Positions 1 through 64,000 of a stretch of DNA of 64,000 nucleotides are shown one piece after another. The stretch spans positions 1,674,001-1,738,000 of the forward strand of contig NZ_CP042301.2 of assembly GCF_007922615.2 (NCBI RefSeq), written 5' to 3'. The translations under genes and the position numbers were made by a program. How positions within the stretch are numbered: the first letter of the stretch is position 1; the number at the start of each line of letters is the position of its first letter. The notes below the pieces were generated by a model. The model was given only the letters and a program-made list of their open reading frames with translations. It ran no database searches and had not been told where the DNA came from. This stretch comes from Nitratireductor mangrovi. Lineage in GTDB: Bacteria; Pseudomonadota; Alphaproteobacteria; Rhizobiales; Rhizobiaceae.

Positions 1-860
1 ATGTCCCGGCGGGCCAGCGGCATGACATGGGCGACGGCCGGCGCCCGCGCCCTGAGCAAGGGAACGTTGATGCCCGCGGCACCGAGCGCGAACTCGTTGT
101 GCTCGCCAAGCGCGACCGCCCGGCTAACCGCGGCGTCAGCCTCGGCGTAGCTGAAGGAGAGCTGGCCGTGGGTGGACGAAACCGTCCCCCTGTCGGCGAG
201 CATCTGCTCGGCCGCCGGGTTGGCAAACAGGATACGCATGGCCCTGTCGACGATCAGCACCGGATGCGACAGCGCGTCAACCACGGCCCGGAACAGCCCT
301 GCGGTTCGCCGCTCTTCCTCGAACATGTCGCCGATGGTGACGGCGCGGCGGACATGCGGCGACAGGAGCGACACGGCGTCGAGCTCCGCGCGCGTGATCT
401 GGTGGCGGTCGCGGTCGGTGATGATGACGAACGTCCCGGTCCGCGTCGGCTGGCGCATGAGGACGAGCCAGAAAAAATCGTCGAGATTGTTGGGAACAAC
501 CCATTCCCGCGTGATTCGGCTGTCAAGCCATGTCTCTCGCGCACCCGCCCCCTGCAAGGCGTAGATCATGTCGACGGTGAAGGGGACGTCGATCTCCATC
601 ATCGGCAGGGCCGAGTAGAACGGCACTTCCGCGGCGTAGTCGTGCATCAGAGGCGTGAGCAACGCCTCCTCGCCCCACGCGACGGAAAAGCGCGGCGTCG
701 CGGCAACGGTATCGAGCACTGCCATCATCGCCAGGCGGGCATCCGCCATCCGGCATATTGTTTCGAGAGTACGAGGCCACAAGTCGGGGTCGGCGACGCA
801 ATCGTAGACCGCGCCGACAATCTCAGGCATTACGGACGCCGACAACAGTCCCGCTGCCAT
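1..860 (-). CDS. LuxR-type transcriptional regulator, N-terminal part (runs off the left edge)
   Basis: An open frame of 286 codons starts at ATG 860 and is still open at position 1, so the C-terminus is missing. The start follows GAGGTGAG at good spacing, and an in-frame TGA lies six codons upstream. The visible part begins MAAGLLSASVMPEIVGAVYD, with the CVADPDLWP block near residue 21 that is common in rhizobial LuxR-type regulators. A PAS-like stretch (residues 188-225, with PVLIVDRAMRILFANPAAEQ) follows. The expected C-terminal helix-turn-helix would lie outside the window and cannot be checked. It sits downstream of the transporter operon in the same direction, so it may sense the imported compound. 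The family call rests on resemblance of the visible part only. Confidence 0.7.
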   Translation of the reverse strand, partial: MAAGLLSASVMPEIVGAVYDCVADPDLWPRTLETICRMADARLAMMAVLDTVAATPRFSVAWGEEALLTPLMHDYAAEVPFYSALPMMEIDVPFTVDMIYALQGAGARETWLDSRITREWVVPNNLDDFFWLVLMRQPTRTGTFVIITDRDRHQITRAELDAVSLLSPHVRRAVTIGDMFEEERRTAGLFRAVVDALSHPVLIVDRAMRILFANPAAEQMLADRGTVSSTHGQLSFSYAEADAAVSRAVALGEHNEFALGAAGINVPLLRARAPAVAHVMPLARRD

Positions 861-951
861 CGGTGGCTCACCTCACAGCGCAACCCCGCCACAAGATAGC
901 ACGTCGTCTCCGCATGGAAAGCGGCACCGGTTCCACCGCACCGCTACACAA

Positions 952-978
952 CGGGCGGCCGGGTGACCCGACCGCCCG
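952..978 (-). terminator. Strong GC stem-loop after the binding-protein gene
   Basis: CGGGCGG, one unpaired base, CGGG, a three-base loop, then CCCG, one base and CCGCCCG form an 11-pair stem. It lies 12 bases after the TAG at 990. No long T run follows on the minus strand (GTTGTGT only), so it may be a weak intrinsic terminator or an mRNA 3' stabiliser separating the operon from the LuxR-type gene. Confidence 0.5.
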
Positions 979-989
979 CCCGCGCCGTA

Positions 990-2561
990 CTAGCCCTGGC
1001 AGTCCCACCAGAACCGCGAGAAATCGGTGTCCCAGCTCTGCATCGGCACCCAGGCGTAGCCCTGCAGACACTTGTTGGCGGCAAAGCGCTTCTTCTGGGT
1101 CAACAGATAGACGTCGGACTGCTTGTCGTGCAGCTTCTGCTGGATCTCCTTGTAGATCGCATTGCGGGCCGTGACATCGGTCTCGCCGCGCGACTTGTCG
1201 ATCAAGGCATCGATCTCGGGATCCATGACCCACTCCATCGATGACCAGGTGCCCTTGGCCTTGGAGTGGTACTGCACATAGAAGACCGAATCCGGCGACG
1301 GATAGGTTGGCCCGTAGAAGACCTGGGTCGTGTCCGGGGTTGTCTCCACCGCGGCCGCCAACTCGGTGATACGGTTCCACGGTTCAGGCTGCAACTCGAC
1401 TTCGAAGCCGATGGTCTCGAGCGTCGACTTGAACAGAAGCCCGATCTCTTCCTCGAACGCCGTCTTGGCGACATAGGCGTGAGTGAGCTTGATCGGCTTG
1501 TCCCCGGCATATTTGGACTTCTCGACCTCGGCCTTGGCCTTTTCGAGGTTGAACTCCGGCGCCGGCAGACTGTCGAGGTGGGCGTCGGCGAAGACCGGCG
1601 CCAGCGGCCCCTTCAGCTCGCCGCCCGGATAGATGACCTCGCGGATGGTCTCGTAGTCCATGGCGTAGGCAATCGCGCGGCGAATATGAACGTCGTCGGT
1701 CGGCGGCACCTGGTTGTTGATCTTGATGTAGAAGCCGGTCGCCGTGTCGGCCGCGATGATCTTGTAGTTGTCGAGCGCCGAGATCGCGTCATAGGTCTCG
1801 TTCGACTGGTATTGCGAAGACATGCCGAGCTCGCCCTTGGTCGCCAGCGCCTTCACGGTCGCCTCGTCGCGGGTGATGACAAAGCGCAACTCGTCGATCG
1901 GTCTCTGCTTCGGCCAGCCCATGTGGTAGTCGCCGTAACGCTCCATCACCAGCTGCGAACCGCGCGTCCAGCTGGCAAGCTTGTACGGGCCGGCGCCGGC
2001 CGAGGCGTCGGCGAGATAGGTTTCGCCCCATTCGCCGTCATTCTGCTCCTTCACCAGGTCCGAGTTCACGACAAGGATCAGCGGCGTGTTGGAGGTGAAC
2101 GGCGCATAGACGCGGTTGAGCGTGATCTCGACGGTGTGGTCGTCCAGCGCCTTGACCGCGTCCGGCTCGACCAGGCCAGAGAAGAGATAGGCCGGGCCTT
2201 CATTGATCGAGAGCAGCCGCTGCATGGAATAGACGACGTCCTTGGCCTCGACCGGGCTGCCGTCCTGGAAGGTGGCGTCTGCCTTCAGCTTGAAGGTGTA
2301 GGTCTTGCTGTCGTCGGAAATCTCCCAACTCTCGGCGAGTTGCGGCACGACGTTGCCGTCGGCGTCAACGGTGGTGAGCGCGTCGTAGAGGTTCACGATC
2401 GCCATGTATTCGGTGTAGTCGTTGACCTTGGCAGGATCGACGGTACCGAAAATCTGCACCGCGTTGACGACCAGCGATATCTTGTCCTGGGCAATCGCCG
2501 TCGTGGCCAGCGCGCTGGTGCCCAACAGCGCCGCCATTGTGATGGAAAGCAGTTTCTTCAT
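990..2561 (-). CDS. ABC transporter substrate-binding protein, family 5 (peptide/nickel type)
   Basis: This is a 523-residue periplasmic binding protein of the DppA/OppA class that delivers substrate to the permeases encoded upstream. It starts MKKLLSITMAALLGTSALAT, a clear signal peptide with likely cleavage after the A at residue 24 (TAIA/Q). The fold markers YTFKLKADATFQDGSPVEAK and the VVYSMQRLL region are typical of SBP_bac_5, and length is normal. ATG 2561 follows AGGAGAAAGGC; the open frame extends further upstream but only as overlap into DUF917. Unusually, the binding-protein gene is last in its operon, after the enzymes. Substrate is unknown; the neighbours suggest a cyclic amide or modified amino acid rather than an ordinary dipeptide. 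Confidence 0.9.
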   Translation of the reverse strand: MKKLLSITMAALLGTSALATTAIAQDKISLVVNAVQIFGTVDPAKVNDYTEYMAIVNLYDALTTVDADGNVVPQLAESWEISDDSKTYTFKLKADATFQDGSPVEAKDVVYSMQRLLSINEGPAYLFSGLVEPDAVKALDDHTVEITLNRVYAPFTSNTPLILVVNSDLVKEQNDGEWGETYLADASAGAGPYKLASWTRGSQLVMERYGDYHMGWPKQRPIDELRFVITRDEATVKALATKGELGMSSQYQSNETYDAISALDNYKIIAADTATGFYIKINNQVPPTDDVHIRRAIAYAMDYETIREVIYPGGELKGPLAPVFADAHLDSLPAPEFNLEKAKAEVEKSKYAGDKPIKLTHAYVAKTAFEEEIGLLFKSTLETIGFEVELQPEPWNRITELAAAVETTPDTTQVFYGPTYPSPDSVFYVQYHSKAKGTWSSMEWVMDPEIDALIDKSRGETDVTARNAIYKEIQQKLHDKQSDVYLLTQKKRFAANKCLQGYAWVPMQSWDTDFSRFWWDCQG

Positions 2562-2602
2562 TGCCTTTCTCCTCTGGATGATCTGGTTTCGGACTGCGGT
2601 CT

Positions 2603-3697
2603 TCAGGCGGCCTTTGTCAGCCGCTCCAGGGGCACGAAATCCTGCTCGTACCCGAAGTAGCGTGGCCCAACGAGGTCGAGCCCGGCTTTGGTTCGCCATT
2701 GCGGGTCGCTCGGCATGCCGATGAAGGAAAGCGCCAGCCCGTAGCGAAGCTGCTCGGTGGTGATCGGCAGGCCGCCATCGGCGTCGAGCGCGCAGATCAG
2801 GTCCGGCGTCGTCGCCAGCGCCGTGCCGTCCTCCTCGCGGGCGATCAGAAACTCGTTCTGGAACTCGACCGTGAAATTGCGGCCCTGGTCGGCGTCAACG
2901 CCTTTCAGGATCGCCTTGCCACGGGCAAAGCCGCCGGTGGTACGCCGCTCGATGTCGACCACGCGGGCGGTGAACAGCCGTCGCCCGTCAAGTCGGGAAA
3001 TCAGCGCCCCGGCCGGATTGCGGTTTTGCGCCCGCTCGGACGCGATGGTGCCGCCGATCTCGCGGATCAGCGACAGCGTGTTGCGCAGGATGCCTTTTTT
3101 CATGACCGCACCCTGCATCGGGTAGATCGCGACAAGTGCTGCGCCGCCCATTTCCACCGTTTGGGCGCGTGCCAGCTTCTCCGTCCACTGATTGGAGATG
3201 GTGTTGATGACGGAGGAATTGCCCTTTTCGTCGGCGATCACCATCGGCGTCGCGGCGACGCCGTGCATGGTGAAACTCACCATCTGCAGCTCTGGGAACG
3301 CGCGCCCCATGCCGTCGCCGTCGATCAGCGGCAGGCCGGTGGCGGAGGCGACCGCGAAGGGAATGGTCGAGTTGAGACCGCCGGCCTCGATGCAGATCAA
3401 CGCGTTCGCCTTGCGGCCAAGGAAGGTCTCCAGCTGCGCCAGCGCCTCGCGGGCCTCGTCGCCGCGCGGCAGCTTCTCGACCATGACCGTCGGCGCGCCC
3501 ATCATCGCGACCGGCACGCAAAGCGCGTCGTCGGCAACCTCGTCGGCGTCGATCACCTCGACCGGCCCGTACTTTTCGATGGCCGCCTTGGCCATCAGCT
3601 TGCCGATATGCGGGTCGCCGCCACCGCCGGTGCCCAGGAACGCGCCGCCCAGCGCGATCGGCTCCATGTCGTCGGCCGTTACGGTAAAACTGGTCAT
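2603..3697 (-). CDS. DUF917 family protein (first copy)
   Basis: A 364-residue protein of the DUF917 family, a group that includes S-methyl thiohydantoin desulfurase and is often encoded beside hydantoinase/oxoprolinase genes. The N-terminal glycine-rich block LGTGGGGDPHIGKL (residues 21-34) and the IDGDGMGRAFPELQM motif are the family hallmarks. ATG 3697 follows AGGGAGC and overlaps the stop of the upstream DUF917 gene by four bases (ATGA), so the two are probably translationally coupled. It is a diverged paralogue of its neighbour (shared glycine block, DGDGMGRAFPE and ITTE.LRYG segments). Family membership is secure; the reaction is not. Confidence 0.88.
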   Translation of the reverse strand: MTSFTVTADDMEPIALGGAFLGTGGGGDPHIGKLMAKAAIEKYGPVEVIDADEVADDALCVPVAMMGAPTVMVEKLPRGDEAREALAQLETFLGRKANALICIEAGGLNSTIPFAVASATGLPLIDGDGMGRAFPELQMVSFTMHGVAATPMVIADEKGNSSVINTISNQWTEKLARAQTVEMGGAALVAIYPMQGAVMKKGILRNTLSLIREIGGTIASERAQNRNPAGALISRLDGRRLFTARVVDIERRTTGGFARGKAILKGVDADQGRNFTVEFQNEFLIAREEDGTALATTPDLICALDADGGLPITTEQLRYGLALSFIGMPSDPQWRTKAGLDLVGPRYFGYEQDFVPLERLTKAA

Positions 3698-4818
3698 GAC
3701 GCGCTCCCTGTTGCCGGTTCGTCCGCCGCCATCGGCCGATACGCGATATCGTCGAAGCCGAAGCCCTTGGGCCCGACCACTTCGAGTGCCTCCGGCGTGC
3801 GCAGCAGCGGATGACACGGCAACGCCACGACCGCGATGCGCTGGCCGTAGCGCAGCATCTCGGTGGTGATGGCGTTGCCGGTATCGATGTCGAGAATGAT
3901 GATCAGGTCCGGCACAGCGATCTCGACCACGCCGTCGCGCTTGAAGACGAGGTTCTCATTCTGGATCAGCACTGAAGCGGTTTGCCCCGAACAGGTGTCG
4001 AAACCTTCGATCAGGGCCTCGCCGGTAACGAAGCCGCCCTTCAGGTGCCGCTTCAGATCGGTGATTTTGCCAGTGAAGGCGACACGGCCGTTCTCCATGG
4101 CGCAAATCGCGGCGACCGGATCGTCGTGCCGCTGCCGTGCCGCGATGACGGCACGGCCGAGGGCGATCGCCTTGGTGTAGGAATTGGGGATCGAGAAACG
4201 CTTGACGAAGGCGCCGCTCATCGGCGCGCTCGCCAGCGTCGAGGCGCCGCCCTGCGAGATGACGCAGGCGCGCGCCATGCGCTCGTGCCACTTTTCGGAG
4301 ATGGCGTGGTCGAAGATGACGACATTGCCATGCGGATCGCACATTACGCTCGGCGTCGAGCGATGCCCGTAGATGGCGTAGGTCGTCATCTGCATCTCGG
4401 GAAAGGCGCGGCCCATGCCGTCCCCGTCAACCACCGGCAGGCCGGCGAAGGAGGCCGTGATCAATGGCTCCATGGCGTTCTGGCCGCCGATCTCCTCGCA
4501 GGCGATGGCATCGGCCTTGAACCCCAGGCGCTCCTCAAGCGCCCGCAGGCAGCGCAGGCCCTCACGGCCCTCCTTGATGCGCTCGAAGGAAATCAGCGGC
4601 GCGCCGATGCCGCCCAGCGAGACCACCTTGGCATCATCCGGCAGGTCTTCCATGCGGATGATGCGCAACTGGTGGCCGTCGCGCAGGGCCTGGCGGGCGC
4701 GCAGCTTGCCGATATAGGGATTGCCGCCGCCGCCCGTGCCAAGGATCGCCGAGCCGATCTCCAAGGCCTCGATTTCGGCCTCGCTAAGGGTCCAGAGGCG
4801 GTCAGGCCGCGACAGCAT
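3694..4818 (-). CDS. DUF917 family protein (second copy)
   Basis: A 374-residue DUF917 protein, paralogous to the next gene downstream. It has ILGTGGGGNPYIGKL at residues 25-39 and VDGDGMGRAFPEMQM in the middle. ATG 4818 is preferred because GGGAGG lies at workable spacing; a GTG directly upstream (4821) is the alternative. The start overlaps the end of the hydantoinase/oxoprolinase-family gene by 17 bases. Two adjacent copies suggest either a hetero-oligomer or two sequential or substrate-specific activities; the sequence does not decide between these. Confidence 0.88.
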   Translation of the reverse strand: MLSRPDRLWTLSEAEIEALEIGSAILGTGGGGNPYIGKLRARQALRDGHQLRIIRMEDLPDDAKVVSLGGIGAPLISFERIKEGREGLRCLRALEERLGFKADAIACEEIGGQNAMEPLITASFAGLPVVDGDGMGRAFPEMQMTTYAIYGHRSTPSVMCDPHGNVVIFDHAISEKWHERMARACVISQGGASTLASAPMSGAFVKRFSIPNSYTKAIALGRAVIAARQRHDDPVAAICAMENGRVAFTGKITDLKRHLKGGFVTGEALIEGFDTCSGQTASVLIQNENLVFKRDGVVEIAVPDLIIILDIDTGNAITTEMLRYGQRIAVVALPCHPLLRTPEALEVVGPKGFGFDDIAYRPMAADEPATGSAS

Positions 4819-6370
4819 CACCGCCTCCCATCTCGCCCACCACCTTGACGTGGATGCGGGTGGCGTTGCCGGGAAGATAGGCGAGCGGCACGTCCTCGCG
4901 CTCGATCACTTCGATGGTCGCCGCACTCGCGCCCGCGCCGATCGCCTTCTTCGTCGCCTCCTCTTCCGCCTGTTTCAAACAGCTTTCACGGGTCAGACCG
5001 TTCTCCAGCGAATAGATCCGGTCGACCTCGCCGCTGATCTGGGCGATCGCCGCGCCGACGGCATTGGCCACGGCGAAGTTTTCCGGCCGCAGCACGTCGA
5101 GGTCGCCAAGTCTGTCCGGCATCAGGATCGACCCGCCGCCGACGGCGATGACCGGAAGCGGCTCCGGCGAAATCCGGCTGCGCTCGACGGCCGCCTCCAG
5201 CATGGCGGTGATCGCCGCGCGCGCACCACGTGCCATGTCGGCCTCGATGCCGGCGACCTTCGACTTGTCGCCGATATCGGCTTCGCCGAGAGCCACCGCG
5301 ACGTCGGTCGCCGTCAGCGTCTCGCCGCCGAAGACCAGCGCTTCCTTCGTGATGCGATAGCCGACCGACTGAGGGCCGACCGTGACGGCCCCATCGCGCC
5401 CGCGACGCACCAGCGAGCCGCCGCCCAACCCGATCGAGAACACGTCCGGCATGCGGAAATTCGTTCGCACGCCGCCAATGTCGACCACGGTGGCAGCCTG
5501 GCGCGGAAAGCCGTGCTGCAATGCGCCGACATCGGTGGTCGTGCCGCCGATGTCGACAACAATGCCGTTCTTGATGCCGGTCAGGAAGGCCGCGCCGCGC
5601 ATCGAATTGGTCGGGCCGGAGGCGAAGGTCAGCACCGGAAAGCGCTTGACCATCGCCGCGTCCATCAGCGTGCCGTCATTCTGGGTTATGAAGAAGGGGC
5701 AATGCAGGCCGGTCGATTTCAGCGCCGAACCGAAGGCATCCACCGTACGCTCACTGAGCGCCAGCAGGCTGGCGTTCATGATCGCCGCGCTTTCGCGTTC
5801 CAGAAGCCCGATGCGGCCGATATCGGAGGACAAGACCACCTGGAGTTCCGGGCATTTCTTCAGAAGCCGGTCCCTAGCGGCAACCTCCATCTTCCGGTTG
5901 ATGGGACTGAACACCGAACTGATCGAGGCCGAGCCGATTTTCTTGGCGGCAATGTCCTCGGCGATGCGGTCGATCTCGTCCTCGTCGAGCGGCGCGATCT
6001 CGCGACCGTCGAACTCATAGCCGCCGCGCACCAGATAGCCGAGGTCGCCGGCCGCCTCACGCAGATCCTCCGGCCAGTCGACCATCGGCGGCAGACAGGC
6101 CGTCGCCGGCAGGCCGAGCCTGATCGCCGCGACCGGACTGATATGCTTGCGCTCGATGACGGCGTTGGTGAAATGGGTCGTGCCGATCATCACATTGGCG
6201 ATCTTGCCGCGCTCGACGCCGGACTTGGCGAGAACCTGCTCCAGCGCTTCCAGGACTCCGGAGGTGACGTCCTCCGTCGTGGCCGCCTTCACGCCGGCCA
6301 GGACGTCCCGGTCATGCATGACCACGGCGTCCGTGTTGGTTCCTCCTACGTCTATGCCCAGGCGATACAC
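4802..6370 (-). CDS. Hydantoinase/oxoprolinase family protein (HyuA-like)
   Basis: A 522-residue protein of the hydantoinase A/5-oxoprolinase superfamily, which opens five-membered cyclic amides with ATP. Two phosphate-binding motifs of the ASKHA fold are visible: LGIDVGGTNTDAV at residues 4-16 and VVDIGGTTTDVG at 271-282, with VIAVGGGSILMP towards the C-terminus. At about 520 residues it matches the short form paired with DUF917 proteins rather than full-length oxoprolinase. The start is taken as GTG 6370, placed just before the YRLGIDVGG motif and preceded by AGGAGGAAAAGGAG; the longer frame to 6424 adds a basic stretch with no domain. No HyuB partner gene is present. Likely the key catabolic enzyme of the operon. 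Confidence 0.88.
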   Translation of the reverse strand: MYRLGIDVGGTNTDAVVMHDRDVLAGVKAATTEDVTSGVLEALEQVLAKSGVERGKIANVMIGTTHFTNAVIERKHISPVAAIRLGLPATACLPPMVDWPEDLREAAGDLGYLVRGGYEFDGREIAPLDEDEIDRIAEDIAAKKIGSASISSVFSPINRKMEVAARDRLLKKCPELQVVLSSDIGRIGLLERESAAIMNASLLALSERTVDAFGSALKSTGLHCPFFITQNDGTLMDAAMVKRFPVLTFASGPTNSMRGAAFLTGIKNGIVVDIGGTTTDVGALQHGFPRQAATVVDIGGVRTNFRMPDVFSIGLGGGSLVRRGRDGAVTVGPQSVGYRITKEALVFGGETLTATDVAVALGEADIGDKSKVAGIEADMARGARAAITAMLEAAVERSRISPEPLPVIAVGGGSILMPDRLGDLDVLRPENFAVANAVGAAIAQISGEVDRIYSLENGLTRESCLKQAEEEATKKAIGAGASAATIEVIEREDVPLAYLPGNATRIHVKVVGEMGGGDAVAA

Positions 6371-6404
6371 CGCAATTCTCCTTTTCCTCCTGTGCCGACG
6401 GCCG

Positions 6405-8084
6405 TCAGGCGACCGCGTCGACAAGAAACTGCTTTTTCTCCTCCGCCGTGACGGAGGGTTTCATCCGTTCTTCCTCTTCGGCCATCACCGGAACCGCCGA
6501 GATCAGTGCGCGCGTATAGGGGTGTTGCGGGGCCGCGAAGACCTCTTTCGGAGCCCCCTCCTCGACCAGCTCTCCACGCAGCATGATGGCGATACGGCTG
6601 CAGAAATTGCGCATCAGCGAAAGATCGTGGGAGATGAACAGGTAGGTCAGGCCAAGCTCGTCGCGCAGCCGCTGCAAGAGCGCGATCACGTTCTTCTGCA
6701 CCGAGACGTCGAGAGCCGAGGTCGGCTCGTCGAGCACGATGATTTTGGGATTGGCGGCGAGTGCGCGGGCGATCGCGACACGCTGTTTCTGGCCGCCGGA
6801 AAGCTCGTGCGGGTATTTCGACACGTAGTGCGGCGGCAGGTCGACATGACGCAGCAGTTCGGCGATGCGTTCGCCGAAACCCGCTCGGTCGAGTCCTGCA
6901 AAGCGCAGCGGCACCGACAGCGTCTGCCCGACCGTGCGCTTCGGGTTGAGCGATGTTCCGGGGTTCTGGTAGACGATCTGGGTCAGATGCCGGAAGGCGT
7001 CGCTGCGGCTGGTGCCAACCATCTTCACGCCATCGACGTCGATCTCGCCGCTGCTTGGGGCGATCAGCCCCATGATCATGCGGGCGACCGTCGTCTTGCC
7101 GGAGCCGGATTCTCCGGCGAGCCCGAAAATCTCGCCCTTGCGGATCGTCAGGTCGACATCCTTGACCGCGATATGTTCACTGCCCTTGCCGATCAGGCGA
7201 CGCTCGGCAAACACTTTCGAGACGGACTTCAGGGAAATGATCGGCTCGGCCTGCACGGCGGGCTGGTCGACCACCTTGGGCCCGTAGAGCGGCGGGATCG
7301 CGTCGACGAGCTGGCGCGTATAGGCCTCGCGCGGCGCAGTGAAAAGCCGACGCAACGGCCCGTGCTCGACGATTTCGCCATGGCGCATGACGTAGATGTC
7401 GTCGGCCATCTGGCGCACCACGCCGAGATTGTGGGTGATCATCAGCAGCGACAGCCCATTGTCGGCCACCAGCCGGTTGATCAGCTTCATGATCTCGTCC
7501 TGGGTGGTGACGTCGAGCGCGGTGCCCGGCTCGTCGGCGATCAACAGTTTCGGCTGGTGAAGCAGCGCGAGCGCGATCAGCACCCGCTGGCGCATGCCGC
7601 CGGAAAGCTGCGCCGGATAGGCGGAAAACACCCGTGCCGGGTCCGAAAGCTGGACCTTCCGCAACACCTCGTAGATGCGTTTCTGACGGTCCGCCGGACC
7701 GGCCTTCTCGCCAAGCCTCATGTCTGCGAAACGCATCACGTCGTCGAGATGGCGACCGATGCGGAAGACCGGATTGAAGGAGGACAGCGGGTCTTGCATG
7801 ATGACCGAGAAGGCCGTGCCCTTCATGCGGTCGCGCTCGCTTGCGGCAAGGCTCAGCACGTCGCGCCCGTCGAAACGGATCGCTCCGCTTTCCACGATCG
7901 CGTTGGCCGGCAGGGTGCCGAGGATCGACTTGGCGGTGACCGACTTGCCCGAGCCGGTTTCGCCGATCAGCGCCACGCGGCCGCCTTCGGGGATCGACAG
8001 TGAAACGTCCTTGAGGATGTGAGCACGGAAGCCATAGGTGCGGAAGGCGACGTCGAGGCCCTGGATTTCGAGGAGATGGGTCAT
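6405..8084 (-). CDS. ABC transporter ATP-binding protein with two fused nucleotide-binding domains (DppD-DppF type)
   Basis: A 559-residue protein that joins the two ATPases of a peptide-type importer. Domain 1 has Walker A GETGSGKS at residues 41-48, signature LSGGMRQR at 160-167 and Walker B LLIADEP at about 180-186. Domain 2 has GESGSGKT at 324-331, LSGGQKQR at 428-435 and IIVLDEP at 448-454. Each half ends with the oligopeptide-transporter C-terminal segment (PREAYTRQL, PQHPYTRAL). ATG 8084 lies two bases after the stop of the upstream permease gene. It would energise the two permeases encoded upstream; the fusion gives a fixed one-to-one ATPase pair. Confidence 0.92.
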   Translation of the reverse strand: MTHLLEIQGLDVAFRTYGFRAHILKDVSLSIPEGGRVALIGETGSGKSVTAKSILGTLPANAIVESGAIRFDGRDVLSLAASERDRMKGTAFSVIMQDPLSSFNPVFRIGRHLDDVMRFADMRLGEKAGPADRQKRIYEVLRKVQLSDPARVFSAYPAQLSGGMRQRVLIALALLHQPKLLIADEPGTALDVTTQDEIMKLINRLVADNGLSLLMITHNLGVVRQMADDIYVMRHGEIVEHGPLRRLFTAPREAYTRQLVDAIPPLYGPKVVDQPAVQAEPIISLKSVSKVFAERRLIGKGSEHIAVKDVDLTIRKGEIFGLAGESGSGKTTVARMIMGLIAPSSGEIDVDGVKMVGTSRSDAFRHLTQIVYQNPGTSLNPKRTVGQTLSVPLRFAGLDRAGFGERIAELLRHVDLPPHYVSKYPHELSGGQKQRVAIARALAANPKIIVLDEPTSALDVSVQKNVIALLQRLRDELGLTYLFISHDLSLMRNFCSRIAIMLRGELVEEGAPKEVFAAPQHPYTRALISAVPVMAEEEERMKPSVTAEEKKQFLVDAVA

Positions 8085-8086
8085 CC

Positions 8087-8962
8087 TCAGGCCTCCACGT
8101 CGAACATGTCGCGCAGGCCGTCGCCAAGCAGGTTGAAGCCGAGTGTGGCGTAAAAGATCGCGAAACCGGGTGCGAGCACCTCCCACCACATTTCTGGCAG
8201 GAACTGACGCCCGTCGGCGACCATCGAGCCAAGATCGGGCGTCGGCGGCTTCACGCCGAGGCCCAGGAAGGAAAGCGTCGCTCCAAACAGGATGACGAAG
8301 GCGGCATCGAGGGTCGTCTTGACCGAGATGACCGAGATGCAATTGGGCAGGATTTCACGTGTGAGGACGTGCCAGTGACTGGCGCCTGCAAGGCGCGCGG
8401 CTTCGATGAAATCCTCCGCGGCAATCGATTTCGACACCCGGTAGACAAGCCGGGCGTGCCATGTCCACCACAACAATGTAATCGCCAGCATGGCATTGAC
8501 GAGGTTGGGCTCGAGCACGTTGCCGATCGCCAGCGCCATCACCAGCGGCGGGATTGCCAGCATGACATTGGTGAAGCCTGTGATGATGCGCTCGGTCAGG
8601 CCGCTGAAATAGCCGGCGAGCAGGCCGAGGGCGGCCCCGACCGGCACGGCGACGCCGAGGACGCCAACGACCAGCAGCAAGGAAACCCGGAAGCCGAAAA
8701 CCACGCGGCTGAGAATGTCTCGCCCGACCTTGTCGGTGCCGAGCAGGTAGGTCATGTCAGGCGCGGAATGGCGGTTGCGAAAGTCGACGACCGCGCCGGC
8801 ATGGTCCGGATACGGGGCCAGCACGGGCGCGAAAACCGCCGCCAGAACGACGGTGATCACCATGATGCCGCCGATGACAGCGGACGGGTTCCGCGTGAAC
8901 CGGTACCACGCCATGTAGCGCGTCGAGAGCGCCTCTTCCTGCGGCATGGCCGGCACCGACAT
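8087..8962 (-). CDS. ABC transporter permease, DppC type
   Basis: A 291-residue inner-membrane permease. It has the N-terminal OppC-like region (RFTRNPSAVIGGIMVITVVL), a cytoplasmic segment with DLLGTDKVGRDI-like sequence (YLLGTDKVGRDILSRVVFG), several hydrophobic helices and the EAA loop EAARLAGASHWHVLTREILP that contacts the ATPase. ATG 8962 follows AAGGAGGC. The start overlaps the stop of the DppB-type gene by one base (TGATG), so expression is coupled. Confidence 0.92.
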   Translation of the reverse strand: MSVPAMPQEEALSTRYMAWYRFTRNPSAVIGGIMVITVVLAAVFAPVLAPYPDHAGAVVDFRNRHSAPDMTYLLGTDKVGRDILSRVVFGFRVSLLLVVGVLGVAVPVGAALGLLAGYFSGLTERIITGFTNVMLAIPPLVMALAIGNVLEPNLVNAMLAITLLWWTWHARLVYRVSKSIAAEDFIEAARLAGASHWHVLTREILPNCISVISVKTTLDAAFVILFGATLSFLGLGVKPPTPDLGSMVADGRQFLPEMWWEVLAPGFAIFYATLGFNLLGDGLRDMFDVEA

Positions 8963-9990
8963 CAGCGCGCCTCCTTGAAGCGAAGCCGCGGGTCGATGAT
9001 CAGGAGCACGACGTCGATGATCAGGTTGGCGACGATGAAGAAGAAGCCGGAGACCAGCACCACGGCCATGACCGCGTTCAGATCCTTCTGCAGGATGGCC
9101 TCAAGACCGTAGGAAGCGAACCCACCCCAGGAAAAGACCAGCTCCACAACGAAGGCGTTGCCGATCAGCGAGGCGAATTCGAGCCCCATGATGGTGAGGG
9201 GCGCGATCGAGGACAGCTTGAGAAGATAGCGAAAGATGATGACGCGGTCGGGAACACCGAACGATTTGAGTGTCAGCACGTGGTCCCGGCGCTGGTGCTC
9301 GATCATCGCCGAGCGGGTGATGCGCGTCACCTGTCCGATACCGGCCATGGCAAGCGCCAACGCCGGGAACAGGATGTGCTGCAAGGCGCTGACAAAGACG
9401 TCGAGACGGCCATGCACGATGGAATCGAACAGGAGCAGCCCGGTCGGGCCCTGCGGTGCGGCCAGCGTGTAGTCGATACGGCCGAGGATCGGCCACCCCG
9501 GGAAAAAGTTGGCCGCCGCCAGTTGCAGCAGGATGGCGAACAGGAAACTCGGCATGGTGACGCCGACGATCGAGAACAGCCGCCCGGTATTGTCGATCCA
9601 GCTGTTACGGTAACGCGCCGTGATCACCCCGAGCGGGACCGAAATCACGACCATCAGGAAAACGGTCACCAGCACCAGTTCCAGCGTGGCGGGCAGGAGT
9701 TCAAGAATTTCGATCGCGACCGATTTGCCGGAAATCAGCGAGCGCCCGAAGTCACCGCGCAGCGCACCGCCGAGATAGTTGACGTATTGGACGATGATCG
9801 GATCGTCGAGGCCCATCTCGAGGCGCATCTGCTCGACCTGCTCGGGCGTGGCGCTCGGCCCGAGCGCAATGCGCGCCGGATCGCCCGGCACCACACGGGC
9901 CAGGACGAAGATCATCAGCGACAGGACGAGCATGACGCCGGCAAAGCCGACCAGCCGTCTCAGCATGACGTCGATTGAGTTGGTTTGCAT
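8962..9990 (-). CDS. ABC transporter permease, DppB type
   Basis: A permease of about 342 residues, partner of the DppC-type protein. The N-terminal helix MLRRLVGFAGVMLVLSLMIF is followed by the conserved RVVPGDPARIALGPSATPEQ periplasmic segment found in DppB/OppB. Three ATG codons (10020, 9990, 9966) are in frame and none has a strong ribosome-binding site; 9990 is chosen because it leaves a normal-length N-terminus. This is the first gene of the minus-strand operon that runs permease, permease, ATPase, hydantoinase-like, two DUF917 proteins, binding protein. Confidence 0.88.
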   Translation of the reverse strand: MQTNSIDVMLRRLVGFAGVMLVLSLMIFVLARVVPGDPARIALGPSATPEQVEQMRLEMGLDDPIIVQYVNYLGGALRGDFGRSLISGKSVAIEILELLPATLELVLVTVFLMVVISVPLGVITARYRNSWIDNTGRLFSIVGVTMPSFLFAILLQLAAANFFPGWPILGRIDYTLAAPQGPTGLLLFDSIVHGRLDVFVSALQHILFPALALAMAGIGQVTRITRSAMIEHQRRDHVLTLKSFGVPDRVIIFRYLLKLSSIAPLTIMGLEFASLIGNAFVVELVFSWGGFASYGLEAILQKDLNAVMAVVLVSGFFFIVANLIIDVVLLIIDPRLRFKEAR

Positions 9991-10143
9991 CGACCGACCC
10001 GGTTCCGCCTCGGGCGGCATTCGCTGCCGCGCTGTTCTTGTCGGAAGACTGTCGTGAAGGGGTCAGGTCAATCAAGATCACGAAAGTATGGGTTTTGATC
10101 GAATGGGTATAGGTTTTTGGGCGCGTGGTGGCCTTTTGCCGAC
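9991..10143 (-). promoter_or_regulatory. Probable promoter region of the cyclic-amide operon, with ATGGGT repeats
   Basis: This gap separates the first permease from the LuxR/MalT-like regulator gene. On the plus strand ATGGGT occurs at 10088-10093 and 10103-10108, followed by ATAGGT at 10109-10114, with GATC just before each of the first two blocks (10076 and 10097, 21 bases apart). These repeats are candidates for activator binding by an adjacent LuxR-type protein. No convincing -35/-10 pair was identified. Confidence 0.35.
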
Positions 10144-12114
10144 CTATGCAACCCAGCCGAGCGCCTTGGCGGTCGCGATCGCCTCGGCACGGCGCCGGCA
10201 GCCGATCTTTCGGAAGATGTTGGAAAGGTGGAACTTGACCGTCACCTCGGAGAGACCGAGTTGCCTGGCGACGAACTTGTTCGATCCGCCTTCGACCACC
10301 AGCAAGAGCACCTTCATCTCCTGCCTGGTCAGTCCGGCCCGGCGCGGGCCGTCGGATGCGGGCGTGTCGAGCGCCCGTACCCTTCGCATGATCTGGCGCA
10401 CATCATTGGAGGCAAGTGCGAATTCGCGGATACGCTTGTCTTCGAGAAGCCTGTCAAGGAACTGCGTTTCCTCAGCCAGCGGCATGATGGTGCCGAGCCG
10501 GGCGCACGCCTCCAGCGCCTTGACGAGCTCGGAGCGCGCAGTGGTCATGTCGCGGTGCAGCTTTGCCAGATGGGCCGCCCACAGCCGCAAGGTCACCGCC
10601 TGGCGGTCGGTGAGATGACCGTTGCGCAGGAACTCGGTCACCTGTTCGCGTAGCAGTGGCCGCGACGGCACCTCCCAGATCAGATGCCGAAGCCAGGCCA
10701 GCACAAGCGCAATCTCCTGCGGGTCGACAAGGCGGACGAGGTTTTCGACAGCACCTTCGACCCAGGTGCGGTTGACGCGCGACTGGAGCGCCGTCAGCAG
10801 GTCGGAAGCTTCTTGCCAGCGGTTGCCGTTTTGCAGCACCGCCACTTCGCGCAGCGTGATGACGAGGCGGAAGCGGTTGGAGCGCCATTCCTGCACGCGC
10901 CATTTGTCGAGGAAGACCCGGGCCGCTGCGGGCGCCACGTGGCGGCTGAGTGCCAGTCCACCATAGTTGATCGCCAACTCGGCCACCGTCGGCCAGATCT
11001 CGCCATAGGCGAAGCGGTCGAACTCCTCGTTCAGGAAGCGCACCAGCGTGCGCACGTCGCCTTGCTCGTAGCGGATTACCGCCTTCACCAGTCCGAGTAT
11101 GCGCGCATCAGAGGGTGTGTCGAAAGGCACCTTGGCCAGCGATTCATCGGCATCGCGCACATGGGTTTCGGCAAAGCTCATCGCGCCGCGCATAAGGCAC
11201 AGGATCGCCTGGTAGAGATCGATGTAGAAGCCAAGCAGGTGCGCGTCGGCCTGGCGGTAGTGATGGCGGGCGCGCCGGGCAATCTCGTCGGCGGCGTCAT
11301 ATTCGCGCCGCCTGACAACCACCTCCAGCATGGCATTGTAGAAGCTGCCGCGTTGCAAATGATCGTCGAGCGGCACCTCGCCGAGCGCATCGAAAACCAT
11401 GTCACGCATTGCATCGGTGATGGCAATGTCCTCGTACATTGCCATCAGGAAACGGAACAGCCGGAAATCGAGCGGAAACCGCTCGGTGTCGCGCAGCACG
11501 CGCGTGACATCGTGGGCGTCGGCGCCGAAGCGGCGGCTGATGAGGTGGCGGGCACGGGCAACATTGCCCGACTTCAGCGCATGCATGGCATAGGCGAAGA
11601 CGAGCACGTTCTCGCCCTCCTGCATGGCCTCCGGAAACCCCTGCAGCGTATCAAGACAAGGCTCCAGCCCATGGAAATGCATGAAGAATTCGCCGCCGCC
11701 AACCTTGAAGAGACGCAGCGCCTCATCAAAATCGCCGCGCTGCTGCGCGGCAACGATCGCGGCAACCGTATCGTCCTGCGTACCAGTCCGTATTCCAGCC
11801 GACAGGTCAAGGTGCAACGCCGCGCGGAAATGAACCGCCAACTCGGGATGTCGGAACGCAACTCGACCGGCTGCCCTGTCGAAGAGGATGGCATTGGCAA
11901 GCCGCTCGCAAAGGCCGGTTAGAGCGGCTGGATCGACGCCGTTCGCGTCAAGCCCGTTGCCAGCTAACGTCAGGGCTGCGAGCACGGTCCGTTCGCCTGG
12001 CGTCAGGGTCGGGAGGATGTCGGCGGCGATCAACGCCCCGGGAACGACCGGCTGCGTGGCGCCGGCATCGCTCGTGGGCCGACCGGCGGTTTCCGTATTG
12101 CTGGCAGCAGACAT
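10144..12114 (-). CDS. LuxR family regulator, large MalT/LAL-like architecture without visible ATPase
   Basis: A 656-residue regulator. The last 63 residues (from about 594) are a LuxR-type helix-turn-helix: GLTRQEMKVLLLVVEGGSNK, then FVARQLGLSEVTVKFHLSNI. The body is rich in helical, TPR-like sequence, as in the C-terminal sensor arm of MalT. No Walker A motif was seen, so it lacks the ATPase part of a full MalT. ATG 12114 follows GGAAGGC; the longer open frame upstream runs into selO and is antisense-like. It ends 124-154 bases before the peptide-type operon in the same direction and is a good candidate for its activator. Confidence 0.85.
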   Translation of the reverse strand: MSAASNTETAGRPTSDAGATQPVVPGALIAADILPTLTPGERTVLAALTLAGNGLDANGVDPAALTGLCERLANAILFDRAAGRVAFRHPELAVHFRAALHLDLSAGIRTGTQDDTVAAIVAAQQRGDFDEALRLFKVGGGEFFMHFHGLEPCLDTLQGFPEAMQEGENVLVFAYAMHALKSGNVARARHLISRRFGADAHDVTRVLRDTERFPLDFRLFRFLMAMYEDIAITDAMRDMVFDALGEVPLDDHLQRGSFYNAMLEVVVRRREYDAADEIARRARHHYRQADAHLLGFYIDLYQAILCLMRGAMSFAETHVRDADESLAKVPFDTPSDARILGLVKAVIRYEQGDVRTLVRFLNEEFDRFAYGEIWPTVAELAINYGGLALSRHVAPAAARVFLDKWRVQEWRSNRFRLVITLREVAVLQNGNRWQEASDLLTALQSRVNRTWVEGAVENLVRLVDPQEIALVLAWLRHLIWEVPSRPLLREQVTEFLRNGHLTDRQAVTLRLWAAHLAKLHRDMTTARSELVKALEACARLGTIMPLAEETQFLDRLLEDKRIREFALASNDVRQIMRRVRALDTPASDGPRRAGLTRQEMKVLLLVVEGGSNKFVARQLGLSEVTVKFHLSNIFRKIGCRRRAEAIATAKALGWVA

Positions 12115-12200
12115 CGAGCCTTCCGCGTGTGGTCGGGACCGGAGTGACCTAGCGCAGCCGCCTTGCTTCTGTCCAACGCGCCCCGCTCGACGTGGCGTCG

Positions 12201-13721
12201 CTAGGTTCCGCAGAAGGTTCGCAACACCCGCTCGTCCGGCCGCGGGGGTTCCGCGTAGTGGTCGAAGCCCGGCTGCTCGTCGAACGGTCGCGCCGTCACG
12301 GCAAGCAATTCCTCGAAAGGCGCGTAGTCGCCCTGCTCCACCGCCGCCACAATAACTGCCTCGACGCGGTGGTTGCGGGCAATATAGCGCGGATTGACGC
12401 CGCGCATCGCAGCGCAACGCTCTTCGGCCTCCAGGGGCTCTTGGGCGAGGCGCGCTCGCCAGCGTTCCGCCCACGCATCAAACTGTGTCGGATCGGCAAA
12501 TTGCGCCCGCGCCTGGCCACCCCGCCCCGGCACGACCTCATCGGCCAAGCCTCGGAAGGTCAGCGTGAAATCGGCCTCGTTCTCGGCCATCGCCTCCATC
12601 AAGGAAGCGGCCAGATCCGTGTCGCCTTCCATCTCCGTCGTGAGGCCCAGCTTGCGGCGCATGCCGCCGCGGAAGACCTGCTCGTAGCGCCCCTGGAACG
12701 CGCCGAGCGCCCCTTCCGCCAGCTTTACCGCGTCCTCCTGCTCTTCGCTCAAGAGCGGCAGCAACGTTTCGGCGAAGCGGGCAAGGTTCCAGACCGCGAT
12801 CCGCGGCTGATTGGCGTAGGCGTAGCGCCCCATCTGGTCGATCGAACTGAATACGGTCGCCGGATGGTAGGCATCCATGAAGGCGCAAGGGCCATAATCG
12901 ATGGTTTCGCCGGCAACGGCCATGTTGTCGGTATTCATGACGCCGTGGATGAAGCCGACCAGCATCCAGCGCGCAACGAGCTCCGCCACTGCGCCGGTGA
13001 CCGCTTCTAGGAGCGCGAATGCCGGTTGCGTCGCACCTCGAAGATGCGGGTAATGGCGCGCAATGACGTAGTCGGCCAGAGTGCGCACCGCGTCTGTGTC
13101 GCCGCGCGCGGCAAAGAACTGGAAGGTGCCGATCCGCACATGGCTGGAGGCGACGCGGGCAAGCACCGCGCCAGGAAGCCGCGTCTCGCGATAGACCCAT
13201 TCGCCGGTGGTGACCGCGCCGAGGGTGCGCGTGGTCGGAATACCGAGAGCGGCCATCGCCTCGCCGACGACATATTCACGCAGCACCGGGCCGAGCGCGG
13301 CGCGGCCGTCGCCGGCGCGAGAAAAGCGGGTTGGTCCCGAGCCCTTGAGCTGGATGTCGCGGCGGCGCCCATCGGCGTCAAGCACCTCGCCGATCAGCAT
13401 CGCGCGGCCGTCGCCGAGTTGCGGCACGAACTGGCCGAACTGGTGTCCGGCATAAGCTTCGGCAATCGGCTCGGCGCCCACCGGGAAGGAATTACCGGCG
13501 AGCATGGCAATACCTTCCGGTCCGGACAGCCAATCGGGATCGATGTTGAGTTGCCGGGCGAGCGCCTCGTTGACCTTGATGAGCTTCGGGTCCGCCACCG
13601 GCATCGGCGCGACGCGCTCGAAAAAGCGCTCCGCCAATCGCACATAGCTGTTGTCGAACGCGATCGGACCGCCATCAGCGCCTGGCGCCGCCGTTCTTGC
13701 TGCAGTCGTGCTTGCGGACAT
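12201..13721 (-). CDS. selO: Protein adenylyltransferase SelO (YdiU/UPF0061)
   Basis: A 506-residue pseudokinase-fold enzyme that transfers AMP to Ser, Thr or Tyr of proteins, linked to redox stress. Family blocks are visible: [20 protein letters not shown] near the start, [38 protein letters not shown], and the [20 protein letters not shown] metal-binding region. The chain ends FCGT, with a cysteine near the C-terminus where animal SelO has selenocysteine. ATG 13721 follows AAGGATC; upstream sequence in the open frame has no family similarity. It is a stand-alone gene between the LuxR-type regulator and pyrE. Confidence 0.95.
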
Positions 13722-13855
13722 GATCCTTCGGTCTAGCCGTTTCCTCGCATCCGTTTCTAGCACAGCGGCAGGGTGCGTGTCGCGGAGCGCCAAGCCGCCC
13801 ATGCCTTCACGGGCTCAACGGTTGGCGGTCCGCGTCGTTCCCCGGACAGAACCGC

Positions 13856-14551
13856 TCAGCCAGCGAGCTCGGAGATCCCGCCATGATCCGCGGACCATGC
13901 GAGTGGCTTTTTCAGAAAGCTCTCCACTTCGGCCAGCGTTGCGGCATCGAAACGCGCCTCATCGCGGCAGACATTGAGCACATCCCACCAGGTCGCGAGA
14001 TAATGAAGCCGCATCCCCGCGGCTTTCAGGCGGTCCGGTGCGTCCGGAAAGATGTCGTAGTAGAAGACCGCGAACGTGTCGGTGACGCTGGCGCCAGCTG
14101 TCCTCAGCGCCTCGGCGAACTTGATCTTGCTGCCGCCGTCAGTGGTCAGGTCCTCGACCAGAAGCACGCGGCGGCCATCAACCGGTGCGCCCTCGATCTG
14201 GGCATCGCGGCCGAAACCCTTCGGCTTCTTGCGCACATAGTTCATCGGCAGGCCCATACGGTCGGACAGCCACGCCGCGAACGGGATGCCCGCCGTCTCG
14301 CCGCCGACGACGGCGTCGAACTGCTCGAACCCGACCTGGCGGAAGACCACCGAAGCCGCGAAGTCCATGATGGCCGCGCGGATGCGCGGATAGGAGATCA
14401 GCTTGCGGCAGTCGATATAGACCGGGCTCGCTAGCCCGGACGTGAAGGTATAGGGCTCGTCGGCGCGAAAATGCACCGCCTCGATCTCCAGCAGCATGCG
14501 GGCGACGCTTTTTGCAATCAGCTCACGGTCGGGAAAGGTGTTGGAAAACAT
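13856..14551 (-). CDS. pyrE: Orotate phosphoribosyltransferase
   Basis: A 231-residue enzyme joining orotate to PRPP to give OMP in pyrimidine synthesis. The PRPP-binding motif [14 protein letters not shown] and the region [20 protein letters not shown] are clear, and length matches the rhizobial PyrE form. ATG 14551 follows GAGGAAAAAAG. It lies 51 bases downstream of pyrC in the same direction, so the two pyrimidine genes form an operon. Confidence 0.96.
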
Positions 14552-14602
14552 CGATCTTTTTTCCTCGCGATAGGAGGCGCAACCGCGGCTGGCGGCTGCC
14601 CG

Positions 14603-15652
14603 TCAGTTGGCCTCATTGGCCACGGTCCAGTGAATCGGGAACATGGGATCGAAGACGGTGACGGGCCCGTCGCCGGTCTCCACGCTGGCCGGGAAATGAA
14701 TAGCTTCCGTCGACCGAACCAGCGTGATCCTGTCCTCGTTGGCCGGCAGGCGGTAGAACGCAGGGCCATTCAGTGAGACGAAGGCCTCGAGCCGGTCGAG
14801 AGCGCCCTCCTCCTCGAACACATGCGCCAGGCAGGAGAGCGTGTTGATTGACGAAAAGATGCCGGCGCAGCCACAGGCACATTCCTTCAGCGCATCGAGG
14901 TGCGGCGCCGAGTCCGTGCCGAGGAAGAAGCGCCTGTCACCCGACGTCGCCGCTTTGCGCAACGCCAGCCGGTGTTCTTCGCGCTTGGCGACCGGCAGGC
15001 AGTAATAATGCGGGCGGATACCGCCAGCAAGGATCGCATTTCGGTTGATGATCAGGTGATGGGTGGTGATCGTGGCGGCGAGGTTGTCGCCACCAGCGGT
15101 GGCGTAGTCGACGCCGTCCCTGGTCGTGAGATGCTCCATGACCACGCGCAGTTCCGGAATGCGCCGCAGCAGCGGATCAAGCACCCGTTCGATGAACACC
15201 GCTTCGCGATCGAAGATGTCGACCGCCGGGTCGGTCACCTCGCCGTGGACGCAGAGCGGCATGCCGATCGCCGCCATCTTTTCCAGCACCGGCAACACTT
15301 TCTCGATGTCGCGTACGCCGCTCTGCGAATTGGTGGTCGCACCGGCGGGATAAAGTTTGACCGCCGTCACCACACCGTCGCGGAAGCCGGCCTCGACATC
15401 GGCCGGTTTGGTCGCCTCGGTGAGGTAGAGCGTCATCAGCGGTTGGAACGCCGAACCTGGCGGCAGCGCCATTTCGATCCGGTTGCGATAGGCTGCTGCA
15501 TCGGCGACGGTTACGACCGGAGGCACCAGATTGGGCATGATGATGGCACGGGCAAAATGCCCTGCGCTGTATGGCAGAACGCCTGCCAGCATCGCGCCGT
15601 CGCGCAGATGCAGGTGCCAGTCATCCGGTTTCCTGATCGTCAGGCTGTTCAA
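14603..15652 (-). CDS. pyrC: Dihydroorotase
   Basis: A 349-residue zinc amidohydrolase that interconverts carbamoyl-aspartate and dihydroorotate, about the size of E. coli PyrC (348). Metal ligands are visible: DWHLHLRDG near the N-terminus, the lysine of [11 protein letters not shown] that is carbamylated in the family, [18 protein letters not shown] and GTDSAPH. The start is TTG 15652, supported by GGGAG seven bases upstream and by the N-terminus [18 protein letters not shown] aligning with the family; no in-frame ATG fits. The weak start codon is a minor oddity. Confidence 0.95.
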
Positions 15653-15790
15653 ATGCGGGCTCCCGGCTTGCGTTCCGGTCCCTTTCGCACGAAGCAGCGC
15701 GGGGCGGAATACCGCGTGCGTGGATTATCCCAGCCTTTTCGGCCCACGATCCCTCTGAAGCGACAGCCGAACGGTGGTGCTCGCCAGCCC

Positions 15791-16558
15791 CTAACCTTCC
15801 AGCCGCGCTTTCAGCCGCGCAACGTCACCGGCGTCAAGCCCGATCCCGGCGAGGTAGCCCGGCGCACCCCCGTGCTGCGTCTCCAGATGGTCGAGCGTTG
15901 ACCGCATCGTCGCCGGCGGACAGCCGAGATAGGCATCCACCAGCGCCGGGTCGGCGCCCTGGGCCAGCGCCTTCTGCCGGTAGCCGTCGAGCAGAGGCGC
16001 GGCGACGGTTTCGGTCAGCGCGTAGTCGGCGATGACCGTGTCTTCATCGACGCCGGCGAGGCGGAGGAGAATTGCGGCAATGATGCCGGTGCGGTCCTTG
16101 CCGACGCTGCAGTGGAAAAGCACCATGCGCGGTCCCGCTGCCGCGATTGCTGCAAACACCTGCGCCATCGCCTCGCGGCAGTCGTCGAGTGCCTCGCGGT
16201 AGCGTGCTGCCATATCGAACAGCCTGCCGTCATTGTGCAAAGTCGGGATCGGGGCCAGGGCGCCGAACAGCGGCAACGAATGAAACTCGACGGCTTCATG
16301 GCTATCGAAGGGATTTGGGTGGCGCTCAACCTCGCGCGGGCTGCGCAGGTCGATCACCGTGCCGAGTCCCATCTCAATGAGCCGAGCCTGTGAGGCCGCA
16401 CCGAGTTGGGCCGGTCCGCCGCTTCTGAGTACCGAGCGCCAACGCGTGCTCGCGCCAGACACTGTTTCGTAGCCACCGAGGTCGCGCAGATTGTGGAGGC
16501 CTTCGAGAGCGATCACCCGCTCCGGCGGCTCCTGCGTCTGCGAGTTCCTGTCAGTCAT
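15791..16558 (-). CDS. Tyrosine-protein phosphatase, Y_phosphatase3 family
   Basis: A 255-residue cysteine phosphatase. The catalytic P-loop HCSVGKDRTG contains the nucleophilic Cys and the Arg of the CX5R motif, and LHNLRDLGGY near the N-terminus is the usual opening block of this family. A long C-terminal helical part follows, with DAYLGCPPATMRSTL. ATG 16558 was chosen over an upstream in-frame start because the family block begins soon after it. Substrate is not evident; some family members act on phosphoinositides or phosphotyrosine. Confidence 0.88.
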   Translation of the reverse strand: MTDRNSQTQEPPERVIALEGLHNLRDLGGYETVSGASTRWRSVLRSGGPAQLGAASQARLIEMGLGTVIDLRSPREVERHPNPFDSHEAVEFHSLPLFGALAPIPTLHNDGRLFDMAARYREALDDCREAMAQVFAAIAAAGPRMVLFHCSVGKDRTGIIAAILLRLAGVDEDTVIADYALTETVAAPLLDGYRQKALAQGADPALVDAYLGCPPATMRSTLDHLETQHGGAPGYLAGIGLDAGDVARLKARLEG

Positions 16559-16682
16559 CGCCACTCTCAACCGCGGCCCGTGCAACACAGACGATCGTAT
16601 AGTAACCGCTCCGCGCGCCAGCAAGTCCGTGACCGGCATGCATTAGCAGGCACGGTCGTGACGTCGTGGTGACAGGCGCGTC

Positions 16683-17636
16683 TCAGCCGAGATCAAGGGT
16701 CCAGTTCTGGCCGACAAGGTCCTTGCCGAAGGAATGATGGTGTTCTTCCTCGACCAGAGTGAAGCCGGTCGCCTGATAAATCTTGCGTGCCGAGACCAGG
16801 ACGTCGTTGGTCCACAACGTCAGCGTGCGGTACCCCTTGGACCGGGCGAAGCGGATCACCTCCTCAACGAGCCTGCGACCGATGCCGAGCCCTCGCGCCG
16901 ACGGCTCCACGTAAAGGAGGCGCAGCTTGGCGACCTCGTCACTGGCCCTGACGCAGAAGATGGAGCCGACGACCTCACCATGCCGTTCGGCGATCCAGCA
17001 GCGTTCACAGGTCGGGTCCAACTGTTCGATGAATTGGCTGACGATGCCGGCGATCAGCCCCTCGAAACGTTGATCCAGACCGAAATCGTCGTGATAAAGC
17101 CGCGCCTGTCGATGCACGATCCAGCCATAATCGCCAGGTTCCGGCTGCCGCAGCAGATAGGGCTCGGAGGGCGATCCGCGTGGACCGAGGATATCGAGCA
17201 CTGTGGCCATGGCATTGACCAGCCGGCGTCGCTCGCTTTCGGGGAAGTTGCACAACAGGTTGCGGACCTCCTCGCTCGCGCCGCTGTCGAGGGGCGCGAA
17301 CGCCTCGCGCCCCTCTTCCGTCAGCGACAGCACCGATTGCCGCCGATCGGATTCGGACCGGCGCCGCTCAACCAGCCCGCGCGTTTGAAACCTCTTCAGG
17401 ATACGGCTGAGATAGCCCGCATCGAGACCCAGCGAGCGGGCCAGTTCGCCCGCGCTCAAACCATCACGGTGCGCAAGTTCGTAAAGAACACGCGCGTCGG
17501 CGAGCGAAAAATCCGACCTGAGCAGCCCCTCATTGAGGGCGCCGATCTGGCGCGTGTAGAAACGGTTGAACGCGCGCATTGCCGCGATCTGGTCAGGCGC
17601 GACATTCATGTCGGGTTCCACGGTATCATCCTCCAT
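16683..17636 (-). CDS. MarR-type regulator fused to a GNAT acetyltransferase
   Basis: A 317-residue two-domain protein. Residues about 20-150 form a MarR winged helix (LSAGELARSLGLDAGYLSRI, LVERRRSESDRRQSVLSLTE). Residues about 160-315 form a GNAT domain with the acetyl-CoA motif VEPSARGLGIGRRLVEEV. Such fusions are widespread in proteobacteria, with few characterised. ATG 17636 has no clear ribosome-binding site, and ATG 17609 is an alternative. A partial palindrome lies about 20 bases upstream and is a probable self-operator. It is transcribed away from the hydrolase gene. Confidence 0.9.
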   Translation of the reverse strand: MEDDTVEPDMNVAPDQIAAMRAFNRFYTRQIGALNEGLLRSDFSLADARVLYELAHRDGLSAGELARSLGLDAGYLSRILKRFQTRGLVERRRSESDRRQSVLSLTEEGREAFAPLDSGASEEVRNLLCNFPESERRRLVNAMATVLDILGPRGSPSEPYLLRQPEPGDYGWIVHRQARLYHDDFGLDQRFEGLIAGIVSQFIEQLDPTCERCWIAERHGEVVGSIFCVRASDEVAKLRLLYVEPSARGLGIGRRLVEEVIRFARSKGYRTLTLWTNDVLVSARKIYQATGFTLVEEEHHHSFGKDLVGQNWTLDLG

Positions 17637-17654
17637 GTGTCATGATCAAATATT

Positions 17655-17673
17655 TAGTTGCCAAAGTCAATTA
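17655..17673. promoter_or_regulatory. Candidate MarR operator
   Basis: TAGTTGCCAAAGTCAATTA is an imperfect 19-bp palindrome with six of nine base pairs matched (TA.TTG.C and G.CAA.TA arms). It lies between the divergent MarR-GNAT gene and the hydrolase gene, about 20 bases upstream of the first, which is the expected place for a MarR self-operator. Binding by the encoded protein is inferred. Confidence 0.45.
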
Positions 17674-17743
17674 ATGGAGCCAAACCATGATGCCTCGCCA
17701 AGGCCGTCACGCGTGTTAAGCTCGCGACAGGATGGAAGCAGCC

Positions 17744-18634
17744 ATGACACCGGAGCGCCTCAAGGAACTGATCCGCATACCTGTACGGCCGCGCGGCGCG
17801 CCGACGATCTTGTCCCGCGAGAGCGAAACACATGAGGATCATGTCGCCGAGCGGCTGGTCTTCGATTTCGGCGAAGGCCCGGTGCGCGGGCTGCTGACGC
17901 GGCCTGCGGCAAGGCTCGGCCCCTTCCCCGCCGTGCTTTATTGCCATGCCCACGGGAATCGATATGCGATCGGTGCATCGGAGCTGCTTGCCGGCCGGCC
18001 GAGCCTCATCTCACCCTATGGGCCGCTGCTGGCACGCGAAGGTCTTGTCGCCATGTCGGTCGACATGCCGACCTTTGGCGAACGGTCGCACGAGAGTGAA
18101 GGCGCGTTGGCCAAGGCCTTGCTGTGGCAAGGAAAAAGCCTGTTCGCGATGATGCTGGCCGATCTGCTCTCCGCCTTCGACCACCTCGCATCGCGCGACG
18201 ATGTCGATGCCGGCCGCATCGCCGCTTTCGGGCTATCGATGGGCGCCACGCAGACCTATTTCCTGGCCGCCATCGAGCCGCGCATCGCGCGCGCGGCGCA
18301 TCTTTGCTGCTACGCCGACCTTGCCAGCCTGATCGAAACCGGCGCGCACGACCTCCACGGCATCTACATGACCGTTCCCGGGTTGCTCGCCGAGACCAGT
18401 ACCGGCCGCATTGCCGGCATGGTCGCACCTCGCCCGCAACTCATTTGTACCGGCGACCACGACCCGTTGACCCCGCCCGCTGCGGTCGAGGCGGCCTATG
18501 CCGAAACGCTGACTGCCTACCGGGAAATGGATGCCGCGGACGCCCTGATCAGGCTGTCGCAGCCCGAGACGGGCCATGAGGAGACGCCGGAAATGCGCCG
18601 CGCCGTCCTCGAATTCTTGAACGCCATGACGTGA
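17744..18634 (+). CDS. Alpha/beta hydrolase (dienelactone hydrolase-like)
   Basis: A hydrolase of about 296 residues. The nucleophile elbow is GLSMGA, the oxyanion region is YCHAHGNRY, and acid and histidine candidates occur as TGDHDPLTP and GHEE, giving a full Ser-Asp-His set. No signal peptide, so cytoplasmic. ATG 17744 is preferred since GGATGGAAG lies at workable distance; ATG 17732 is in frame and possible. It diverges from the MarR-GNAT gene and may be under its control. The substrate, an ester or lactone by family, is unknown. Confidence 0.85.
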   Translation: MTPERLKELIRIPVRPRGAPTILSRESETHEDHVAERLVFDFGEGPVRGLLTRPAARLGPFPAVLYCHAHGNRYAIGASELLAGRPSLISPYGPLLAREGLVAMSVDMPTFGERSHESEGALAKALLWQGKSLFAMMLADLLSAFDHLASRDDVDAGRIAAFGLSMGATQTYFLAAIEPRIARAAHLCCYADLASLIETGAHDLHGIYMTVPGLLAETSTGRIAGMVAPRPQLICTGDHDPLTPPAAVEAAYAETLTAYREMDAADALIRLSQPETGHEETPEMRRAVLEFLNAMT

Positions 18635-18650
18635 GGCACCGCGGGACCAG

Positions 18651-19823
18651 TCAGAGCTTCGTCCAGGCTCCATTCTTTCTGGAAGATTTCACACAAGCCT
18701 CGACGAAGGCAACGCCTTCCACCCCGTCCTCCACAGTCGGGAAGATGACATCCTTGCCCGCCTTGCCGCCCTTGCGGCGCGCCGCGCGGATGGCGCGCGC
18801 GGCCTCGGCATAAATGTTGGCGAAGCCTTCGAGGTAGCCTTCCGGATGGCCGGGCGGCACCCGCGACATGCGTCCCGCGGCATCGCCCGCGCCCGCACCG
18901 CCGCGCGTGATCAGTTGCTTTGGCTGGCCGAACGGCGTGAACCACAGGTGGTTGGGATGCTCCTGCTCCCATTCCAGTCCGCCCTTGGTGCCGTAGACCC
19001 TGAGCTTGAGCGCGTTCTCGTTGCCGGGCGCCACCTGGCTCGCCCACAGCATGCCCTTCGCACCGCCCTTGAAGCGCAACAGCACGTGCGCGTTGTCGTC
19101 GAGCGGCCGGCCGTCGACGAAGGCGGTGAGATCGGCCGCAAGGCTGTCGAGCGTCAGCCCGGTGACAAAGCGGGCAAGGTTGAAGGCGTGCGTACCGATA
19201 TCGCCGGTGGCACCACCCGCGCCCGACTTCTTCGGGTCCGTACGCCAGGAAGCCTGTTTCTGGCCGGTGCCCTCAAGGCGCTCCGTCAACCAATCCTGCG
19301 GATATTCGGCCTGTACGACCCGCAAATCGCCCAGCACACCCTTGGCCACCATCTCGCGCGCCTGCCGCACCATCGGATAGCCGGTGTAGTTGTGGGTCAG
19401 CACGAAGAGCCGGCCCGACTGGCCGGCAAGTGCCGCCAGCTTCTTCGCATCCGCCAAATTCGAGGTCATCGGCTTGTCGCAAATGACGTGAATGCCAGCT
19501 TCCAGGAACGCCTTGGCGGCCGGGTAATGCATATGGTTGGGCGTTACGATCGCCACCGCCTCGATGCCGTCTGAGCGCTTGGCCTCTGCCTTGGCCATCT
19601 CCTTGAAGGAGCCGTAGCTGCGCTCGGGATCAAGGCCGAGCTCCGCGGCCGAAGCCTTCGCCCGTGCCGGATCCGACGACAACGCCCCGGCGACGAGTTC
19701 GAATTCGCCGTCGAGCCGCGCCGCGATGCGGTGGACCGCTCCGATGAAGGCGCCCTGCCCGCCCCCAACCATGCCGTAGCGGATCGGGCCATTGCCCGTT
19801 TGCGCTTTGGATGCGCCGACCAT
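18651..19823 (-). CDS. Gfo/Idh/MocA family NAD(P)-dependent oxidoreductase
   Basis: A 390-residue dehydrogenase of sugar or inositol metabolism. The N-terminal Rossmann motif GMVGGGQGAFIG (about residue 17) and the EAGIHVICDKPMTSNL block, with the EKP-like DKP lysine, define the family. GAGGATGDIGTHAFNLARFV lies in the C-terminal substrate domain. ATG 19823 follows GGGAGGGACG. It is 23 bases downstream of the epimerase gene and co-transcribed with it. The gene ends tail-to-tail with the hydrolase gene, 16 bases apart. Confidence 0.93.
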   Translation of the reverse strand: MVGASKAQTGNGPIRYGMVGGGQGAFIGAVHRIAARLDGEFELVAGALSSDPARAKASAAELGLDPERSYGSFKEMAKAEAKRSDGIEAVAIVTPNHMHYPAAKAFLEAGIHVICDKPMTSNLADAKKLAALAGQSGRLFVLTHNYTGYPMVRQAREMVAKGVLGDLRVVQAEYPQDWLTERLEGTGQKQASWRTDPKKSGAGGATGDIGTHAFNLARFVTGLTLDSLAADLTAFVDGRPLDDNAHVLLRFKGGAKGMLWASQVAPGNENALKLRVYGTKGGLEWEQEHPNHLWFTPFGQPKQLITRGGAGAGDAAGRMSRVPPGHPEGYLEGFANIYAEAARAIRAARRKGGKAGKDVIFPTVEDGVEGVAFVEACVKSSRKNGAWTKL

Positions 19824-19846
19824 GTTCGTCCCTCCCGATCGCCCTT

Positions 19847-20902
19847 TCAGATGCCCATCATCTTCCTGAGTGCCGCCTTGTCGGTTTCGCCGCCGGCGAA
19901 ATCGTCGAAGGCGCGCTCGGTCACGCGGATGATGTGATGCTCGATGAAGGGTGCGCCCTCCGCCGCTCCGTCCTCCGGATGCTTCAGGCAGCACTCCCAC
20001 TCCAGCACCGCCCAGGAGTCGTAATTGTGGGCCGTAAGCTTGGAAAAGATGCCCGAGAAATCAACCTGACCGTCGCCCAATGAACGGAACCGCCCGGCGC
20101 GATCGACCCAACCCTGGTAACCCGAATAGACGCCCTGGCGCCCCGTCGGGTTGAACTCGGCATCCTTCACGTGGAAGGCCTTGATGTGCTCGTGATAGAT
20201 ATCGATGAAGGCGAGATAATCGAGCTGCTGCAGAACGAAATGCGAGGGATCGTAATTGATCGCGCAACGCTTGTGGCCGCCGACGGCCTTGAGGAACATC
20301 TCGAACGTTGCCCCGTCGAAAACATCCTCGCCCGGATGGATCTCGTAACCGACATCGACACCGTTTTCGTCGTAGACATCGAGAATCGGCTTCCAGCGCC
20401 GGCCGAGTTCGGCGAACGCCTCCTCGATCAGCCCCGCCGGCCTTTGCGGCCAAGGATAGAGATAGGGGAATGCCAGCGCGCCGGTGAACGAGACCGACAC
20501 GTCGAGACCAAGATTGCGAGACGCCTTGGCCGCCATCGTCACTTGCTCGACGGCCCAGGCCTGCCGCGCCTTCGGATTGTTATGCACTTCTGCCGGCGCG
20601 AAGGCATCGAAGGCGCTGTCATAGGCGGGATGAACGGCAACGAGTTGCCCTTGCAGATGCGTCGACAACTCGGTGATCTCGACGCCCGCATCGGCGCACA
20701 CGCCCTTGATCTCGTCGCAATAAGCCTTTGATTCCGAGGCTTTCTTCAGATCAAACAGGCGCCCGTCCCAACTCGGTATCTGGATGCCCTTGTAGCCGTG
20801 GCCGGCGGCCCACTTGGCGATCGAGGGCAATGAGTTGAACGGCGCCTCGTCGCCTGCGAACTGCGCCAGGAAAATGGCAGGCCCCTTGATCGTCGTCGGC
20901 AT
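19847..20902 (-). CDS. Sugar phosphate isomerase/epimerase (xylose isomerase-like TIM barrel)
   Basis: A 351-residue TIM-barrel protein. Metal-binding positions are suggested by VGYEIHPGEDVFDG, AINYDPSHFVLQ and AFHVKDAEF, the usual Glu, Asp-His and His pattern of AP-endonuclease-2-like sugar epimerases. ATG 20902 follows GGAGGAGG. First gene of a two-gene minus-strand operon with the Gfo/Idh/MocA dehydrogenase, a pairing typical of inositol, keto-sugar and glycoside breakdown. Its promoter carries a TGGTAATACCA site overlapping the probable -10. Confidence 0.92.
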   Translation of the reverse strand: MPTTIKGPAIFLAQFAGDEAPFNSLPSIAKWAAGHGYKGIQIPSWDGRLFDLKKASESKAYCDEIKGVCADAGVEITELSTHLQGQLVAVHPAYDSAFDAFAPAEVHNNPKARQAWAVEQVTMAAKASRNLGLDVSVSFTGALAFPYLYPWPQRPAGLIEEAFAELGRRWKPILDVYDENGVDVGYEIHPGEDVFDGATFEMFLKAVGGHKRCAINYDPSHFVLQQLDYLAFIDIYHEHIKAFHVKDAEFNPTGRQGVYSGYQGWVDRAGRFRSLGDGQVDFSGIFSKLTAHNYDSWAVLEWECCLKHPEDGAAEGAPFIEHHIIRVTERAFDDFAGGETDKAALRKMMGI

Positions 20903-21065
20903 GAAATCCTCCTCCCGTCGGCACGCTACGTCCGGTCGGATCGCCGCGCGCTCATTCTCTCTGCGTCGGCAGGAACGTTGTCACCCGGGCGGGGCGGTTG
21001 TCCAGCCATGCCGGCCCGGGAGTTCCGCCCGCATGGCTGAACATCCGTCGCCCGCCCCGGCCAGT

Positions 21066-21076
21066 CTGGTAATACC
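21066..21076. promoter_or_regulatory. GntR/FadR-type operator, site A (TGGTAATACCA)
   Basis: A perfect TGGT-N3-ACCA inverted repeat, matching the TNGTNNNACNA consensus of FadR-subfamily GntR regulators. It starts 164 bases upstream of the epimerase start at 20902 and overlaps the predicted -10 TATTAC, so binding should repress. A near-identical site (TGGTAGTACCA) lies 166 bases upstream of the sugar-binding protein at 31700. Confidence 0.7.
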
Positions 21077-21247
21077 AAAAAAACGAAACGCGTCAAGCGA
21101 CCGCTTTTGAGCAGAAATCTCATACCGGGATTGCCGATAAGCATACAACCGATTGTTTTTCATACGATTATATCTCGCCATTCGTCATCACATCGCACGT
21201 GCTTGCGGGCCCAACCGAAATCCGTTAGAAAAATCAAAGCGTCTGAT

Positions 21248-21258
21248 TGGTCCAACCA
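21248..21258. promoter_or_regulatory. GntR/FadR-type operator, site B (TGGTCCAACCA)
   Basis: TGGT-N3-ACCA with an extended context TTGGTCCAACCAGATTGG (21247-21264) that recurs almost unchanged at 32036-32053. It lies 182 bases from site A and about 90 bases upstream of the plus-strand operon start, where the candidate regulator is encoded. Confidence 0.68.
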
Positions 21259-21344
21259 GATTGGCTCATCCAGGCCGCTTCGAGGGAGGAGAGCGCGCGT
21301 CGGGCCGGCGCTGCGTTCGCAGCGATTTTGGAGAAGGACAGACT

Positions 21345-22232
21345 ATGCACCTTTCGACGCACAATTGGATGCGCGCCGAACCGCTGGACGTGACGCTGAA
21401 GCGGATCAAGCAGTTCGGCTACGAGTCCATCGAGATTTCGGGGGAGCCCGAGCAGTACAAGACCAATGAGACACGGGCCCTTTTGAAGGAGCACGGCATC
21501 CGCTGCTGGGGCGCGGTGACCCTGATGCTCGGCGAACGCAACCTCGCGGCCAAGGATCAGGGGCAGCGCGAGCGCTCGGTGCAGTACGTCAAGGATGTGC
21601 TGACCATGGTCAGCGAACTCGACGGCGAGATCATCACTCTGGTCCCCGCGACGGTCGGCAAGGTGGTGCCCGACGCCACCGAGGAGGAAGAGTGGGAATG
21701 GGTCGTCGATGCGACCCGCGAGTGCTTCGCCCACGCCAAGAAGGTCGGCGTGCGGGTCGCGGTGGAACCGCTCAACCGCTTCGAGACCTATCTGTTCAAT
21801 CGCGGTGAGCAGGCGCTTGCGCTGGCAGATGCCGTCAGCCCGGAATGCGGCGTGTGCCTCGACGCCTACCATATTCACATGGAAGAGTTCGATGTCGAGG
21901 AAGCGATCCGCAAGGCCGGCAAGCGCCTCTTCGACTTCCATGTCGCTGACAACAACCGGTTCGCCGCCGGCCTCGGCACGATCGACTGGAAGAAGCTCGT
22001 CGGCATTCTCAAGGACGTCGGTTACGACGGCGCGCTGACCAACGAGTTCGTCGCTCCGGTCGATCGCACGCCGGCCAATCGCTATCCCGAAATGGTGGAG
22101 CGCAACCCGGTCGACATTTCGCCCGAGCAGTTGAAGTTCATTCAGGACCACGGCTCCAGCGTGCTCACCGAGCAATTCTACACCGACCAGATGCGCATCA
22201 CGGCGGAAACGCTTCTGCCGCTGATCCGCTAG
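21345..22232 (+). CDS. Sugar phosphate isomerase/epimerase (D-tagatose 3-epimerase-like)
   Basis: A 295-residue TIM barrel starting MHLSTHNWMRAEPLDVTLKR. Candidate metal ligands are VAVEPLNRFETYLFN (Glu), VCLDAYHIHMEE (Asp, His), FHVADNNRFAAG (His) and LTNEF (Glu), the pattern of ketose 3-epimerases and hydroxypyruvate isomerase-like enzymes. ATG 21345 follows GGAGAAGG; the open frame extends to 21153 through the promoter and should be ignored. First gene of a plus-strand operon with a racemase-family enzyme, a GntR regulator, a dehydrogenase and a glutathione transferase-like protein. Confidence 0.92.
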   Translation: MHLSTHNWMRAEPLDVTLKRIKQFGYESIEISGEPEQYKTNETRALLKEHGIRCWGAVTLMLGERNLAAKDQGQRERSVQYVKDVLTMVSELDGEIITLVPATVGKVVPDATEEEEWEWVVDATRECFAHAKKVGVRVAVEPLNRFETYLFNRGEQALALADAVSPECGVCLDAYHIHMEEFDVEEAIRKAGKRLFDFHVADNNRFAAGLGTIDWKKLVGILKDVGYDGALTNEFVAPVDRTPANRYPEMVERNPVDISPEQLKFIQDHGSSVLTEQFYTDQMRITAETLLPLIR

Positions 22233-22284
22233 GTCGGCTGCACGGGCTTGAGCCTTTCCCGGGATGTGCGGGAAAGGCGCGGGG

Positions 22285-23457
22285 ATGACGATGCGTATAG
22301 CGCGTGTTGATGCATGGTGGGTGCGCATACCCATCGAGGAAAGCCGCCAGCACCGGAGCGACTTCGGCCAGATCACGACCTTCGATTCCGCCATCGTCCG
22401 GGTCGAGGCGGAAGGCGGCATTGTTGGCTGGGGCGAAGGCAAGAATGCCGCCGGCAGCGCGGGTTCTTATGCCGGGCTGGTCCATCTGATCAATCGCGAG
22501 TTCGGCCCGGCGATCGTTGGCCGCGACGCCCGCGAGCCGGGCGTGATCTGGGAGTATCTTTACAACGGCGTCCGTCATCGTACCGCCGCCGAAGCGGGCC
22601 ATGCCATGCCGCAGCTTGCCCGGCGCGGCCACGCGCTGGCTGCCATCAGCGCCATCGACATGGCACTGTGGGATATCCTTGGCAAACATCTCGGCGCGCC
22701 GGTCTGGCGCCTGCTCGGCGGCCGCAAGGCGGACCGGCTTCCCGCCTATGCCTCCGGCGGCTGGGCCGATGTCAACGGCATCGGCGAACAATTGGCCTCT
22801 TATGTCGAAAAAGGTGGCTTCAAGGCCGTGAAAATGCGCGTTGGCGCCATGGACGGCGCCCCGCACATCTCGGCGGCGCGCGTACGCGCCGCGCGCAAGG
22901 CACTCGGACCCGACATCGGCATCATGGTGGATGCACACGGCACCTTCACGGTCGGCGATGCCAAGCGTTTCGCGGCCATGACCAGCGATTGCGACATCGC
23001 CTGGTTCGAGGAACCCGTGATCGCCGACGACAAGCGCGGCATGGCGGAGGTGCGCGCCGCGTGTTCGATCCCGATCGCTGCCGGAGAGAGCGAAACGACG
23101 CGCTTTTCGTTCCGCGAGTTGGCGGTCCTGCGCGCCGTCGACATCTTCCAGCCCGACCTCGGCTTCTGCGGCGGCATCAGCGAGGGCTGGAAGATCGCCG
23201 GTCTTGCGTCTGCCTTCAACCTGCGGCTGGCGCCCCATCTTTGGGCCGGCGCGCCGTGTTTCTTCGCCGGCCTGCATCTTTGCGCCGCGTCGCCGGCGAG
23301 TTTCATCATCGAATATTCGCTTGGCGCCAACCCGATGATCCATGACCTCGTGGAAGAAAACATCGACGTCAAAGACGGAATGATCGCCGTGCCGGACGCT
23401 CCCGGACTGGGCTTTACGGTATCCGAGGATTATGTGAGGAAGCACGCAGTGGACTGA
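22285..23457 (+). CDS. Mandelate racemase/muconate lactonizing enzyme family protein
   Basis: A 390-residue enolase-superfamily enzyme. The KXK-type motif appears as FKAVKMRVG; metal ligands are in IMVDAHGTFTV (Asp), AWFEEPV (Glu) and AAGES (Glu); the C-terminal base region is APHLWAGA. Such proteins usually dehydrate or epimerise sugar acids. ATG 22285 is chosen, with ATG 22291 close behind and a purine-rich GGAAAGG upstream. It is 52 bases downstream of the epimerase gene and shares its operon. Confidence 0.92.
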   Translation: MTMRIARVDAWWVRIPIEESRQHRSDFGQITTFDSAIVRVEAEGGIVGWGEGKNAAGSAGSYAGLVHLINREFGPAIVGRDAREPGVIWEYLYNGVRHRTAAEAGHAMPQLARRGHALAAISAIDMALWDILGKHLGAPVWRLLGGRKADRLPAYASGGWADVNGIGEQLASYVEKGGFKAVKMRVGAMDGAPHISAARVRAARKALGPDIGIMVDAHGTFTVGDAKRFAAMTSDCDIAWFEEPVIADDKRGMAEVRAACSIPIAAGESETTRFSFRELAVLRAVDIFQPDLGFCGGISEGWKIAGLASAFNLRLAPHLWAGAPCFFAGLHLCAASPASFIIEYSLGANPMIHDLVEENIDVKDGMIAVPDAPGLGFTVSEDYVRKHAVD

Positions 23458-23462
23458 CGGAA

Positions 23463-24197
23463 ATGACGGACAAAAGCCTGCTCGCCGACCTGGCTGCCTA
23501 TCTTTTTGCGCATACCGACGCAGAAACCGCCCGCACCCCGTCCGAGCGCGAGCTCGCCGAGCATTTCTCCGTCAGCCGGGGGCAGATACGCGAAGCATTG
23601 GCCATCCTGGAAGCCATGCAGATCGTCGAGCGCCGGGCCAAGTCGGGAATATACCTGACGCAGAGCCGGGCCAGCGTCGAGGCGCTGGCGCTGTTCGCCC
23701 GCGCAGGGCTGCCGCTCGACCCCGTCCAGATCTACGAGGCCGTCGAACTGCGCAAGATCCACGAGATCAAGGCGTCCGAACTCGCCTGCGAGCGCGCCAC
23801 CGAGGAGAACTACGAGGCGCTGCGTGCCATCCTCGCGCGCTCGGAAGAGCGCCTCAGCGCCGGCGAGCCTCTCAACAAGGAAGACCGTGACTTCCATCTG
23901 GAGATCGTTCGCGCGACCAAGAACAGCGTCTTTTATCGGGTCTGCTCGGTCTATTACGTCATGGGCGAGGCTCGGTTGCCGATCTATTTCAGCGATCCCG
24001 ATCGCGGGCGCAGATCGCACGCCGAGCATCTGCAGATCTTCGAGGCCCTGGTGCGCCGCGACGGCAATCTTGCCCAGGCTCTGATGAGCGCCCATCTGCA
24101 GGGCGCGGAAAGCTATTGGAAGGGCTTGATCGAGCGCGGCACCCCGGTCGATGGTTCAGGACCGACCAAACCTGATCCCCTGCTCGAGAATGCCTGA
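23463..24197 (+). CDS. GntR family regulator, FadR subfamily (FCD domain)
   Basis: A 244-residue regulator. The N-terminal winged helix (TPSERELAEHFSVSRGQIRE, then ALAILEAMQIVERRAKSGIY) is GntR type, and the helical C-terminal part (DRDFHLEIVRATKNSVFYRV, RRSHAEHLQIFEALVRRD) is an FCD ligand domain with metal-binding histidines. It lies five bases after the racemase-family gene and overlaps the next gene by eight. It is the only GntR regulator in the window and therefore the best candidate for the four TGGT-N3-ACCA sites at 21.07, 21.25, 31.87 and 32.04 kb. The ligand is probably a sugar acid or pathway intermediate. Confidence 0.93.
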   Translation: MTDKSLLADLAAYLFAHTDAETARTPSERELAEHFSVSRGQIREALAILEAMQIVERRAKSGIYLTQSRASVEALALFARAGLPLDPVQIYEAVELRKIHEIKASELACERATEENYEALRAILARSEERLSAGEPLNKEDRDFHLEIVRATKNSVFYRVCSVYYVMGEARLPIYFSDPDRGRRSHAEHLQIFEALVRRDGNLAQALMSAHLQGAESYWKGLIERGTPVDGSGPTKPDPLLENA

Positions 24198-25185
24198 TCG
24201 CGATCCCCTCGTCTTTTCAACCCACCCGCTACACCCTGCGGCCGAGGCCAGGCTGAAGGGCGTGGCACGTCTCGAAATCGCTTCCGCGCTCGACTTCGAG
24301 GCGCTGGCGCGCGAGGCCGAGGACGCCGATATCGTCATCGTGCGGGCAAACTTGCCCCCTGCCCTTTTCGATCGAGCGAAAAGGCTGCGGGCCGCAGTGA
24401 GGCATGGCGCCGGCCTCGACATGATCCCGGTCGAGGCGGCGACGAAGTCAGGCGTCATCGTCGCGAATGTGCCAGGCGTCAACGCGCGCTCGGTCGCAGA
24501 GCATGTGCTGTTTGTCGCGATGGCGCTGCTTCGCCGCTTCCGCATGGTCGATCGTGATTTGAGAACCCAGGGCTGGCTTGCCGGACGGTCGCATGCAACA
24601 GCGACGAATGAGCTTTCCGGACGCACTATCGGTATCGTCGGCATGGGTCATATCGGACACGCCGTTGCCGAGATCGCGGCAAAGGGCTTTGCACTCGACG
24701 TCATCGCCAACAGCCGCAATCCGCGCAGCGTACCGGATACCATTCCCTATCGCGATGTCGACGACCTGGCTGGCGAGGCCGACATCATCGTCCTTTGCTG
24801 TCCGCTGACGCCCGAGACCCGCGGCATGATCGACGCCCGCCGCATCGCGCGCATGAAGCCCGGAGCGATCATCATCAATGTCGCGCGCGGCCCTGTCATC
24901 GACGACGATGCGCTGGTCGCCGCGCTGCGCGATGGCCGCATCGGCGGCGCGGCGCTCGATGTCTTTGCCGAACAGCCGCTGCCAGCCGACCATCCCTACT
25001 TCTCTTTCGACAACGTGATCGTCACGCCGCACATGGCCGGCATCACCAAGGAAAGCATGGCCCGCATGGGGCTCGGCGCTGTAGAGGAGACTTTGCGTGT
25101 TCTCGCCGGCGACCTGCCGGTCAATTTCTGCAATCCTGAAGTGGAAAGCAGCTACCGCCAGCGCTTTCCTTTGGGCCGCCCATGA
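24190..25185 (+). CDS. D-isomer-specific 2-hydroxyacid dehydrogenase
   Basis: A 331-residue NAD-dependent dehydrogenase. The nucleotide-binding motif is TIGIVGMGHIGHAVAEIAAK; the catalytic arginine is in IINVARGPVIDD, the glutamate in LDVFAEQPL and the histidine in VTPHMAGIT. ATG 24190 overlaps the gntR stop by eight bases; the upstream frame is within gntR. It most resembles the phosphoglycerate/hydroxypyruvate reductase group and would reduce or oxidise a 2-keto or 2-hydroxy acid of the pathway. Confidence 0.92.
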   Translation: MPDRDPLVFSTHPLHPAAEARLKGVARLEIASALDFEALAREAEDADIVIVRANLPPALFDRAKRLRAAVRHGAGLDMIPVEAATKSGVIVANVPGVNARSVAEHVLFVAMALLRRFRMVDRDLRTQGWLAGRSHATATNELSGRTIGIVGMGHIGHAVAEIAAKGFALDVIANSRNPRSVPDTIPYRDVDDLAGEADIIVLCCPLTPETRGMIDARRIARMKPGAIIINVARGPVIDDDALVAALRDGRIGGAALDVFAEQPLPADHPYFSFDNVIVTPHMAGITKESMARMGLGAVEETLRVLAGDLPVNFCNPEVESSYRQRFPLGRP

Positions 25186-25832
25186 CGCTCACGCTTCACG
25201 GCTACCACTACAGCGTCTACACGCGCATCGTCCGGATGGTGCTGGCCGAAAAGCGGGTCTCTTATGATTATGTCGAAGTCGATCCCTTCGCCGACGACGT
25301 TCCGAGTTCCTATCTCCAACTCCATCCTTTCGGCCGCGTGCCAGCGCTGATCCATGATGGCTTTGCCCTTTACGAAACGGCGGCCATCACCCGCTACCTC
25401 GACGAGGCGTTCGCGAAACTGATGCTCCAGCCAATGGACGCCCGAAAACGCGCGCGCATGAACCAGATCATCGCGGTGGTCGACAGTTACGGCTATTGGC
25501 CGATGGTGCGACAGGTCTTTGCACACCGCGTCTTCAGGACCGCGGCCGGTGAAGCGCCGGACGAAGCTGTCGTCGCCAGCGGCCTTGCCGCCTCGGAGAA
25601 GGTCATCGCCGCACTGGAGGCGCTCGCCGAACGCCCATTCCTCAACGGCGAACAGGTAACGCTGGCGGACATGCATCTGGCGCCTATGGTTGCCTATTTC
25701 ACGGCTGCGCCGGAGGGAGCCGAGCTCTTGCGTCGCTATCCGGGCCTCGACGGCTGGTGGCAAGATTTCCGACACCGCGACAGCCTGCAGGCCACGGACC
25801 CCGGCCTGCCGGGATCCCGTCGCGGCCGATAG
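25182..25832 (+). CDS. Glutathione S-transferase family protein
   Basis: A 216-residue protein with an N-terminal thioredoxin-like domain (LTLHGYHYSVYTRIVRMVLA, then VPALIHDGFALYETAAITRY, the glutathione-binding ES/ET-A segment) and an all-helical C-terminal domain (NGEQVTLADMHLAPMVAYF). It overlaps the dehydrogenase gene by four bases (ATGA) and ends the operon, 35 bases from the convergent ABC operon. A role in a glutathione-dependent isomerisation or in removing reactive intermediates is possible but not shown. Confidence 0.9.
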   Translation: MTLTLHGYHYSVYTRIVRMVLAEKRVSYDYVEVDPFADDVPSSYLQLHPFGRVPALIHDGFALYETAAITRYLDEAFAKLMLQPMDARKRARMNQIIAVVDSYGYWPMVRQVFAHRVFRTAAGEAPDEAVVASGLAASEKVIAALEALAERPFLNGEQVTLADMHLAPMVAYFTAAPEGAELLRRYPGLDGWWQDFRHRDSLQATDPGLPGSRRGR

Positions 25833-25867
25833 CCGAGACATCACGAAACGACGACTGGTAGTCTTAG

Positions 25868-26947
25868 CTAGGCAGAATAGGCGAGGCTCGCGCCCGATCC
25901 GCGCTCGAAGATATGCACCTTGTCGGCATCCCAGCCGAAGCGCACCTTCTCGTCATAGGCAACCCGCGTTTGCGCCGGCACCGTCGCCTTGAGCAGAGCT
26001 TCGCCGGCCCGCATCGTCAGGATCTTTTCCACGCCGTGATCCTCGATATCATGGATGACGGCCTCCCCGGGAGCCGCTCCTTCGAGCCGGACATCTTCCG
26101 GCCGGATGCCGAAGACGAGTTCGCGGCCAGCAACAGCACCGTTCGGCGCCGCGCGAAGCGGCAGGGAAAAGCCCGCGCCCTCCAACGCCGCATTGCTGCC
26201 CTCGACCTTGCCGTCGAAAAGGTTCATCGGGGGCGAACCGACAGCGCGGGCAACAAAGGTGTCGCGCGGCCGCCCATAGATTTCCTGCGGCGTGCCGACC
26301 TGAACCAGGCGGCCCTCGTTGAGCACGCCGATCTTGTCGCCCATCGACATCGCTTCGACCTGATCGTGGGTGACGAACAGGAAGGTCGCGCCGAGGTTCA
26401 TCTGCAGGTTCTTGAGTTCGGTCCTGAGCGCCTCGCGCAGCTTGGCATCGAGCGCCGACAGCGGCTCGTCCATCAAAAACACGCGCGGCTCGCGCACGAT
26501 GGCACGCCCGATCGACACACGCTGCATTTCGCCGCCCGACAATTTGTCGGTCTTGCGCTCCAGGAGATGCTCGATCCTGAGTACCTTGGCGACCCGCGAC
26601 ACGCGCTCGTCGATCTCGGAGCGCGGCGTGTTGCGGATTTTCGACTTGAGCGGGAACTCCAGGTTTTCGCGTACGGTATAGCGCGGGTAGAGCGAATATT
26701 GCTGCAGGACAAGCGCGACGTCGCGCTCTGCCGGTCCCCACTCGTTGACGTTTTCGCCGTCAATCAACACGTCCCCGGCGGTCGGTTTCTCGAGTCCCGC
26801 CACAACCCGCAAGGTGGTCGTCTTGCCGGCCCCGGTCTCGCCCAGAAGCACAAAAAACTCGCCATCGGCAATGTCGACGTCGAGCTTCTTCAACGCGGTA
26901 TGCGCGCCGAACTTCTTGGTGATGTTCTTCAGCTGGATACGGGCCAT
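25868..26947 (-). CDS. Sugar ABC transporter ATP-binding protein (MalK/UgpC type), second copy
   Basis: A 359-residue ATPase. Walker A GETGAGKT is at residues 36-43, signature LSGGEMQR and Walker B VFLMDEPLSALDAK follow, with H-loop FVTHDQVEAM. A C-terminal TOBE/OB regulatory domain (VFGIRPEDVRLEG) marks it as the sugar subfamily. Last gene of a six-gene operon. In Walker A it has E-T-G-A where the neighbouring ATPase has Q-S-G-C, so the two are diverged paralogues and may work as a heterodimer. Confidence 0.93.
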   Translation of the reverse strand: MARIQLKNITKKFGAHTALKKLDVDIADGEFFVLLGETGAGKTTTLRVVAGLEKPTAGDVLIDGENVNEWGPAERDVALVLQQYSLYPRYTVRENLEFPLKSKIRNTPRSEIDERVSRVAKVLRIEHLLERKTDKLSGGEMQRVSIGRAIVREPRVFLMDEPLSALDAKLREALRTELKNLQMNLGATFLFVTHDQVEAMSMGDKIGVLNEGRLVQVGTPQEIYGRPRDTFVARAVGSPPMNLFDGKVEGSNAALEGAGFSLPLRAAPNGAVAGRELVFGIRPEDVRLEGAAPGEAVIHDIEDHGVEKILTMRAGEALLKATVPAQTRVAYDEKVRFGWDADKVHIFERGSGASLAYSA

Positions 26948-26979
26948 GGTTCAGGTGATCCGGAGAAATGTGATGGCGA

Positions 26980-28089
26980 TCATAGCCGGACACCGAGTGA
27001 GGAGCCCGACGCGGCATCGAAGAAATGGGCCTGCGTCGGATCCATGCGTGCAAAGACACGCGTGCCCGGCGCGGCGACAAAACCGGAGCGGGTGCGCGCC
27101 CGCACGAACTCGTCGCCCACCTGAAGGTCGACAATGTCGTGCGAGCCGAGCGGTTCGATCAGATGCGCTTCCAGCGGCAAATACCCGTCGCGCTCGTCCA
27201 GCGCCACTTCGATCCCTTCCGGGCGGATGCCGAGCTTGATCCCGTCGACCTTGGCCCCGGCGCCGTCCAGCCTGGCAAGCAGTTCCTGCGGGAAGGCGAA
27301 ACCCTTCTCCGCCCCCGACATCGTGACGTCGGCGTGGCCGTTGAGTTTCTTCACCGAGACATCGGCGACATTCATCACCGGGCTGCCAACGAATTGCGCA
27401 ACGAAAAGATTGGCCGGGTGCGAATAGACCTCCTGCGGACTGCCGACCTGCTGCAGGATGCCCTCATGCATGATCACGATGCGGTCCGCGAGCGCCATCG
27501 CCTCGATCTGGTCATGGGTCACGTAGATCGTGGTCGAGCCTTGCTCGATGTGCAGGCGCTTGATTTCGGAACGCATTTCCTCGCGCAGCTTGGCGTCGAG
27601 CGCACCGATCGGCTCATCCATCAGGATCGCCTTGGGGCGCCTGACCAGCGCGCGGCCAATCGCCACCCGCTGCATGTCGCCGCCCGACAACGCCGATGGC
27701 CGCTTGTCGAGCAGTCCGGAAATGCGCAGGACCTTGGCGACGTCGCGCACCTCGCTGTCGATCTCGGCGCGGCTGTGTCCCATTGCACGCAGCGGGAATG
27801 CGATGTTCTCGAACACCGTCATGTGCGGATAGAGCGAGAAGGACTGGAACACGAAGGCGATGTCGCGGTCGGCCGCCTTGATGTGCTGCACCACCTTGCC
27901 GTCGATCAGGATGTCGCCTTCGTCGATCGTCTCGAGCCCTGCGATTGCCCTGAGGGTCGTCGTCTTGCCGCAGCCGGACTGGCCGAGCAGCACGATGAAC
28001 TCGCCGCTGCCTATGTCGAGGTTAAGGTCCTTGATGACCTGGACGTCGCCGAAGAACTTCTGGATGCCGCGAAGCTCGATCTGGGTCAT
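26980..28089 (-). CDS. Sugar ABC transporter ATP-binding protein (MalK/UgpC type), first copy
   Basis: A 369-residue ATPase with Walker A GQSGCGKT (residues 36-43), signature LSGGDMQR, Walker B AILMDEPIGALDAK, H-loop YVTHDQIEAM and a C-terminal TOBE domain (KLGIRPEGIEVAL). ATG 28089 follows AGGGCAAGGC and overlaps the stop of the small membrane protein gene by four bases. Two MalK-type ATPases beside two permeases resemble the rhizobial glycerol transporter layout. Confidence 0.93.
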   Translation of the reverse strand: MTQIELRGIQKFFGDVQVIKDLNLDIGSGEFIVLLGQSGCGKTTTLRAIAGLETIDEGDILIDGKVVQHIKAADRDIAFVFQSFSLYPHMTVFENIAFPLRAMGHSRAEIDSEVRDVAKVLRISGLLDKRPSALSGGDMQRVAIGRALVRRPKAILMDEPIGALDAKLREEMRSEIKRLHIEQGSTTIYVTHDQIEAMALADRIVIMHEGILQQVGSPQEVYSHPANLFVAQFVGSPVMNVADVSVKKLNGHADVTMSGAEKGFAFPQELLARLDGAGAKVDGIKLGIRPEGIEVALDERDGYLPLEAHLIEPLGSHDIVDLQVGDEFVRARTRSGFVAAPGTRVFARMDPTQAHFFDAASGSSLGVRL

Positions 28090-28331
28090 GCCTTGCCCTC
28101 GCGATGATCGGAAACATCGAAGACGTCGTCGGAGACGTCCTCGTCGGTACCGATCGAGCCCGGACCGATATGCGAGGTGATGATGAAGCCGACGAGACCG
28201 ACAATGATGATGGTCAGTCCGTAGCGGTGGAGCAGCAGGCTCCAAGGCTGGCAGAGCGCCACCATGCCGAAGATCATGACGATTTCCGATCCCGGCAGGA
28301 AGAATTTTTGGTTCAGGCTGCGAAAACTCAT
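28086..28331 (-). CDS. Small membrane protein of the sugar ABC operon
   Basis: An 81-residue protein with two predicted membrane helices, around residues 15-33 (EIVMIFGMVALCQPW) and 36-55 (YGLTIIIVGLVGFIITSHIG), then an acidic tail (GTDEDVSDDVFDVSDHREGK). It overlaps both neighbours by four bases, between the permease and first ATPase genes, which argues for translation in fixed ratio with them. No known domain is recognised. Small membrane proteins at a similar place occur in rhizobial transporter operons with two ATPases. Confidence 0.82.
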   Translation of the reverse strand: MSFRSLNQKFFLPGSEIVMIFGMVALCQPWSLLLHRYGLTIIIVGLVGFIITSHIGPGSIGTDEDVSDDVFDVSDHREGKA

Positions 28332-29287
28332 TTCCGGATCGCTCCGAAGGACATGCCGCGCAGAAGGTGATTGCGCAGGAGGAAGGTGAAGATCGCCACC
28401 GGCAGCAGGAACAGCACCGTGCCGGCCGCGATCACGGTCCAGTCCGGCAGGCCGGAACCGACCTGGCTCGGGATGAACGGCGGCGCGGTCTGCGCCCGCC
28501 GGTTGGTCATGATCAGGGCGAAGGCGTATTCGTTCCAGGCGATGATGAAGCAGAACACCGCGGTTGCCGCGATGCCGGTCGCCGCCTCGGGTAGCACCAC
28601 CTTGAAGAAAGCCTGCATGCGCGTGTAGCCGTCAACAAGCGCCGCTTCCTCATATTCGCGTGGAATCTCGTCGATGAAGCCCTTCATCAGCCACACCGAG
28701 AAGGACAGGTTGAAGGCGGTGTAGAGGATGATCAGCCCGACATGCGTGTCGGTGAGCCCGAAGACGCGGTACATGAGGAACATCGGGATCGCCACCACGA
28801 CGGGCGGCAGCATGCGTGTCGACAGGATGAAGAACAGCCAGTCCTGCTCGCCCGCGACCTTGAAGCGCGAGAACCCGTAGGCCGTCAGTGTCCCCATGCT
28901 GACCGCCAGGAAAGTCGACGTGATGGCAACGATCAAGGAGTTCATGAAACGGTCGGGGTAGCCCGAAAGCTGCACCTCGCCGCGTCCCGAACGCACGATC
29001 TTCTCGCCGTCGTCGAAGACGATCTTCTCCCACCACGGCGCGGCCGCATATTCCTCTTCGGTTGGCGGCTGGCGCAGCTGCGAACGGCGCACCATCAGCT
29101 TCACGAACGGCGCGATCTCCGGTTCGAAAAGCACCGTGGGTGGTACGGTGGTCGCCAGGTTACGAGGCTTGAAGGCGGTCGACGTGATCCAGTAGATCGG
29201 TGCCAGGAAGATCAGCGTCACGATCAGGACGCTGACGATCGCCAACCGGTTGAGAGCGCGCTCGGCGGGGGTGCGGACGGCGGCCAT
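28328..29287 (-). CDS. Sugar ABC transporter permease, MalG type
   Basis: A 319-residue inner-membrane permease. The EAA loop is EYEEAALVDGYTRMQAFFKV, and hydrophobic helices run throughout. Between helix 1 and the core there is a longer than usual periplasmic insert (about residues 45-110, with PPTEEEYAAAPWWEKIVFDD). It overlaps the small membrane protein gene by four bases and follows the MalF-type gene by four bases. Confidence 0.92.
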   Translation of the reverse strand: MAAVRTPAERALNRLAIVSVLIVTLIFLAPIYWITSTAFKPRNLATTVPPTVLFEPEIAPFVKLMVRRSQLRQPPTEEEYAAAPWWEKIVFDDGEKIVRSGRGEVQLSGYPDRFMNSLIVAITSTFLAVSMGTLTAYGFSRFKVAGEQDWLFFILSTRMLPPVVVAIPMFLMYRVFGLTDTHVGLIILYTAFNLSFSVWLMKGFIDEIPREYEEAALVDGYTRMQAFFKVVLPEAATGIAATAVFCFIIAWNEYAFALIMTNRRAQTAPPFIPSQVGSGLPDWTVIAAGTVLFLLPVAIFTFLLRNHLLRGMSFGAIRK

Positions 29288-29291
29288 GCGA

Positions 29292-30197
29292 TCAGCGCTC
29301 CTTCACCTTGTTGAGGTATTTGACGTAGATGTTGGTGATCGCGACAACCACGATCAGCATGATGTAGGCGAGCGCGCAGGAACGGCCGGTCTGCCATTCC
29401 TGGAAGGCCATCTTGTAGAGCCGGATCGACAGCACCTCGGTCGTCGGCTGGCTGGTCAGGATGTAGGCGAGATCGAAGGTCTTGAAGGCCTCCATGGTGC
29501 GGAAGATGATCGCGATCATCAGGATCGGCGCCACTAGCGGCAGGGTAATGCGAAAGAAGGTATAGAGAGGCCCCGCCCGGTCGATCGCCGCGGCCTCGTA
29601 GAGATGCTTCGGCACCGCGGAGAGGCCGGCAAGCGACAGGAGCATCACGAAGGGCGACCACATCCAGATGTCCGTGATCGCAACCGCGTAGAGCGCCATG
29701 TCGGGATTGGCGAGCCATTCGAAGGTGCCGAGCCCGAGCGCGTAGTTGATGATGCCGAACGAGGGATCGTAAAGCAGCTTCCAGAAGAGGCCCACGACGG
29801 CCATCGAAAGCATCATCGGCAACAACAGCAGCGTGGTGATCAGTCCCTTGTAGGGGATGTCGCGGTTGAGCAGCATCGCCACGCCGAAACCGACAATCAC
29901 CTGGCCGGCCACCGACACGATCACGTATTTGGCGGTGATGACGAAGTTGTTCCAGATGAAGGGGTCGTTGAGCAGCTCGCGATAGTTCTGCAGCCCCACG
30001 AAATTCGCCGGCGCGTTGGTCGACGCACGGAAATCGGTGAACGAGTAGCCCAGCGAATAAAGCAGCGGGAAGATGTTGAATACGATCAGGAACAGGATCG
30101 TGGGGATGATGAAGAGGTTGCGGATCGTGAGATCGCTCAGTCCGCGCCTGGCCGCCCGTGATGCTGGATCCAGCCTGGTAATGACGTCCGTCGCCAA
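29292..30197 (-). CDS. Sugar ABC transporter permease, MalF type
   Basis: A 301-residue permease partner. It begins with a short cytoplasmic lead, then the helix NLFIIPTILFLIVFNIFPLL and the VGLQNYRELLNDP segment common to this family; the EAA-type loop is LYEAAAIDRAGPLYTFFRIT. About 186 bases separate it from the binding-protein gene, with a strong stem-loop in between. Confidence 0.93.
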   Translation of the reverse strand: MATDVITRLDPASRAARRGLSDLTIRNLFIIPTILFLIVFNIFPLLYSLGYSFTDFRASTNAPANFVGLQNYRELLNDPFIWNNFVITAKYVIVSVAGQVIVGFGVAMLLNRDIPYKGLITTLLLLPMMLSMAVVGLFWKLLYDPSFGIINYALGLGTFEWLANPDMALYAVAITDIWMWSPFVMLLSLAGLSAVPKHLYEAAAIDRAGPLYTFFRITLPLVAPILMIAIIFRTMEAFKTFDLAYILTSQPTTEVLSIRLYKMAFQEWQTGRSCALAYIMLIVVVAITNIYVKYLNKVKER

Positions 30198-30349
30198 AAC
30201 TCTCCTCCCCTGAGAGCGGGTTTCATCCTAACGCTATCGGCCGGTGAGCGAAACAGACGGTTTCGCGGCAACGTCGGGCCTTGCCATCTTGAGCGTCCGT
30301 TTACGAAGGACGCGGACGCCGCGGCCTTCGCAAGCGGACGGGCCGGAAC

Positions 30350-30372
30350 GGAGGGGGCACGAGGCCCCCTCC
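30350..30372 (-). terminator. Stem-loop between binding-protein and permease genes
   Basis: GGAGGGGGC, a five-base loop (ACGAG), then GCCCCCTCC, a perfect nine-pair GC stem beginning 12 bases after the stop at 30384. No T run follows on the minus strand, so it is more likely a 3' stabiliser or partial attenuator that keeps the binding protein in excess over the permeases. Confidence 0.6.
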
Positions 30373-30383
30373 CCGGCATCCGC

Positions 30384-31700
30384 CTATTTCAGGCGGTCGT
30401 ACTTCTTGAACGTTTCCGTCCAGTCGGCTGCCAAGGCGTCGAGCGCCTCTTTCGCGGTTCCCTCGCCGCCGACGATATAGGGATAGATGCGCTGGTTGAT
30501 CTGCTGCAGCAGTTCGGCATATTCCGGCACCGCCCAGAAGTCCTTCACCTTGAACATGGTCTGGTAGAAGGCCTCGTTGTACGGCGTGGCGTTGCGGAAC
30601 TCCTCCGACTCCAGCGTTGCTGCATGGCAGGTGTAGCCGCCAAGCTCCGCCCAGCGCTTCTGTACGTCTGCACGGATGAACCATTCGAGGAATTTCATCG
30701 ACTCTTCCTGGTTCTGCGAATAGGACACGATCGAGATGCCCTGCCCGCCGAGAGCCGCGAACTGATCGCCGTCCGGGCCGGCCGGATTGGCGAAGAAGCC
30801 GGTGTTCTTGGCGTGCGGATTTGTCGCCTCGTTGAGCAGCGCCGGGAAGAAGGCGAAGTAGTTCATGCTCATTGCGGCCAGGCCTTCGGTGATCGCCTGG
30901 TTGTTTTCCACGAAGAACGTCTTCGCCCAGCCCGGAGGCGTGAACTGATAGAGTTCCTTGTACGCTTCCACCGCGGCCACGGCCTTGTCGGAATTGATGT
31001 AGCCGTCCACCTCGTAGGTCTCGTAGTTGCCGAGTTCGCCGCCATAGCTGAAGATGGCGTTCTCGACACCCATCACGAGCGCGTCGTAGGAATTGTCGGT
31101 GTAGATCGCCACGCCGTAGCGCTTCTCGTCGGGACGGTGGAAGAACTCGGCGATGTCACGCAGCTGCGCGAACGTCTTCGGCACGTCGAGATCGTAGCCG
31201 TATTTCGCCTTAAAGGCTTCCATCTCCTTGGGGTCCTCGAACCAGTCCTTGCGATAGGACCAGCCGACCGCGTCGCCCTCGAGCGGGATCGCCCAGTATT
31301 TACCGCTATTGCCCGGATATTCGGCGTAATATTTCACCGTCGCCGGAGCCATCACCTCGCCGAGATTGTGCTTTTTGAAGAAGTCGGTCAGGTCGACATA
31401 GTGACCACCGGTCGAGCCGGCGCCGAGCCACTGCGAATCGCCGACAACCATGTCATAGGCATCGCCGCGGGCGTTGAATTCGGTGAAGGCCTTGGTCTGG
31501 AAATCCGACCAGGGCGTGGTCTCCACCGTCACCCTGACGCCGGTCTCGGCCTCATATTCGTTCACGAGCTCCTGCAGGTAGTTGGCCGGATCCCACTCCG
31601 CCCAGAAGATGGTCAATTCCTGCGCGAACGCCGACGTTCCGCAGGCAAGCGTAAAGCCGATGCCGGCAACGATGCCGGCCAGTTTTCTGCGCATGATCAT
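30384..31700 (-). CDS. Sugar ABC transporter substrate-binding protein, family 1
   Basis: A binding protein of about 438 residues with signal peptide MRRKLAGIVAGIGFTLACGT, cleavage likely after SAFA, then QELTIFWAEWDPANYLQELV, a typical family 1 opening. The C-terminal helical part (SMKFLEWFIRADVQKRWAEL) also fits. Two ATG codons at 31700 and 31694 follow AGGGAGGAGC; either may be used. First gene of a six-gene importer operon. Two TGGT-N3-ACCA sites lie upstream, at 166 and 337 bases, the same arrangement as before the 20902 epimerase gene. Confidence 0.93.
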   Translation of the reverse strand: MIMRRKLAGIVAGIGFTLACGTSAFAQELTIFWAEWDPANYLQELVNEYEAETGVRVTVETTPWSDFQTKAFTEFNARGDAYDMVVGDSQWLGAGSTGGHYVDLTDFFKKHNLGEVMAPATVKYYAEYPGNSGKYWAIPLEGDAVGWSYRKDWFEDPKEMEAFKAKYGYDLDVPKTFAQLRDIAEFFHRPDEKRYGVAIYTDNSYDALVMGVENAIFSYGGELGNYETYEVDGYINSDKAVAAVEAYKELYQFTPPGWAKTFFVENNQAITEGLAAMSMNYFAFFPALLNEATNPHAKNTGFFANPAGPDGDQFAALGGQGISIVSYSQNQEESMKFLEWFIRADVQKRWAELGGYTCHAATLESEEFRNATPYNEAFYQTMFKVKDFWAVPEYAELLQQINQRIYPYIVGGEGTAKEALDALAADWTETFKKYDRLK

Positions 31701-31865
31701 GCTCCTCCCTGTTGCGCCTTTCCAAGCGTCCAATCCGTCACGCGCCGGTGTCTGCCGGGGCGATCTGGCATGATGCCGAAGCGAGGCGAACCTCCTTTCG
31801 CCTGCACAATCGACCTTTTCGTCCGCGACGGAACGGTTGGGTCGATAAGCACCACTCCTTCAATC

Positions 31866-31876
31866 TGGTAGTACCA
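31866..31876. promoter_or_regulatory. GntR/FadR-type operator, site C (TGGTAGTACCA)
   Basis: A perfect TGGT-N3-ACCA repeat, differing from site A only in the middle bases. It overlaps the probable -10 of the importer operon and starts 166 bases upstream of the binding-protein start, as site A does for its gene. Confidence 0.7.
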
Positions 31877-32036
31877 ATTCCTCCACCGGGTCAAGCACCT
31901 TTTTCCCGTCGCGCACTCGCCGCGAATCCTGGCGCGAAATCAAATCGATACAGCGACGCCGCAAATGGCACGATCGATGCTTCGATGCCACGCGACAGCC
32001 AGTTAGTTATGCCGCTCGCCGCGCGACGATACATTT

Positions 32037-32047
32037 TGGTCCGACCA
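32037..32047. promoter_or_regulatory. GntR/FadR-type operator, site D (TGGTCCGACCA)
   Basis: TGGT-N3-ACCA in the same extended context as site B (TTGGTCCGACCAGATTGG against TTGGTCCAACCAGATTGG). It is 171 bases upstream of site C; sites A and B are 182 bases apart, so the two pairs differ by about one helical turn. Confidence 0.68.
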
Positions 32048-32076
32048 GATTGGAGCTTTATCGCCAACACCGTACC

Positions 32077-32703
32077 CTAATCTCCACGCATTGTGGCCGC
32101 CACGAGTGCACGGGCCGCCCAACGGGCAATCTCGGCCGCCTCGCCGGCATCGCACCCCCAGATGTCCTTCAGGATCACCAGCGTCTCTACCCCGAAGATG
32201 AGCGAAAGCGCCTTGGCGAGACGGTCAGCCTCGTTGCCCGGAAGGTGGTCGGCCAACGGCGCGACTGCATCGCGCAAAAGTTCGATCCGATGACCGCGGC
32301 GGAACCGTGCGTCGTCGCCGTCGCCGCCAGCCTGACGACCGGCCCACTCGTCAAGGGCGTGCCGTAGTGCCGCCCTGAACGTCGCCTCGAACTCGTCAAT
32401 GCGCGGCAACGACGTGCGCAGGAGGTCGTCGACACGCTCGCCGGCGTCGGCCTCATCGGACGTCCAGTCAAGAATCGGGCCCAGAGCCTCGTCTACCACT
32501 GCAGAGACCAGTGCGGCCTGGCTCGGAAAATACCGGTAGGCCGTGGCACGCGACACTTCCGCTTCCTCGGCCACCTCGGCGACGGATGGAATGAGGCCCT
32601 TCTGCATCAGCCGCACCGCGCTCTCCAGCATCAGCCGGCGGGTCCGGGCACGCGGCCCCCGTTCGGATTCAGGCGCAACATCTGCTTGATTTGAGACATT
32701 CAT
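32077..32703 (-). CDS. TetR family transcriptional regulator
   Basis: A regulator of about 208 residues. The helix-turn-helix is LIPSVAEVAEEAEVSRATAY with RYFPSQAALVSAVVDEAL following; the rest is a helical ligand domain. The start is placed at ATG 32703; a longer frame begins at 32727. The predicted minus-strand -10 (32710-32715) would place the transcript start at or next to ATG 32703, so the message may be leaderless, which fits the lack of a ribosome-binding site. A 35-bp palindrome covers this start and is the obvious operator. The divergent Tm-1-like operon is the probable target. Confidence 0.9.
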   Translation of the reverse strand: MNVSNQADVAPESERGPRARTRRLMLESAVRLMQKGLIPSVAEVAEEAEVSRATAYRYFPSQAALVSAVVDEALGPILDWTSDEADAGERVDDLLRTSLPRIDEFEATFRAALRHALDEWAGRQAGGDGDDARFRRGHRIELLRDAVAPLADHLPGNEADRLAKALSLIFGVETLVILKDIWGCDAGEAAEIARWAARALVAATMRGD

Positions 32704-32714
32704 ATCATTATGAT
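32686..32714 (+). promoter_or_regulatory. Promoter of the Tm-1-like operon
   Basis: TTGATT (32686-32691) and TATGAT (32709-32714) are separated by exactly 17 bases, a good vegetative promoter reading toward the Tm-1-like gene at 32787. The TetR palindrome covers the spacer and the -10. Confidence 0.6.
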
Positions 32715-32726
32715 ACGCATGTCTCA
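32692..32726. promoter_or_regulatory. TetR operator: 35-bp palindrome over both divergent promoters
   Basis: Arms TGAGACAT (32692-32699) and ATGTCTCA (32719-32726) enclose an inner palindrome TATCAT-T-ATGATA (32703-32715), all centred on 32709. Fourteen of seventeen base pairs are symmetric. It overlaps the -10 elements of both divergent promoters (minus strand: TTGCGT, 17 bases, TATCAT) and the tetR start codon, so the protein should repress itself and the Tm-1-like genes together. Confidence 0.75.
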
Positions 32727-32786
32727 TCGATAACGCAATGGCCTTGTTTCCGAAACGGCGGCAGGGCCGGAAACGGCGTACCGCGC

Positions 32787-33998
32787 ATGAAACGGATCTA
32801 CGTCGTCGGCACCGCCGACACCAAGGGTGAGGAACTTGCGTTCATCGCCACGCGCATCCTCGCCGAGGGCACCCGGGTGACGCTTGTCGACCTCGGTACC
32901 GGCGACCCGTCACCCGAAGCAAATGTTCCTGGCGCGGAGTTCGTGCCGGCGGCCGAGGTCGTGGCTCACGGACCGGCGGGCGCGTCCGACGACGTTGCCT
33001 CGTCGGACCGCGGCCGAGCCGTCGCCGCCATGACAGAGGCCTTCGCCGCCTTCGTCGAAAGCCGCGGCGACATCGGCGCCATGCTGGGTATCGGCGGCGG
33101 CGGCGGCACGGCCATGGTCACGGCCGGCATGCGCGCACTGCCGATCGGGGTACCCAAGGTGATGGTCTCCACGCTCGCCTCAGGTGACGTCTCGCCCTAT
33201 GTCGGCGTTTCCGACATCGTCATGATGCCCTCGATCACTGATCTGGCCGGGCTCAATCGCATCAGCCGCGCGGTGCTCGACAAGGCGGCCCGGGCGATCG
33301 TGGCCATGACCCAATCGCCAGCGGTCGCTGGCGACGGGCGACCGGCGGTCGGGCTGACCATGTTTGGCGTCACCACGCCTTGCGTGACCGCCATCGTCGA
33401 TCAACTGAAGGCGACGCGCGACTGCCTGGTCTTCCACGCCACCGGCACCGGCGGCCGCACGATGGAGAAGCTCGCCGACAGCGGCATGCTGGAAGGAGTC
33501 CTCGACGTCACCACGACCGAGATCTGCGATCTGCTGATGGGTGGCGTCCTCGCCGCCGGCAATGACCGCCTCGACGTTGTCGCGCGTACCAGAATCCCCT
33601 ATGTCGGCTCGGTCGGCGCTCTCGACATGGTCAATTTCTGGGCCCCGGACACTGTCCCCCCGGCCTATGAGGGGCGCAACTTCTACCGCCACAACCCGAA
33701 CGTGACGCTGATGCGCACCACGGCGCGGGAATGCCTGCGCATCGGCGAATGGATCGGCGACAAGCTCAACGCCTGCGAGGGGCCGGTGCGCTTCTTCCTT
33801 CCCGAGAAGGGTGTTTCCTCGCTCGATGTCGAAGGGGCCCCGTTCTTCGACTCCGAGGCCGATGCGGCGCTGTTCGACGCCATTGACCGTTCCGTCGAAT
33901 GGAACCGCGACCGGCGACTGATACGCTTGCCGTTACACATCAACGATCCCGCCTTCGCCTCGGCGCTCGCCGATGCCTATCTCGAAATCACCAGCTAG
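32787..33998 (+). CDS. Tm-1-like ATP-binding domain protein (UPF0261)
   Basis: A 403-residue protein starting [20 protein letters not shown], the hallmark of the UPF0261/Tm-1 N-terminal domain, with the glycine-rich [20 protein letters not shown] and the [15 protein letters not shown] segment. In tomato this domain forms the N-terminal half of Tm-1, an inhibitor of tobamovirus replication; bacterial function is not established. ATG 32787 lies at the end of the promoter region; the ribosome-binding site is weak (GGAAACGG further upstream). Followed after 11 bases by the second Tm-1 half. Confidence 0.92.
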
Positions 33999-34009
33999 AA
34001 GGCCGCCTC

Positions 34010-34840
34010 ATGCCAGCCATTCCGCGCCGCGAGATCCTAGATCGCCTCCACGACATGGTGCGCAATCGCGTACCGATCGTCGGCGGCGGTGCGGGCACCG
34101 GCCTTTCGGCCAAGGGTGAGGAGGATGGCGGCATCGACCTGATCATCATCTATAACTCTGGCCGCTACCGCATGGCTGGCCGCGGGTCGGCTGCGGGCCT
34201 GCTCGCTTATGGCAACGCCAACGAGATCGTGAAGGAGATGGCGGTCGAGGTTCTTCCCGTGGTCAGGAAGACGCCGGTGCTGGCCGGCGTCAACGGGACC
34301 GACCCCTTTGTGCTCATGCCGCAATTCCTTGCCGAGTTGAAAGCGATGGGCTTTTCCGGCGTGCAGAACTTTCCGACCATCGGGCTTTTTGACGGCGTCA
34401 TGCGCCAGAGCTTCGAGGAGACCGGCATGGGCTATGGGCTCGAGGTCGAGATGATCGCCCAGGCGCATGCGCTTGATCTTCTGACGACGCCCTATGTCTT
34501 CAATCCCGACGAGGCCCGCGCCATGACGAAGGCTGGCGCCGACATCATAGTGGCGCATATGGGCGTCACCACCGGCGGCTCGATCGGCGCCACGTCCGCC
34601 AAGGGGCTCGACGAATGCGTGGGCGAGATTGATGCCATAGCGGCAGCCGCCCGCGCCGAACGCGAAGACGTGATCGTGCTTTGCCATGGCGGGCCGATCG
34701 CGATGCCGGACGACGCCGACTACGTTCTGAAGCGCGCAAAATCGTGCCACGGCTTCTACGGCGCCAGTTCGATGGAGCGTCTGCCGGTCGAGACCGCGCT
34801 CGCCGAGCAGACACGCCGCTTCAAGGCGATCGCCTTCTGA
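34010..34840 (+). CDS. Phosphoenolpyruvate hydrolase-like TIM-barrel protein (Tm-1 C-terminal half)
   Basis: A 276-residue TIM-barrel protein (PEP hydrolase-like family). Visible blocks are [20 protein letters not shown] near the start, [25 protein letters not shown] and [14 protein letters not shown]. Plant and fungal Tm-1 proteins carry this domain fused after UPF0261, so the pair here is the split form. ATG 34010 follows AGAAGG. The reaction is unassigned, though the barrel resembles carbon-carbon bond enzymes acting on pyruvate derivatives. Confidence 0.9.
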
Positions 34841-34894
34841 TCCGCCACCGCGGCCCGAGGGTCACCTAAATCATACCGAGGAGGGAGAAACACA

Positions 34895-35317
34895 ATGACC
34901 GACCGATCGAGAATGTTCGTCTACCCCAAACAGGCCGACAGCTTCGTCTTCGACTGGGGTCGGCTGGCGCTCACCGTCGCACCCGAAGTCAACGGCGCCG
35001 AACGCTTTTCGGGCGGCGTCGTCGATCTCCAGAAGGGCCAGGGCCACACCCGTCACAATCATCCGGGCGCCGAGGAGATCATCTTCGTCATCTCCGGGAC
35101 CGGCGAGCAGATGGTCGAGGACGAGAACGGCAACCCCGTCGTGCAGCAGGTCGGCCCCGGTTGTACGGTCTACGTACCCGAAAGCCGGTTCCATTCGACC
35201 ACCAATACCGGCGACGGCCCAATGCGGCTTTTTGTCGTCTATTCACCGGCAGGGCCCGAACTGGCGCTGCGCGAACTGCCGGACTTCCGGCTCGAACCAG
35301 CGGCTTCACGCAACTGA
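34895..35317 (+). CDS. Cupin domain protein
   Basis: A 140-residue single-domain cupin. Motif 1 is GHTRHNHPGAEEIIFVISGT with the metal-ligand histidines and glutamate; motif 2 is VPESRFHSTTNTGDGPMRLF. ATG 34895 follows GGAGGG. It is 54 bases after the Tm-1 pair and probably in its operon, so it may be an isomerase or dioxygenase of the same short pathway. Confidence 0.88.
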   Translation: MTDRSRMFVYPKQADSFVFDWGRLALTVAPEVNGAERFSGGVVDLQKGQGHTRHNHPGAEEIIFVISGTGEQMVEDENGNPVVQQVGPGCTVYVPESRFHSTTNTGDGPMRLFVVYSPAGPELALRELPDFRLEPAASRN

Positions 35318-35354
35318 CGCTTTTTGTTGAACTGGAAAGTCATCAGACTGGAAT

Positions 35355-35386
35355 CGTTCTAAGGAACGCGCTAAGTTCGCGCGAAC
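35355..35386. repeat. Two GTTC-N4-GAAC palindromes upstream of rirA
   Basis: CGTTC-TAAG-GAACG (35355-35368) and GTTC-GCGC-GAAC (35375-35386) lie 19 bases apart and end 19 bases before the rirA start codon. They may be a self-regulatory or stress-regulator site; the known rhizobial iron-responsive box was not recognised here. Confidence 0.45.
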
Positions 35387-35405
35387 CTGAGATCAGAAGG
35401 TCGAT

Positions 35406-35867
35406 ATGCGCCTCACTCGCCAGACCAACTACGCCATCCGTATCCTGATGTATTGCGCGGCCAATGAGGGACGGCTGAGCCGCATCCCTGAAATCGCCGC
35501 CGCCTATTCCGTATCAGAGCTGTTTTTGTTCAAGATCCTGCAGCCGCTGGTGGAAAACGGCCTGGTGGAGACCGTGCGTGGCCGCAAGGGCGGCGTGCGG
35601 CTCGGCAAGCCCGCCGCCGAGATCAGCCTTTTCGATGTCGTTCGGGTAACCGAGGAAAGCTTCGCCATGGCGGAGTGCTTCGAAAACGACGCCACGGAGT
35701 GTCCATTGGTCGACAGCTGCGCCCTCAACTCCGCCTTGCGCGAGGCGCTCGGAGCTTTCTTCCATGTATTGGAACGGCATTCTGTCGCCGACCTCGTCAA
35801 TGACAGCCCCGCCATGCAGGCGCGGCTAGGGATAGAGATACCCGAAAACCGCATTGCGGTGAACTGA
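35406..35867 (+). CDS. rirA: Iron-responsive Rrf2-family regulator RirA
   Basis: A 153-residue Rrf2 protein that in rhizobia senses iron through an Fe-S cluster and represses iron-uptake genes when iron is sufficient. It starts MRLTRQTNYAIRILMYCAAN, with a winged helix (YSVSELFLFKILQPLVENGL) and three cysteines at 91, 99 and 105 (AECFENDATECPLVDSC), the RirA cluster ligands. ATG 35406 follows AGAAGG. RirA is essentially confined to Hyphomicrobiales, which supports the taxonomic reading. Confidence 0.94.
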   Translation: MRLTRQTNYAIRILMYCAANEGRLSRIPEIAAAYSVSELFLFKILQPLVENGLVETVRGRKGGVRLGKPAAEISLFDVVRVTEESFAMAECFENDATECPLVDSCALNSALREALGAFFHVLERHSVADLVNDSPAMQARLGIEIPENRIAVN

Positions 35868-36013
35868 CTACGGTCGTATCCCGATCGAAAGGTCGCCATC
35901 GCGGCCAAGCAAAGCCTCGTGGGAAATATTTGGGAACCGGGCAGCGCCGGTTGATCGAGGTCAAGTGGCAGTGTGCCCGACTTGGATAGTCTTCCTGCAT
36001 GGAGGACTGCCTC

Positions 36014-36439
36014 ATGGACACCCAGACGCTGAAATCGGCGTTGGTGCGATCGTTCCGCAACTGGCGCGACCACCGCGCGGCGATGGCCGAACTGCGAAGT
36101 CTGGCGGTGCGTCACCCGGACCTGTTGGCCGCCACTGCGCGCGAATGCGGGATGTCTCCGACCGAATTGCGCACTGTTGTTTCGTCCGGGCATGGCGCGA
36201 AAGCGCTGATGGAGCGCATGATGGAGGTATTCGACCTCGATCCGCGGACGATTGGCCGAAGCGACCCGGCCCTTATGCGCGATATCCAGATACTGTGCTC
36301 AAGATGTGACCGCAAAGGTGTCTGCCGGCGCGAACTCGATTCCGGCACGGCGCGCGAGAACGCATTCGTCTTCTGTCCGAACGCCGAGATGTTCAACGAC
36401 CTCGCCGCAAACGCACAAGTTCCGGGCGTGGAGCGCTGA
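36014..36439 (+). CDS. DUF6455 family protein with cysteine cluster
   Basis: A 141-residue protein. ATG 36014 follows GGAGGACTG at good spacing and is preferred over ATG 35999. Helical N-terminal half (LKSALVRSFRNWRDHRAAMA); C-terminal cysteines occur as CSRCDRKGVCRRE and a later FVFCPN, a possible zinc or Fe-S site. The family is common in alphaproteobacteria and has no known function. It ends eight bases before the convergent mgtE gene. Confidence 0.8.
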   Translation: MDTQTLKSALVRSFRNWRDHRAAMAELRSLAVRHPDLLAATARECGMSPTELRTVVSSGHGAKALMERMMEVFDLDPRTIGRSDPALMRDIQILCSRCDRKGVCRRELDSGTARENAFVFCPNAEMFNDLAANAQVPGVER

Positions 36440-36446
36440 GAGCCCC

Positions 36447-37868
36447 CTAGCCGAGGCCGAACCAGACCCTGGCAAGGCCGAGGAAGGCAAAGAAACCGAC
36501 CACATCGGTCACAGTGGTGACGAAGACCGAAGAGGCGATCGCCGGGTCGGCGCCGAGTCGGTCAAGCAGGAGCGGGATGAGGATGCCCGCAAGCGCGGCC
36601 GCCAGCATGTTGACGATCATTGCCGCCGCAATCACTCCGCCGAGGCCGGAACTGTCGAACCAGAAGGCCGCTATGGCCCCCATGACGATGGCGAAAAGCA
36701 CGCCATTGATGAGGCCGACGATGGTTTCGCGGCGCACGATGCGGGCGGCGTTGTAGATGTCGAGGTCCTTGGTCGCAAGGGCCCGCACGGTGACGGTCAT
36801 GGTCTGGGTCGCGGCGTTGCCGCCCATCGACGCGACGATCGGCATCAGGATGGCAAGCGCCACCATCTCCTGGATGGTGGCATCGAACAGGCCGATCACC
36901 AGCGACGCCAGGATGGCGGTCGCCAGGTTGACCAGCAGCCAGGGCGCGCGCGAGCGCGAGGTCGCCGCGACCGTATCGGACAGTTCCTCGTCGCCGACAC
37001 CGCCCATGCGCATGAGATCTTCTTCGGCTTCCTGCTGGATGACATCAACGACGTCGTCGATGGTCAGGACGCCGACGAGGCGCTCGTTCTCGTCAACGAC
37101 GGCAGCCGACAGAAGGTCGTATTGCTCGAATTCGCGCGCCGCCTCCTCCTGGTCCATGATCGCGGGAATGGCGTGACGGGTCTCGTGCATGATCTCCTCG
37201 ATCCTGACCGCGCGCTTGGTGCGCAGGATCTGGTCGAGATGCACCGCGCCGAGCAGCTTGAACGTCGGATCGATGACGAAGATCTGCGAGAACTCTTCAG
37301 GAAGGTTCTGGTCCTCGCGCATGTAGTCGATGGTCTGACCGACGGTCCAGAATGGCGGCACTGCGACGAACTCCGTCTGCATGCGCCGGCCGGCGGTCTC
37401 TTCGGGATAGTCGAGCGCGCGACGGAGCCTGATACGTTCGGTGAACGGCAGTTTGGCCAGGATCTCGTTCTGATCCTGCTCGTCGAGGTCCTCGAGGATG
37501 TAGACCGCATCGTCCGAATCGAGCTCCTGCATGGCGAGCGCGATCTGGTCGTTGGGCAGATCCTCGACGATCTCCATGCGAATGGCATCGTCGACTTCGG
37601 TCAGGGCGGAAAAGTCGAAATCCTCGCCCATCAGTTCGACCAGCGCGCGGCGCTGCTCGGGCATCAAGGCCTCGATGAGGTCGCCAAGCTCGGACTGGTG
37701 AAGCTTGAGGATGTCCTGCTTGAGCGTCAGCGTGTCGCGGTCGGCGATCGCCGCGCCGATATGGGCGAGGTAATCGGCACGCAGAATGCCGTCCTCGCCG
37801 TAGATGCCGGCATCGAAGGGCGCCTCGGGATCGACGCCGACCGCCTGTTCCTCTTCCGTGCCGGACAC
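36447..37868 (-). CDS. mgtE: Magnesium transporter MgtE
   Basis: A 473-residue channel-type magnesium transporter. An acidic N-domain of helical repeats (to about residue 140) is followed by two CBS domains (about 140-270, with IFVIDPTFKLLGAVHLDQIL and LVGVLTIDDVVDVIQQEAEE) that sense magnesium, then five membrane helices with PIVASMGGNAATQT, the conserved pore segment. Start GTG 37868 follows GGAGGCGGCTA, with a TAG directly upstream in another frame. No magnesium riboswitch was recognised upstream. Confidence 0.95.
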   Translation of the reverse strand: MSGTEEEQAVGVDPEAPFDAGIYGEDGILRADYLAHIGAAIADRDTLTLKQDILKLHQSELGDLIEALMPEQRRALVELMGEDFDFSALTEVDDAIRMEIVEDLPNDQIALAMQELDSDDAVYILEDLDEQDQNEILAKLPFTERIRLRRALDYPEETAGRRMQTEFVAVPPFWTVGQTIDYMREDQNLPEEFSQIFVIDPTFKLLGAVHLDQILRTKRAVRIEEIMHETRHAIPAIMDQEEAAREFEQYDLLSAAVVDENERLVGVLTIDDVVDVIQQEAEEDLMRMGGVGDEELSDTVAATSRSRAPWLLVNLATAILASLVIGLFDATIQEMVALAILMPIVASMGGNAATQTMTVTVRALATKDLDIYNAARIVRRETIVGLINGVLFAIVMGAIAAFWFDSSGLGGVIAAAMIVNMLAAALAGILIPLLLDRLGADPAIASSVFVTTVTDVVGFFAFLGLARVWFGLG

Positions 37869-38029
37869 TAGCCGCCTCCGCTTTCGCGCCGTCTTGCCGT
37901 CCGCGCGGAAGCCGCGAAAGGAGGGAATGTGTCCCGCCGTTCCCGCTGCGTCCGCTCACTAGCAACTAGCGCGGCATGCGCCTGAACACAAAGCCTGCGT
38001 GTTTGCAATCCGCTGAATTCGTAAGAAAG

Positions 38030-38803
38030 TCAGTCGCGGATGCGGCGCAGGATGGTCAGGCTCTCCTCTCGGTCGAGCGCATCGCGCACGACGTCGGGCA
38101 CGCCTGCGCCGCCGGTGCCCGCCGGTTCGTTGAGCGCGATGTCGCGGATCGTGACGCTCAGCGTGTGGGTCAACTCGCGCGCCGCGCCCAGCGAAAGGTC
38201 GCCGCCGATCAGCGAAAAGTTCGAGGTCGAGAGCGTGATGCTCGGCCTCGCGCGCTTGTCGGTGATGACGGCGAACGAGATTTCGTAGGAATAGGCGGCC
38301 GGTGTCTCGCGAACGTTGATCAGCGACACGGTGGTCTGAAGGATCCATTCGCGCAGGCCCAATCCGCCGGCAATGCGCTCCGGCGGACTGGGAATCTCCC
38401 CGGAGCAGGCGAGCTCGGTGAAGGGGTAGTAGACCGATACGGTGGTGTCGACGGTGTTGACATGACTGCGCATCGCCCCGAGGCCCAGCCCCGCTGTACC
38501 GTAGTCTACCGGGATTACCAGGCTGGCATTGCCACCGGTATCCAGGATGCGCTCCAGCTTCAGCCCCGCCGTGACCTTGGCATATTGGCTTTCAACGGTG
38601 ATGCCCGCCTCGCGCAGCCGCTCGGAAATGCGCGGCTCCGTCTTCAATTCCGCCAGAGCCTCACAGAGCTCCTGTTCGACGGTGTAAAAGAGCGCTTCGA
38701 CCTTGATGTAGTCCCGTTCCTGGAACTTGGGCAGTTGCGCGCAGCCGGCGACCGCCAATGCCAGCACACACCCGATCCGCATTGCATGCCAAGCAAAGCG
38801 CAT
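38030..38803 (-). CDS. Putative lipoprotein of unknown function
   Basis: A 257-residue protein with a lipoprotein signal peptide: MRFAWHAMRIGCVLALAVAG followed by Cys21 (lipobox VAGC), so it is likely anchored to a membrane facing the periplasm. ATG 38803 follows GGGAGGGCC. The mature part shows YYPFTELACSGEIPSPPERI and a run of beta-rich sequence; no family is recognised. It lies about 110 bases downstream of the glycosyltransferase-like gene, in the same direction. Confidence 0.75.
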   Translation of the reverse strand: MRFAWHAMRIGCVLALAVAGCAQLPKFQERDYIKVEALFYTVEQELCEALAELKTEPRISERLREAGITVESQYAKVTAGLKLERILDTGGNASLVIPVDYGTAGLGLGAMRSHVNTVDTTVSVYYPFTELACSGEIPSPPERIAGGLGLREWILQTTVSLINVRETPAAYSYEISFAVITDKRARPSITLSTSNFSLIGGDLSLGAARELTHTLSVTIRDIALNEPAGTGGAGVPDVVRDALDREESLTILRRIRD

Positions 38804-38916
38804 GCGGCCCTCCCCCGTCAGAAGCCCCTCGCCGGCATTTCACCTTCGAATCCGGCGCGACGCAAGGTCGCTCACAAGGTATTCAACCCTGGAAGAAACA
38901 ACCGCAGCGCAAGGCT

Positions 38917-39723
38917 TTAGTCAGCATCGTCGATTGCGGGAAAGTCTTCCGCCAGCAGATCGGCGTAGCGGCCCGAAAAGGCTTTGGTGCCGTAGTGGAC
39001 AGCGGTGGTCTCGGTATCGAGCCAGATGTCGCCACCACAAAAATGCGTCCAGCGCATACAAAAACTCTGATCCTCGCCATACATCAGGCCGCCGTCGGGC
39101 GAGGTCAGATGGCTGAAGAAGTCGTGATAGGCCAGTCCTTTATGGATCGGGGCGTGCTCGAGTCGCGGCTTGCGTGAGGCAATGCCCTTCGCCACCATGG
39201 TTTCGGGGACCGCGCGGCTCAGAAGCATCAGCCCGGTCCCGGTCGCCGGTACCGTGATGAAACCGCCGCGCCTCTTCGGCACCCAGGGGGCACCGCCGAA
39301 CTCGGCCTTCTGGTGGTTGTATATCCAGGCGCGACTCAGCAGGGTCTCGGTCGGCGTGCGCTCGGCCTTCGGCAAGTGTGCGTCGGCCTCGATCAGTTGG
39401 CGCAGCCGGTTCCAGCGCGCGTGCTTCTGCGGATAGGCGATGGCCGCGAAATCGACGCCGAACGCGATCAGGCGCCAGACCGCTTCGGGGTCGGCATAGA
39501 TGTCGCCATCGACGCACAGCATGTGCGTAAACTGAGTTCTGGTCAGGAAGATCGACATCAGCTGGTTGCGCGAAAAAACGATGTCGGAGAATTCGTAGGT
39601 CTCGAAACCGAAAGGAACGCCGCGACGCGCCAGCCCCTGTGTCAACCCGATCAGGAACTTGGCGGTCGGGGTGGCGATCTGGCCTTGCGTCGGCATCGCG
39701 ATGAGCAGCACTGGCTTTGTCAT
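38917..39723 (-). CDS. Glycosyltransferase-like protein (GT-A type), function unknown
   Basis: A 268-residue protein. The segment FTHMLCVDGDIYADPEAVWR carries a DGD motif like the metal-binding DXD of GT-A glycosyltransferases, preceded by SRNQLMSIFL, as in families that scan for a nucleotide sugar. Near the C-terminus YGEDQSFCMRW and the histidine of TAVHYGTKAF would fit acceptor or metal contacts. ATG 39723 follows GGGAGACC. The class is a motif-based inference; the acceptor is unknown. Confidence 0.65.
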   Translation of the reverse strand: MTKPVLLIAMPTQGQIATPTAKFLIGLTQGLARRGVPFGFETYEFSDIVFSRNQLMSIFLTRTQFTHMLCVDGDIYADPEAVWRLIAFGVDFAAIAYPQKHARWNRLRQLIEADAHLPKAERTPTETLLSRAWIYNHQKAEFGGAPWVPKRRGGFITVPATGTGLMLLSRAVPETMVAKGIASRKPRLEHAPIHKGLAYHDFFSHLTSPDGGLMYGEDQSFCMRWTHFCGGDIWLDTETTAVHYGTKAFSGRYADLLAEDFPAIDDAD

Positions 39724-39871
39724 TCACGGTCTCCCGGCCAGTCGGGCAGCACAGGGCCGCATCGCCCGACGTCGATAGTCGCTTGCCCACCATGCAGGCA
39801 AATAGCGCCGGCTCAAGCCCGGCGCGAATCTCTGGCACCGGCTTCGGATTGTCAGTGATGTCGTAAAATTC

Positions 39872-39956
39872 TGGTGCGGTCGAGAAGACTCGAACTTCCA
39901 CGGGTTGCCCCACAGCGACCTCAACGCTGCGCGTCTACCAATTCCGCCACGACCGC
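39872..39956 (-). tRNA. tRNA-Leu (anticodon GAG)
   Basis: The minus-strand sequence folds as a class II tRNA of 85 bases. Acceptor arms GCGGTCG and CGACCGC pair, followed by A and an encoded CCA. The anticodon stem is CAGCG/CGCTG with loop TTGAGGT, anticodon GAG, and there is a long variable arm and a GTTCGAGTC T-loop. It reads CUC and CUU leucine codons. Confidence 0.95.
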
Positions 39957-40131
39957 ACGTGGTAGAAGCCGGTCGCAACCGGCCCGGCGCGTTTAGCAAA
40001 TCGCCTGTCAGGAAACAAGTGGCGTGAGCGGCCAAAATCGGCGCCGCGCCGGGGTCTTCACGGCAACGGCGAAAGCCCCCCGCTTTACCTCGGCACCGTT
40101 TGTCGCCATATGTCGCGTCAGGGAGTCCGCC

Positions 40132-40875
40132 ATGGCTGACCGCCAGAATCTCGACCACCGTTTCCTGCCCGTTCCCGGCACGGCGCCCGCGGAATGGCGC
40201 GTCGAGCAGGACCTGATCGGCTACCAAACAGCCCTCGATTTCATGGAGGCGCGCGCCGCAGCGATCCGCGCCGGCACGGCAGGAGAACTGGTCTGGCTGG
40301 TCGAGCATCCACCGCTTTACACGGCCGGTACCAGCGCCCGCCCGGAGGATCTTCTTGAGCCGGACCGCTTTCCGGTCCATGCGGCTGGGCGCGGCGGCGA
40401 ATATACTTATCACGGCCCCGGCCAGCGCGTCGCCTATATCATGCTCGACCTCAAGCGCCGCAAGGAGGACGTTCGCCTTTTCGTCGGCGCGCTGGAAGAA
40501 TGGATCATTGGCGCCTTGGCACGTTTCAACGTCAAGGGAGAGCGCCGCGAGGACCGTGTCGGCGTCTGGGTGGTGCGACCCGAACGGCCTCCGCTGCCGG
40601 GTGGGCGTCCAGCCGAGGACAAGATCGCAGCAATCGGCATCCGGCTGCGGAAATGGGTGAGCTTTCACGGCATCGCCATCAACGTCGAACCTGACCTCAC
40701 GCATTTCGCCGGCATCGTGCCCTGCGGCATTGCCGGGCATGGCGTCACCAGCCTGGTCGATCTCGGCCTGCCGGTCACGATGGCCGACCTCGATGTCGCG
40801 CTGAAACAGTCGTTCGAAGACGTCTTCGGCGCGGCCGAATCTGTCCCGCGGGAACTTTCGCTAAGGAGCGCGTGA
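40132..40875 (+). CDS. lipB: Octanoyltransferase LipB
   Basis: A 247-residue enzyme that moves octanoyl from acyl carrier protein to lipoyl domains, the first step of lipoate synthesis. Catalytic pair Lys164 ([10 protein letters not shown]) and Cys198 ([15 protein letters not shown]) are present, as is [23 protein letters not shown] 40132 follows AGGGAG. The next gene starts directly after the TGA, so it is co-transcribed with the gamma-glutamyltransferase gene, an unexpected partner. Confidence 0.96.
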
Positions 40876-42633
40876 ATGACACGATCAATCATCGCCGCCC
40901 TGTTCGGCACGACGTTGCTTCTCGGCGCGCCGTCGGCGGCCCAGCAGGCTACCGACGCGGTGGCACCCGAAGCCGCAACCGGCATCACGGAGCGGCAGGC
41001 CGTCCTTGCCCGCACCCGCATGGTGGCGGCGGCAAACCCGATCGCCGCCGAGGCGGGCCTTGCGGTCCTGCGCAACGGCGGCAGCGCCGCGGATGCGCTG
41101 GTAGTGGTCCAGACCGTGCTCGGCCTCGTCGAACCTCAGTCCTCCGGCATCGGCGGCGGCGCCTTCCTGGTCTGGTATGACGCAGAGAGCGGCAAGATCA
41201 CCACGTTTGACGGCCGCGAGACGGCACCTTCGGCCGCAACGCCGGAGCTCTTCCTCGATGGCGACGGCGCGCCGCTGAAATTTTTCGACGCGGTGATGGG
41301 CGGCCGCTCGGTCGGGGTTCCCGGTGTCGTGCGGCTGATGGAAAAGGTTCATGCGCGTTTCGGCGACAAGCCCTGGGCCGAATTGTTCGAACCGGCGGCG
41401 ACCTTGGCCGAAACCGGCTTCGCCGTCTCTCCTCGCCTGGAGGCGATGATCGTCTACGACGCTGCCCGGCTCTCCAGCCAGCCCGCGACCCGCGCCTACT
41501 TTTTCCATGCCGACGGCACCCCGCTCAAGGCGGGCGAGACCCTGACAAATCCCGCCTACGCCAAGAGCCTGCGCGCCATCGCCCAGGGCGGCGCCGATGC
41601 CTTCTACGAGGAAGGACTCGCGGAGGCGATCGTGACGGCCGTCAACGGCCACCCCGACAATCCCGGAGCGCTCTCCATGGCCGACATGGCGGCCTACGAA
41701 GCCAGGGAGCGCGATGCGGTCTGCGTCGGCTATCGCGGCAACGACATTTGCGGCATGGGCCCGCCCTCCTCCGGTGCGCTGGCGGTCGGACAGACGCTCG
41801 GCATGCTGGAGGGCTTCGACCTTGCCGCACTCGGCCCCGATGATCCGGAAGCGTGGCGGCTGATCGGCGACGCTTCCCGCCTCGCCTTCGCCGATCGCGG
41901 GCTTTACGTCGCCGACAGCGACTTCGTTCGACTGCCGGCCGGCCTGCTCGACCGCGATTACCTTGCTTCACGCGGCGAACTGCTGCGCCGCCCGACCGCG
42001 CTTGGCGAAGACGAGGTACGGCCGGGCGAGCCGCCCTGGGACAAGGCCGAGCATCGCATCGAGGGCCTGAACCTTGAAATGCCGTCGACGACGCACTTCG
42101 TCATCGTCGATGACCGGGGCAACATCGCTTCAATGACCAGTTCGATCGAAAACGCCTTCGGCGCCCGGCTGATGGTCGCCGGCTTCCTGCTCAACAATCA
42201 GCTCACCGATTTTTCGTTCCGGCCAGAAGCAGATGGCGCAGCAGTGGCGAACCGGGTCGAGCCGGGCAAGAGGCCGCGCTCGTCAATGTCGCCGACGATC
42301 GTTCTGCGCGACGGCCGTCCCGTTTACGCGCTTGGATCGCCCGGCGGCAGCAACATCATTCCCTATGTGACCAAGACGCTGATCGGGCTGATCGACTGGC
42401 GAATGGACATGCAGCAGGCGATATCCTTGCCGCACCTCACCAACCGTTTCGGAACCTATCAGCTCGAAGCCGGCACGAAGGCCGAGCGGCTGGCCGACGA
42501 CCTGACCGCGCTGGGCTTCGAGGTCGAGGTGAGTGACCTCAATTCCGGACTGCATGGCGTCGCCTTGCGCGCCGACGGTACGCTCGAAGGTGGCGCCGAC
42601 CCGCGCCGTGAGGGAATGGCCGTCGGCGACTGA
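40876..42633 (+). CDS. ggt: Gamma-glutamyltransferase
   Basis: A 585-residue periplasmic Ntn-hydrolase that cleaves glutathione and other gamma-glutamyl compounds. Signal peptide MTRSIIAALFGTTLLLGAPS with cleavage near SAAQ. The self-cleavage and nucleophile site is PSTTHFVIVD, Thr405, and the oxyanion and binding loop PRSSMSPTIVL follows. The large subunit would be residues about 24-404. ATG 40876 abuts the lipB stop, with AAGGAG 9 bases upstream. The last 350 bases are overlapped on the other strand by the M50 gene frame. Confidence 0.95.
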   Translation: MTRSIIAALFGTTLLLGAPSAAQQATDAVAPEAATGITERQAVLARTRMVAAANPIAAEAGLAVLRNGGSAADALVVVQTVLGLVEPQSSGIGGGAFLVWYDAESGKITTFDGRETAPSAATPELFLDGDGAPLKFFDAVMGGRSVGVPGVVRLMEKVHARFGDKPWAELFEPAATLAETGFAVSPRLEAMIVYDAARLSSQPATRAYFFHADGTPLKAGETLTNPAYAKSLRAIAQGGADAFYEEGLAEAIVTAVNGHPDNPGALSMADMAAYEARERDAVCVGYRGNDICGMGPPSSGALAVGQTLGMLEGFDLAALGPDDPEAWRLIGDASRLAFADRGLYVADSDFVRLPAGLLDRDYLASRGELLRRPTALGEDEVRPGEPPWDKAEHRIEGLNLEMPSTTHFVIVDDRGNIASMTSSIENAFGARLMVAGFLLNNQLTDFSFRPEADGAAVANRVEPGKRPRSSMSPTIVLRDGRPVYALGSPGGSNIIPYVTKTLIGLIDWRMDMQQAISLPHLTNRFGTYQLEAGTKAERLADDLTALGFEVEVSDLNSGLHGVALRADGTLEGGADPRREGMAVGD

Positions 42634-43929
42634 GGCCGCGAGGAGCGCGGGCCGCGTCTCGCGCGCTGCCTGGAAGCGTTCATATTTCTCCCAGGCCCAG
42701 AGGAAGGCGGCGGCGTGGATGAGGAAAGTCGCGACCAGAGCGGCGGCCATGGCGGCGCTCTCCAGGGCCGCAACGGGCTTGAGTTCGTGGCGGGGTTTCA
42801 CCGACCGCCCCGCCGTTATGAAACTCAGCAACGCCAGCACGGCGCCGCCGGCAAGCACCGCGCGCGGCGCGAAACCGGCAATCAGCCCGACCGCGAGGAA
42901 GGCAGCCAGAAGAGCAAATGCCGCCAGCGCCAGCGCCAGCTTGCCGCGGCAGATCTGGCGCAGTACCTGGCCGCCATCGAAACGCCACATCGGAACCAGA
43001 TTGGCCAGGTTGAAGATCGCCACGAAGGCGGCAAGTACCGCCGCGACGGCAGCGGCGTAGCGCATGCCGGCAGCACCCGCTGCCTCGCTCGCAAGCATTG
43101 CCGCCGGCACCAGCAGGGCCGAGAAGCCGGCGCCCATCAGCGCCACGAAGGCAACCTCGAAGCGGCTGTCATACGGTCGCCCGCCGATCGCCACCCCGCC
43201 GAGGATCGGAATGAAGATCATCCGCACGCGCCGGTGCCCCATCACCCGAAAGGCGGCGAGATGACCGAGCTCGTGCAATGCCACCGCCGCGGTCAGGCAG
43301 GCCGACAGCACCAGACCCTGAACCGACAGGCCGAAGAACGGCCACAGCAGCAGCGTGGAAAGCGCCGCGAAGCCGAACTGCGTCGCCGGATGTTCGAACC
43401 ACCCGCTTTGCGGTCGCCGCCCCGTTTCCAGCCACCGCTTCAGGCCGGCAGTGCGGCGGCGCAGCCGAAAGAAGCGAAAGCCCAGGAAGGCAAGCCCGCG
43501 ATAGCTGTCGCTCTGACGAATGGTGACGCGGGTCATGCCGCCCAACCGGTCCAGCCGCGTCTCTTCGCGGAAATGTCGCCAGAAGGTTCCATCGAGCGAA
43601 CTGTCGTTCTCGACCCGCACGGCAAAGCACTCGCCTGCCGTGACATCGTCAAGTCGCAGCGTGCGCTCGATGAAGCTGCCGTCGCGGCCTTCATGGCCTG
43701 TCGTCACCAGAACACGCAAGGGCTCGCCGGGCAGCCGACAGGCCGAGCCGATCTCTCCCGACCAGGACGCGTCATCGCCAAGCGGCCACAGCGCGTTCCA
43801 TGCCTTCGCCTGGCTGCAATCGATACTCACCGACGCCACCAGCGTGCGCCGCCCAAGCGGCACGGCCAGCAGCAGGAAGATCAGGCCGAGATTGGCGCCG
43901 ACAACGATGGCGATCATGAACGCGGACAA
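42283..43929 (-). CDS. Site-2-protease-like M50 membrane protein with antisense tail
   Basis: A 548-residue frame. Residues about 30-160 form a polyketide-cyclase/SRPBCC-like domain (SVSIDCSQAKAWNALWPLGD). Membrane helices follow with HELGH at 219-223 and NLVPMWRFDGGQVL near 310-323, whose Asp318 completes the zinc site of M50 proteases. TTG 43929 follows GGAGCG and is preferred; ATG 43917 is possible. Residues 433-548 lie entirely antisense to ggt and look like non-protein sequence, so a normal end near residue 430 seems to have been lost. A proteolytic role is inferred from the motifs. Confidence 0.8.
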   Translation of the reverse strand: MSAFMIAIVVGANLGLIFLLLAVPLGRRTLVASVSIDCSQAKAWNALWPLGDDASWSGEIGSACRLPGEPLRVLVTTGHEGRDGSFIERTLRLDDVTAGECFAVRVENDSSLDGTFWRHFREETRLDRLGGMTRVTIRQSDSYRGLAFLGFRFFRLRRRTAGLKRWLETGRRPQSGWFEHPATQFGFAALSTLLLWPFFGLSVQGLVLSACLTAAVALHELGHLAAFRVMGHRRVRMIFIPILGGVAIGGRPYDSRFEVAFVALMGAGFSALLVPAAMLASEAAGAAGMRYAAAVAAVLAAFVAIFNLANLVPMWRFDGGQVLRQICRGKLALALAAFALLAAFLAVGLIAGFAPRAVLAGGAVLALLSFITAGRSVKPRHELKPVAALESAAMAAALVATFLIHAAAFLWAWEKYERFQAARETRPALLAASVADGHSLTARVGATFERTVGAQGDAMQSGIEVTHLDLEAQRGQVVGQPLGLRAGFELIGSETVGEVRQGYRLLHVHSPVDQPDQRLGHIGNDVAAAGRSKRVNGTAVAQNDRRRH

Positions 43930-44020
43930 CGGAAACGCTCCAATTGCCCGCGCAAACTAGGTCCGGCTGATCGAAGAAAGGCTTAACGCAGCCCGTCACG
44001 CATGTCTCGACAGCGGCACC

Positions 44021-44107
44021 TCAATAGGCGCCGATCCACATGGCCAGCGAGACGATGAACACGCTCATGGAAACCAGGGCGGCGACATCCTGCAGCATCT
44101 CGGTCAT
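44021..44107 (-). CDS. Small membrane peptide under LexA boxes (SidA-like SOS division inhibitor candidate)
   Basis: A 28-codon frame, too short for usual gene calling, starts at ATG 44107 after GGAGAGACC and ends at TGA 44021. It encodes a short acidic N-terminus (MTEMLQDVAALVSMSV) and a hydrophobic stretch (FIVSLAMWIGAY), a single membrane helix. Three GTTC blocks spaced 11 bases lie 24-49 bases upstream. In Caulobacter, SidA, a 29-residue inner-membrane SOS peptide, blocks division through FtsW/FtsN. Length, topology and LexA control match; sequence identity to SidA cannot be judged here. Confidence 0.7.
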   Translation of the reverse strand: MTEMLQDVAALVSMSVFIVSLAMWIGAY

Positions 44108-44130
44108 GATGGTCTCTCCGATTTCGTTAT

Positions 44131-44156
44131 GTTCCTATCTTGTTCTATTTATGTTC
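44131..44156 (-). promoter_or_regulatory. Triple LexA box (GTTC-N7-GTTC-N7-GTTC)
   Basis: GTTC occurs at 44131-44134, 44142-44145 and 44153-44156, each pair separated by exactly seven bases. The alphaproteobacterial LexA box is GTTC-N7-GTTC, so two overlapping boxes are present. On the minus strand they lie just before the peptide start, over or next to a possible promoter (TTGCGA with TAAATA 18 bases on). Confidence 0.8.
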
Positions 44157-44298
44157 TCACCGCAAGGCATCGCAAACGCGAACATGCCGCCTGCTGACAT
44201 TTGAGGTAAATCGTTCGTTAATGGCGAACGTCGCTGTCGCGGAGCCGGCTGCGGGGGCGCCGTGCGTGCCCTGGGCGGCTACGCGAGGACGCCCAGCT

Positions 44299-44985
44299 TC
44301 AGAAGCTGGTGATCTTGCCGTCCGCCAGCGTCACGCGCCGGTCCATGCGCTGCGCGAGGTCATGGTTGTGGGTGGCGATCAGCGCGGCGAGGCCGGAATG
44401 CCGCACCAGCGCCTCCAGCGCATCGAAGACATAGGAGGCCGTCACCGGGTCGAGATTGCCGGTCGGCTCGTCCGCCAGAAGCACCAGCGGCGCATTGGCG
44501 ACCGCGCGAGCGATGGCGACACGCTGCTGTTCGCCGCCCGAGAGTTCGGACGGTCGGTGCTGAGCACGCTTGCCGATCTTCATGTAGTCGAGCAGTTGCA
44601 TGGCCCGGTCGCTGGCTTCCTTGACGCTCAACCCGTGAACGAGTTGCGGCATCATGATGTTTTCCAGTGCCGAGAATTCCGGCAGCAGATGATGAAACTG
44701 GTAGACAAAGCCGATGTCGTTGCGCCGGATGGCGGTGCGTTCGTCGTCGCCGAGCCGGCCACAGGCGCGGCCGTTGAGGATCACGTCGCCACCGTCCGGG
44801 CGTTCGAGCAGGCCGGCGGTGTGCAAGAGAGTCGACTTGCCGGCACCCGACGGCGCCACCAGCGCGACCATCTCGCCAGCCCTCAACACAAACTCGGCGC
44901 CGTTCAGGATGACGAGCGTCTTAGACCCCTGCTGGTAGCGCCGCTCGACGCCCTTCAGCACCAGCACGCCTTCGGCATCCATCAT
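44299..44985 (-). CDS. lolD: Lipoprotein-releasing system ATPase LolD
   Basis: A 228-residue ATPase driving release of outer-membrane lipoproteins to LolA. Walker [10 protein letters not shown] is near residue 43, with signature LSGGEQQR and Walker [14 protein letters not shown], the LolD/FtsE subgroup form. ATG 44985 follows GAGGTACGA and overlaps the lolC stop by four bases. Unlike many relatives, dnaE does not follow; the LexA-controlled peptide does. Confidence 0.94.
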
Positions 44986-46265
44986 TCGTACCTCAGGGCT
45001 TCGACGGGATCGAGCCGCGCGGCACGCCAGGCGGGGAAGATGGTGGCGATGAAGGACAGGACCAGCGCCATCACGATCACTGAAATGGTCTCACTGGCAT
45101 CCATCTTCGCCGGTAGCCGGCTTAGGAAATAGAGTTCCGGATCGAACAGCGTTGCACCCGACAGCCATGAAAAGAACTGACGGATCGATTCAACGTTGAG
45201 GCACACAAGCAGGCCAAGCACGACGCCGGCGACGGTGCCGGTGATGCCGATCGCCGCGCCCGTCATCATGAAGATGCGCATCACCGCAGAGCGCGTCGCG
45301 CCCATGGTGCGCAGGATCGCGATGTCGTGGCCCTTGTCCTTCACCAGCATGATGAGCCCGGAGATGATATTCAGAGCGGCGACCAGCACGATCAGCGTCA
45401 GGATCATGAACATGACGTTGCGCTCGACCTCGAGCGCGGAAAAGAAGGTCTGGTTGCGCTGGCGCCAGTCGGTCAGAAAGAGCTGGCGCCGCGCCGCTGT
45501 CTCGATCGGCTCCTTCAACTCATCAATGGCATCCGGATTGTCGACAAAGATCTCGATCGTCTGCGCACGGCCCTCGAAGTTGAAATAGAGTTGCGCCTCC
45601 GAGAGCGCGAGGAAGGCGATGGTCGCGTCATATTCCGACATGCCGACCTGGTAGATCGCGGTGACCGGATAAGCCTTCTGCCGCGCCACGGTGCCGAACG
45701 GCGTCACGTCACCCTCCGGCGACGTCAGCGTGATGGCATCGCCGACGGCGAGCCCCAGCGTCTCGGCCATGCGCACGCCGATCACCACGCCCTCGCCCGC
45801 GTCGAAGCCGTCGAGTGTTCCGTTGCGGATATTGCCGGCCACCAGTTCCATCTTGCGCAGGTCTTCCTCGCGCAGTCCGCGGACGAGCGCTCCGGTGCCC
45901 CGGCCGACACTGCCGGAAGCCAGCACCTGGCCTTCCACCAGCGGGATGGCGTAGTGCACCCCGTCGACCTCGTTGATGCGCGCGGCAACCTCCGCATAGT
46001 CATCGAGCGGACGATCGATCGGCTGTACGATCAGGTGCCCGTTGACCCCGAGGATGCGGGTCAGAAGTTCGGCGCGAAACCCGTTCATCACCGCCATCAC
46101 GATGATCAGCGTGGCCACGCCCAGCATGATGCCGATGAAGGAGATCGACGCGATGACGGAGATTACCGTCTCCTTGCGCCTGGATCGCAGGTAACGCCAG
46201 GCGACCATGCGCTCGAAGGTCGAAAACGGCCCGGCGCCGGCGCGGATGTTCGCCGTTTCGCTCAC
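44982..46265 (-). CDS. lolC: Lipoprotein-releasing system permease LolC/LolE
   Basis: A 427-residue inner-membrane protein with an N-terminal helix after a short lead ([20 protein letters not shown]), a periplasmic MacB-like domain (about residues 55-270) and three C-terminal helices with the FtsX fold. A single LolC/E-type permease beside LolD suggests a homodimeric alphaproteobacterial LolF-like arrangement. Start GTG 46265 overlaps the proS stop by four bases (GTGA); the upstream frame is within proS. Confidence 0.93.
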
Positions 46266-47590
46266 GCACCGGCTCCGGTAGCCGCAAGCACCTCGGCGAT
46301 CGGCTTGTTGTGGCGCTCGCCGGTGGCGCGACGCTTGACCTCGACCTCGCCGGCTGCTGCCCCGCGCGGCCCCACGATCACCTGCCAGGGAATGCCTATC
46401 AGATCCATGGTGGCGAACTTCGCGCCGGCCCGCTGGTCCGTGTCGTCGTAAAGCACGCTGACGCCCGATTTCTCGTAGGCCTGCTCCAACTCGGCACAGA
46501 TGCGATCGCACTCGGCATCGCCGGGCTTCATGTTGATCAGCCCGATATCGAACGGTGCCACGCTTTCCGGCCAGATGATGCCGGCCTCGTCATGGCTTGC
46601 CTCGATGATGGCGGCGATCAGCCGGCTCGGGCCGATCCCGTATGAGCCCATCGAGACGAAATGCTCCTTGCCGTCTGGGCCGGTCACCGAGGCGCCCATC
46701 GGCTTGGAGTACTTTTCTCCGAAATGGAAGATGTGCCCGACCTCGATGCCGCGCGCCGACAGGCGCTCGCCCTCGGCGATCGCGTCCCAGGCCTTGTCGT
46801 CGTGCATGTCGTCGGTCGCGGCGTATGGCGTCGTCCAGTTGCGTACGATGCCGCCGATCTCCGCGTCATCGGTGAAGTCGACATCCTCCCCCGGCACGTC
46901 GAGGGACAGGAAGTCCTTGTGGCAGAAAACCTGGCTTTCGCCGGTATCGGCCAGGATGATGAATTCGTGGGAGAGATCGCCACCGATCGGCCCGGTCTCG
47001 GCGCGCATCGGAATTGCCTTCAATCCCATGCGCGTGAACGTGCGCAGATAGGAGACGAACATGCGGTTGTAGGCCGCTCTGGCGCCTTCATAGTCGAGGT
47101 CGAAGGAATAGGCGTCCTTCATCAGGAACTCGCGCGAACGCATGACGCCGAAGCGCGGGCGCACCTCGTCGCGGTACTTCCACTGGATATGATAGAGGTT
47201 GAGCGGCAGGTCCTTGTAGCTCTTCACGTAGGACCTGAAGATGTCGGTCACCATCTCCTCATTGGTGGGACCGTAGAGCATGTCGCGTTCGCCGCGATCC
47301 TGAATGCGAAGCATCTCCTTGCCGTAATCGTCATAGCGGCCGCTTTCGCGCCAGAGCTCGGCGGACTGGATCGTCGGCATCAGGATCTCCAGCGCACCGG
47401 CGCGGTTCTGCTCCTCGCGGATGATGGCGCACACCTTGTCGAGCACCCGCTTGCCGAGCGGCAGCCAGGAGAACGAACCCTGCCCCTGCTGGCGGATCAT
47501 GCCGGCCCTGAGCATGAGCCGGTGCGAGACGATCTCGGCCTCGCGCGGATTCTCTTTGAGGATGGGCAGGAAATAACGCGACGCTCGCAT
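46262..47590 (-). CDS. proS: Prolyl-tRNA synthetase, short alphaproteobacterial form
   Basis: A 442-residue class II synthetase. Motif 2 is [20 protein letters not shown], followed by [10 protein letters not shown]; motif 3 region is [18 protein letters not shown]. It lacks the insertion editing domain present in the longer bacterial form, as usual for rhizobia. ATG 47590 follows GGAAGCC. The upstream open frame is intergenic. It leads the proS-lolC-lolD operon. Confidence 0.95.
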
Positions 47591-47799
47591 GAAGGCTTCC
47601 GCTGAGAGGATGAAACACGCTGCCGGAATCGGCCGACGGTGCCGGCTGATCTGCCCGCGCTTCATAGCCATTTCAAGGCATGTTGGAAACCCGACCGATC
47701 GCCGCCGCGCGAGTGCCTGCCAAGCAGGCTGCCGGTGCCGCGTGATTGTGCAATGCAGCACAGGATTGTCCGTTTCGAAGCAAAAAAAATCGTGACATC

Positions 47800-47979
47800 G
47801 CGATGACCGTTAGGCTAGTGTTCCCGCGCATAAAGAGGGAGTGGAAATCGAAACCGCTCTCCTGCGCGGTCAAAGTCTTGGGAGGATGCGATCTAGGCGC
47901 GATAATCCGCTGCCGCCGGACACCGGAAACAGATCGGACGCGTGATAAAACTGCAAGGCTTCGGCCTTGCATTTTTTTT
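47800..47979 (+). ncRNA. Candidate small RNA between proS and DUF1467
   Basis: The gap 47591-48029 has no protein gene. On the plus strand about 180 bases end in a textbook terminator with eight Ts although no plus-strand gene precedes it. The stretch contains an internal hairpin (ACCGC, loop, GCGGT near 47855-47875) and runs from a poorly defined promoter. It resembles no RNA family known to me. The 5' end is a guess. Confidence 0.3.
47953..47979. terminator. Intrinsic terminator, possibly two-way
   Basis: GCAAGGC-TTCG-GCCTTGC (47953-47970) followed by A and eight Ts is a strong plus-strand terminator. On the minus strand the same hairpin is followed by AGTTTTATC, so it may also end the minus-strand transcript of DUF1467, whose stop is 60 bases upstream. 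Confidence 0.8.
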
Positions 47980-48029
47980 GTGCAATCAGATGTTTGGCTA
48001 CCAACCTTCAGCCAGAACGTGAGCCGGCT

Positions 48030-48299
48030 TCAGTCGAAATTGGGGACGATCTGCGGCAGGTCTTCGAAGCTGAAGCCGAGCTGTTTTGTAACAACATAGA
48101 GCACGCCAAAGACCATCGCCGCGGCGACGGTCGCCAGCAGCATGGCGCGCAAGACGTGCGGGCCGCGCGGCGCGCTCGGCGTCGTGCCCAGCGTCACGTC
48201 GTTGTCGTCATCCTGGGTCCTGAGACCGATCGGCAGGACCGCGAACAGCACCACCCACCAGATGATGAAGAAGATCGCCGCGCCGGAGATCCAGCTCAT
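48030..48299 (-). CDS. DUF1467 family membrane protein
   Basis: An 89-residue protein of the DUF1467 family, common in Hyphomicrobiales. Two membrane helices are visible (WISGAAIFFIIWWVVLFAVL and LRAMLLATVAAAMVFGVLYV), joined by a loop with LPIGLRTQDDD, the family hallmark. It follows mce by 27 bases and appears to end the nuo-birA-rnj-mce block. Confidence 0.9.
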   Translation of the reverse strand: MSWISGAAIFFIIWWVVLFAVLPIGLRTQDDDNDVTLGTTPSAPRGPHVLRAMLLATVAAAMVFGVLYVVTKQLGFSFEDLPQIVPNFD

Positions 48300-48326
48300 C
48301 GCATTCGCTCCGTCATGCCGCCGGCC

Positions 48327-48731
48327 TCACGCCTGTTCCAGTTCGACAAGCGTGCCGACGAAATCCTTCGGATGCAGGAACAAGACCGGCTTGCCGTGCG
48401 CGCCGGTCTTCGGCTCGCCGTCGCCCAGCACGCGCGCGCCCTCGCCGGCCAGCCGGTCACGCGCGGCAATGATGTCGTCGACCTCGTAGCAGATGTGGTG
48501 CATGCCACCGGACGGGTTCTTGGCAAGGAATCCGGCGATCGGGGACGTCTCGCCGAGCGGCTCGAGCAGTTCGACCTTGGTGTTGCCGAGATCGACGAAG
48601 ACGACCGTCACCCCGTGCTCCGCCAACGCCTGCGGCTGCGATACCTTGGCGCCGAGCGTGTCGCGATAGGTCGCGGTTGCGGCGGCAAGGTCCGGCACGG
48701 CGATGGCGACGTGGTTCAGTCTTCCGAGCAT
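48327..48731 (-). CDS. mce: Methylmalonyl-CoA epimerase
   Basis: A 134-residue glyoxalase-fold enzyme that interconverts methylmalonyl-CoA epimers in propionate breakdown. Metal ligands are His7 (LNHVAIAV), a His at 78/79 (GGMHHICYEV) and Glu130 (LVELEQA). ATG 48731 lies ten bases after the rnj stop. Placement beside rnj and birA is a conserved order in rhizobia. Confidence 0.95.
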   Translation of the reverse strand: MLGRLNHVAIAVPDLAAATATYRDTLGAKVSQPQALAEHGVTVVFVDLGNTKVELLEPLGETSPIAGFLAKNPSGGMHHICYEVDDIIAARDRLAGEGARVLGDGEPKTGAHGKPVLFLHPKDFVGTLVELEQA

Positions 48732-48741
48732 CTCTTGGTCC

Positions 48742-50415
48742 TCAACGCGTCACGAACACGGTCACGACCGGCTTCTTGCCCCAGGCGTCGCGAGCAGCGT
48801 TGCGCACCGCGCGGCGAACGGCTTCCTGGACGAGGTCCAGGTCCTTGCGCCTTGCGCGCGGGATCGAGTCGACCGCTCCCGCCGCCGCGTCCAGCATCAG
48901 GTCCTCCAGTGCCTCGCCGTCGCGGTCCTCGCGCGGCACGCCATAGGCGACGAGGTCCGGGTCACCGGCCAGTTCCCAGCGATCGTCGAGCACGACATTG
49001 ACGGCGACGTGGCCGACATAGGAAAGCTTGCGCCGGTCTCGGATGCCGACCGCGGTCTCGCTGCCGATGACATAGCCGTCCTTGTAGACGCGGCCTGCCT
49101 CCACCTGATCGACGATCTCCGCTGCCCCCGGCGCCAGGCGCAGCATGTCGCCGTTGCGCACCTGACACACTCGCGGCACGCCGCTCATCGCGGCGAGTGA
49201 GCCATGCGCCACGAGGTGCGCGGCCTCGCCATGGACCGGCACCACGATCTGCGGCTTCACCCACTCGTACATGCGCTTCAGTTCGTTGCGGCGCGGGTGG
49301 CCGGAGACGTGAACCAGCGCGTCACCATCCTCGATGATCCTGATCCCTTGCTCGATCAGGAGGTTCTTGGTCTCCAGGATCGGCTTTTCGTTGCCGGGGA
49401 TGGTGCGCGAGGAATAGATCACCATATCGCCGGGCGCGAGCGCCACATTGCGCATCTCGTCGCGCGCCAGCTTGGCAAGCGCCGCGCGCGGCTCGCCTTG
49501 GCTGCCGGTACACAGGATGACCAGTTCTTCACGCGCGATGAAGCCGTAATCCTCCTCGTCAACGAAGCCGGGCAGCCCGTCGAGATAACCAAGTTCGGTC
49601 GCGACATCGATGACGCGCTTCAGCGAACGCCCAAGAACCATGACCTTGCGACCGGCATCCCGCGCGGCCTCGGCGACGGAACGGATCCGGCCGACATTGG
49701 AGGAAAAGGTGGTGACGGCCACCCTGCCCTCGGCCTTTTCGATCAGTTCGCGCAGGCCCTCGCCGACAGCTTCCTCGGAGGGCGACTCGCCTTCGCGCAT
49801 GGCGTTGGTGGAATCGCAGATCAGGGCCAGAACGCCGGCCTCGCCCAGTGCTCGGAAACGCGCCTCGTCGGTCTTTTGGCCGATCGTCGGCGCCGGATCG
49901 AGCTTCCAGTCACCTGTGTGGATGAAGGTGCCGAGCGGCGAGGTGATCGCAAGCGATACCGGTTCCGGGATCGAGTGCGTCACCGACACGGCCTCGATCT
50001 CGAACGGCCCGACGCTGAAGCGCTCGCCGGCATGATAGATCTCGACCGGAATATCCGGCTGCTGACCCGGCTCGGACTGACGCTTCGCCTCCAGCAGCCC
50101 GGCCGCGAACGGCGTCATCCAGACCTTGCCGCCGAGCCGCGGCCACAGGTCGAGCAGCGCGCCGTAATGGTCCTCGTGGGCATGGGTGATGACGATGCCG
50201 CGCAGCCGGTCCTTCTGCCCGGCGATGAAGTCGATATCGGGCAGGACAAGATCGGCGCCCGGCAGGTCCGGCCCCGGAAACGTGACGCCGCAGTCGACGA
50301 CGATCCACTCGCGCGCATGCGGCGGGCCGTAGCCGTAGAGCGCGAAGTTCATGCCGATCTCGCCGACGCCACCCAGCGGCAGGAAGACAAGTTCGTTCTT
50401 TTCCGTTTTCGCCAT
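48742..50415 (-). CDS. rnj: Ribonuclease J
   Basis: A 557-residue metallo-beta-lactamase/beta-CASP RNase acting as endo- and 5'-exonuclease in RNA maturation. The metal motif is THAHEDH with His78, His80, Asp82 and His83; LGTFIHTGDWKLDP and HVSGHPRRNELK are further catalytic blocks, and a C-terminal domain completes the usual length. ATG 50415 lies ten bases after birA. Confidence 0.95.
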   Translation of the reverse strand: MAKTEKNELVFLPLGGVGEIGMNFALYGYGPPHAREWIVVDCGVTFPGPDLPGADLVLPDIDFIAGQKDRLRGIVITHAHEDHYGALLDLWPRLGGKVWMTPFAAGLLEAKRQSEPGQQPDIPVEIYHAGERFSVGPFEIEAVSVTHSIPEPVSLAITSPLGTFIHTGDWKLDPAPTIGQKTDEARFRALGEAGVLALICDSTNAMREGESPSEEAVGEGLRELIEKAEGRVAVTTFSSNVGRIRSVAEAARDAGRKVMVLGRSLKRVIDVATELGYLDGLPGFVDEEDYGFIAREELVILCTGSQGEPRAALAKLARDEMRNVALAPGDMVIYSSRTIPGNEKPILETKNLLIEQGIRIIEDGDALVHVSGHPRRNELKRMYEWVKPQIVVPVHGEAAHLVAHGSLAAMSGVPRVCQVRNGDMLRLAPGAAEIVDQVEAGRVYKDGYVIGSETAVGIRDRRKLSYVGHVAVNVVLDDRWELAGDPDLVAYGVPREDRDGEALEDLMLDAAAGAVDSIPRARRKDLDLVQEAVRRAVRNAARDAWGKKPVVTVFVTR

Positions 50416-50425
50416 GTCTACCCCC

Positions 50426-51256
50426 TCAGATGGCCGCCGCCGAGGCGATAGCCCCGAAATGCACGTCGCCGGCGGCGATCTTCAACTGTCTACCGTGGCG
50501 GTCACGAAGCACAAAGTGGCAATCGGCATCGATGGTCGCGAAGGTGCCGCGCACGATCTCGCCATCGATGCGCACTGCCACCTCACCGCCAAGCCCGGCG
50601 GCACGATCGATCCAGCGGTTGCGTATGGCGGCAAGCCCCCTGCCCCCGTCCCATAGCCGCTCTGTCTCGACCCAGGCGTCGGAGAGTGCGAGGAACAGCG
50701 TTTCGGCATCGCATTCCGAGCCGAGGGCATTAAGCGACGTCGCCGGAAAGGGAACGTCGCGCGGGTGGTCGACGACGTTGACGCCGATTCCGATCGCGAC
50801 GGCAAAACTCTTGTCGCCGAGCAAGGTCGATTCCAGCAGGATGCCAGCCAGCTTGGCGCCGCCGGCAAGGACATCGTTCGGCCACTTGAGCTGGAAGCGC
50901 ATGCGTGCGGCGCGGTTGTCGGCACCGTCCGTGCCTATGGCGATGCGCGCGCCGGGCGCCGTAGCTTCCAGCGCCTCGCCCATTGCCAGACCGGCGACGA
51001 AACCGAGCGTTGCAGCGACCGGCAGGGGACAACAGTCAACCAGAAGCAGCGTCGCGGCAAGATTGCCATCGGCGGCGACCCAGGCCCGCCCGCGCCGGCC
51101 GCGGCCGCTTTCCTGACGCTTCGACACAAACCAGGTTCGACCCGCGCCACCAGCCCGGGCCCGCTCCAGCGCCGCCGCATTGGTGGAGCCGATCGTGTCG
51201 AAGGACTCGACGCGGTAGCCCGCCGCGGCCGCCGTGGGCGCGAGCGCGAAAGCCAT
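50426..51256 (-). CDS. birA: Biotin-[acetyl-CoA carboxylase] ligase
   Basis: A 276-residue single-function biotin ligase that activates biotin and attaches it to carboxylases. The adenylate loop GRGRRGR is at residues 51-57 and KWPNDVLAGGAKLAG at 123-137; the latter has the catalytic lysine. No N-terminal DNA-binding domain, so it is not a repressor. It begins three bases after the nuoN stop. Confidence 0.94.
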   Translation of the reverse strand: MAFALAPTAAAAGYRVESFDTIGSTNAAALERARAGGAGRTWFVSKRQESGRGRRGRAWVAADGNLAATLLLVDCCPLPVAATLGFVAGLAMGEALEATAPGARIAIGTDGADNRAARMRFQLKWPNDVLAGGAKLAGILLESTLLGDKSFAVAIGIGVNVVDHPRDVPFPATSLNALGSECDAETLFLALSDAWVETERLWDGGRGLAAIRNRWIDRAAGLGGEVAVRIDGEIVRGTFATIDADCHFVLRDRHGRQLKIAAGDVHFGAIASAAAI

Positions 51257-51259
51257 CGA

Positions 51260-52699
51260 TCAGAAGAACGTCCCTGCCGCGGCCTCGGCCATCGTTCCGA
51301 TCGGCCCGCCGATCAGCACGTAGAACAGCACGAAGGCGCCGGAAAGCCCCAGAACCAGGCGCAACTCCCCGGCCATCGGCACGAAGCCGCCGCCGACTGG
51401 TTCGTCGAACCACATGATCTTGATGATCCTGAGATAATAGTAGGCACCGACCACCGAAGCGAGCACGCCGATGACGGCCAGCGCGTACAGTTCCGCGTCG
51501 ATCGCGGCGAGGAAGACGTACCACTTCCCCCAGAAGCCCGCGAGCGGCGGGATGCCGGCGAGCGAGAACATCAGGATCGTCAGAATCGTCGCCATCACCG
51601 GGTTGGTCGCAGACAGCCCCGAGAGTTCGTCGATCTGCTCGACATTGCCGTCCTTGCGCCGCATGGCCAGGATGAAGGCAAAGGTGCCGAGCGTCATCAC
51701 CAGATAGATCAGCATGTAGATGACCACGCCGCGCACGCCGGCCTCGGTGTTGGCGGCAAGGCCAACCAGCGCGTAACCCATATGGCCGATCGAGGAATAG
51801 GCCATCAGCCGCTTGATATTGCGCTGGCCGATCGCGGCGAAGGCCCCGAGGGTCATGGAGGCAATGGCGATGAAGACGATGATCTGCTGCCAGTCGGCGG
51901 CCACCGGCTCGAACGCGCCGACGGTGACTCGTACCACCAGCGCCATCGCCGCCATCTTCGGCGCCGCGGCGAAGAAGGCGGTCACGGGCGTCGGCGCGCC
52001 CTCATAGACGTCGGGCGTCCACATGTGGAACGGCACCGCCGAGATCTTGAAGGCAAGCCCGGCGAGCACGAAGACGAGCCCGAAGATCAGGCCGAGCTGG
52101 CGTTCGCCATCCGACAGTGCCGACGCGATCTCGTCGAAGCCGGTATGGCCGGTATAGCCGTAGACCAGCGACATGCCGTAAAGCAGCATGCCCGACGACA
52201 ACGCTCCGAGGACGAAATATTTCAGCCCCGCCTCGGTCGAGCGCACATTGTCGCGGTTGATCGCGGCGATGACGTAAAGCGCCAGCGACTGCAGTTCGAG
52301 CCCGAGATAGAGCGCGATCATGTCGTTGGCCGAGATCATCAGCGCCATCCCGAGCGTCGCCAGCATGATCAGCACCGGGAACTCGAACTTGTCGAATTTC
52401 TCTGCCTTGGCGAAACCGACCGACATGATCAGCGTCAGGATGGCGCCGGCAAAGGTCAGGAACTTCATGAAGCGGGCGAACGGGTCGCTGACGAAGGCAT
52501 CCTCGAAGGCCTGGCCGTCCTGACCGAAGAACAGCATCCACGCCGTGACGCCGATCAGCACGGCGACGGACAGGCCGGTGACGAGCGTGTTCGAGCGCTC
52601 GTCGCTGAAGACGCCGATCATCAGCAGCACCATCGCGGCGACAGCGAGGATCAGTTCGGGCGTGGCGAGGATCAGGCTCTGGGAAAGTTCAGCCGACAT
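51260..52699 (-). CDS. nuoN: NADH-quinone oxidoreductase subunit N
   Basis: A 479-residue antiporter-like membrane subunit of complex I. The helix-rich chain has [20 protein letters not shown] and the [19 protein letters not shown] block with the proton-channel lysines. ATG 52699; the gene follows nuoM by 14 bases. Confidence 0.95.
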
Positions 52700-52713
52700 G
52701 GTTCACTCAGCCC

Positions 52714-54230
52714 CTACTGCGCCAGCGCCGCCGCGGCGGCCGGACGCGCCGCCTCGATCGAGGCGGTGACGTTGTTGACCAGCGCCTCGACCGAGGCCGC
52801 CGTCGCATCGAAGACCGGCGCCGGGTAGACACCGAAGAAGATCACGAAAAGCACCAGCGGGTAGATGACCACCTTTTCGCGGGTCGAGAGGTCGAGCATG
52901 CCTTTCAGGCTCTCCTTGGTCAGCGCGCCGAAGACGACACGCCGATAGAGCCACAGCGCATAAGCCGCCGACAGGATGACGCCGGTGGTGGCCAGGAACG
53001 CGACCCAGGTGTTGACCTTGAAGATGCCGAGCAAGGTCAGGAACTCGCCGATGAAACCCGACGTTCCCGGCAGGCCGACATTGGCCATGGTGAAGATCAG
53101 GAACACGACCGCGTATTTGGGCATGTTGTTGACCAGCCCGCCATAAGCGGCGATCTCGCGCGTGTGCATGCGGTCGTAGACGACGCCAACGCACAGGAAC
53201 AGTGCGCCCGAGACGAGGCCGTGTGACAGCATCTGGAAGATGCCGCCCTGGATACCTTCCTGGTTGAGCGCGAAGATTCCCATCGTCACGTAGCCCATAT
53301 GGGCGACCGAGGAATAGGCGATCAGTTTCTTGATGTCCTCCTGCATCAGCGCCACCAGCGAGGTGTAGATGATGGCCACCACCGAGAGCGCGAAGACGAA
53401 GGGCGCGAAATCGGCCGAGGCCAGCGGAAACATCGGCAGCGAGAAACGCAGGAAGCCGTAACCGCCCATTTTCAACAGGATGCCGGCCAGGATGACCGAG
53501 CCCGCCGTCGGCGCCTCGACATGGGCGTCTGGCAGCCAGGTATGGACCGGCCACATCGGCATCTTGACCGCGAAGGAGGCGAAGAAGGCGATCCACAGCC
53601 AGGATTGCATCGTGGCCGGGAAACTGTGGGTTAGCAGCGTCGGGATGTCGGTGGTGCCGGCCTGCCAGTACATGGCCATCACGGCGAGCAGCATCAGCAC
53701 CGAGCCGAGCAGCGTGTAGAGGAAGAACTTGAACGAGGCGTAGACGCGCCTCTTGCCCCCCCAGACCCCGATGATGATGAACATCGGGATCAGGCCGGCC
53801 TCGAAGAACACGTAGAAAAGCACGATGTCGAGCGCGCAGAAGACGCCGATCATCAGCGTTTCCAGGATCAGGAAGGAGATCATGTACTCCTTCACGCGCT
53901 TCTCGACCGACTGCCATGACGCCAGGATGCAGAGCGGCATCAGGAACGTGGTCAGGATGACGAACAGCATCGAGATGCCGTCTACGCCCATGTGGTAGGA
54001 GATCCCGCCACCGAGCCACTCGGTCTTCTCGACCATCTGGAAGCCGGGATTGGCATTGTCGAAGCCGGCCCAGATGAACAGCGACAACAGGAAGGTGAAG
54101 GCGGTCGTGAACAGCGCCACGTTGCGGATGTTGCGCCGCGCGGCAGCCCCCTCGTCCCGGATCATCAGGATCAGGAACGCGCCGACCAGCGGCAGGAAGG
54201 TGACCGTGGAGAGGATCGGCCATTCAGTCA

Positions 54231-54231
<1 letters not shown>
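52714..54231 (-). CDS. nuoM: NADH-quinone oxidoreductase subunit M
   Basis: A 505-residue antiporter-like subunit with fourteen or so helices; [20 protein letters not shown] and [19 protein letters not shown] are conserved proton-channel segments. ATG 54231 overlaps the nuoL stop by one base. A 506-codon frame in another phase of the same strand is a GC-driven shadow, lacking hydrophobic pattern. Confidence 0.96.
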
Positions 54232-56228
<1,997 letters not shown>

Positions 56229-56238
56229 GATTTCCTCG

Positions 56239-56547
56239 TCAGCCCTTCATCATGTTGACGTCCTCGACGTCGATCGAGCCACGGTTGCGGAAGAAGACGA
56301 CGAGAATGGCAAGCCCGATGGCCGCTTCGGCGGCCGCGACCGTCAGCACGAAGAGTGCGAAGACCTGGCCTACCAGATCCCCCAGCGACGCCGAGAACGC
56401 GACGAAGTTGATGTTGACGGCAAGCAGGATCAGTTCGACCGACATCAGGATGATGATGACGTTCTTGCGGTTCAGGAAGATGCCGAACACGCCGAGCGTG
56501 AACAGGACGGCGGAGACGGTGAGGTAATGTGCGATGCCGATTGTCAT
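56239..56547 (-). CDS. nuoK: NADH-quinone oxidoreductase subunit K
   Basis: A 102-residue subunit with three membrane helices; [19 protein letters not shown] contains the key buried glutamate, and [20 protein letters not shown] the second. Starts 11 bases after nuoJ. Confidence 0.96.
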
Positions 56548-56558
56548 GATGTTCCCCG

Positions 56559-57179
56559 TCAGATGCCCTGTCCGGTTTCGACGTCGACAACCTCGATCGC
56601 CGTTTCCGGCGTACGGGCCACCTGGGCCGGGATCGACTGCCGCTTGACGCCTTCCTTGTGGCGCAGCGTCAGCACGATCGCGCCGATCATGGCGACGAGC
56701 AGCACCAGCCCGGCAATCTGGAAGAAATAGATGTAGTCGGTATAGAGGATGTCGCCGAGCGCGGCGGTGTTGTGCCTGACGTCGATCGCCGGCGTCGGCT
56801 TCGCCACCGCTGTCGCCAGTTCCGGCGCGAAGGAATAACCGCCCACCACGACGATGATCTCGGCCGCCAGGATCAGGCCGACCAGGGCGCCGATCGGCGC
56901 GTATTGCAGTGCGCCGCGCTTCAGTTCCGCGAAGTCGACGTCGAGCATCATGACAACGAACAGGAACAGCACCGCGACCGCGCCGACATAGACGACGAGC
57001 AGGATCATCGCCAGAAACTCGGCGCCGGTGAGCAGGAACAGCCCGGCGGCGTTGAAGAAGGTCAGGATCAGGTAGAGCACGGAATGCACGGGGTTGCGTG
57101 CCGCGATGACCATGAAGGCCGCCGCGACCGCGACAAAGGCGAACAGGTAGAAAAAGATCGCCTCAAGTCCTGTCAGCAT
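56559..57179 (-). CDS. nuoJ: NADH-quinone oxidoreductase subunit J
   Basis: A 206-residue membrane subunit with five helices; [20 protein letters not shown] holds the pi-bulge helix segment typical of NuoJ. It is preceded by 117 untranslated bases after nuoI that contain a stem-loop. Confidence 0.95.
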
Positions 57180-57224
57180 GGGTTCCCCCGGATCTCCGCG
57201 GCAAGGCCCCGCCCCGCCTGGTTC

Positions 57225-57252
57225 CGGTTCCGCCCGCCTCCGGCCGGAACCG
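57225..57252 (-). other. Stem-loop in the nuoI-nuoJ gap
   Basis: CGGTTCCG (57225-57232) and CGGAACCG (57245-57252) form an eight-pair stem with a 12-base loop. There is no T run, so it is probably an mRNA processing or stability element in this unusually wide gap inside the operon. Confidence 0.45.
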
Positions 57253-57296
57253 CGTTGTCCTTAGACGAGCCGCCAGCGCCCGTCCACGTCGAATGG

Positions 57297-57788
57297 TCAC
57301 CTGTAGGGCGAATCCAGCGCGATGTTGCGCGCGATCTCGCGTTCCCAGCGGTCGCCATTGGCGAGCAGCTTGTCCTTGTCGTAGTAGAGCTCCTCGCGCG
57401 TCTCCGTCGCGAACTCGAAGTTCGGCCCCTCCACGATCGCATCGACCGGACAGGCTTCCTGGCAGAAGCCGCAATAGATGCACTTCACCATGTCGATGTC
57501 GTAGCGCACCGTGCGCCGCGTGCCGTCATTGCGGCGCGGCCCCGCCTCGATGGTGATGGCCTGCGCCGGACAGATCGCCTCGCACAGCTTGCAGGCGATA
57601 CAGCGCTCCTCGCCGTTGGGATAGCGCCTCAAAGCGTGCTCACCGCGGAAGCGCGGCGACACCGGTCCCTTCTCGTAGGGGTAATTGATCGTGTATTTCG
57701 GCGAAAAGAACTGCCGCATCGACAGGAAGAAGGCGCCGACGAATTCCTTCAAGAGCAGCGACTTGGCGGCTTGGGCTAGCGCTGACAT
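57297..57788 (-). CDS. nuoI: NADH-quinone oxidoreductase subunit I
   Basis: A 163-residue peripheral subunit carrying clusters N6a and N6b. Both motifs are clear: [16 protein letters not shown] and [19 protein letters not shown] 57788 follows GGAGAATAG and is three bases after the small membrane protein gene. Confidence 0.97.
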
Positions 57789-57791
57789 GTT

Positions 57792-57983
57792 CTATTCTCC
57801 AGCAAGTAGCGGACCGACGAACCAGCCCACGACCGGCAAGAGCACGAGCTGGCTCAGGCCGGTAATGTTCAACACGCGCTTGGTCTCAGGCAGTTCGACA
57901 CGGCTCGCCAGCAGGCGGAGCAGCACGAGGTCGCCGACGGCGACAACCAGCCCGACCAATGCGCCGATGAGACCCGCGCTCAT
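57792..57983 (-). CDS. Small membrane protein inside the nuo operon
   Basis: A 63-residue protein with two helices: [20 protein letters not shown] near residues 5-24 and [20 protein letters not shown] at 43-62. ATG 57983 overlaps the nuoH stop by four bases and the stop lies three bases before nuoI, so it is translated with complex I subunits. It is not one of the fourteen core subunits. It may be an accessory or assembly peptide. Confidence 0.85.
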
Positions 57984-59026
57984 GCCACCAGCCCGGTGAA
58001 CTTCAGGAACGCGGCGGTCGCCACCACCATGAACAGCGACAGCGGCAGGAACACCTTCCAGCCGAGTCGCATCAGCTGGTCGTAGCGGTAGCGCGGGACG
58101 AAGGCCTTCACCATGGCGAACATGAAGAAGACCGCGCACAGCTTGAGCACGAACCAGATCACGCCCGGCACCCATGTAAAGGGCGCGAAATCGAAGGGCG
58201 GCAGCCATCCTCCCAGGAAAAGTATGGTCGTCAGCGCGCACATCAAGACGATGGCGACATATTCGCCGAGGAAGAAGAGCAGGAACGGCGTGGAGGAATA
58301 TTCGATCATGTGACCGGCCACGAGTTCCGATTCGGCCTCGACGAGGTCGAAGGGCGGTCGGTTGGTTTCCGCAAGCGCGGAAATGAAGAACACGACGAAC
58401 ATCGGGAAAAGGCCGAGCCAGTGCCAATCGAGGAAGGTGTTGGGCAGGCCGGCCATGGTGCCGAGCCCGTCGCGCTGCGAAAGCACGATGTCGGTCAGGT
58501 TCAGAGAGCCTACGCACAAGAGCACGGTGATGATCACGAAGCCGATCGACACCTCATAGGAGACCATCTGCGCAGCAGAGCGCAATGCGCCGAGAAACGG
58601 GTATTTCGAGTTCGAGGCCCAGCCGCCCATGATGACGCCATAGACCTCGAGCGAGGAGATCGCGAAGACGAACAGGATGCCGACATTGATGTTGGCGATC
58701 GCCCAGCCCTCGTCGACGGGGATGACCGCCCACGCCGCCATCGCCAATACGGCGGAAACCAGTGGCGCCAGCAGGAACACGCCCTTGTTGGCGCCGGCCG
58801 GGATGACGGGTTCCTTGAAGACGAACTTCAGAAGGTCGGCAAAGGCCTGGAAGAGGCCCCATGGACCGACCACGTTGGGCCCGCGGCGCAATTGCACGGC
58901 AGCCCATACCTTGCGGTCGGCATAAAGCAGGTAGGCGACCAGAATTAGTAGCACCACCAGAAGCACGACCGACTTCAAGAGAATGATCAGCGCCGGCAGC
59001 ACGTAGAAGGAGAAGAAGGTTTCCAT
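57980..59026 (-). CDS. nuoH: NADH-quinone oxidoreductase subunit H
   Basis: A 348-residue membrane subunit that forms the quinone chamber with NuoB and Nuo[21 protein letters not shown] and [19 protein letters not shown], with the conserved acidic loop, are plain. It lies nine bases after the nuoG stop. Confidence 0.97.
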
Positions 59027-59035
59027 AAGTCCGCC

Positions 59036-61117
59036 TTACTCGGCTGCCTGCTTGAAACCGCTCCTGGCCATTGCGGAGCATTCCGCAAGCACGGCCGAAG
59101 CGCGGGCGATCGGGTTCGTAAGGTAAAAGTCCACGACGCCGGAGACGAACGGGCTCTTGTTGAGGCGGCCTCCGGACTTCGCAAGCTTCGACAGATCGGC
59201 CGCCTCGCCTGAGGCGATCTGGTCGAGCTCGGCGAAATGCGGATATTTCTCGTAAAGCTGCGCCCGCAGCTGCTGCAGCGAATCGAAAGGCAGTTTCTTG
59301 CCCAGCACGTCCGACAACGCCCGCAGGATCGCCCAGTCCTCCTTGGCCTCGCCAGGCGCGAAGCCGGCGCGGTTGGTCATTTGTACACGGCCCTCGGTGT
59401 TGACAAAGGTGCCTGACTTTTCGGCATAGGTCGCGCCCGGCAGGATGACATCGGCGCGGTGCGCGCCGGCATCGCCATGGCTGCCGACATAGACGGTGAA
59501 GGCGTCGCCGATCTTGTTCATGTCGAACTCATCGGCGCCGAGCAGGAAAAGCACGTCGAGCGCGCCCATCATGTCCGCAGCCTTCTTGCCGGCTTTGCCC
59601 GGCACGAAGCCGAGATCGAGCCCGCCAACACGCGCCGCTGCCGTATGCAGCACCCCGAAACCATTCCAGTCGCCGCTGACGGCTTTCACGTCGCCGGCAA
59701 TCTTGGCTGCGAGGCCAAGGATCGTGGCACCATCGGAGCGGGCCAGCGCGCCCTGCCCGACGATGATCATAGGGCGTTCGGCCTTCTTCAGCACCGAGAA
59801 GAACTTGCCCGTGCCGCCGGCGAGTTCCTTGAGCGTCTCCGCCCCGGCGCCCAGCATCTCGTAGTCGTAGCGCAGATCGCCGACGTTGCCGATGACGCCA
59901 ATCGGGAAATTGCCCATCCGCCAGCGCTTGCGGATACGAGTATTCAGCACCGAAGCCTCGAAGCGCGGGTTGGAGCCGACAATCAACAGCGCGTCGGCCT
60001 TCTCGATGCCTTCGATGGTCGGGTTGAAGATGTAGCTCGCGCGGCCATTGGCGGGATCGAGCGCTGCGCCATCCTGGCGGCAGTCGATGTTGGGCGAACC
60101 GAGGGAGCCCATCAGTTCCTTGAGAGCGAACATCTCCTCTACCGTGGCCAGATCGCCGGCAATTGCGCCGATTCTGTCGCCCGACATCCCCTCGACCTTC
60201 GCCTTGATCGCAGCGAAGGCCTCACTCCACGAAGCTGGCTCAAGGCGCCCGTTCCTGCGCACATAGGGCCGGTCGAGCCGCTGGGTTCGGATGCCGTCCC
60301 ACACGAAGCGGGTCTTGTCGGAGATCCACTCCTCGTTCACCGCCTCGTTGACCCGCGGCAGGATACGCATGACCTCGCGGCCGCGGGTGTCGAGCCGGAT
60401 CGCCGCGCCGACCGCGTCCATGACGTCGATGGACTCGGTCTTTGAAAGCTCCCAAGGCCGCGCCTGGAAGGCGTAAGGCTTCGAGGTCAGGGCGCCGACC
60501 GGACACAGGTCGATGACGTTGCCCTGCAGCTCCGAGGTCATGGCCTGTTCGAGATAGGTTGTGATCTCGGCATCCTCGCCGCGGCCGATCAGCCCGAGTT
60601 CGGAAATGCCGGCCACCTCGGTGGTGAACCTCACGCAGCGTGTGCAGTGGATGCAGCGCGTCATGATGGTTTTGACCAGGGGCCCGATATATTTGTCCTC
60701 GACGGCGCGCTTGTTTTCCTTGTAGCGCGAGGAATCGACACCGAAGGCCATCGCCTGGTCCTGCAGGTCGCATTCGCCGCCCTGGTCGCATATCGGGCAG
60801 TCGAGCGGGTGGTTGATGAGCAGGAACTCCATCACCCCCTCGCGCGCCTTCTTCACCATCGGCGTGTTGGTGAAAACTTCCGGTGGCTCGCCGTTGGGGC
60901 CCGGGCGCAAATCGCGCACGCCCATGGCGCAGGAGGCGGCGGGCTTGGGCGGCCCGCCCTTCACTTCGACGAGGCACATGCGGCAATTGCCGGCGATCGA
61001 CAGCCGCTCGTGGAAACAGAAGCGCGGCACCTCGGCTCCCGCCTCCTCCGCCGCCTGCAACAGCGTGTAGTGGTCGGGTACCTCGATTTCCCTGCCGTCG
61101 ACCTTCAGTATCGTCAT
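59036..61117 (-). CDS. nuoG: NADH-quinone oxidoreductase subunit G
   Basis: A 693-residue peripheral subunit. The N-terminal 2Fe-2S site is [15 protein letters not shown] with Cys62 following; the His-coordinated cluster and two 4Fe-4S sites are marked by [18 protein letters not shown] and TRCIHCTRC. The rest is a molybdopterin-oxidoreductase-like fold without cofactor role. Length is normal for alphaproteobacteria. Confidence 0.97.
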
Positions 61118-61155
61118 GTCGTGCCCCCGGCGCCTCGCGCCGCTTTACTTCTTTC

Positions 61156-61173
61156 CCGGGGCCGCGGCCCCGG
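61156..61173 (-). other. Perfect 18-bp palindrome in the gap before nuoG
   Basis: CCGGGGCCGCGGCCCCGG is fully self-complementary and sits seven bases after the stop at 61180. It would form a tight hairpin in the transcript between the accessory gene and nuoG. No T run follows on the minus strand, so full termination is unlikely. Confidence 0.5.
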
Positions 61174-61179
61174 TCTTCC

Positions 61180-61923
61180 TTACTTGCCGGCTCCAGCAAG
61201 CCGCACCGCCTGCCCCAGCCAGTCGTCACGCTCGATGCGGCCCTTGAAGCCGAGCTCCTCGTCGAGCTTCGCGATGTCCGCCTTGGTCAAAGCCGCGATC
61301 TGTACGTAAGTGCGGATGCCGCGATCGTTGAGGACCTGCTCCAGCTTCGGCCCGATGCCTGAAATCGCCTTGAGATCGTCCGTTGCCGAAGAGGTCCCGG
61401 CATCGGCCCCTTCCGCCTCTTTCGCCGCGGGTTCGGCCTTCGCGATTGGGGCCGGTTTCGCCGCCACCGATTCCCCACGCGGCGAGGCAACCCTCTTCAC
61501 CGTATCCTCGGCGATGTCACGCGCGGCCCGGGCGCTGGTTTCGGCGATGTCCTCCGCCGCGTGCTCGACGTCCGTGACCAAAGTTTCGACCGCAGCGCGC
61601 ATGCGCACCCGCGTGGACCTGGGAGCCTTGTAGGCGGGTTCGTCGTCCTCGCCATCGCGCGAAAGCCCCGCTTCGGCCAGGCGCCGGGCGGCCTCCATTG
61701 AGCCGGTCATGGTTCCCATCCACAAACCGAACGCCTGCCCGGCAATGCCGATGCCGAACGCCGTCATCGCCGCCGAGGCCGCGAGGGGATGCGCCATCAG
61801 GTTTGCGGCACCGTGCATCTCCTTCGGCAGCAGGCCAGAAATATCCCGCGTCATCCTTTCAAGTCCGGCTTCCATTTCCTTTGCATCCGGCAGCGTGTCA
61901 TGGGGCATGAAATACGGTGACAT
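61180..61923 (-). CDS. Complex I-associated helix-hairpin-helix protein
   Basis: A 247-residue protein between nuoF and nuoG. The N-terminal part has a hydrophobic stretch (about residues 40-70), then an Ala/Glu-rich linker. The C-terminal 60 residues (LKAISGIGPKLEQVLNDRGI, then TYVQIAALTKADIAKLDEEL) form a helix-hairpin-helix module paralogous to the NuoE tail. ATG 61923 follows GGGAG at nine bases; the upstream in-frame start at 61971 lacks support. Found in rhizobial nuo operons, role unknown. Confidence 0.85.
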   Translation of the reverse strand: MSPYFMPHDTLPDAKEMEAGLERMTRDISGLLPKEMHGAANLMAHPLAASAAMTAFGIGIAGQAFGLWMGTMTGSMEAARRLAEAGLSRDGEDDEPAYKAPRSTRVRMRAAVETLVTDVEHAAEDIAETSARAARDIAEDTVKRVASPRGESVAAKPAPIAKAEPAAKEAEGADAGTSSATDDLKAISGIGPKLEQVLNDRGIRTYVQIAALTKADIAKLDEELGFKGRIERDDWLGQAVRLAGAGK

Positions 61924-61992
61924 CTGATGTCTCCCTGTTCTGGTCCACATTCCCCCGGAACGTTCCCCCATGGTCGTGCCTGACGTCTTTTT

Positions 61993-63297
<1,305 letters not shown>

Positions 63298-63307
63298 CGC
63301 AATCTCC

Positions 63308-64000
63308 TCAGCGCGGCTTCTTGCCGAAGACGCGGACATATTCCGCCTCGCCGCCCTTGGCGAGCGCCTTGGCCTGCTTGACCCACTCGTCACGTTCGAT
63401 GCGGCCATGGAACTTCAGGAAGCCGTCGACCCATTCGCGTTCGGCCTTCTTCCAGGCGGCGATCTGCGCATAGGTGAAGATGCCGAGCGAATGCAGGGTC
63501 TTCTCGATCTTGGGTCCGACACCGGAAATCAGCTTCAGATCGTCGGGCGCGGCGGGGCGCTCCATGCCGATCGGGCGGTTCTTGTCGAGCAGCGACGGCG
63601 CGCCGTCCTGTGCCGCCTTGCCGGCAGCCTTGCCCGCACTCCCTTTCGCGCCGGTTCCGGCAAGCTTCACCGGCCTGGCCGGCGCCTGTCGCGCCTTGCG
63701 CTGGCGGGCGTCACCCTCGACGGCCGGTTCGGCCTTGTTGGCGGTACGGGCATTGGCCTTCGGCGCGGCGACGCTTGCCGCCTTCTCGCCATTGGGGCTC
63801 GCCTTCACCTTCGACGGCGTCTTCACCGCCGGGCTGGTCTCGATCGCATCGGTCTTTGGCTTCGCCGACTTCGACGGCGGCACCGGGTCACCCTTGGGCT
63901 TGCCGGCCTTCGACGCCTTGTCACGCGTCGATTTCAGCACTGCCTTTTCATCGGCAAGCGACGTGAAGCCTGAAGCCGGCGCGGAGCGGAAACGATCAAC
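63308..64000 (-). CDS. nuoE: NADH-quinone oxidoreductase subunit E, C-terminal extension (runs off the right edge)
   Basis: The visible 230 codons are the tail of a longer frame open at the right edge (first residues [20 protein letters not shown]). The thioredoxin-like 2Fe-2S domain with its four cysteines is outside the window. A Lys/Ala/Pro-rich linker leads to a helix-hairpin-helix module ([20 protein letters not shown], then [16 protein letters not shown]) and ends [12 protein letters not shown], the extension known for rhizobial NuoE. It stops ten bases before nuoF. The gene assignment rests on this tail and position. Confidence 0.88.

Follow-up and report, generated by a model that had tools for sequence, protein, structure and literature searches.

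A 28-codon gene behind a predicted LexA operator in Rhizobiaceae, a candidate ortholog of the Caulobacter division inhibitor SidA

In Nitratireductor mangrovi (NZ_CP042301.2), three regularly spaced GTTC blocks precede a reading frame of only 28 codons. The question raised by this locus is whether so short a frame is a gene and, if so, whether it encodes an SOS-induced inhibitor of cell division comparable to SidA of Caulobacter crescentus. SidA is reported to be an inner-membrane protein of 29 residues, induced by the SOS response and interacting with FtsW and FtsN (PMC4211646). It bears the tag CCNA_02004 (PMC10769358), and a Caulobacter lexA mutant is reported to filament because of sidA, as a lexA mutant lacking sidA does not (PMC12700426). 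The whole stretch of 64,000 nucleotides that was analysed is referred to as the window, and the features of the locus are collected in Table 1.

Table 1 Features of the peptide locus, in window coordinates
Feature	Position	Strand	Basis
SidA-like membrane peptide, 28-codon CDS MTEMLQDVAALVSMSVFIVSLAMWIGAY	44021..44107 (44107-44021 as read)	-	conserved frame, dN/dS 0.137
Ribosome-binding site GGAGAG	44114..44119 (44119-44114 as read)	-	sequence
LexA operator (predicted): two overlapping GAACA-N6-GAACA sites, three half-sites, 11-nt steps	44131..44156	-	genome motif count
-10 element CAAGAT (predicted), 17 nt after -35, overlaps second LexA half-site	44137..44142	-	inference from relatives
-35 element TTGCGG (predicted)	44160..44165	-	relatives aligned on box
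lolD, ABC transporter ATPase, upstream neighbour marking the locus	44299..44985	-	ORF list and domain match
lolC/E permease (MacB_PCD, FtsX)	44982..46274	-	ORF list and domain match
Peptidase M50 domain gene, downstream neighbour in the window's lineage	42283..43917	-	domain match

A sequence-only reading of the window had described three GTTC blocks at exact 11-base steps, followed by a ribosome-binding site and a 28-codon frame with one hydrophobic helix. All of these elements are in place. GTTC occurs at 44131, 44142 and 44153, which reads GAACATAAATAGAACAAGATAGGAAC on the minus strand. In the order of that strand, TTGCGG-N3-GAACATAAATAGAACAAGATAGGAACATAAC is followed by GGAGAG and then by the frame, which opens with ATG and comprises 28 codons and a stop. 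A single hydrophobic helix is predicted in the peptide, with a best 19-residue Kyte-Doolittle mean of 2.19.

The gene directly upstream of the frame is lolD. The same reading had placed the locus at a position in which dnaE adjoins lolD in many relatives, which holds for the relatives but not for the window: the downstream slot is occupied by the start of dnaE in 38 of 113 distinct relatives and by an M50-peptidase gene in the window, where dnaE is not the next gene. The start of DnaE has one match in the genome (E ≤ 1e-20), about 422 kb from the peptide locus. Between positions 40000 and 48000, the only Rfam match is ar9 (RF02343), an alphaproteobacterial small RNA at 47830-47978 on the plus strand (125 bits). 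A distant blastn search of a plasmid collection with the 381-bp region of the locus gave no match.

Conservation of the frame was examined in the family. The 28-residue query alone found matches in 30 of 61 genomes at E ≤ 1, the weakest of which are parts of long frames. A family profile built from 25 members found matches at E ≤ 0.1 in 223 of 247 genomes, belonging to 92 of the 99 genera of the family, the weakest of which may be due to chance. From 123 loci taken for comparison, four without a match and one without a start codon were set aside, and the remaining 118 yielded 113 distinct frames, including one from outside the family (L020). The frame is exactly 28 residues long in 108 of these and is preceded by a Shine-Dalgarno-like motif in 110. 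The sequence-only reading had named conservation of the small frame, with its upstream box and next to lolD, as the thing to look for, and it was found: an exact GAAC-N7-GAAC lies within 120 nt upstream in 107 of the 113 distinct frames, and 72 of the 113 distinct relatives have a same-strand lolD upstream (both this count and that of the 38 with a dnaE start motif downstream refer to the fetched flank).

Asp7 and Phe17 are invariant in all 108 frames of 28 codons, and 94 distinct 28-residue variants of the peptide were collected. In 45 disjoint pairs, differences at codon positions 1, 2 and 3 numbered 141, 28 and 349, and the dN/dS of the sense frame was 0.137. The constant length, the conserved residues and this ratio argue that the 28-codon frame is a real gene under purifying selection, beyond a conservation of the boxes alone. 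The outcome that would have spoken against the sequence-only reading, boxes conserved without the frame or changes breaking it, is not what the relatives display.

Twenty-four family genomes have no profile match; among the 20 listed, ten have a size of 2.0 Mb or less. At the lolD locus of three out of 16 such genomes (G022, G137 and G067), a diverged frame of 28 residues with D7 and F17 was found behind an exact box, and no such frame was found next to lolD in the other 13, one of which offered just 166 nt to examine. A lexA match (E ≤ 1e-40) is present in 28 of the 32 family genomes checked. None of the four genomes without lexA has a peptide match; of the 20 genomes that have no peptide match, however, 16 have lexA, so that the presence of lexA does not predict that of the peptide. 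Four small family genomes of 1.0-1.5 Mb (G009, G098, G127 and G192) have neither a lexA match at this threshold nor a match to the peptide profile. In two genomes of one genus (G225, locus L355, and G102, locus L356), the dnaE motif follows lolD at a distance of 108-154 nt with neither an exact box nor a peptide in between, and lexA is present; the absence of the peptide there looks like a loss. Two strong profile matches occur in each of G011, G019, G083, G135 and G197, on different contigs (C27 and C4 in G019) or far apart on the same one (G083). The peptide gene may be duplicated in this part of the family.

The half-sites upstream of the frame gain significance only in an extended form. 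A GTTC-N7-GTTC pair was found twice in the window versus 1.81 expected, which is not significant, and the triple half-site alone was found three times in the 4.86-Mb genome versus once for the reversed control. Neither a pair nor a triple of half-sites by itself is distinguishable from chance. GAACA-N6-GAACA, in contrast to the single site of the reversed control, has 16 sites in the 4.86-Mb genome, two of which are the overlapping pair of this locus. Other sites have recA, ssb or lexA downstream, or dinB in divergent orientation, these names having been assigned by NCBIfam on 90-residue starts. A further frame near such a site, which no NCBIfam model matched, presumably resembles imuA. The excess, combined with the sites at lexA, recA, ssb and dinB, argues that GAACA-N6-GAACA is the LexA operator form of this genome. 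Several sites lack a recognised SOS gene (L297, L305, L306 and L309-L312), and one of these lies 138 nt upstream of an RsmE-like methyltransferase. Two sites near 4.83 Mb adjoin frames that are similar to each other and that we take to be ParB-like.

The promoter was deduced from relatives aligned on the box. TTGAC is found upstream of the box in 75 of 106 aligned relatives, starting 9 nt before it in 56 of the 75, and a CAWAAT consensus lies at the same offset as the predicted -10 element of the window, with a spacer of 17 nt. The window's own -35 and -10 elements are weak, and a generic scan of the locus for sigma-70 promoters and terminators reported nothing. In 87 of the 106 aligned relatives, the distance from the start of the box to the ATG is 47-53 nt, and 26 of the 106 have the same 11-nt double box as the window. 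The first LexA half-site falls inside the -35/-10 spacer and the second overlaps the -10 element, a layout that would be expected for repression. Transcription would start near 44130, leaving a leader of about 20 nt.

The locus of Caulobacter was reached by a contig scan with CtrA, followed by a LolD search in 17 named genomes. In four Caulobacter genomes, a 29-residue peptide is encoded directly upstream of dnaE and downstream of lolD with one gene in between. The order is lolC, lolD, a reverse-strand gene of 318-331 residues, two boxes, the 29-residue peptide and dnaE. From its start, the reverse-strand gene (L229-L232) is presumably nucleoside-hydrolase-like. The boxes are imperfect, with one mismatch each. 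The peptide has the same sequence in two of the four genomes and close variants in the other two; its predicted 19-residue hydropathy is 1.93, versus 2.19 for the window peptide. We take dnaE to be the neighbouring tag of sidA in NA1000. The 29-residue ORF is taken to be SidA on the grounds of its size, boxes and helix.

The comparison with SidA that the sequence-only reading had suggested gave an ungapped alignment. The window peptide and that of C. hibisci have M1, A10, L11, V12, S13 and F17 in common and D versus E at position 7; only six of 28 positions are identical, Met1 included. Alignment of the rhizobial and Caulobacterales alignments with hhalign gave an E-value of 1.4e-5 (for one comparison) and a probability of 79.8, over 19 ungapped columns from Met1. 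Residue shuffles with five Caulobacterales peptides gave p values of 0.004-0.046 when full and 0.014-0.065 in blocks keeping the hydropathy outline, which are modest, and the best register was at zero offset for all five. In the seven Caulobacterales loci that hold the peptide, the rhizobial profile ranked the peptide ORF first among 268-355 small ORFs each, with E-values of 0.004-0.24; in one locus (L236), what ranks first is this ORF read from an internal start. Scores of the rhizobial profile in Caulobacterales are low, and an unrelated frame comes close in L230 (9.6 vs 7.3 bits). The Caulobacter peptide as a query misses the Asticcacaulis peptide and the lolD-linked Robiginitomaculum peptide, so that these links rest on box, position and size. 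In an alignment of 20 peptides, most members have an acid about ten residues before a Phe or another large hydrophobic residue.

The sequence match to SidA is weak when taken alone, and suggestive. When it is joined to the neighbourhood, the operator, the size and the helix, orthology to SidA is the simplest account. The window peptide is very probably the rhizobial ortholog of SidA, which would act as an SOS-induced inhibitor of FtsW/I/N. The proposal that it is the rhizobial functional counterpart of SidA is supported, and the lolD/dnaE locus, the boxes, the size and the weak ungapped match point further, to common descent.

The wider spread of the peptide was estimated by several scans. An exact box with a small helix-bearing frame was found within 1.5 kb after lolD in nine of the 17 named genomes (Oryzicola, Aurantimonas, Microvirga, Afipia, Rhodopseudomonas, Devosia, Cucumibacter, Phenylobacterium and Robiginitomaculum). 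Six more came from longer stretches: the boxes are exact in Brevundimonas poindexterae and imperfect in Asticcacaulis and the four Caulobacter genomes. Brevundimonas bacteroides has a match away from lolD (E 2.4e-4), and Methylobacterium gave none. A profile search at the level of the order matched 53 of 247 genomes at E ≤ 0.1, including 12 of the window's own family. Some weak matches fall inside frames of 200-1367 residues and seem to be due to chance; only matches with a box were relied on, and L075-L081 were left out of the readout.

Among 65 further genomes, mostly across the class but including two of the same order (G287 and G320), 14 have the box and the peptide on the coding strand at lolD or dnaE, and none has them on the opposite strand. 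In the other 51, the lolD or dnaE flank that was scanned contains no passing combination of the two; some of these genomes may carry diverged forms, and in G287 and G518 an exact box is present but no frame passes. A set of 65 lolD loci, 49 of them common to the scan across the class, contains 15 with box and peptide. The opposite strand and 20 shuffles gave none; when one box mismatch is allowed, the opposite strand yields one of the 65. Exact boxes occur in 11 of 30 dnaE flanks on the coding strand and in four of 30 on the other. The peptide filter, which requires an acid followed at ten positions by a hydrophobic residue, was designed with members already in view; the empty opposite strand and shuffles therefore control for chance and are no independent prediction. 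The scans suggest a family spread over several orders, and presence throughout the class goes beyond what they support. A division brake common to rhizobia, Caulobacter and a range of relatives seems to emerge from these comparisons.

The account of the peptide as SidA has to be weighed against other ways of explaining the locus. The frame could be incidental, if what is conserved is a LexA promoter for a small RNA or for the next gene, which is dnaE in many relatives. The box is indeed highly conserved, a distance of 165-430 nt often separates the peptide stop from the dnaE motif, and an antisense frame is interrupted by a stop in just 13 of 108 sequences. The sense frame is nevertheless the one under constraint, with its dN/dS of 0.137, its 28 codons in 108 of 113 cases and its invariant D7 and F17, whereas the two other sense frames contain stops in 97 and 42 of 108 sequences. 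Moreover, the gene downstream is a different one in the window, and the transcript does not fold better than shuffled sequences (z +1.39). As the sole explanation, an incidental frame has a negligible probability and is already refuted, although read-through into dnaE could still occur.

The two other alternatives accept the peptide and dispute its action. It could be a toxin like TisB or DinQ, induced by the SOS response, that forms pores or depolarises the membrane and slows growth by collapsing the proton gradient without binding the divisome. Its size class, its one hydrophobic helix and its LexA operator would suit such a toxin. Type I toxins, however, are patchy in distribution, whereas most genomes of the family carry the peptide, which is under purifying selection and has two invariant residues. 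Furthermore, tisB has a long regulated leader, for which the deduced leader of only about 20 nt would leave no room; none of the antisense RNA families described in Rfam is found between 40000 and 48000, although an undescribed one may be present, and the sequence link to SidA also argues against a toxin of this kind. This remains improbable despite the precedent of DinQ, reported as an SOS-regulated toxic single-helix peptide (PMC3567139). Alternatively, the peptide could descend from the SidA family and have acquired another target in Rhizobiaceae, for instance an enzyme in the membrane that serves polar growth or the envelope, in which case the SOS response would not act on FtsW/I/N. Rhizobia grow at the pole, and the head and the C-terminal part do differ from those of the Caulobacter peptide, the acid/Phe register being mainly what is common. 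Against such a change, an acid near position 7 and a Phe near position 17 are found again in different orders, the machinery of division is conserved, and nothing in the sequences appears to point to another target. A changed target is likewise considered improbable. The preferred reading is a SidA ortholog that acts on the divisome.

The working of such an ortholog can be sketched from the observed elements, which are the conserved frame, the operator form found at lexA and recA, the conserved neighbourhood and the sequence link to the Caulobacter peptide. In an undamaged cell, the promoter would be kept off by LexA bound to the two overlapping sites, which span the spacer and the -10 element. 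Upon DNA damage, RecA would trigger the cleavage of LexA, and a transcript with a short leader of about 20 nt would be produced and translated. As a single helix carrying Phe17, preceded by a short head that ends in Asp7, the peptide would insert into the inner membrane and would hold the FtsW/FtsI/FtsN complex inactive so that division does not proceed until the damage is repaired. LexA binding, induction, insertion in the membrane, the action on FtsW and the arrest of division are all inferred from homology.

The supposition that the peptide is unannotated owing to its size fits the state of the databases. No NCBIfam model matches any member, and a single match, named 'hypothetical protein', was returned from a set of 5.8 billion proteins by one query with a 41-residue version. 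Two Pfam matches, each to a single member (E 0.05 and 0.097), were taken as chance. The SidA family would have remained unseen because its length falls under annotation limits. Among the matches listed by a literature search, in which subscription journals are poorly covered, there was neither a SidA outside Caulobacter nor a rhizobial SOS division inhibitor, and term counts in the main text of a Ribo-seq paper on S. meliloti found no SOS, LexA, dnaE or lolD.

Rather than a peculiarity of Caulobacter, SidA is likely to be an ancient checkpoint peptide that Hyphomicrobiales, Caulobacterales and some neighbouring lineages inherited at an ancestral lolD-sidA-dnaE locus and that lies below the length limits of annotation. 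In this reading, rhizobia and their relatives would use it as their default brake on division during the SOS response, and the acid-x9-Phe pattern would mark its contact with FtsW/I/N. If the peptide is SidA, the division checkpoint of Caulobacter becomes a feature common to Hyphomicrobiales and Caulobacterales, and the 94 variants constitute a set of a minimal divisome inhibitor in which the two fixed positions suggest a contact with the target. More generally, shortness can keep an entire gene family out of protein sets.

Several known systems resemble the window peptide to different degrees. With SidA it has in common a length of 28-29 residues, one hydrophobic helix, LexA-type boxes before the gene and the lolD/dnaE neighbourhood, the last of these having been seen in Caulobacter here and lying outside the published definition of SidA. 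The acid at position 7, ALVS at 10-13 and Phe17 are in register, the sequence compared being that of the four Caulobacter genomes, which are other than that of C. crescentus. In contrast, the head of the window peptide is without a basic residue, its tryptophan is W24 where the Caulobacter peptide has W19, its operator is double and overlapping with an 11-nt step where the imperfect boxes of Caulobacter are 18 nt apart, and dnaE is not adjacent in the window's genome. YneA of Bacillus and SosA of Staphylococcus are also described as SOS-induced division inhibitors, and YneA is reported to interact with FtsW. Compared by description alone, they differ in being longer proteins of Gram-positive bacteria with other domains. 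TisB of Escherichia coli is an SOS-regulated single-helix toxin that acts on the membrane itself and is controlled by an antisense RNA. DinQ of the same species is reported as an SOS-regulated toxic single-helix peptide with the same site of action and type of control (PMC3567139). The window peptide resembles both by its single helix and its LexA operator, whereas their action on the membrane itself under antisense RNA control sets them apart. DidA of Caulobacter crescentus is reported, like SidA, as a small single-helix membrane inhibitor of FtsW/I/N that is induced by DNA damage, but it has 71 residues, is induced by DriD instead of the SOS response, and binds FtsN (PMC4211646).
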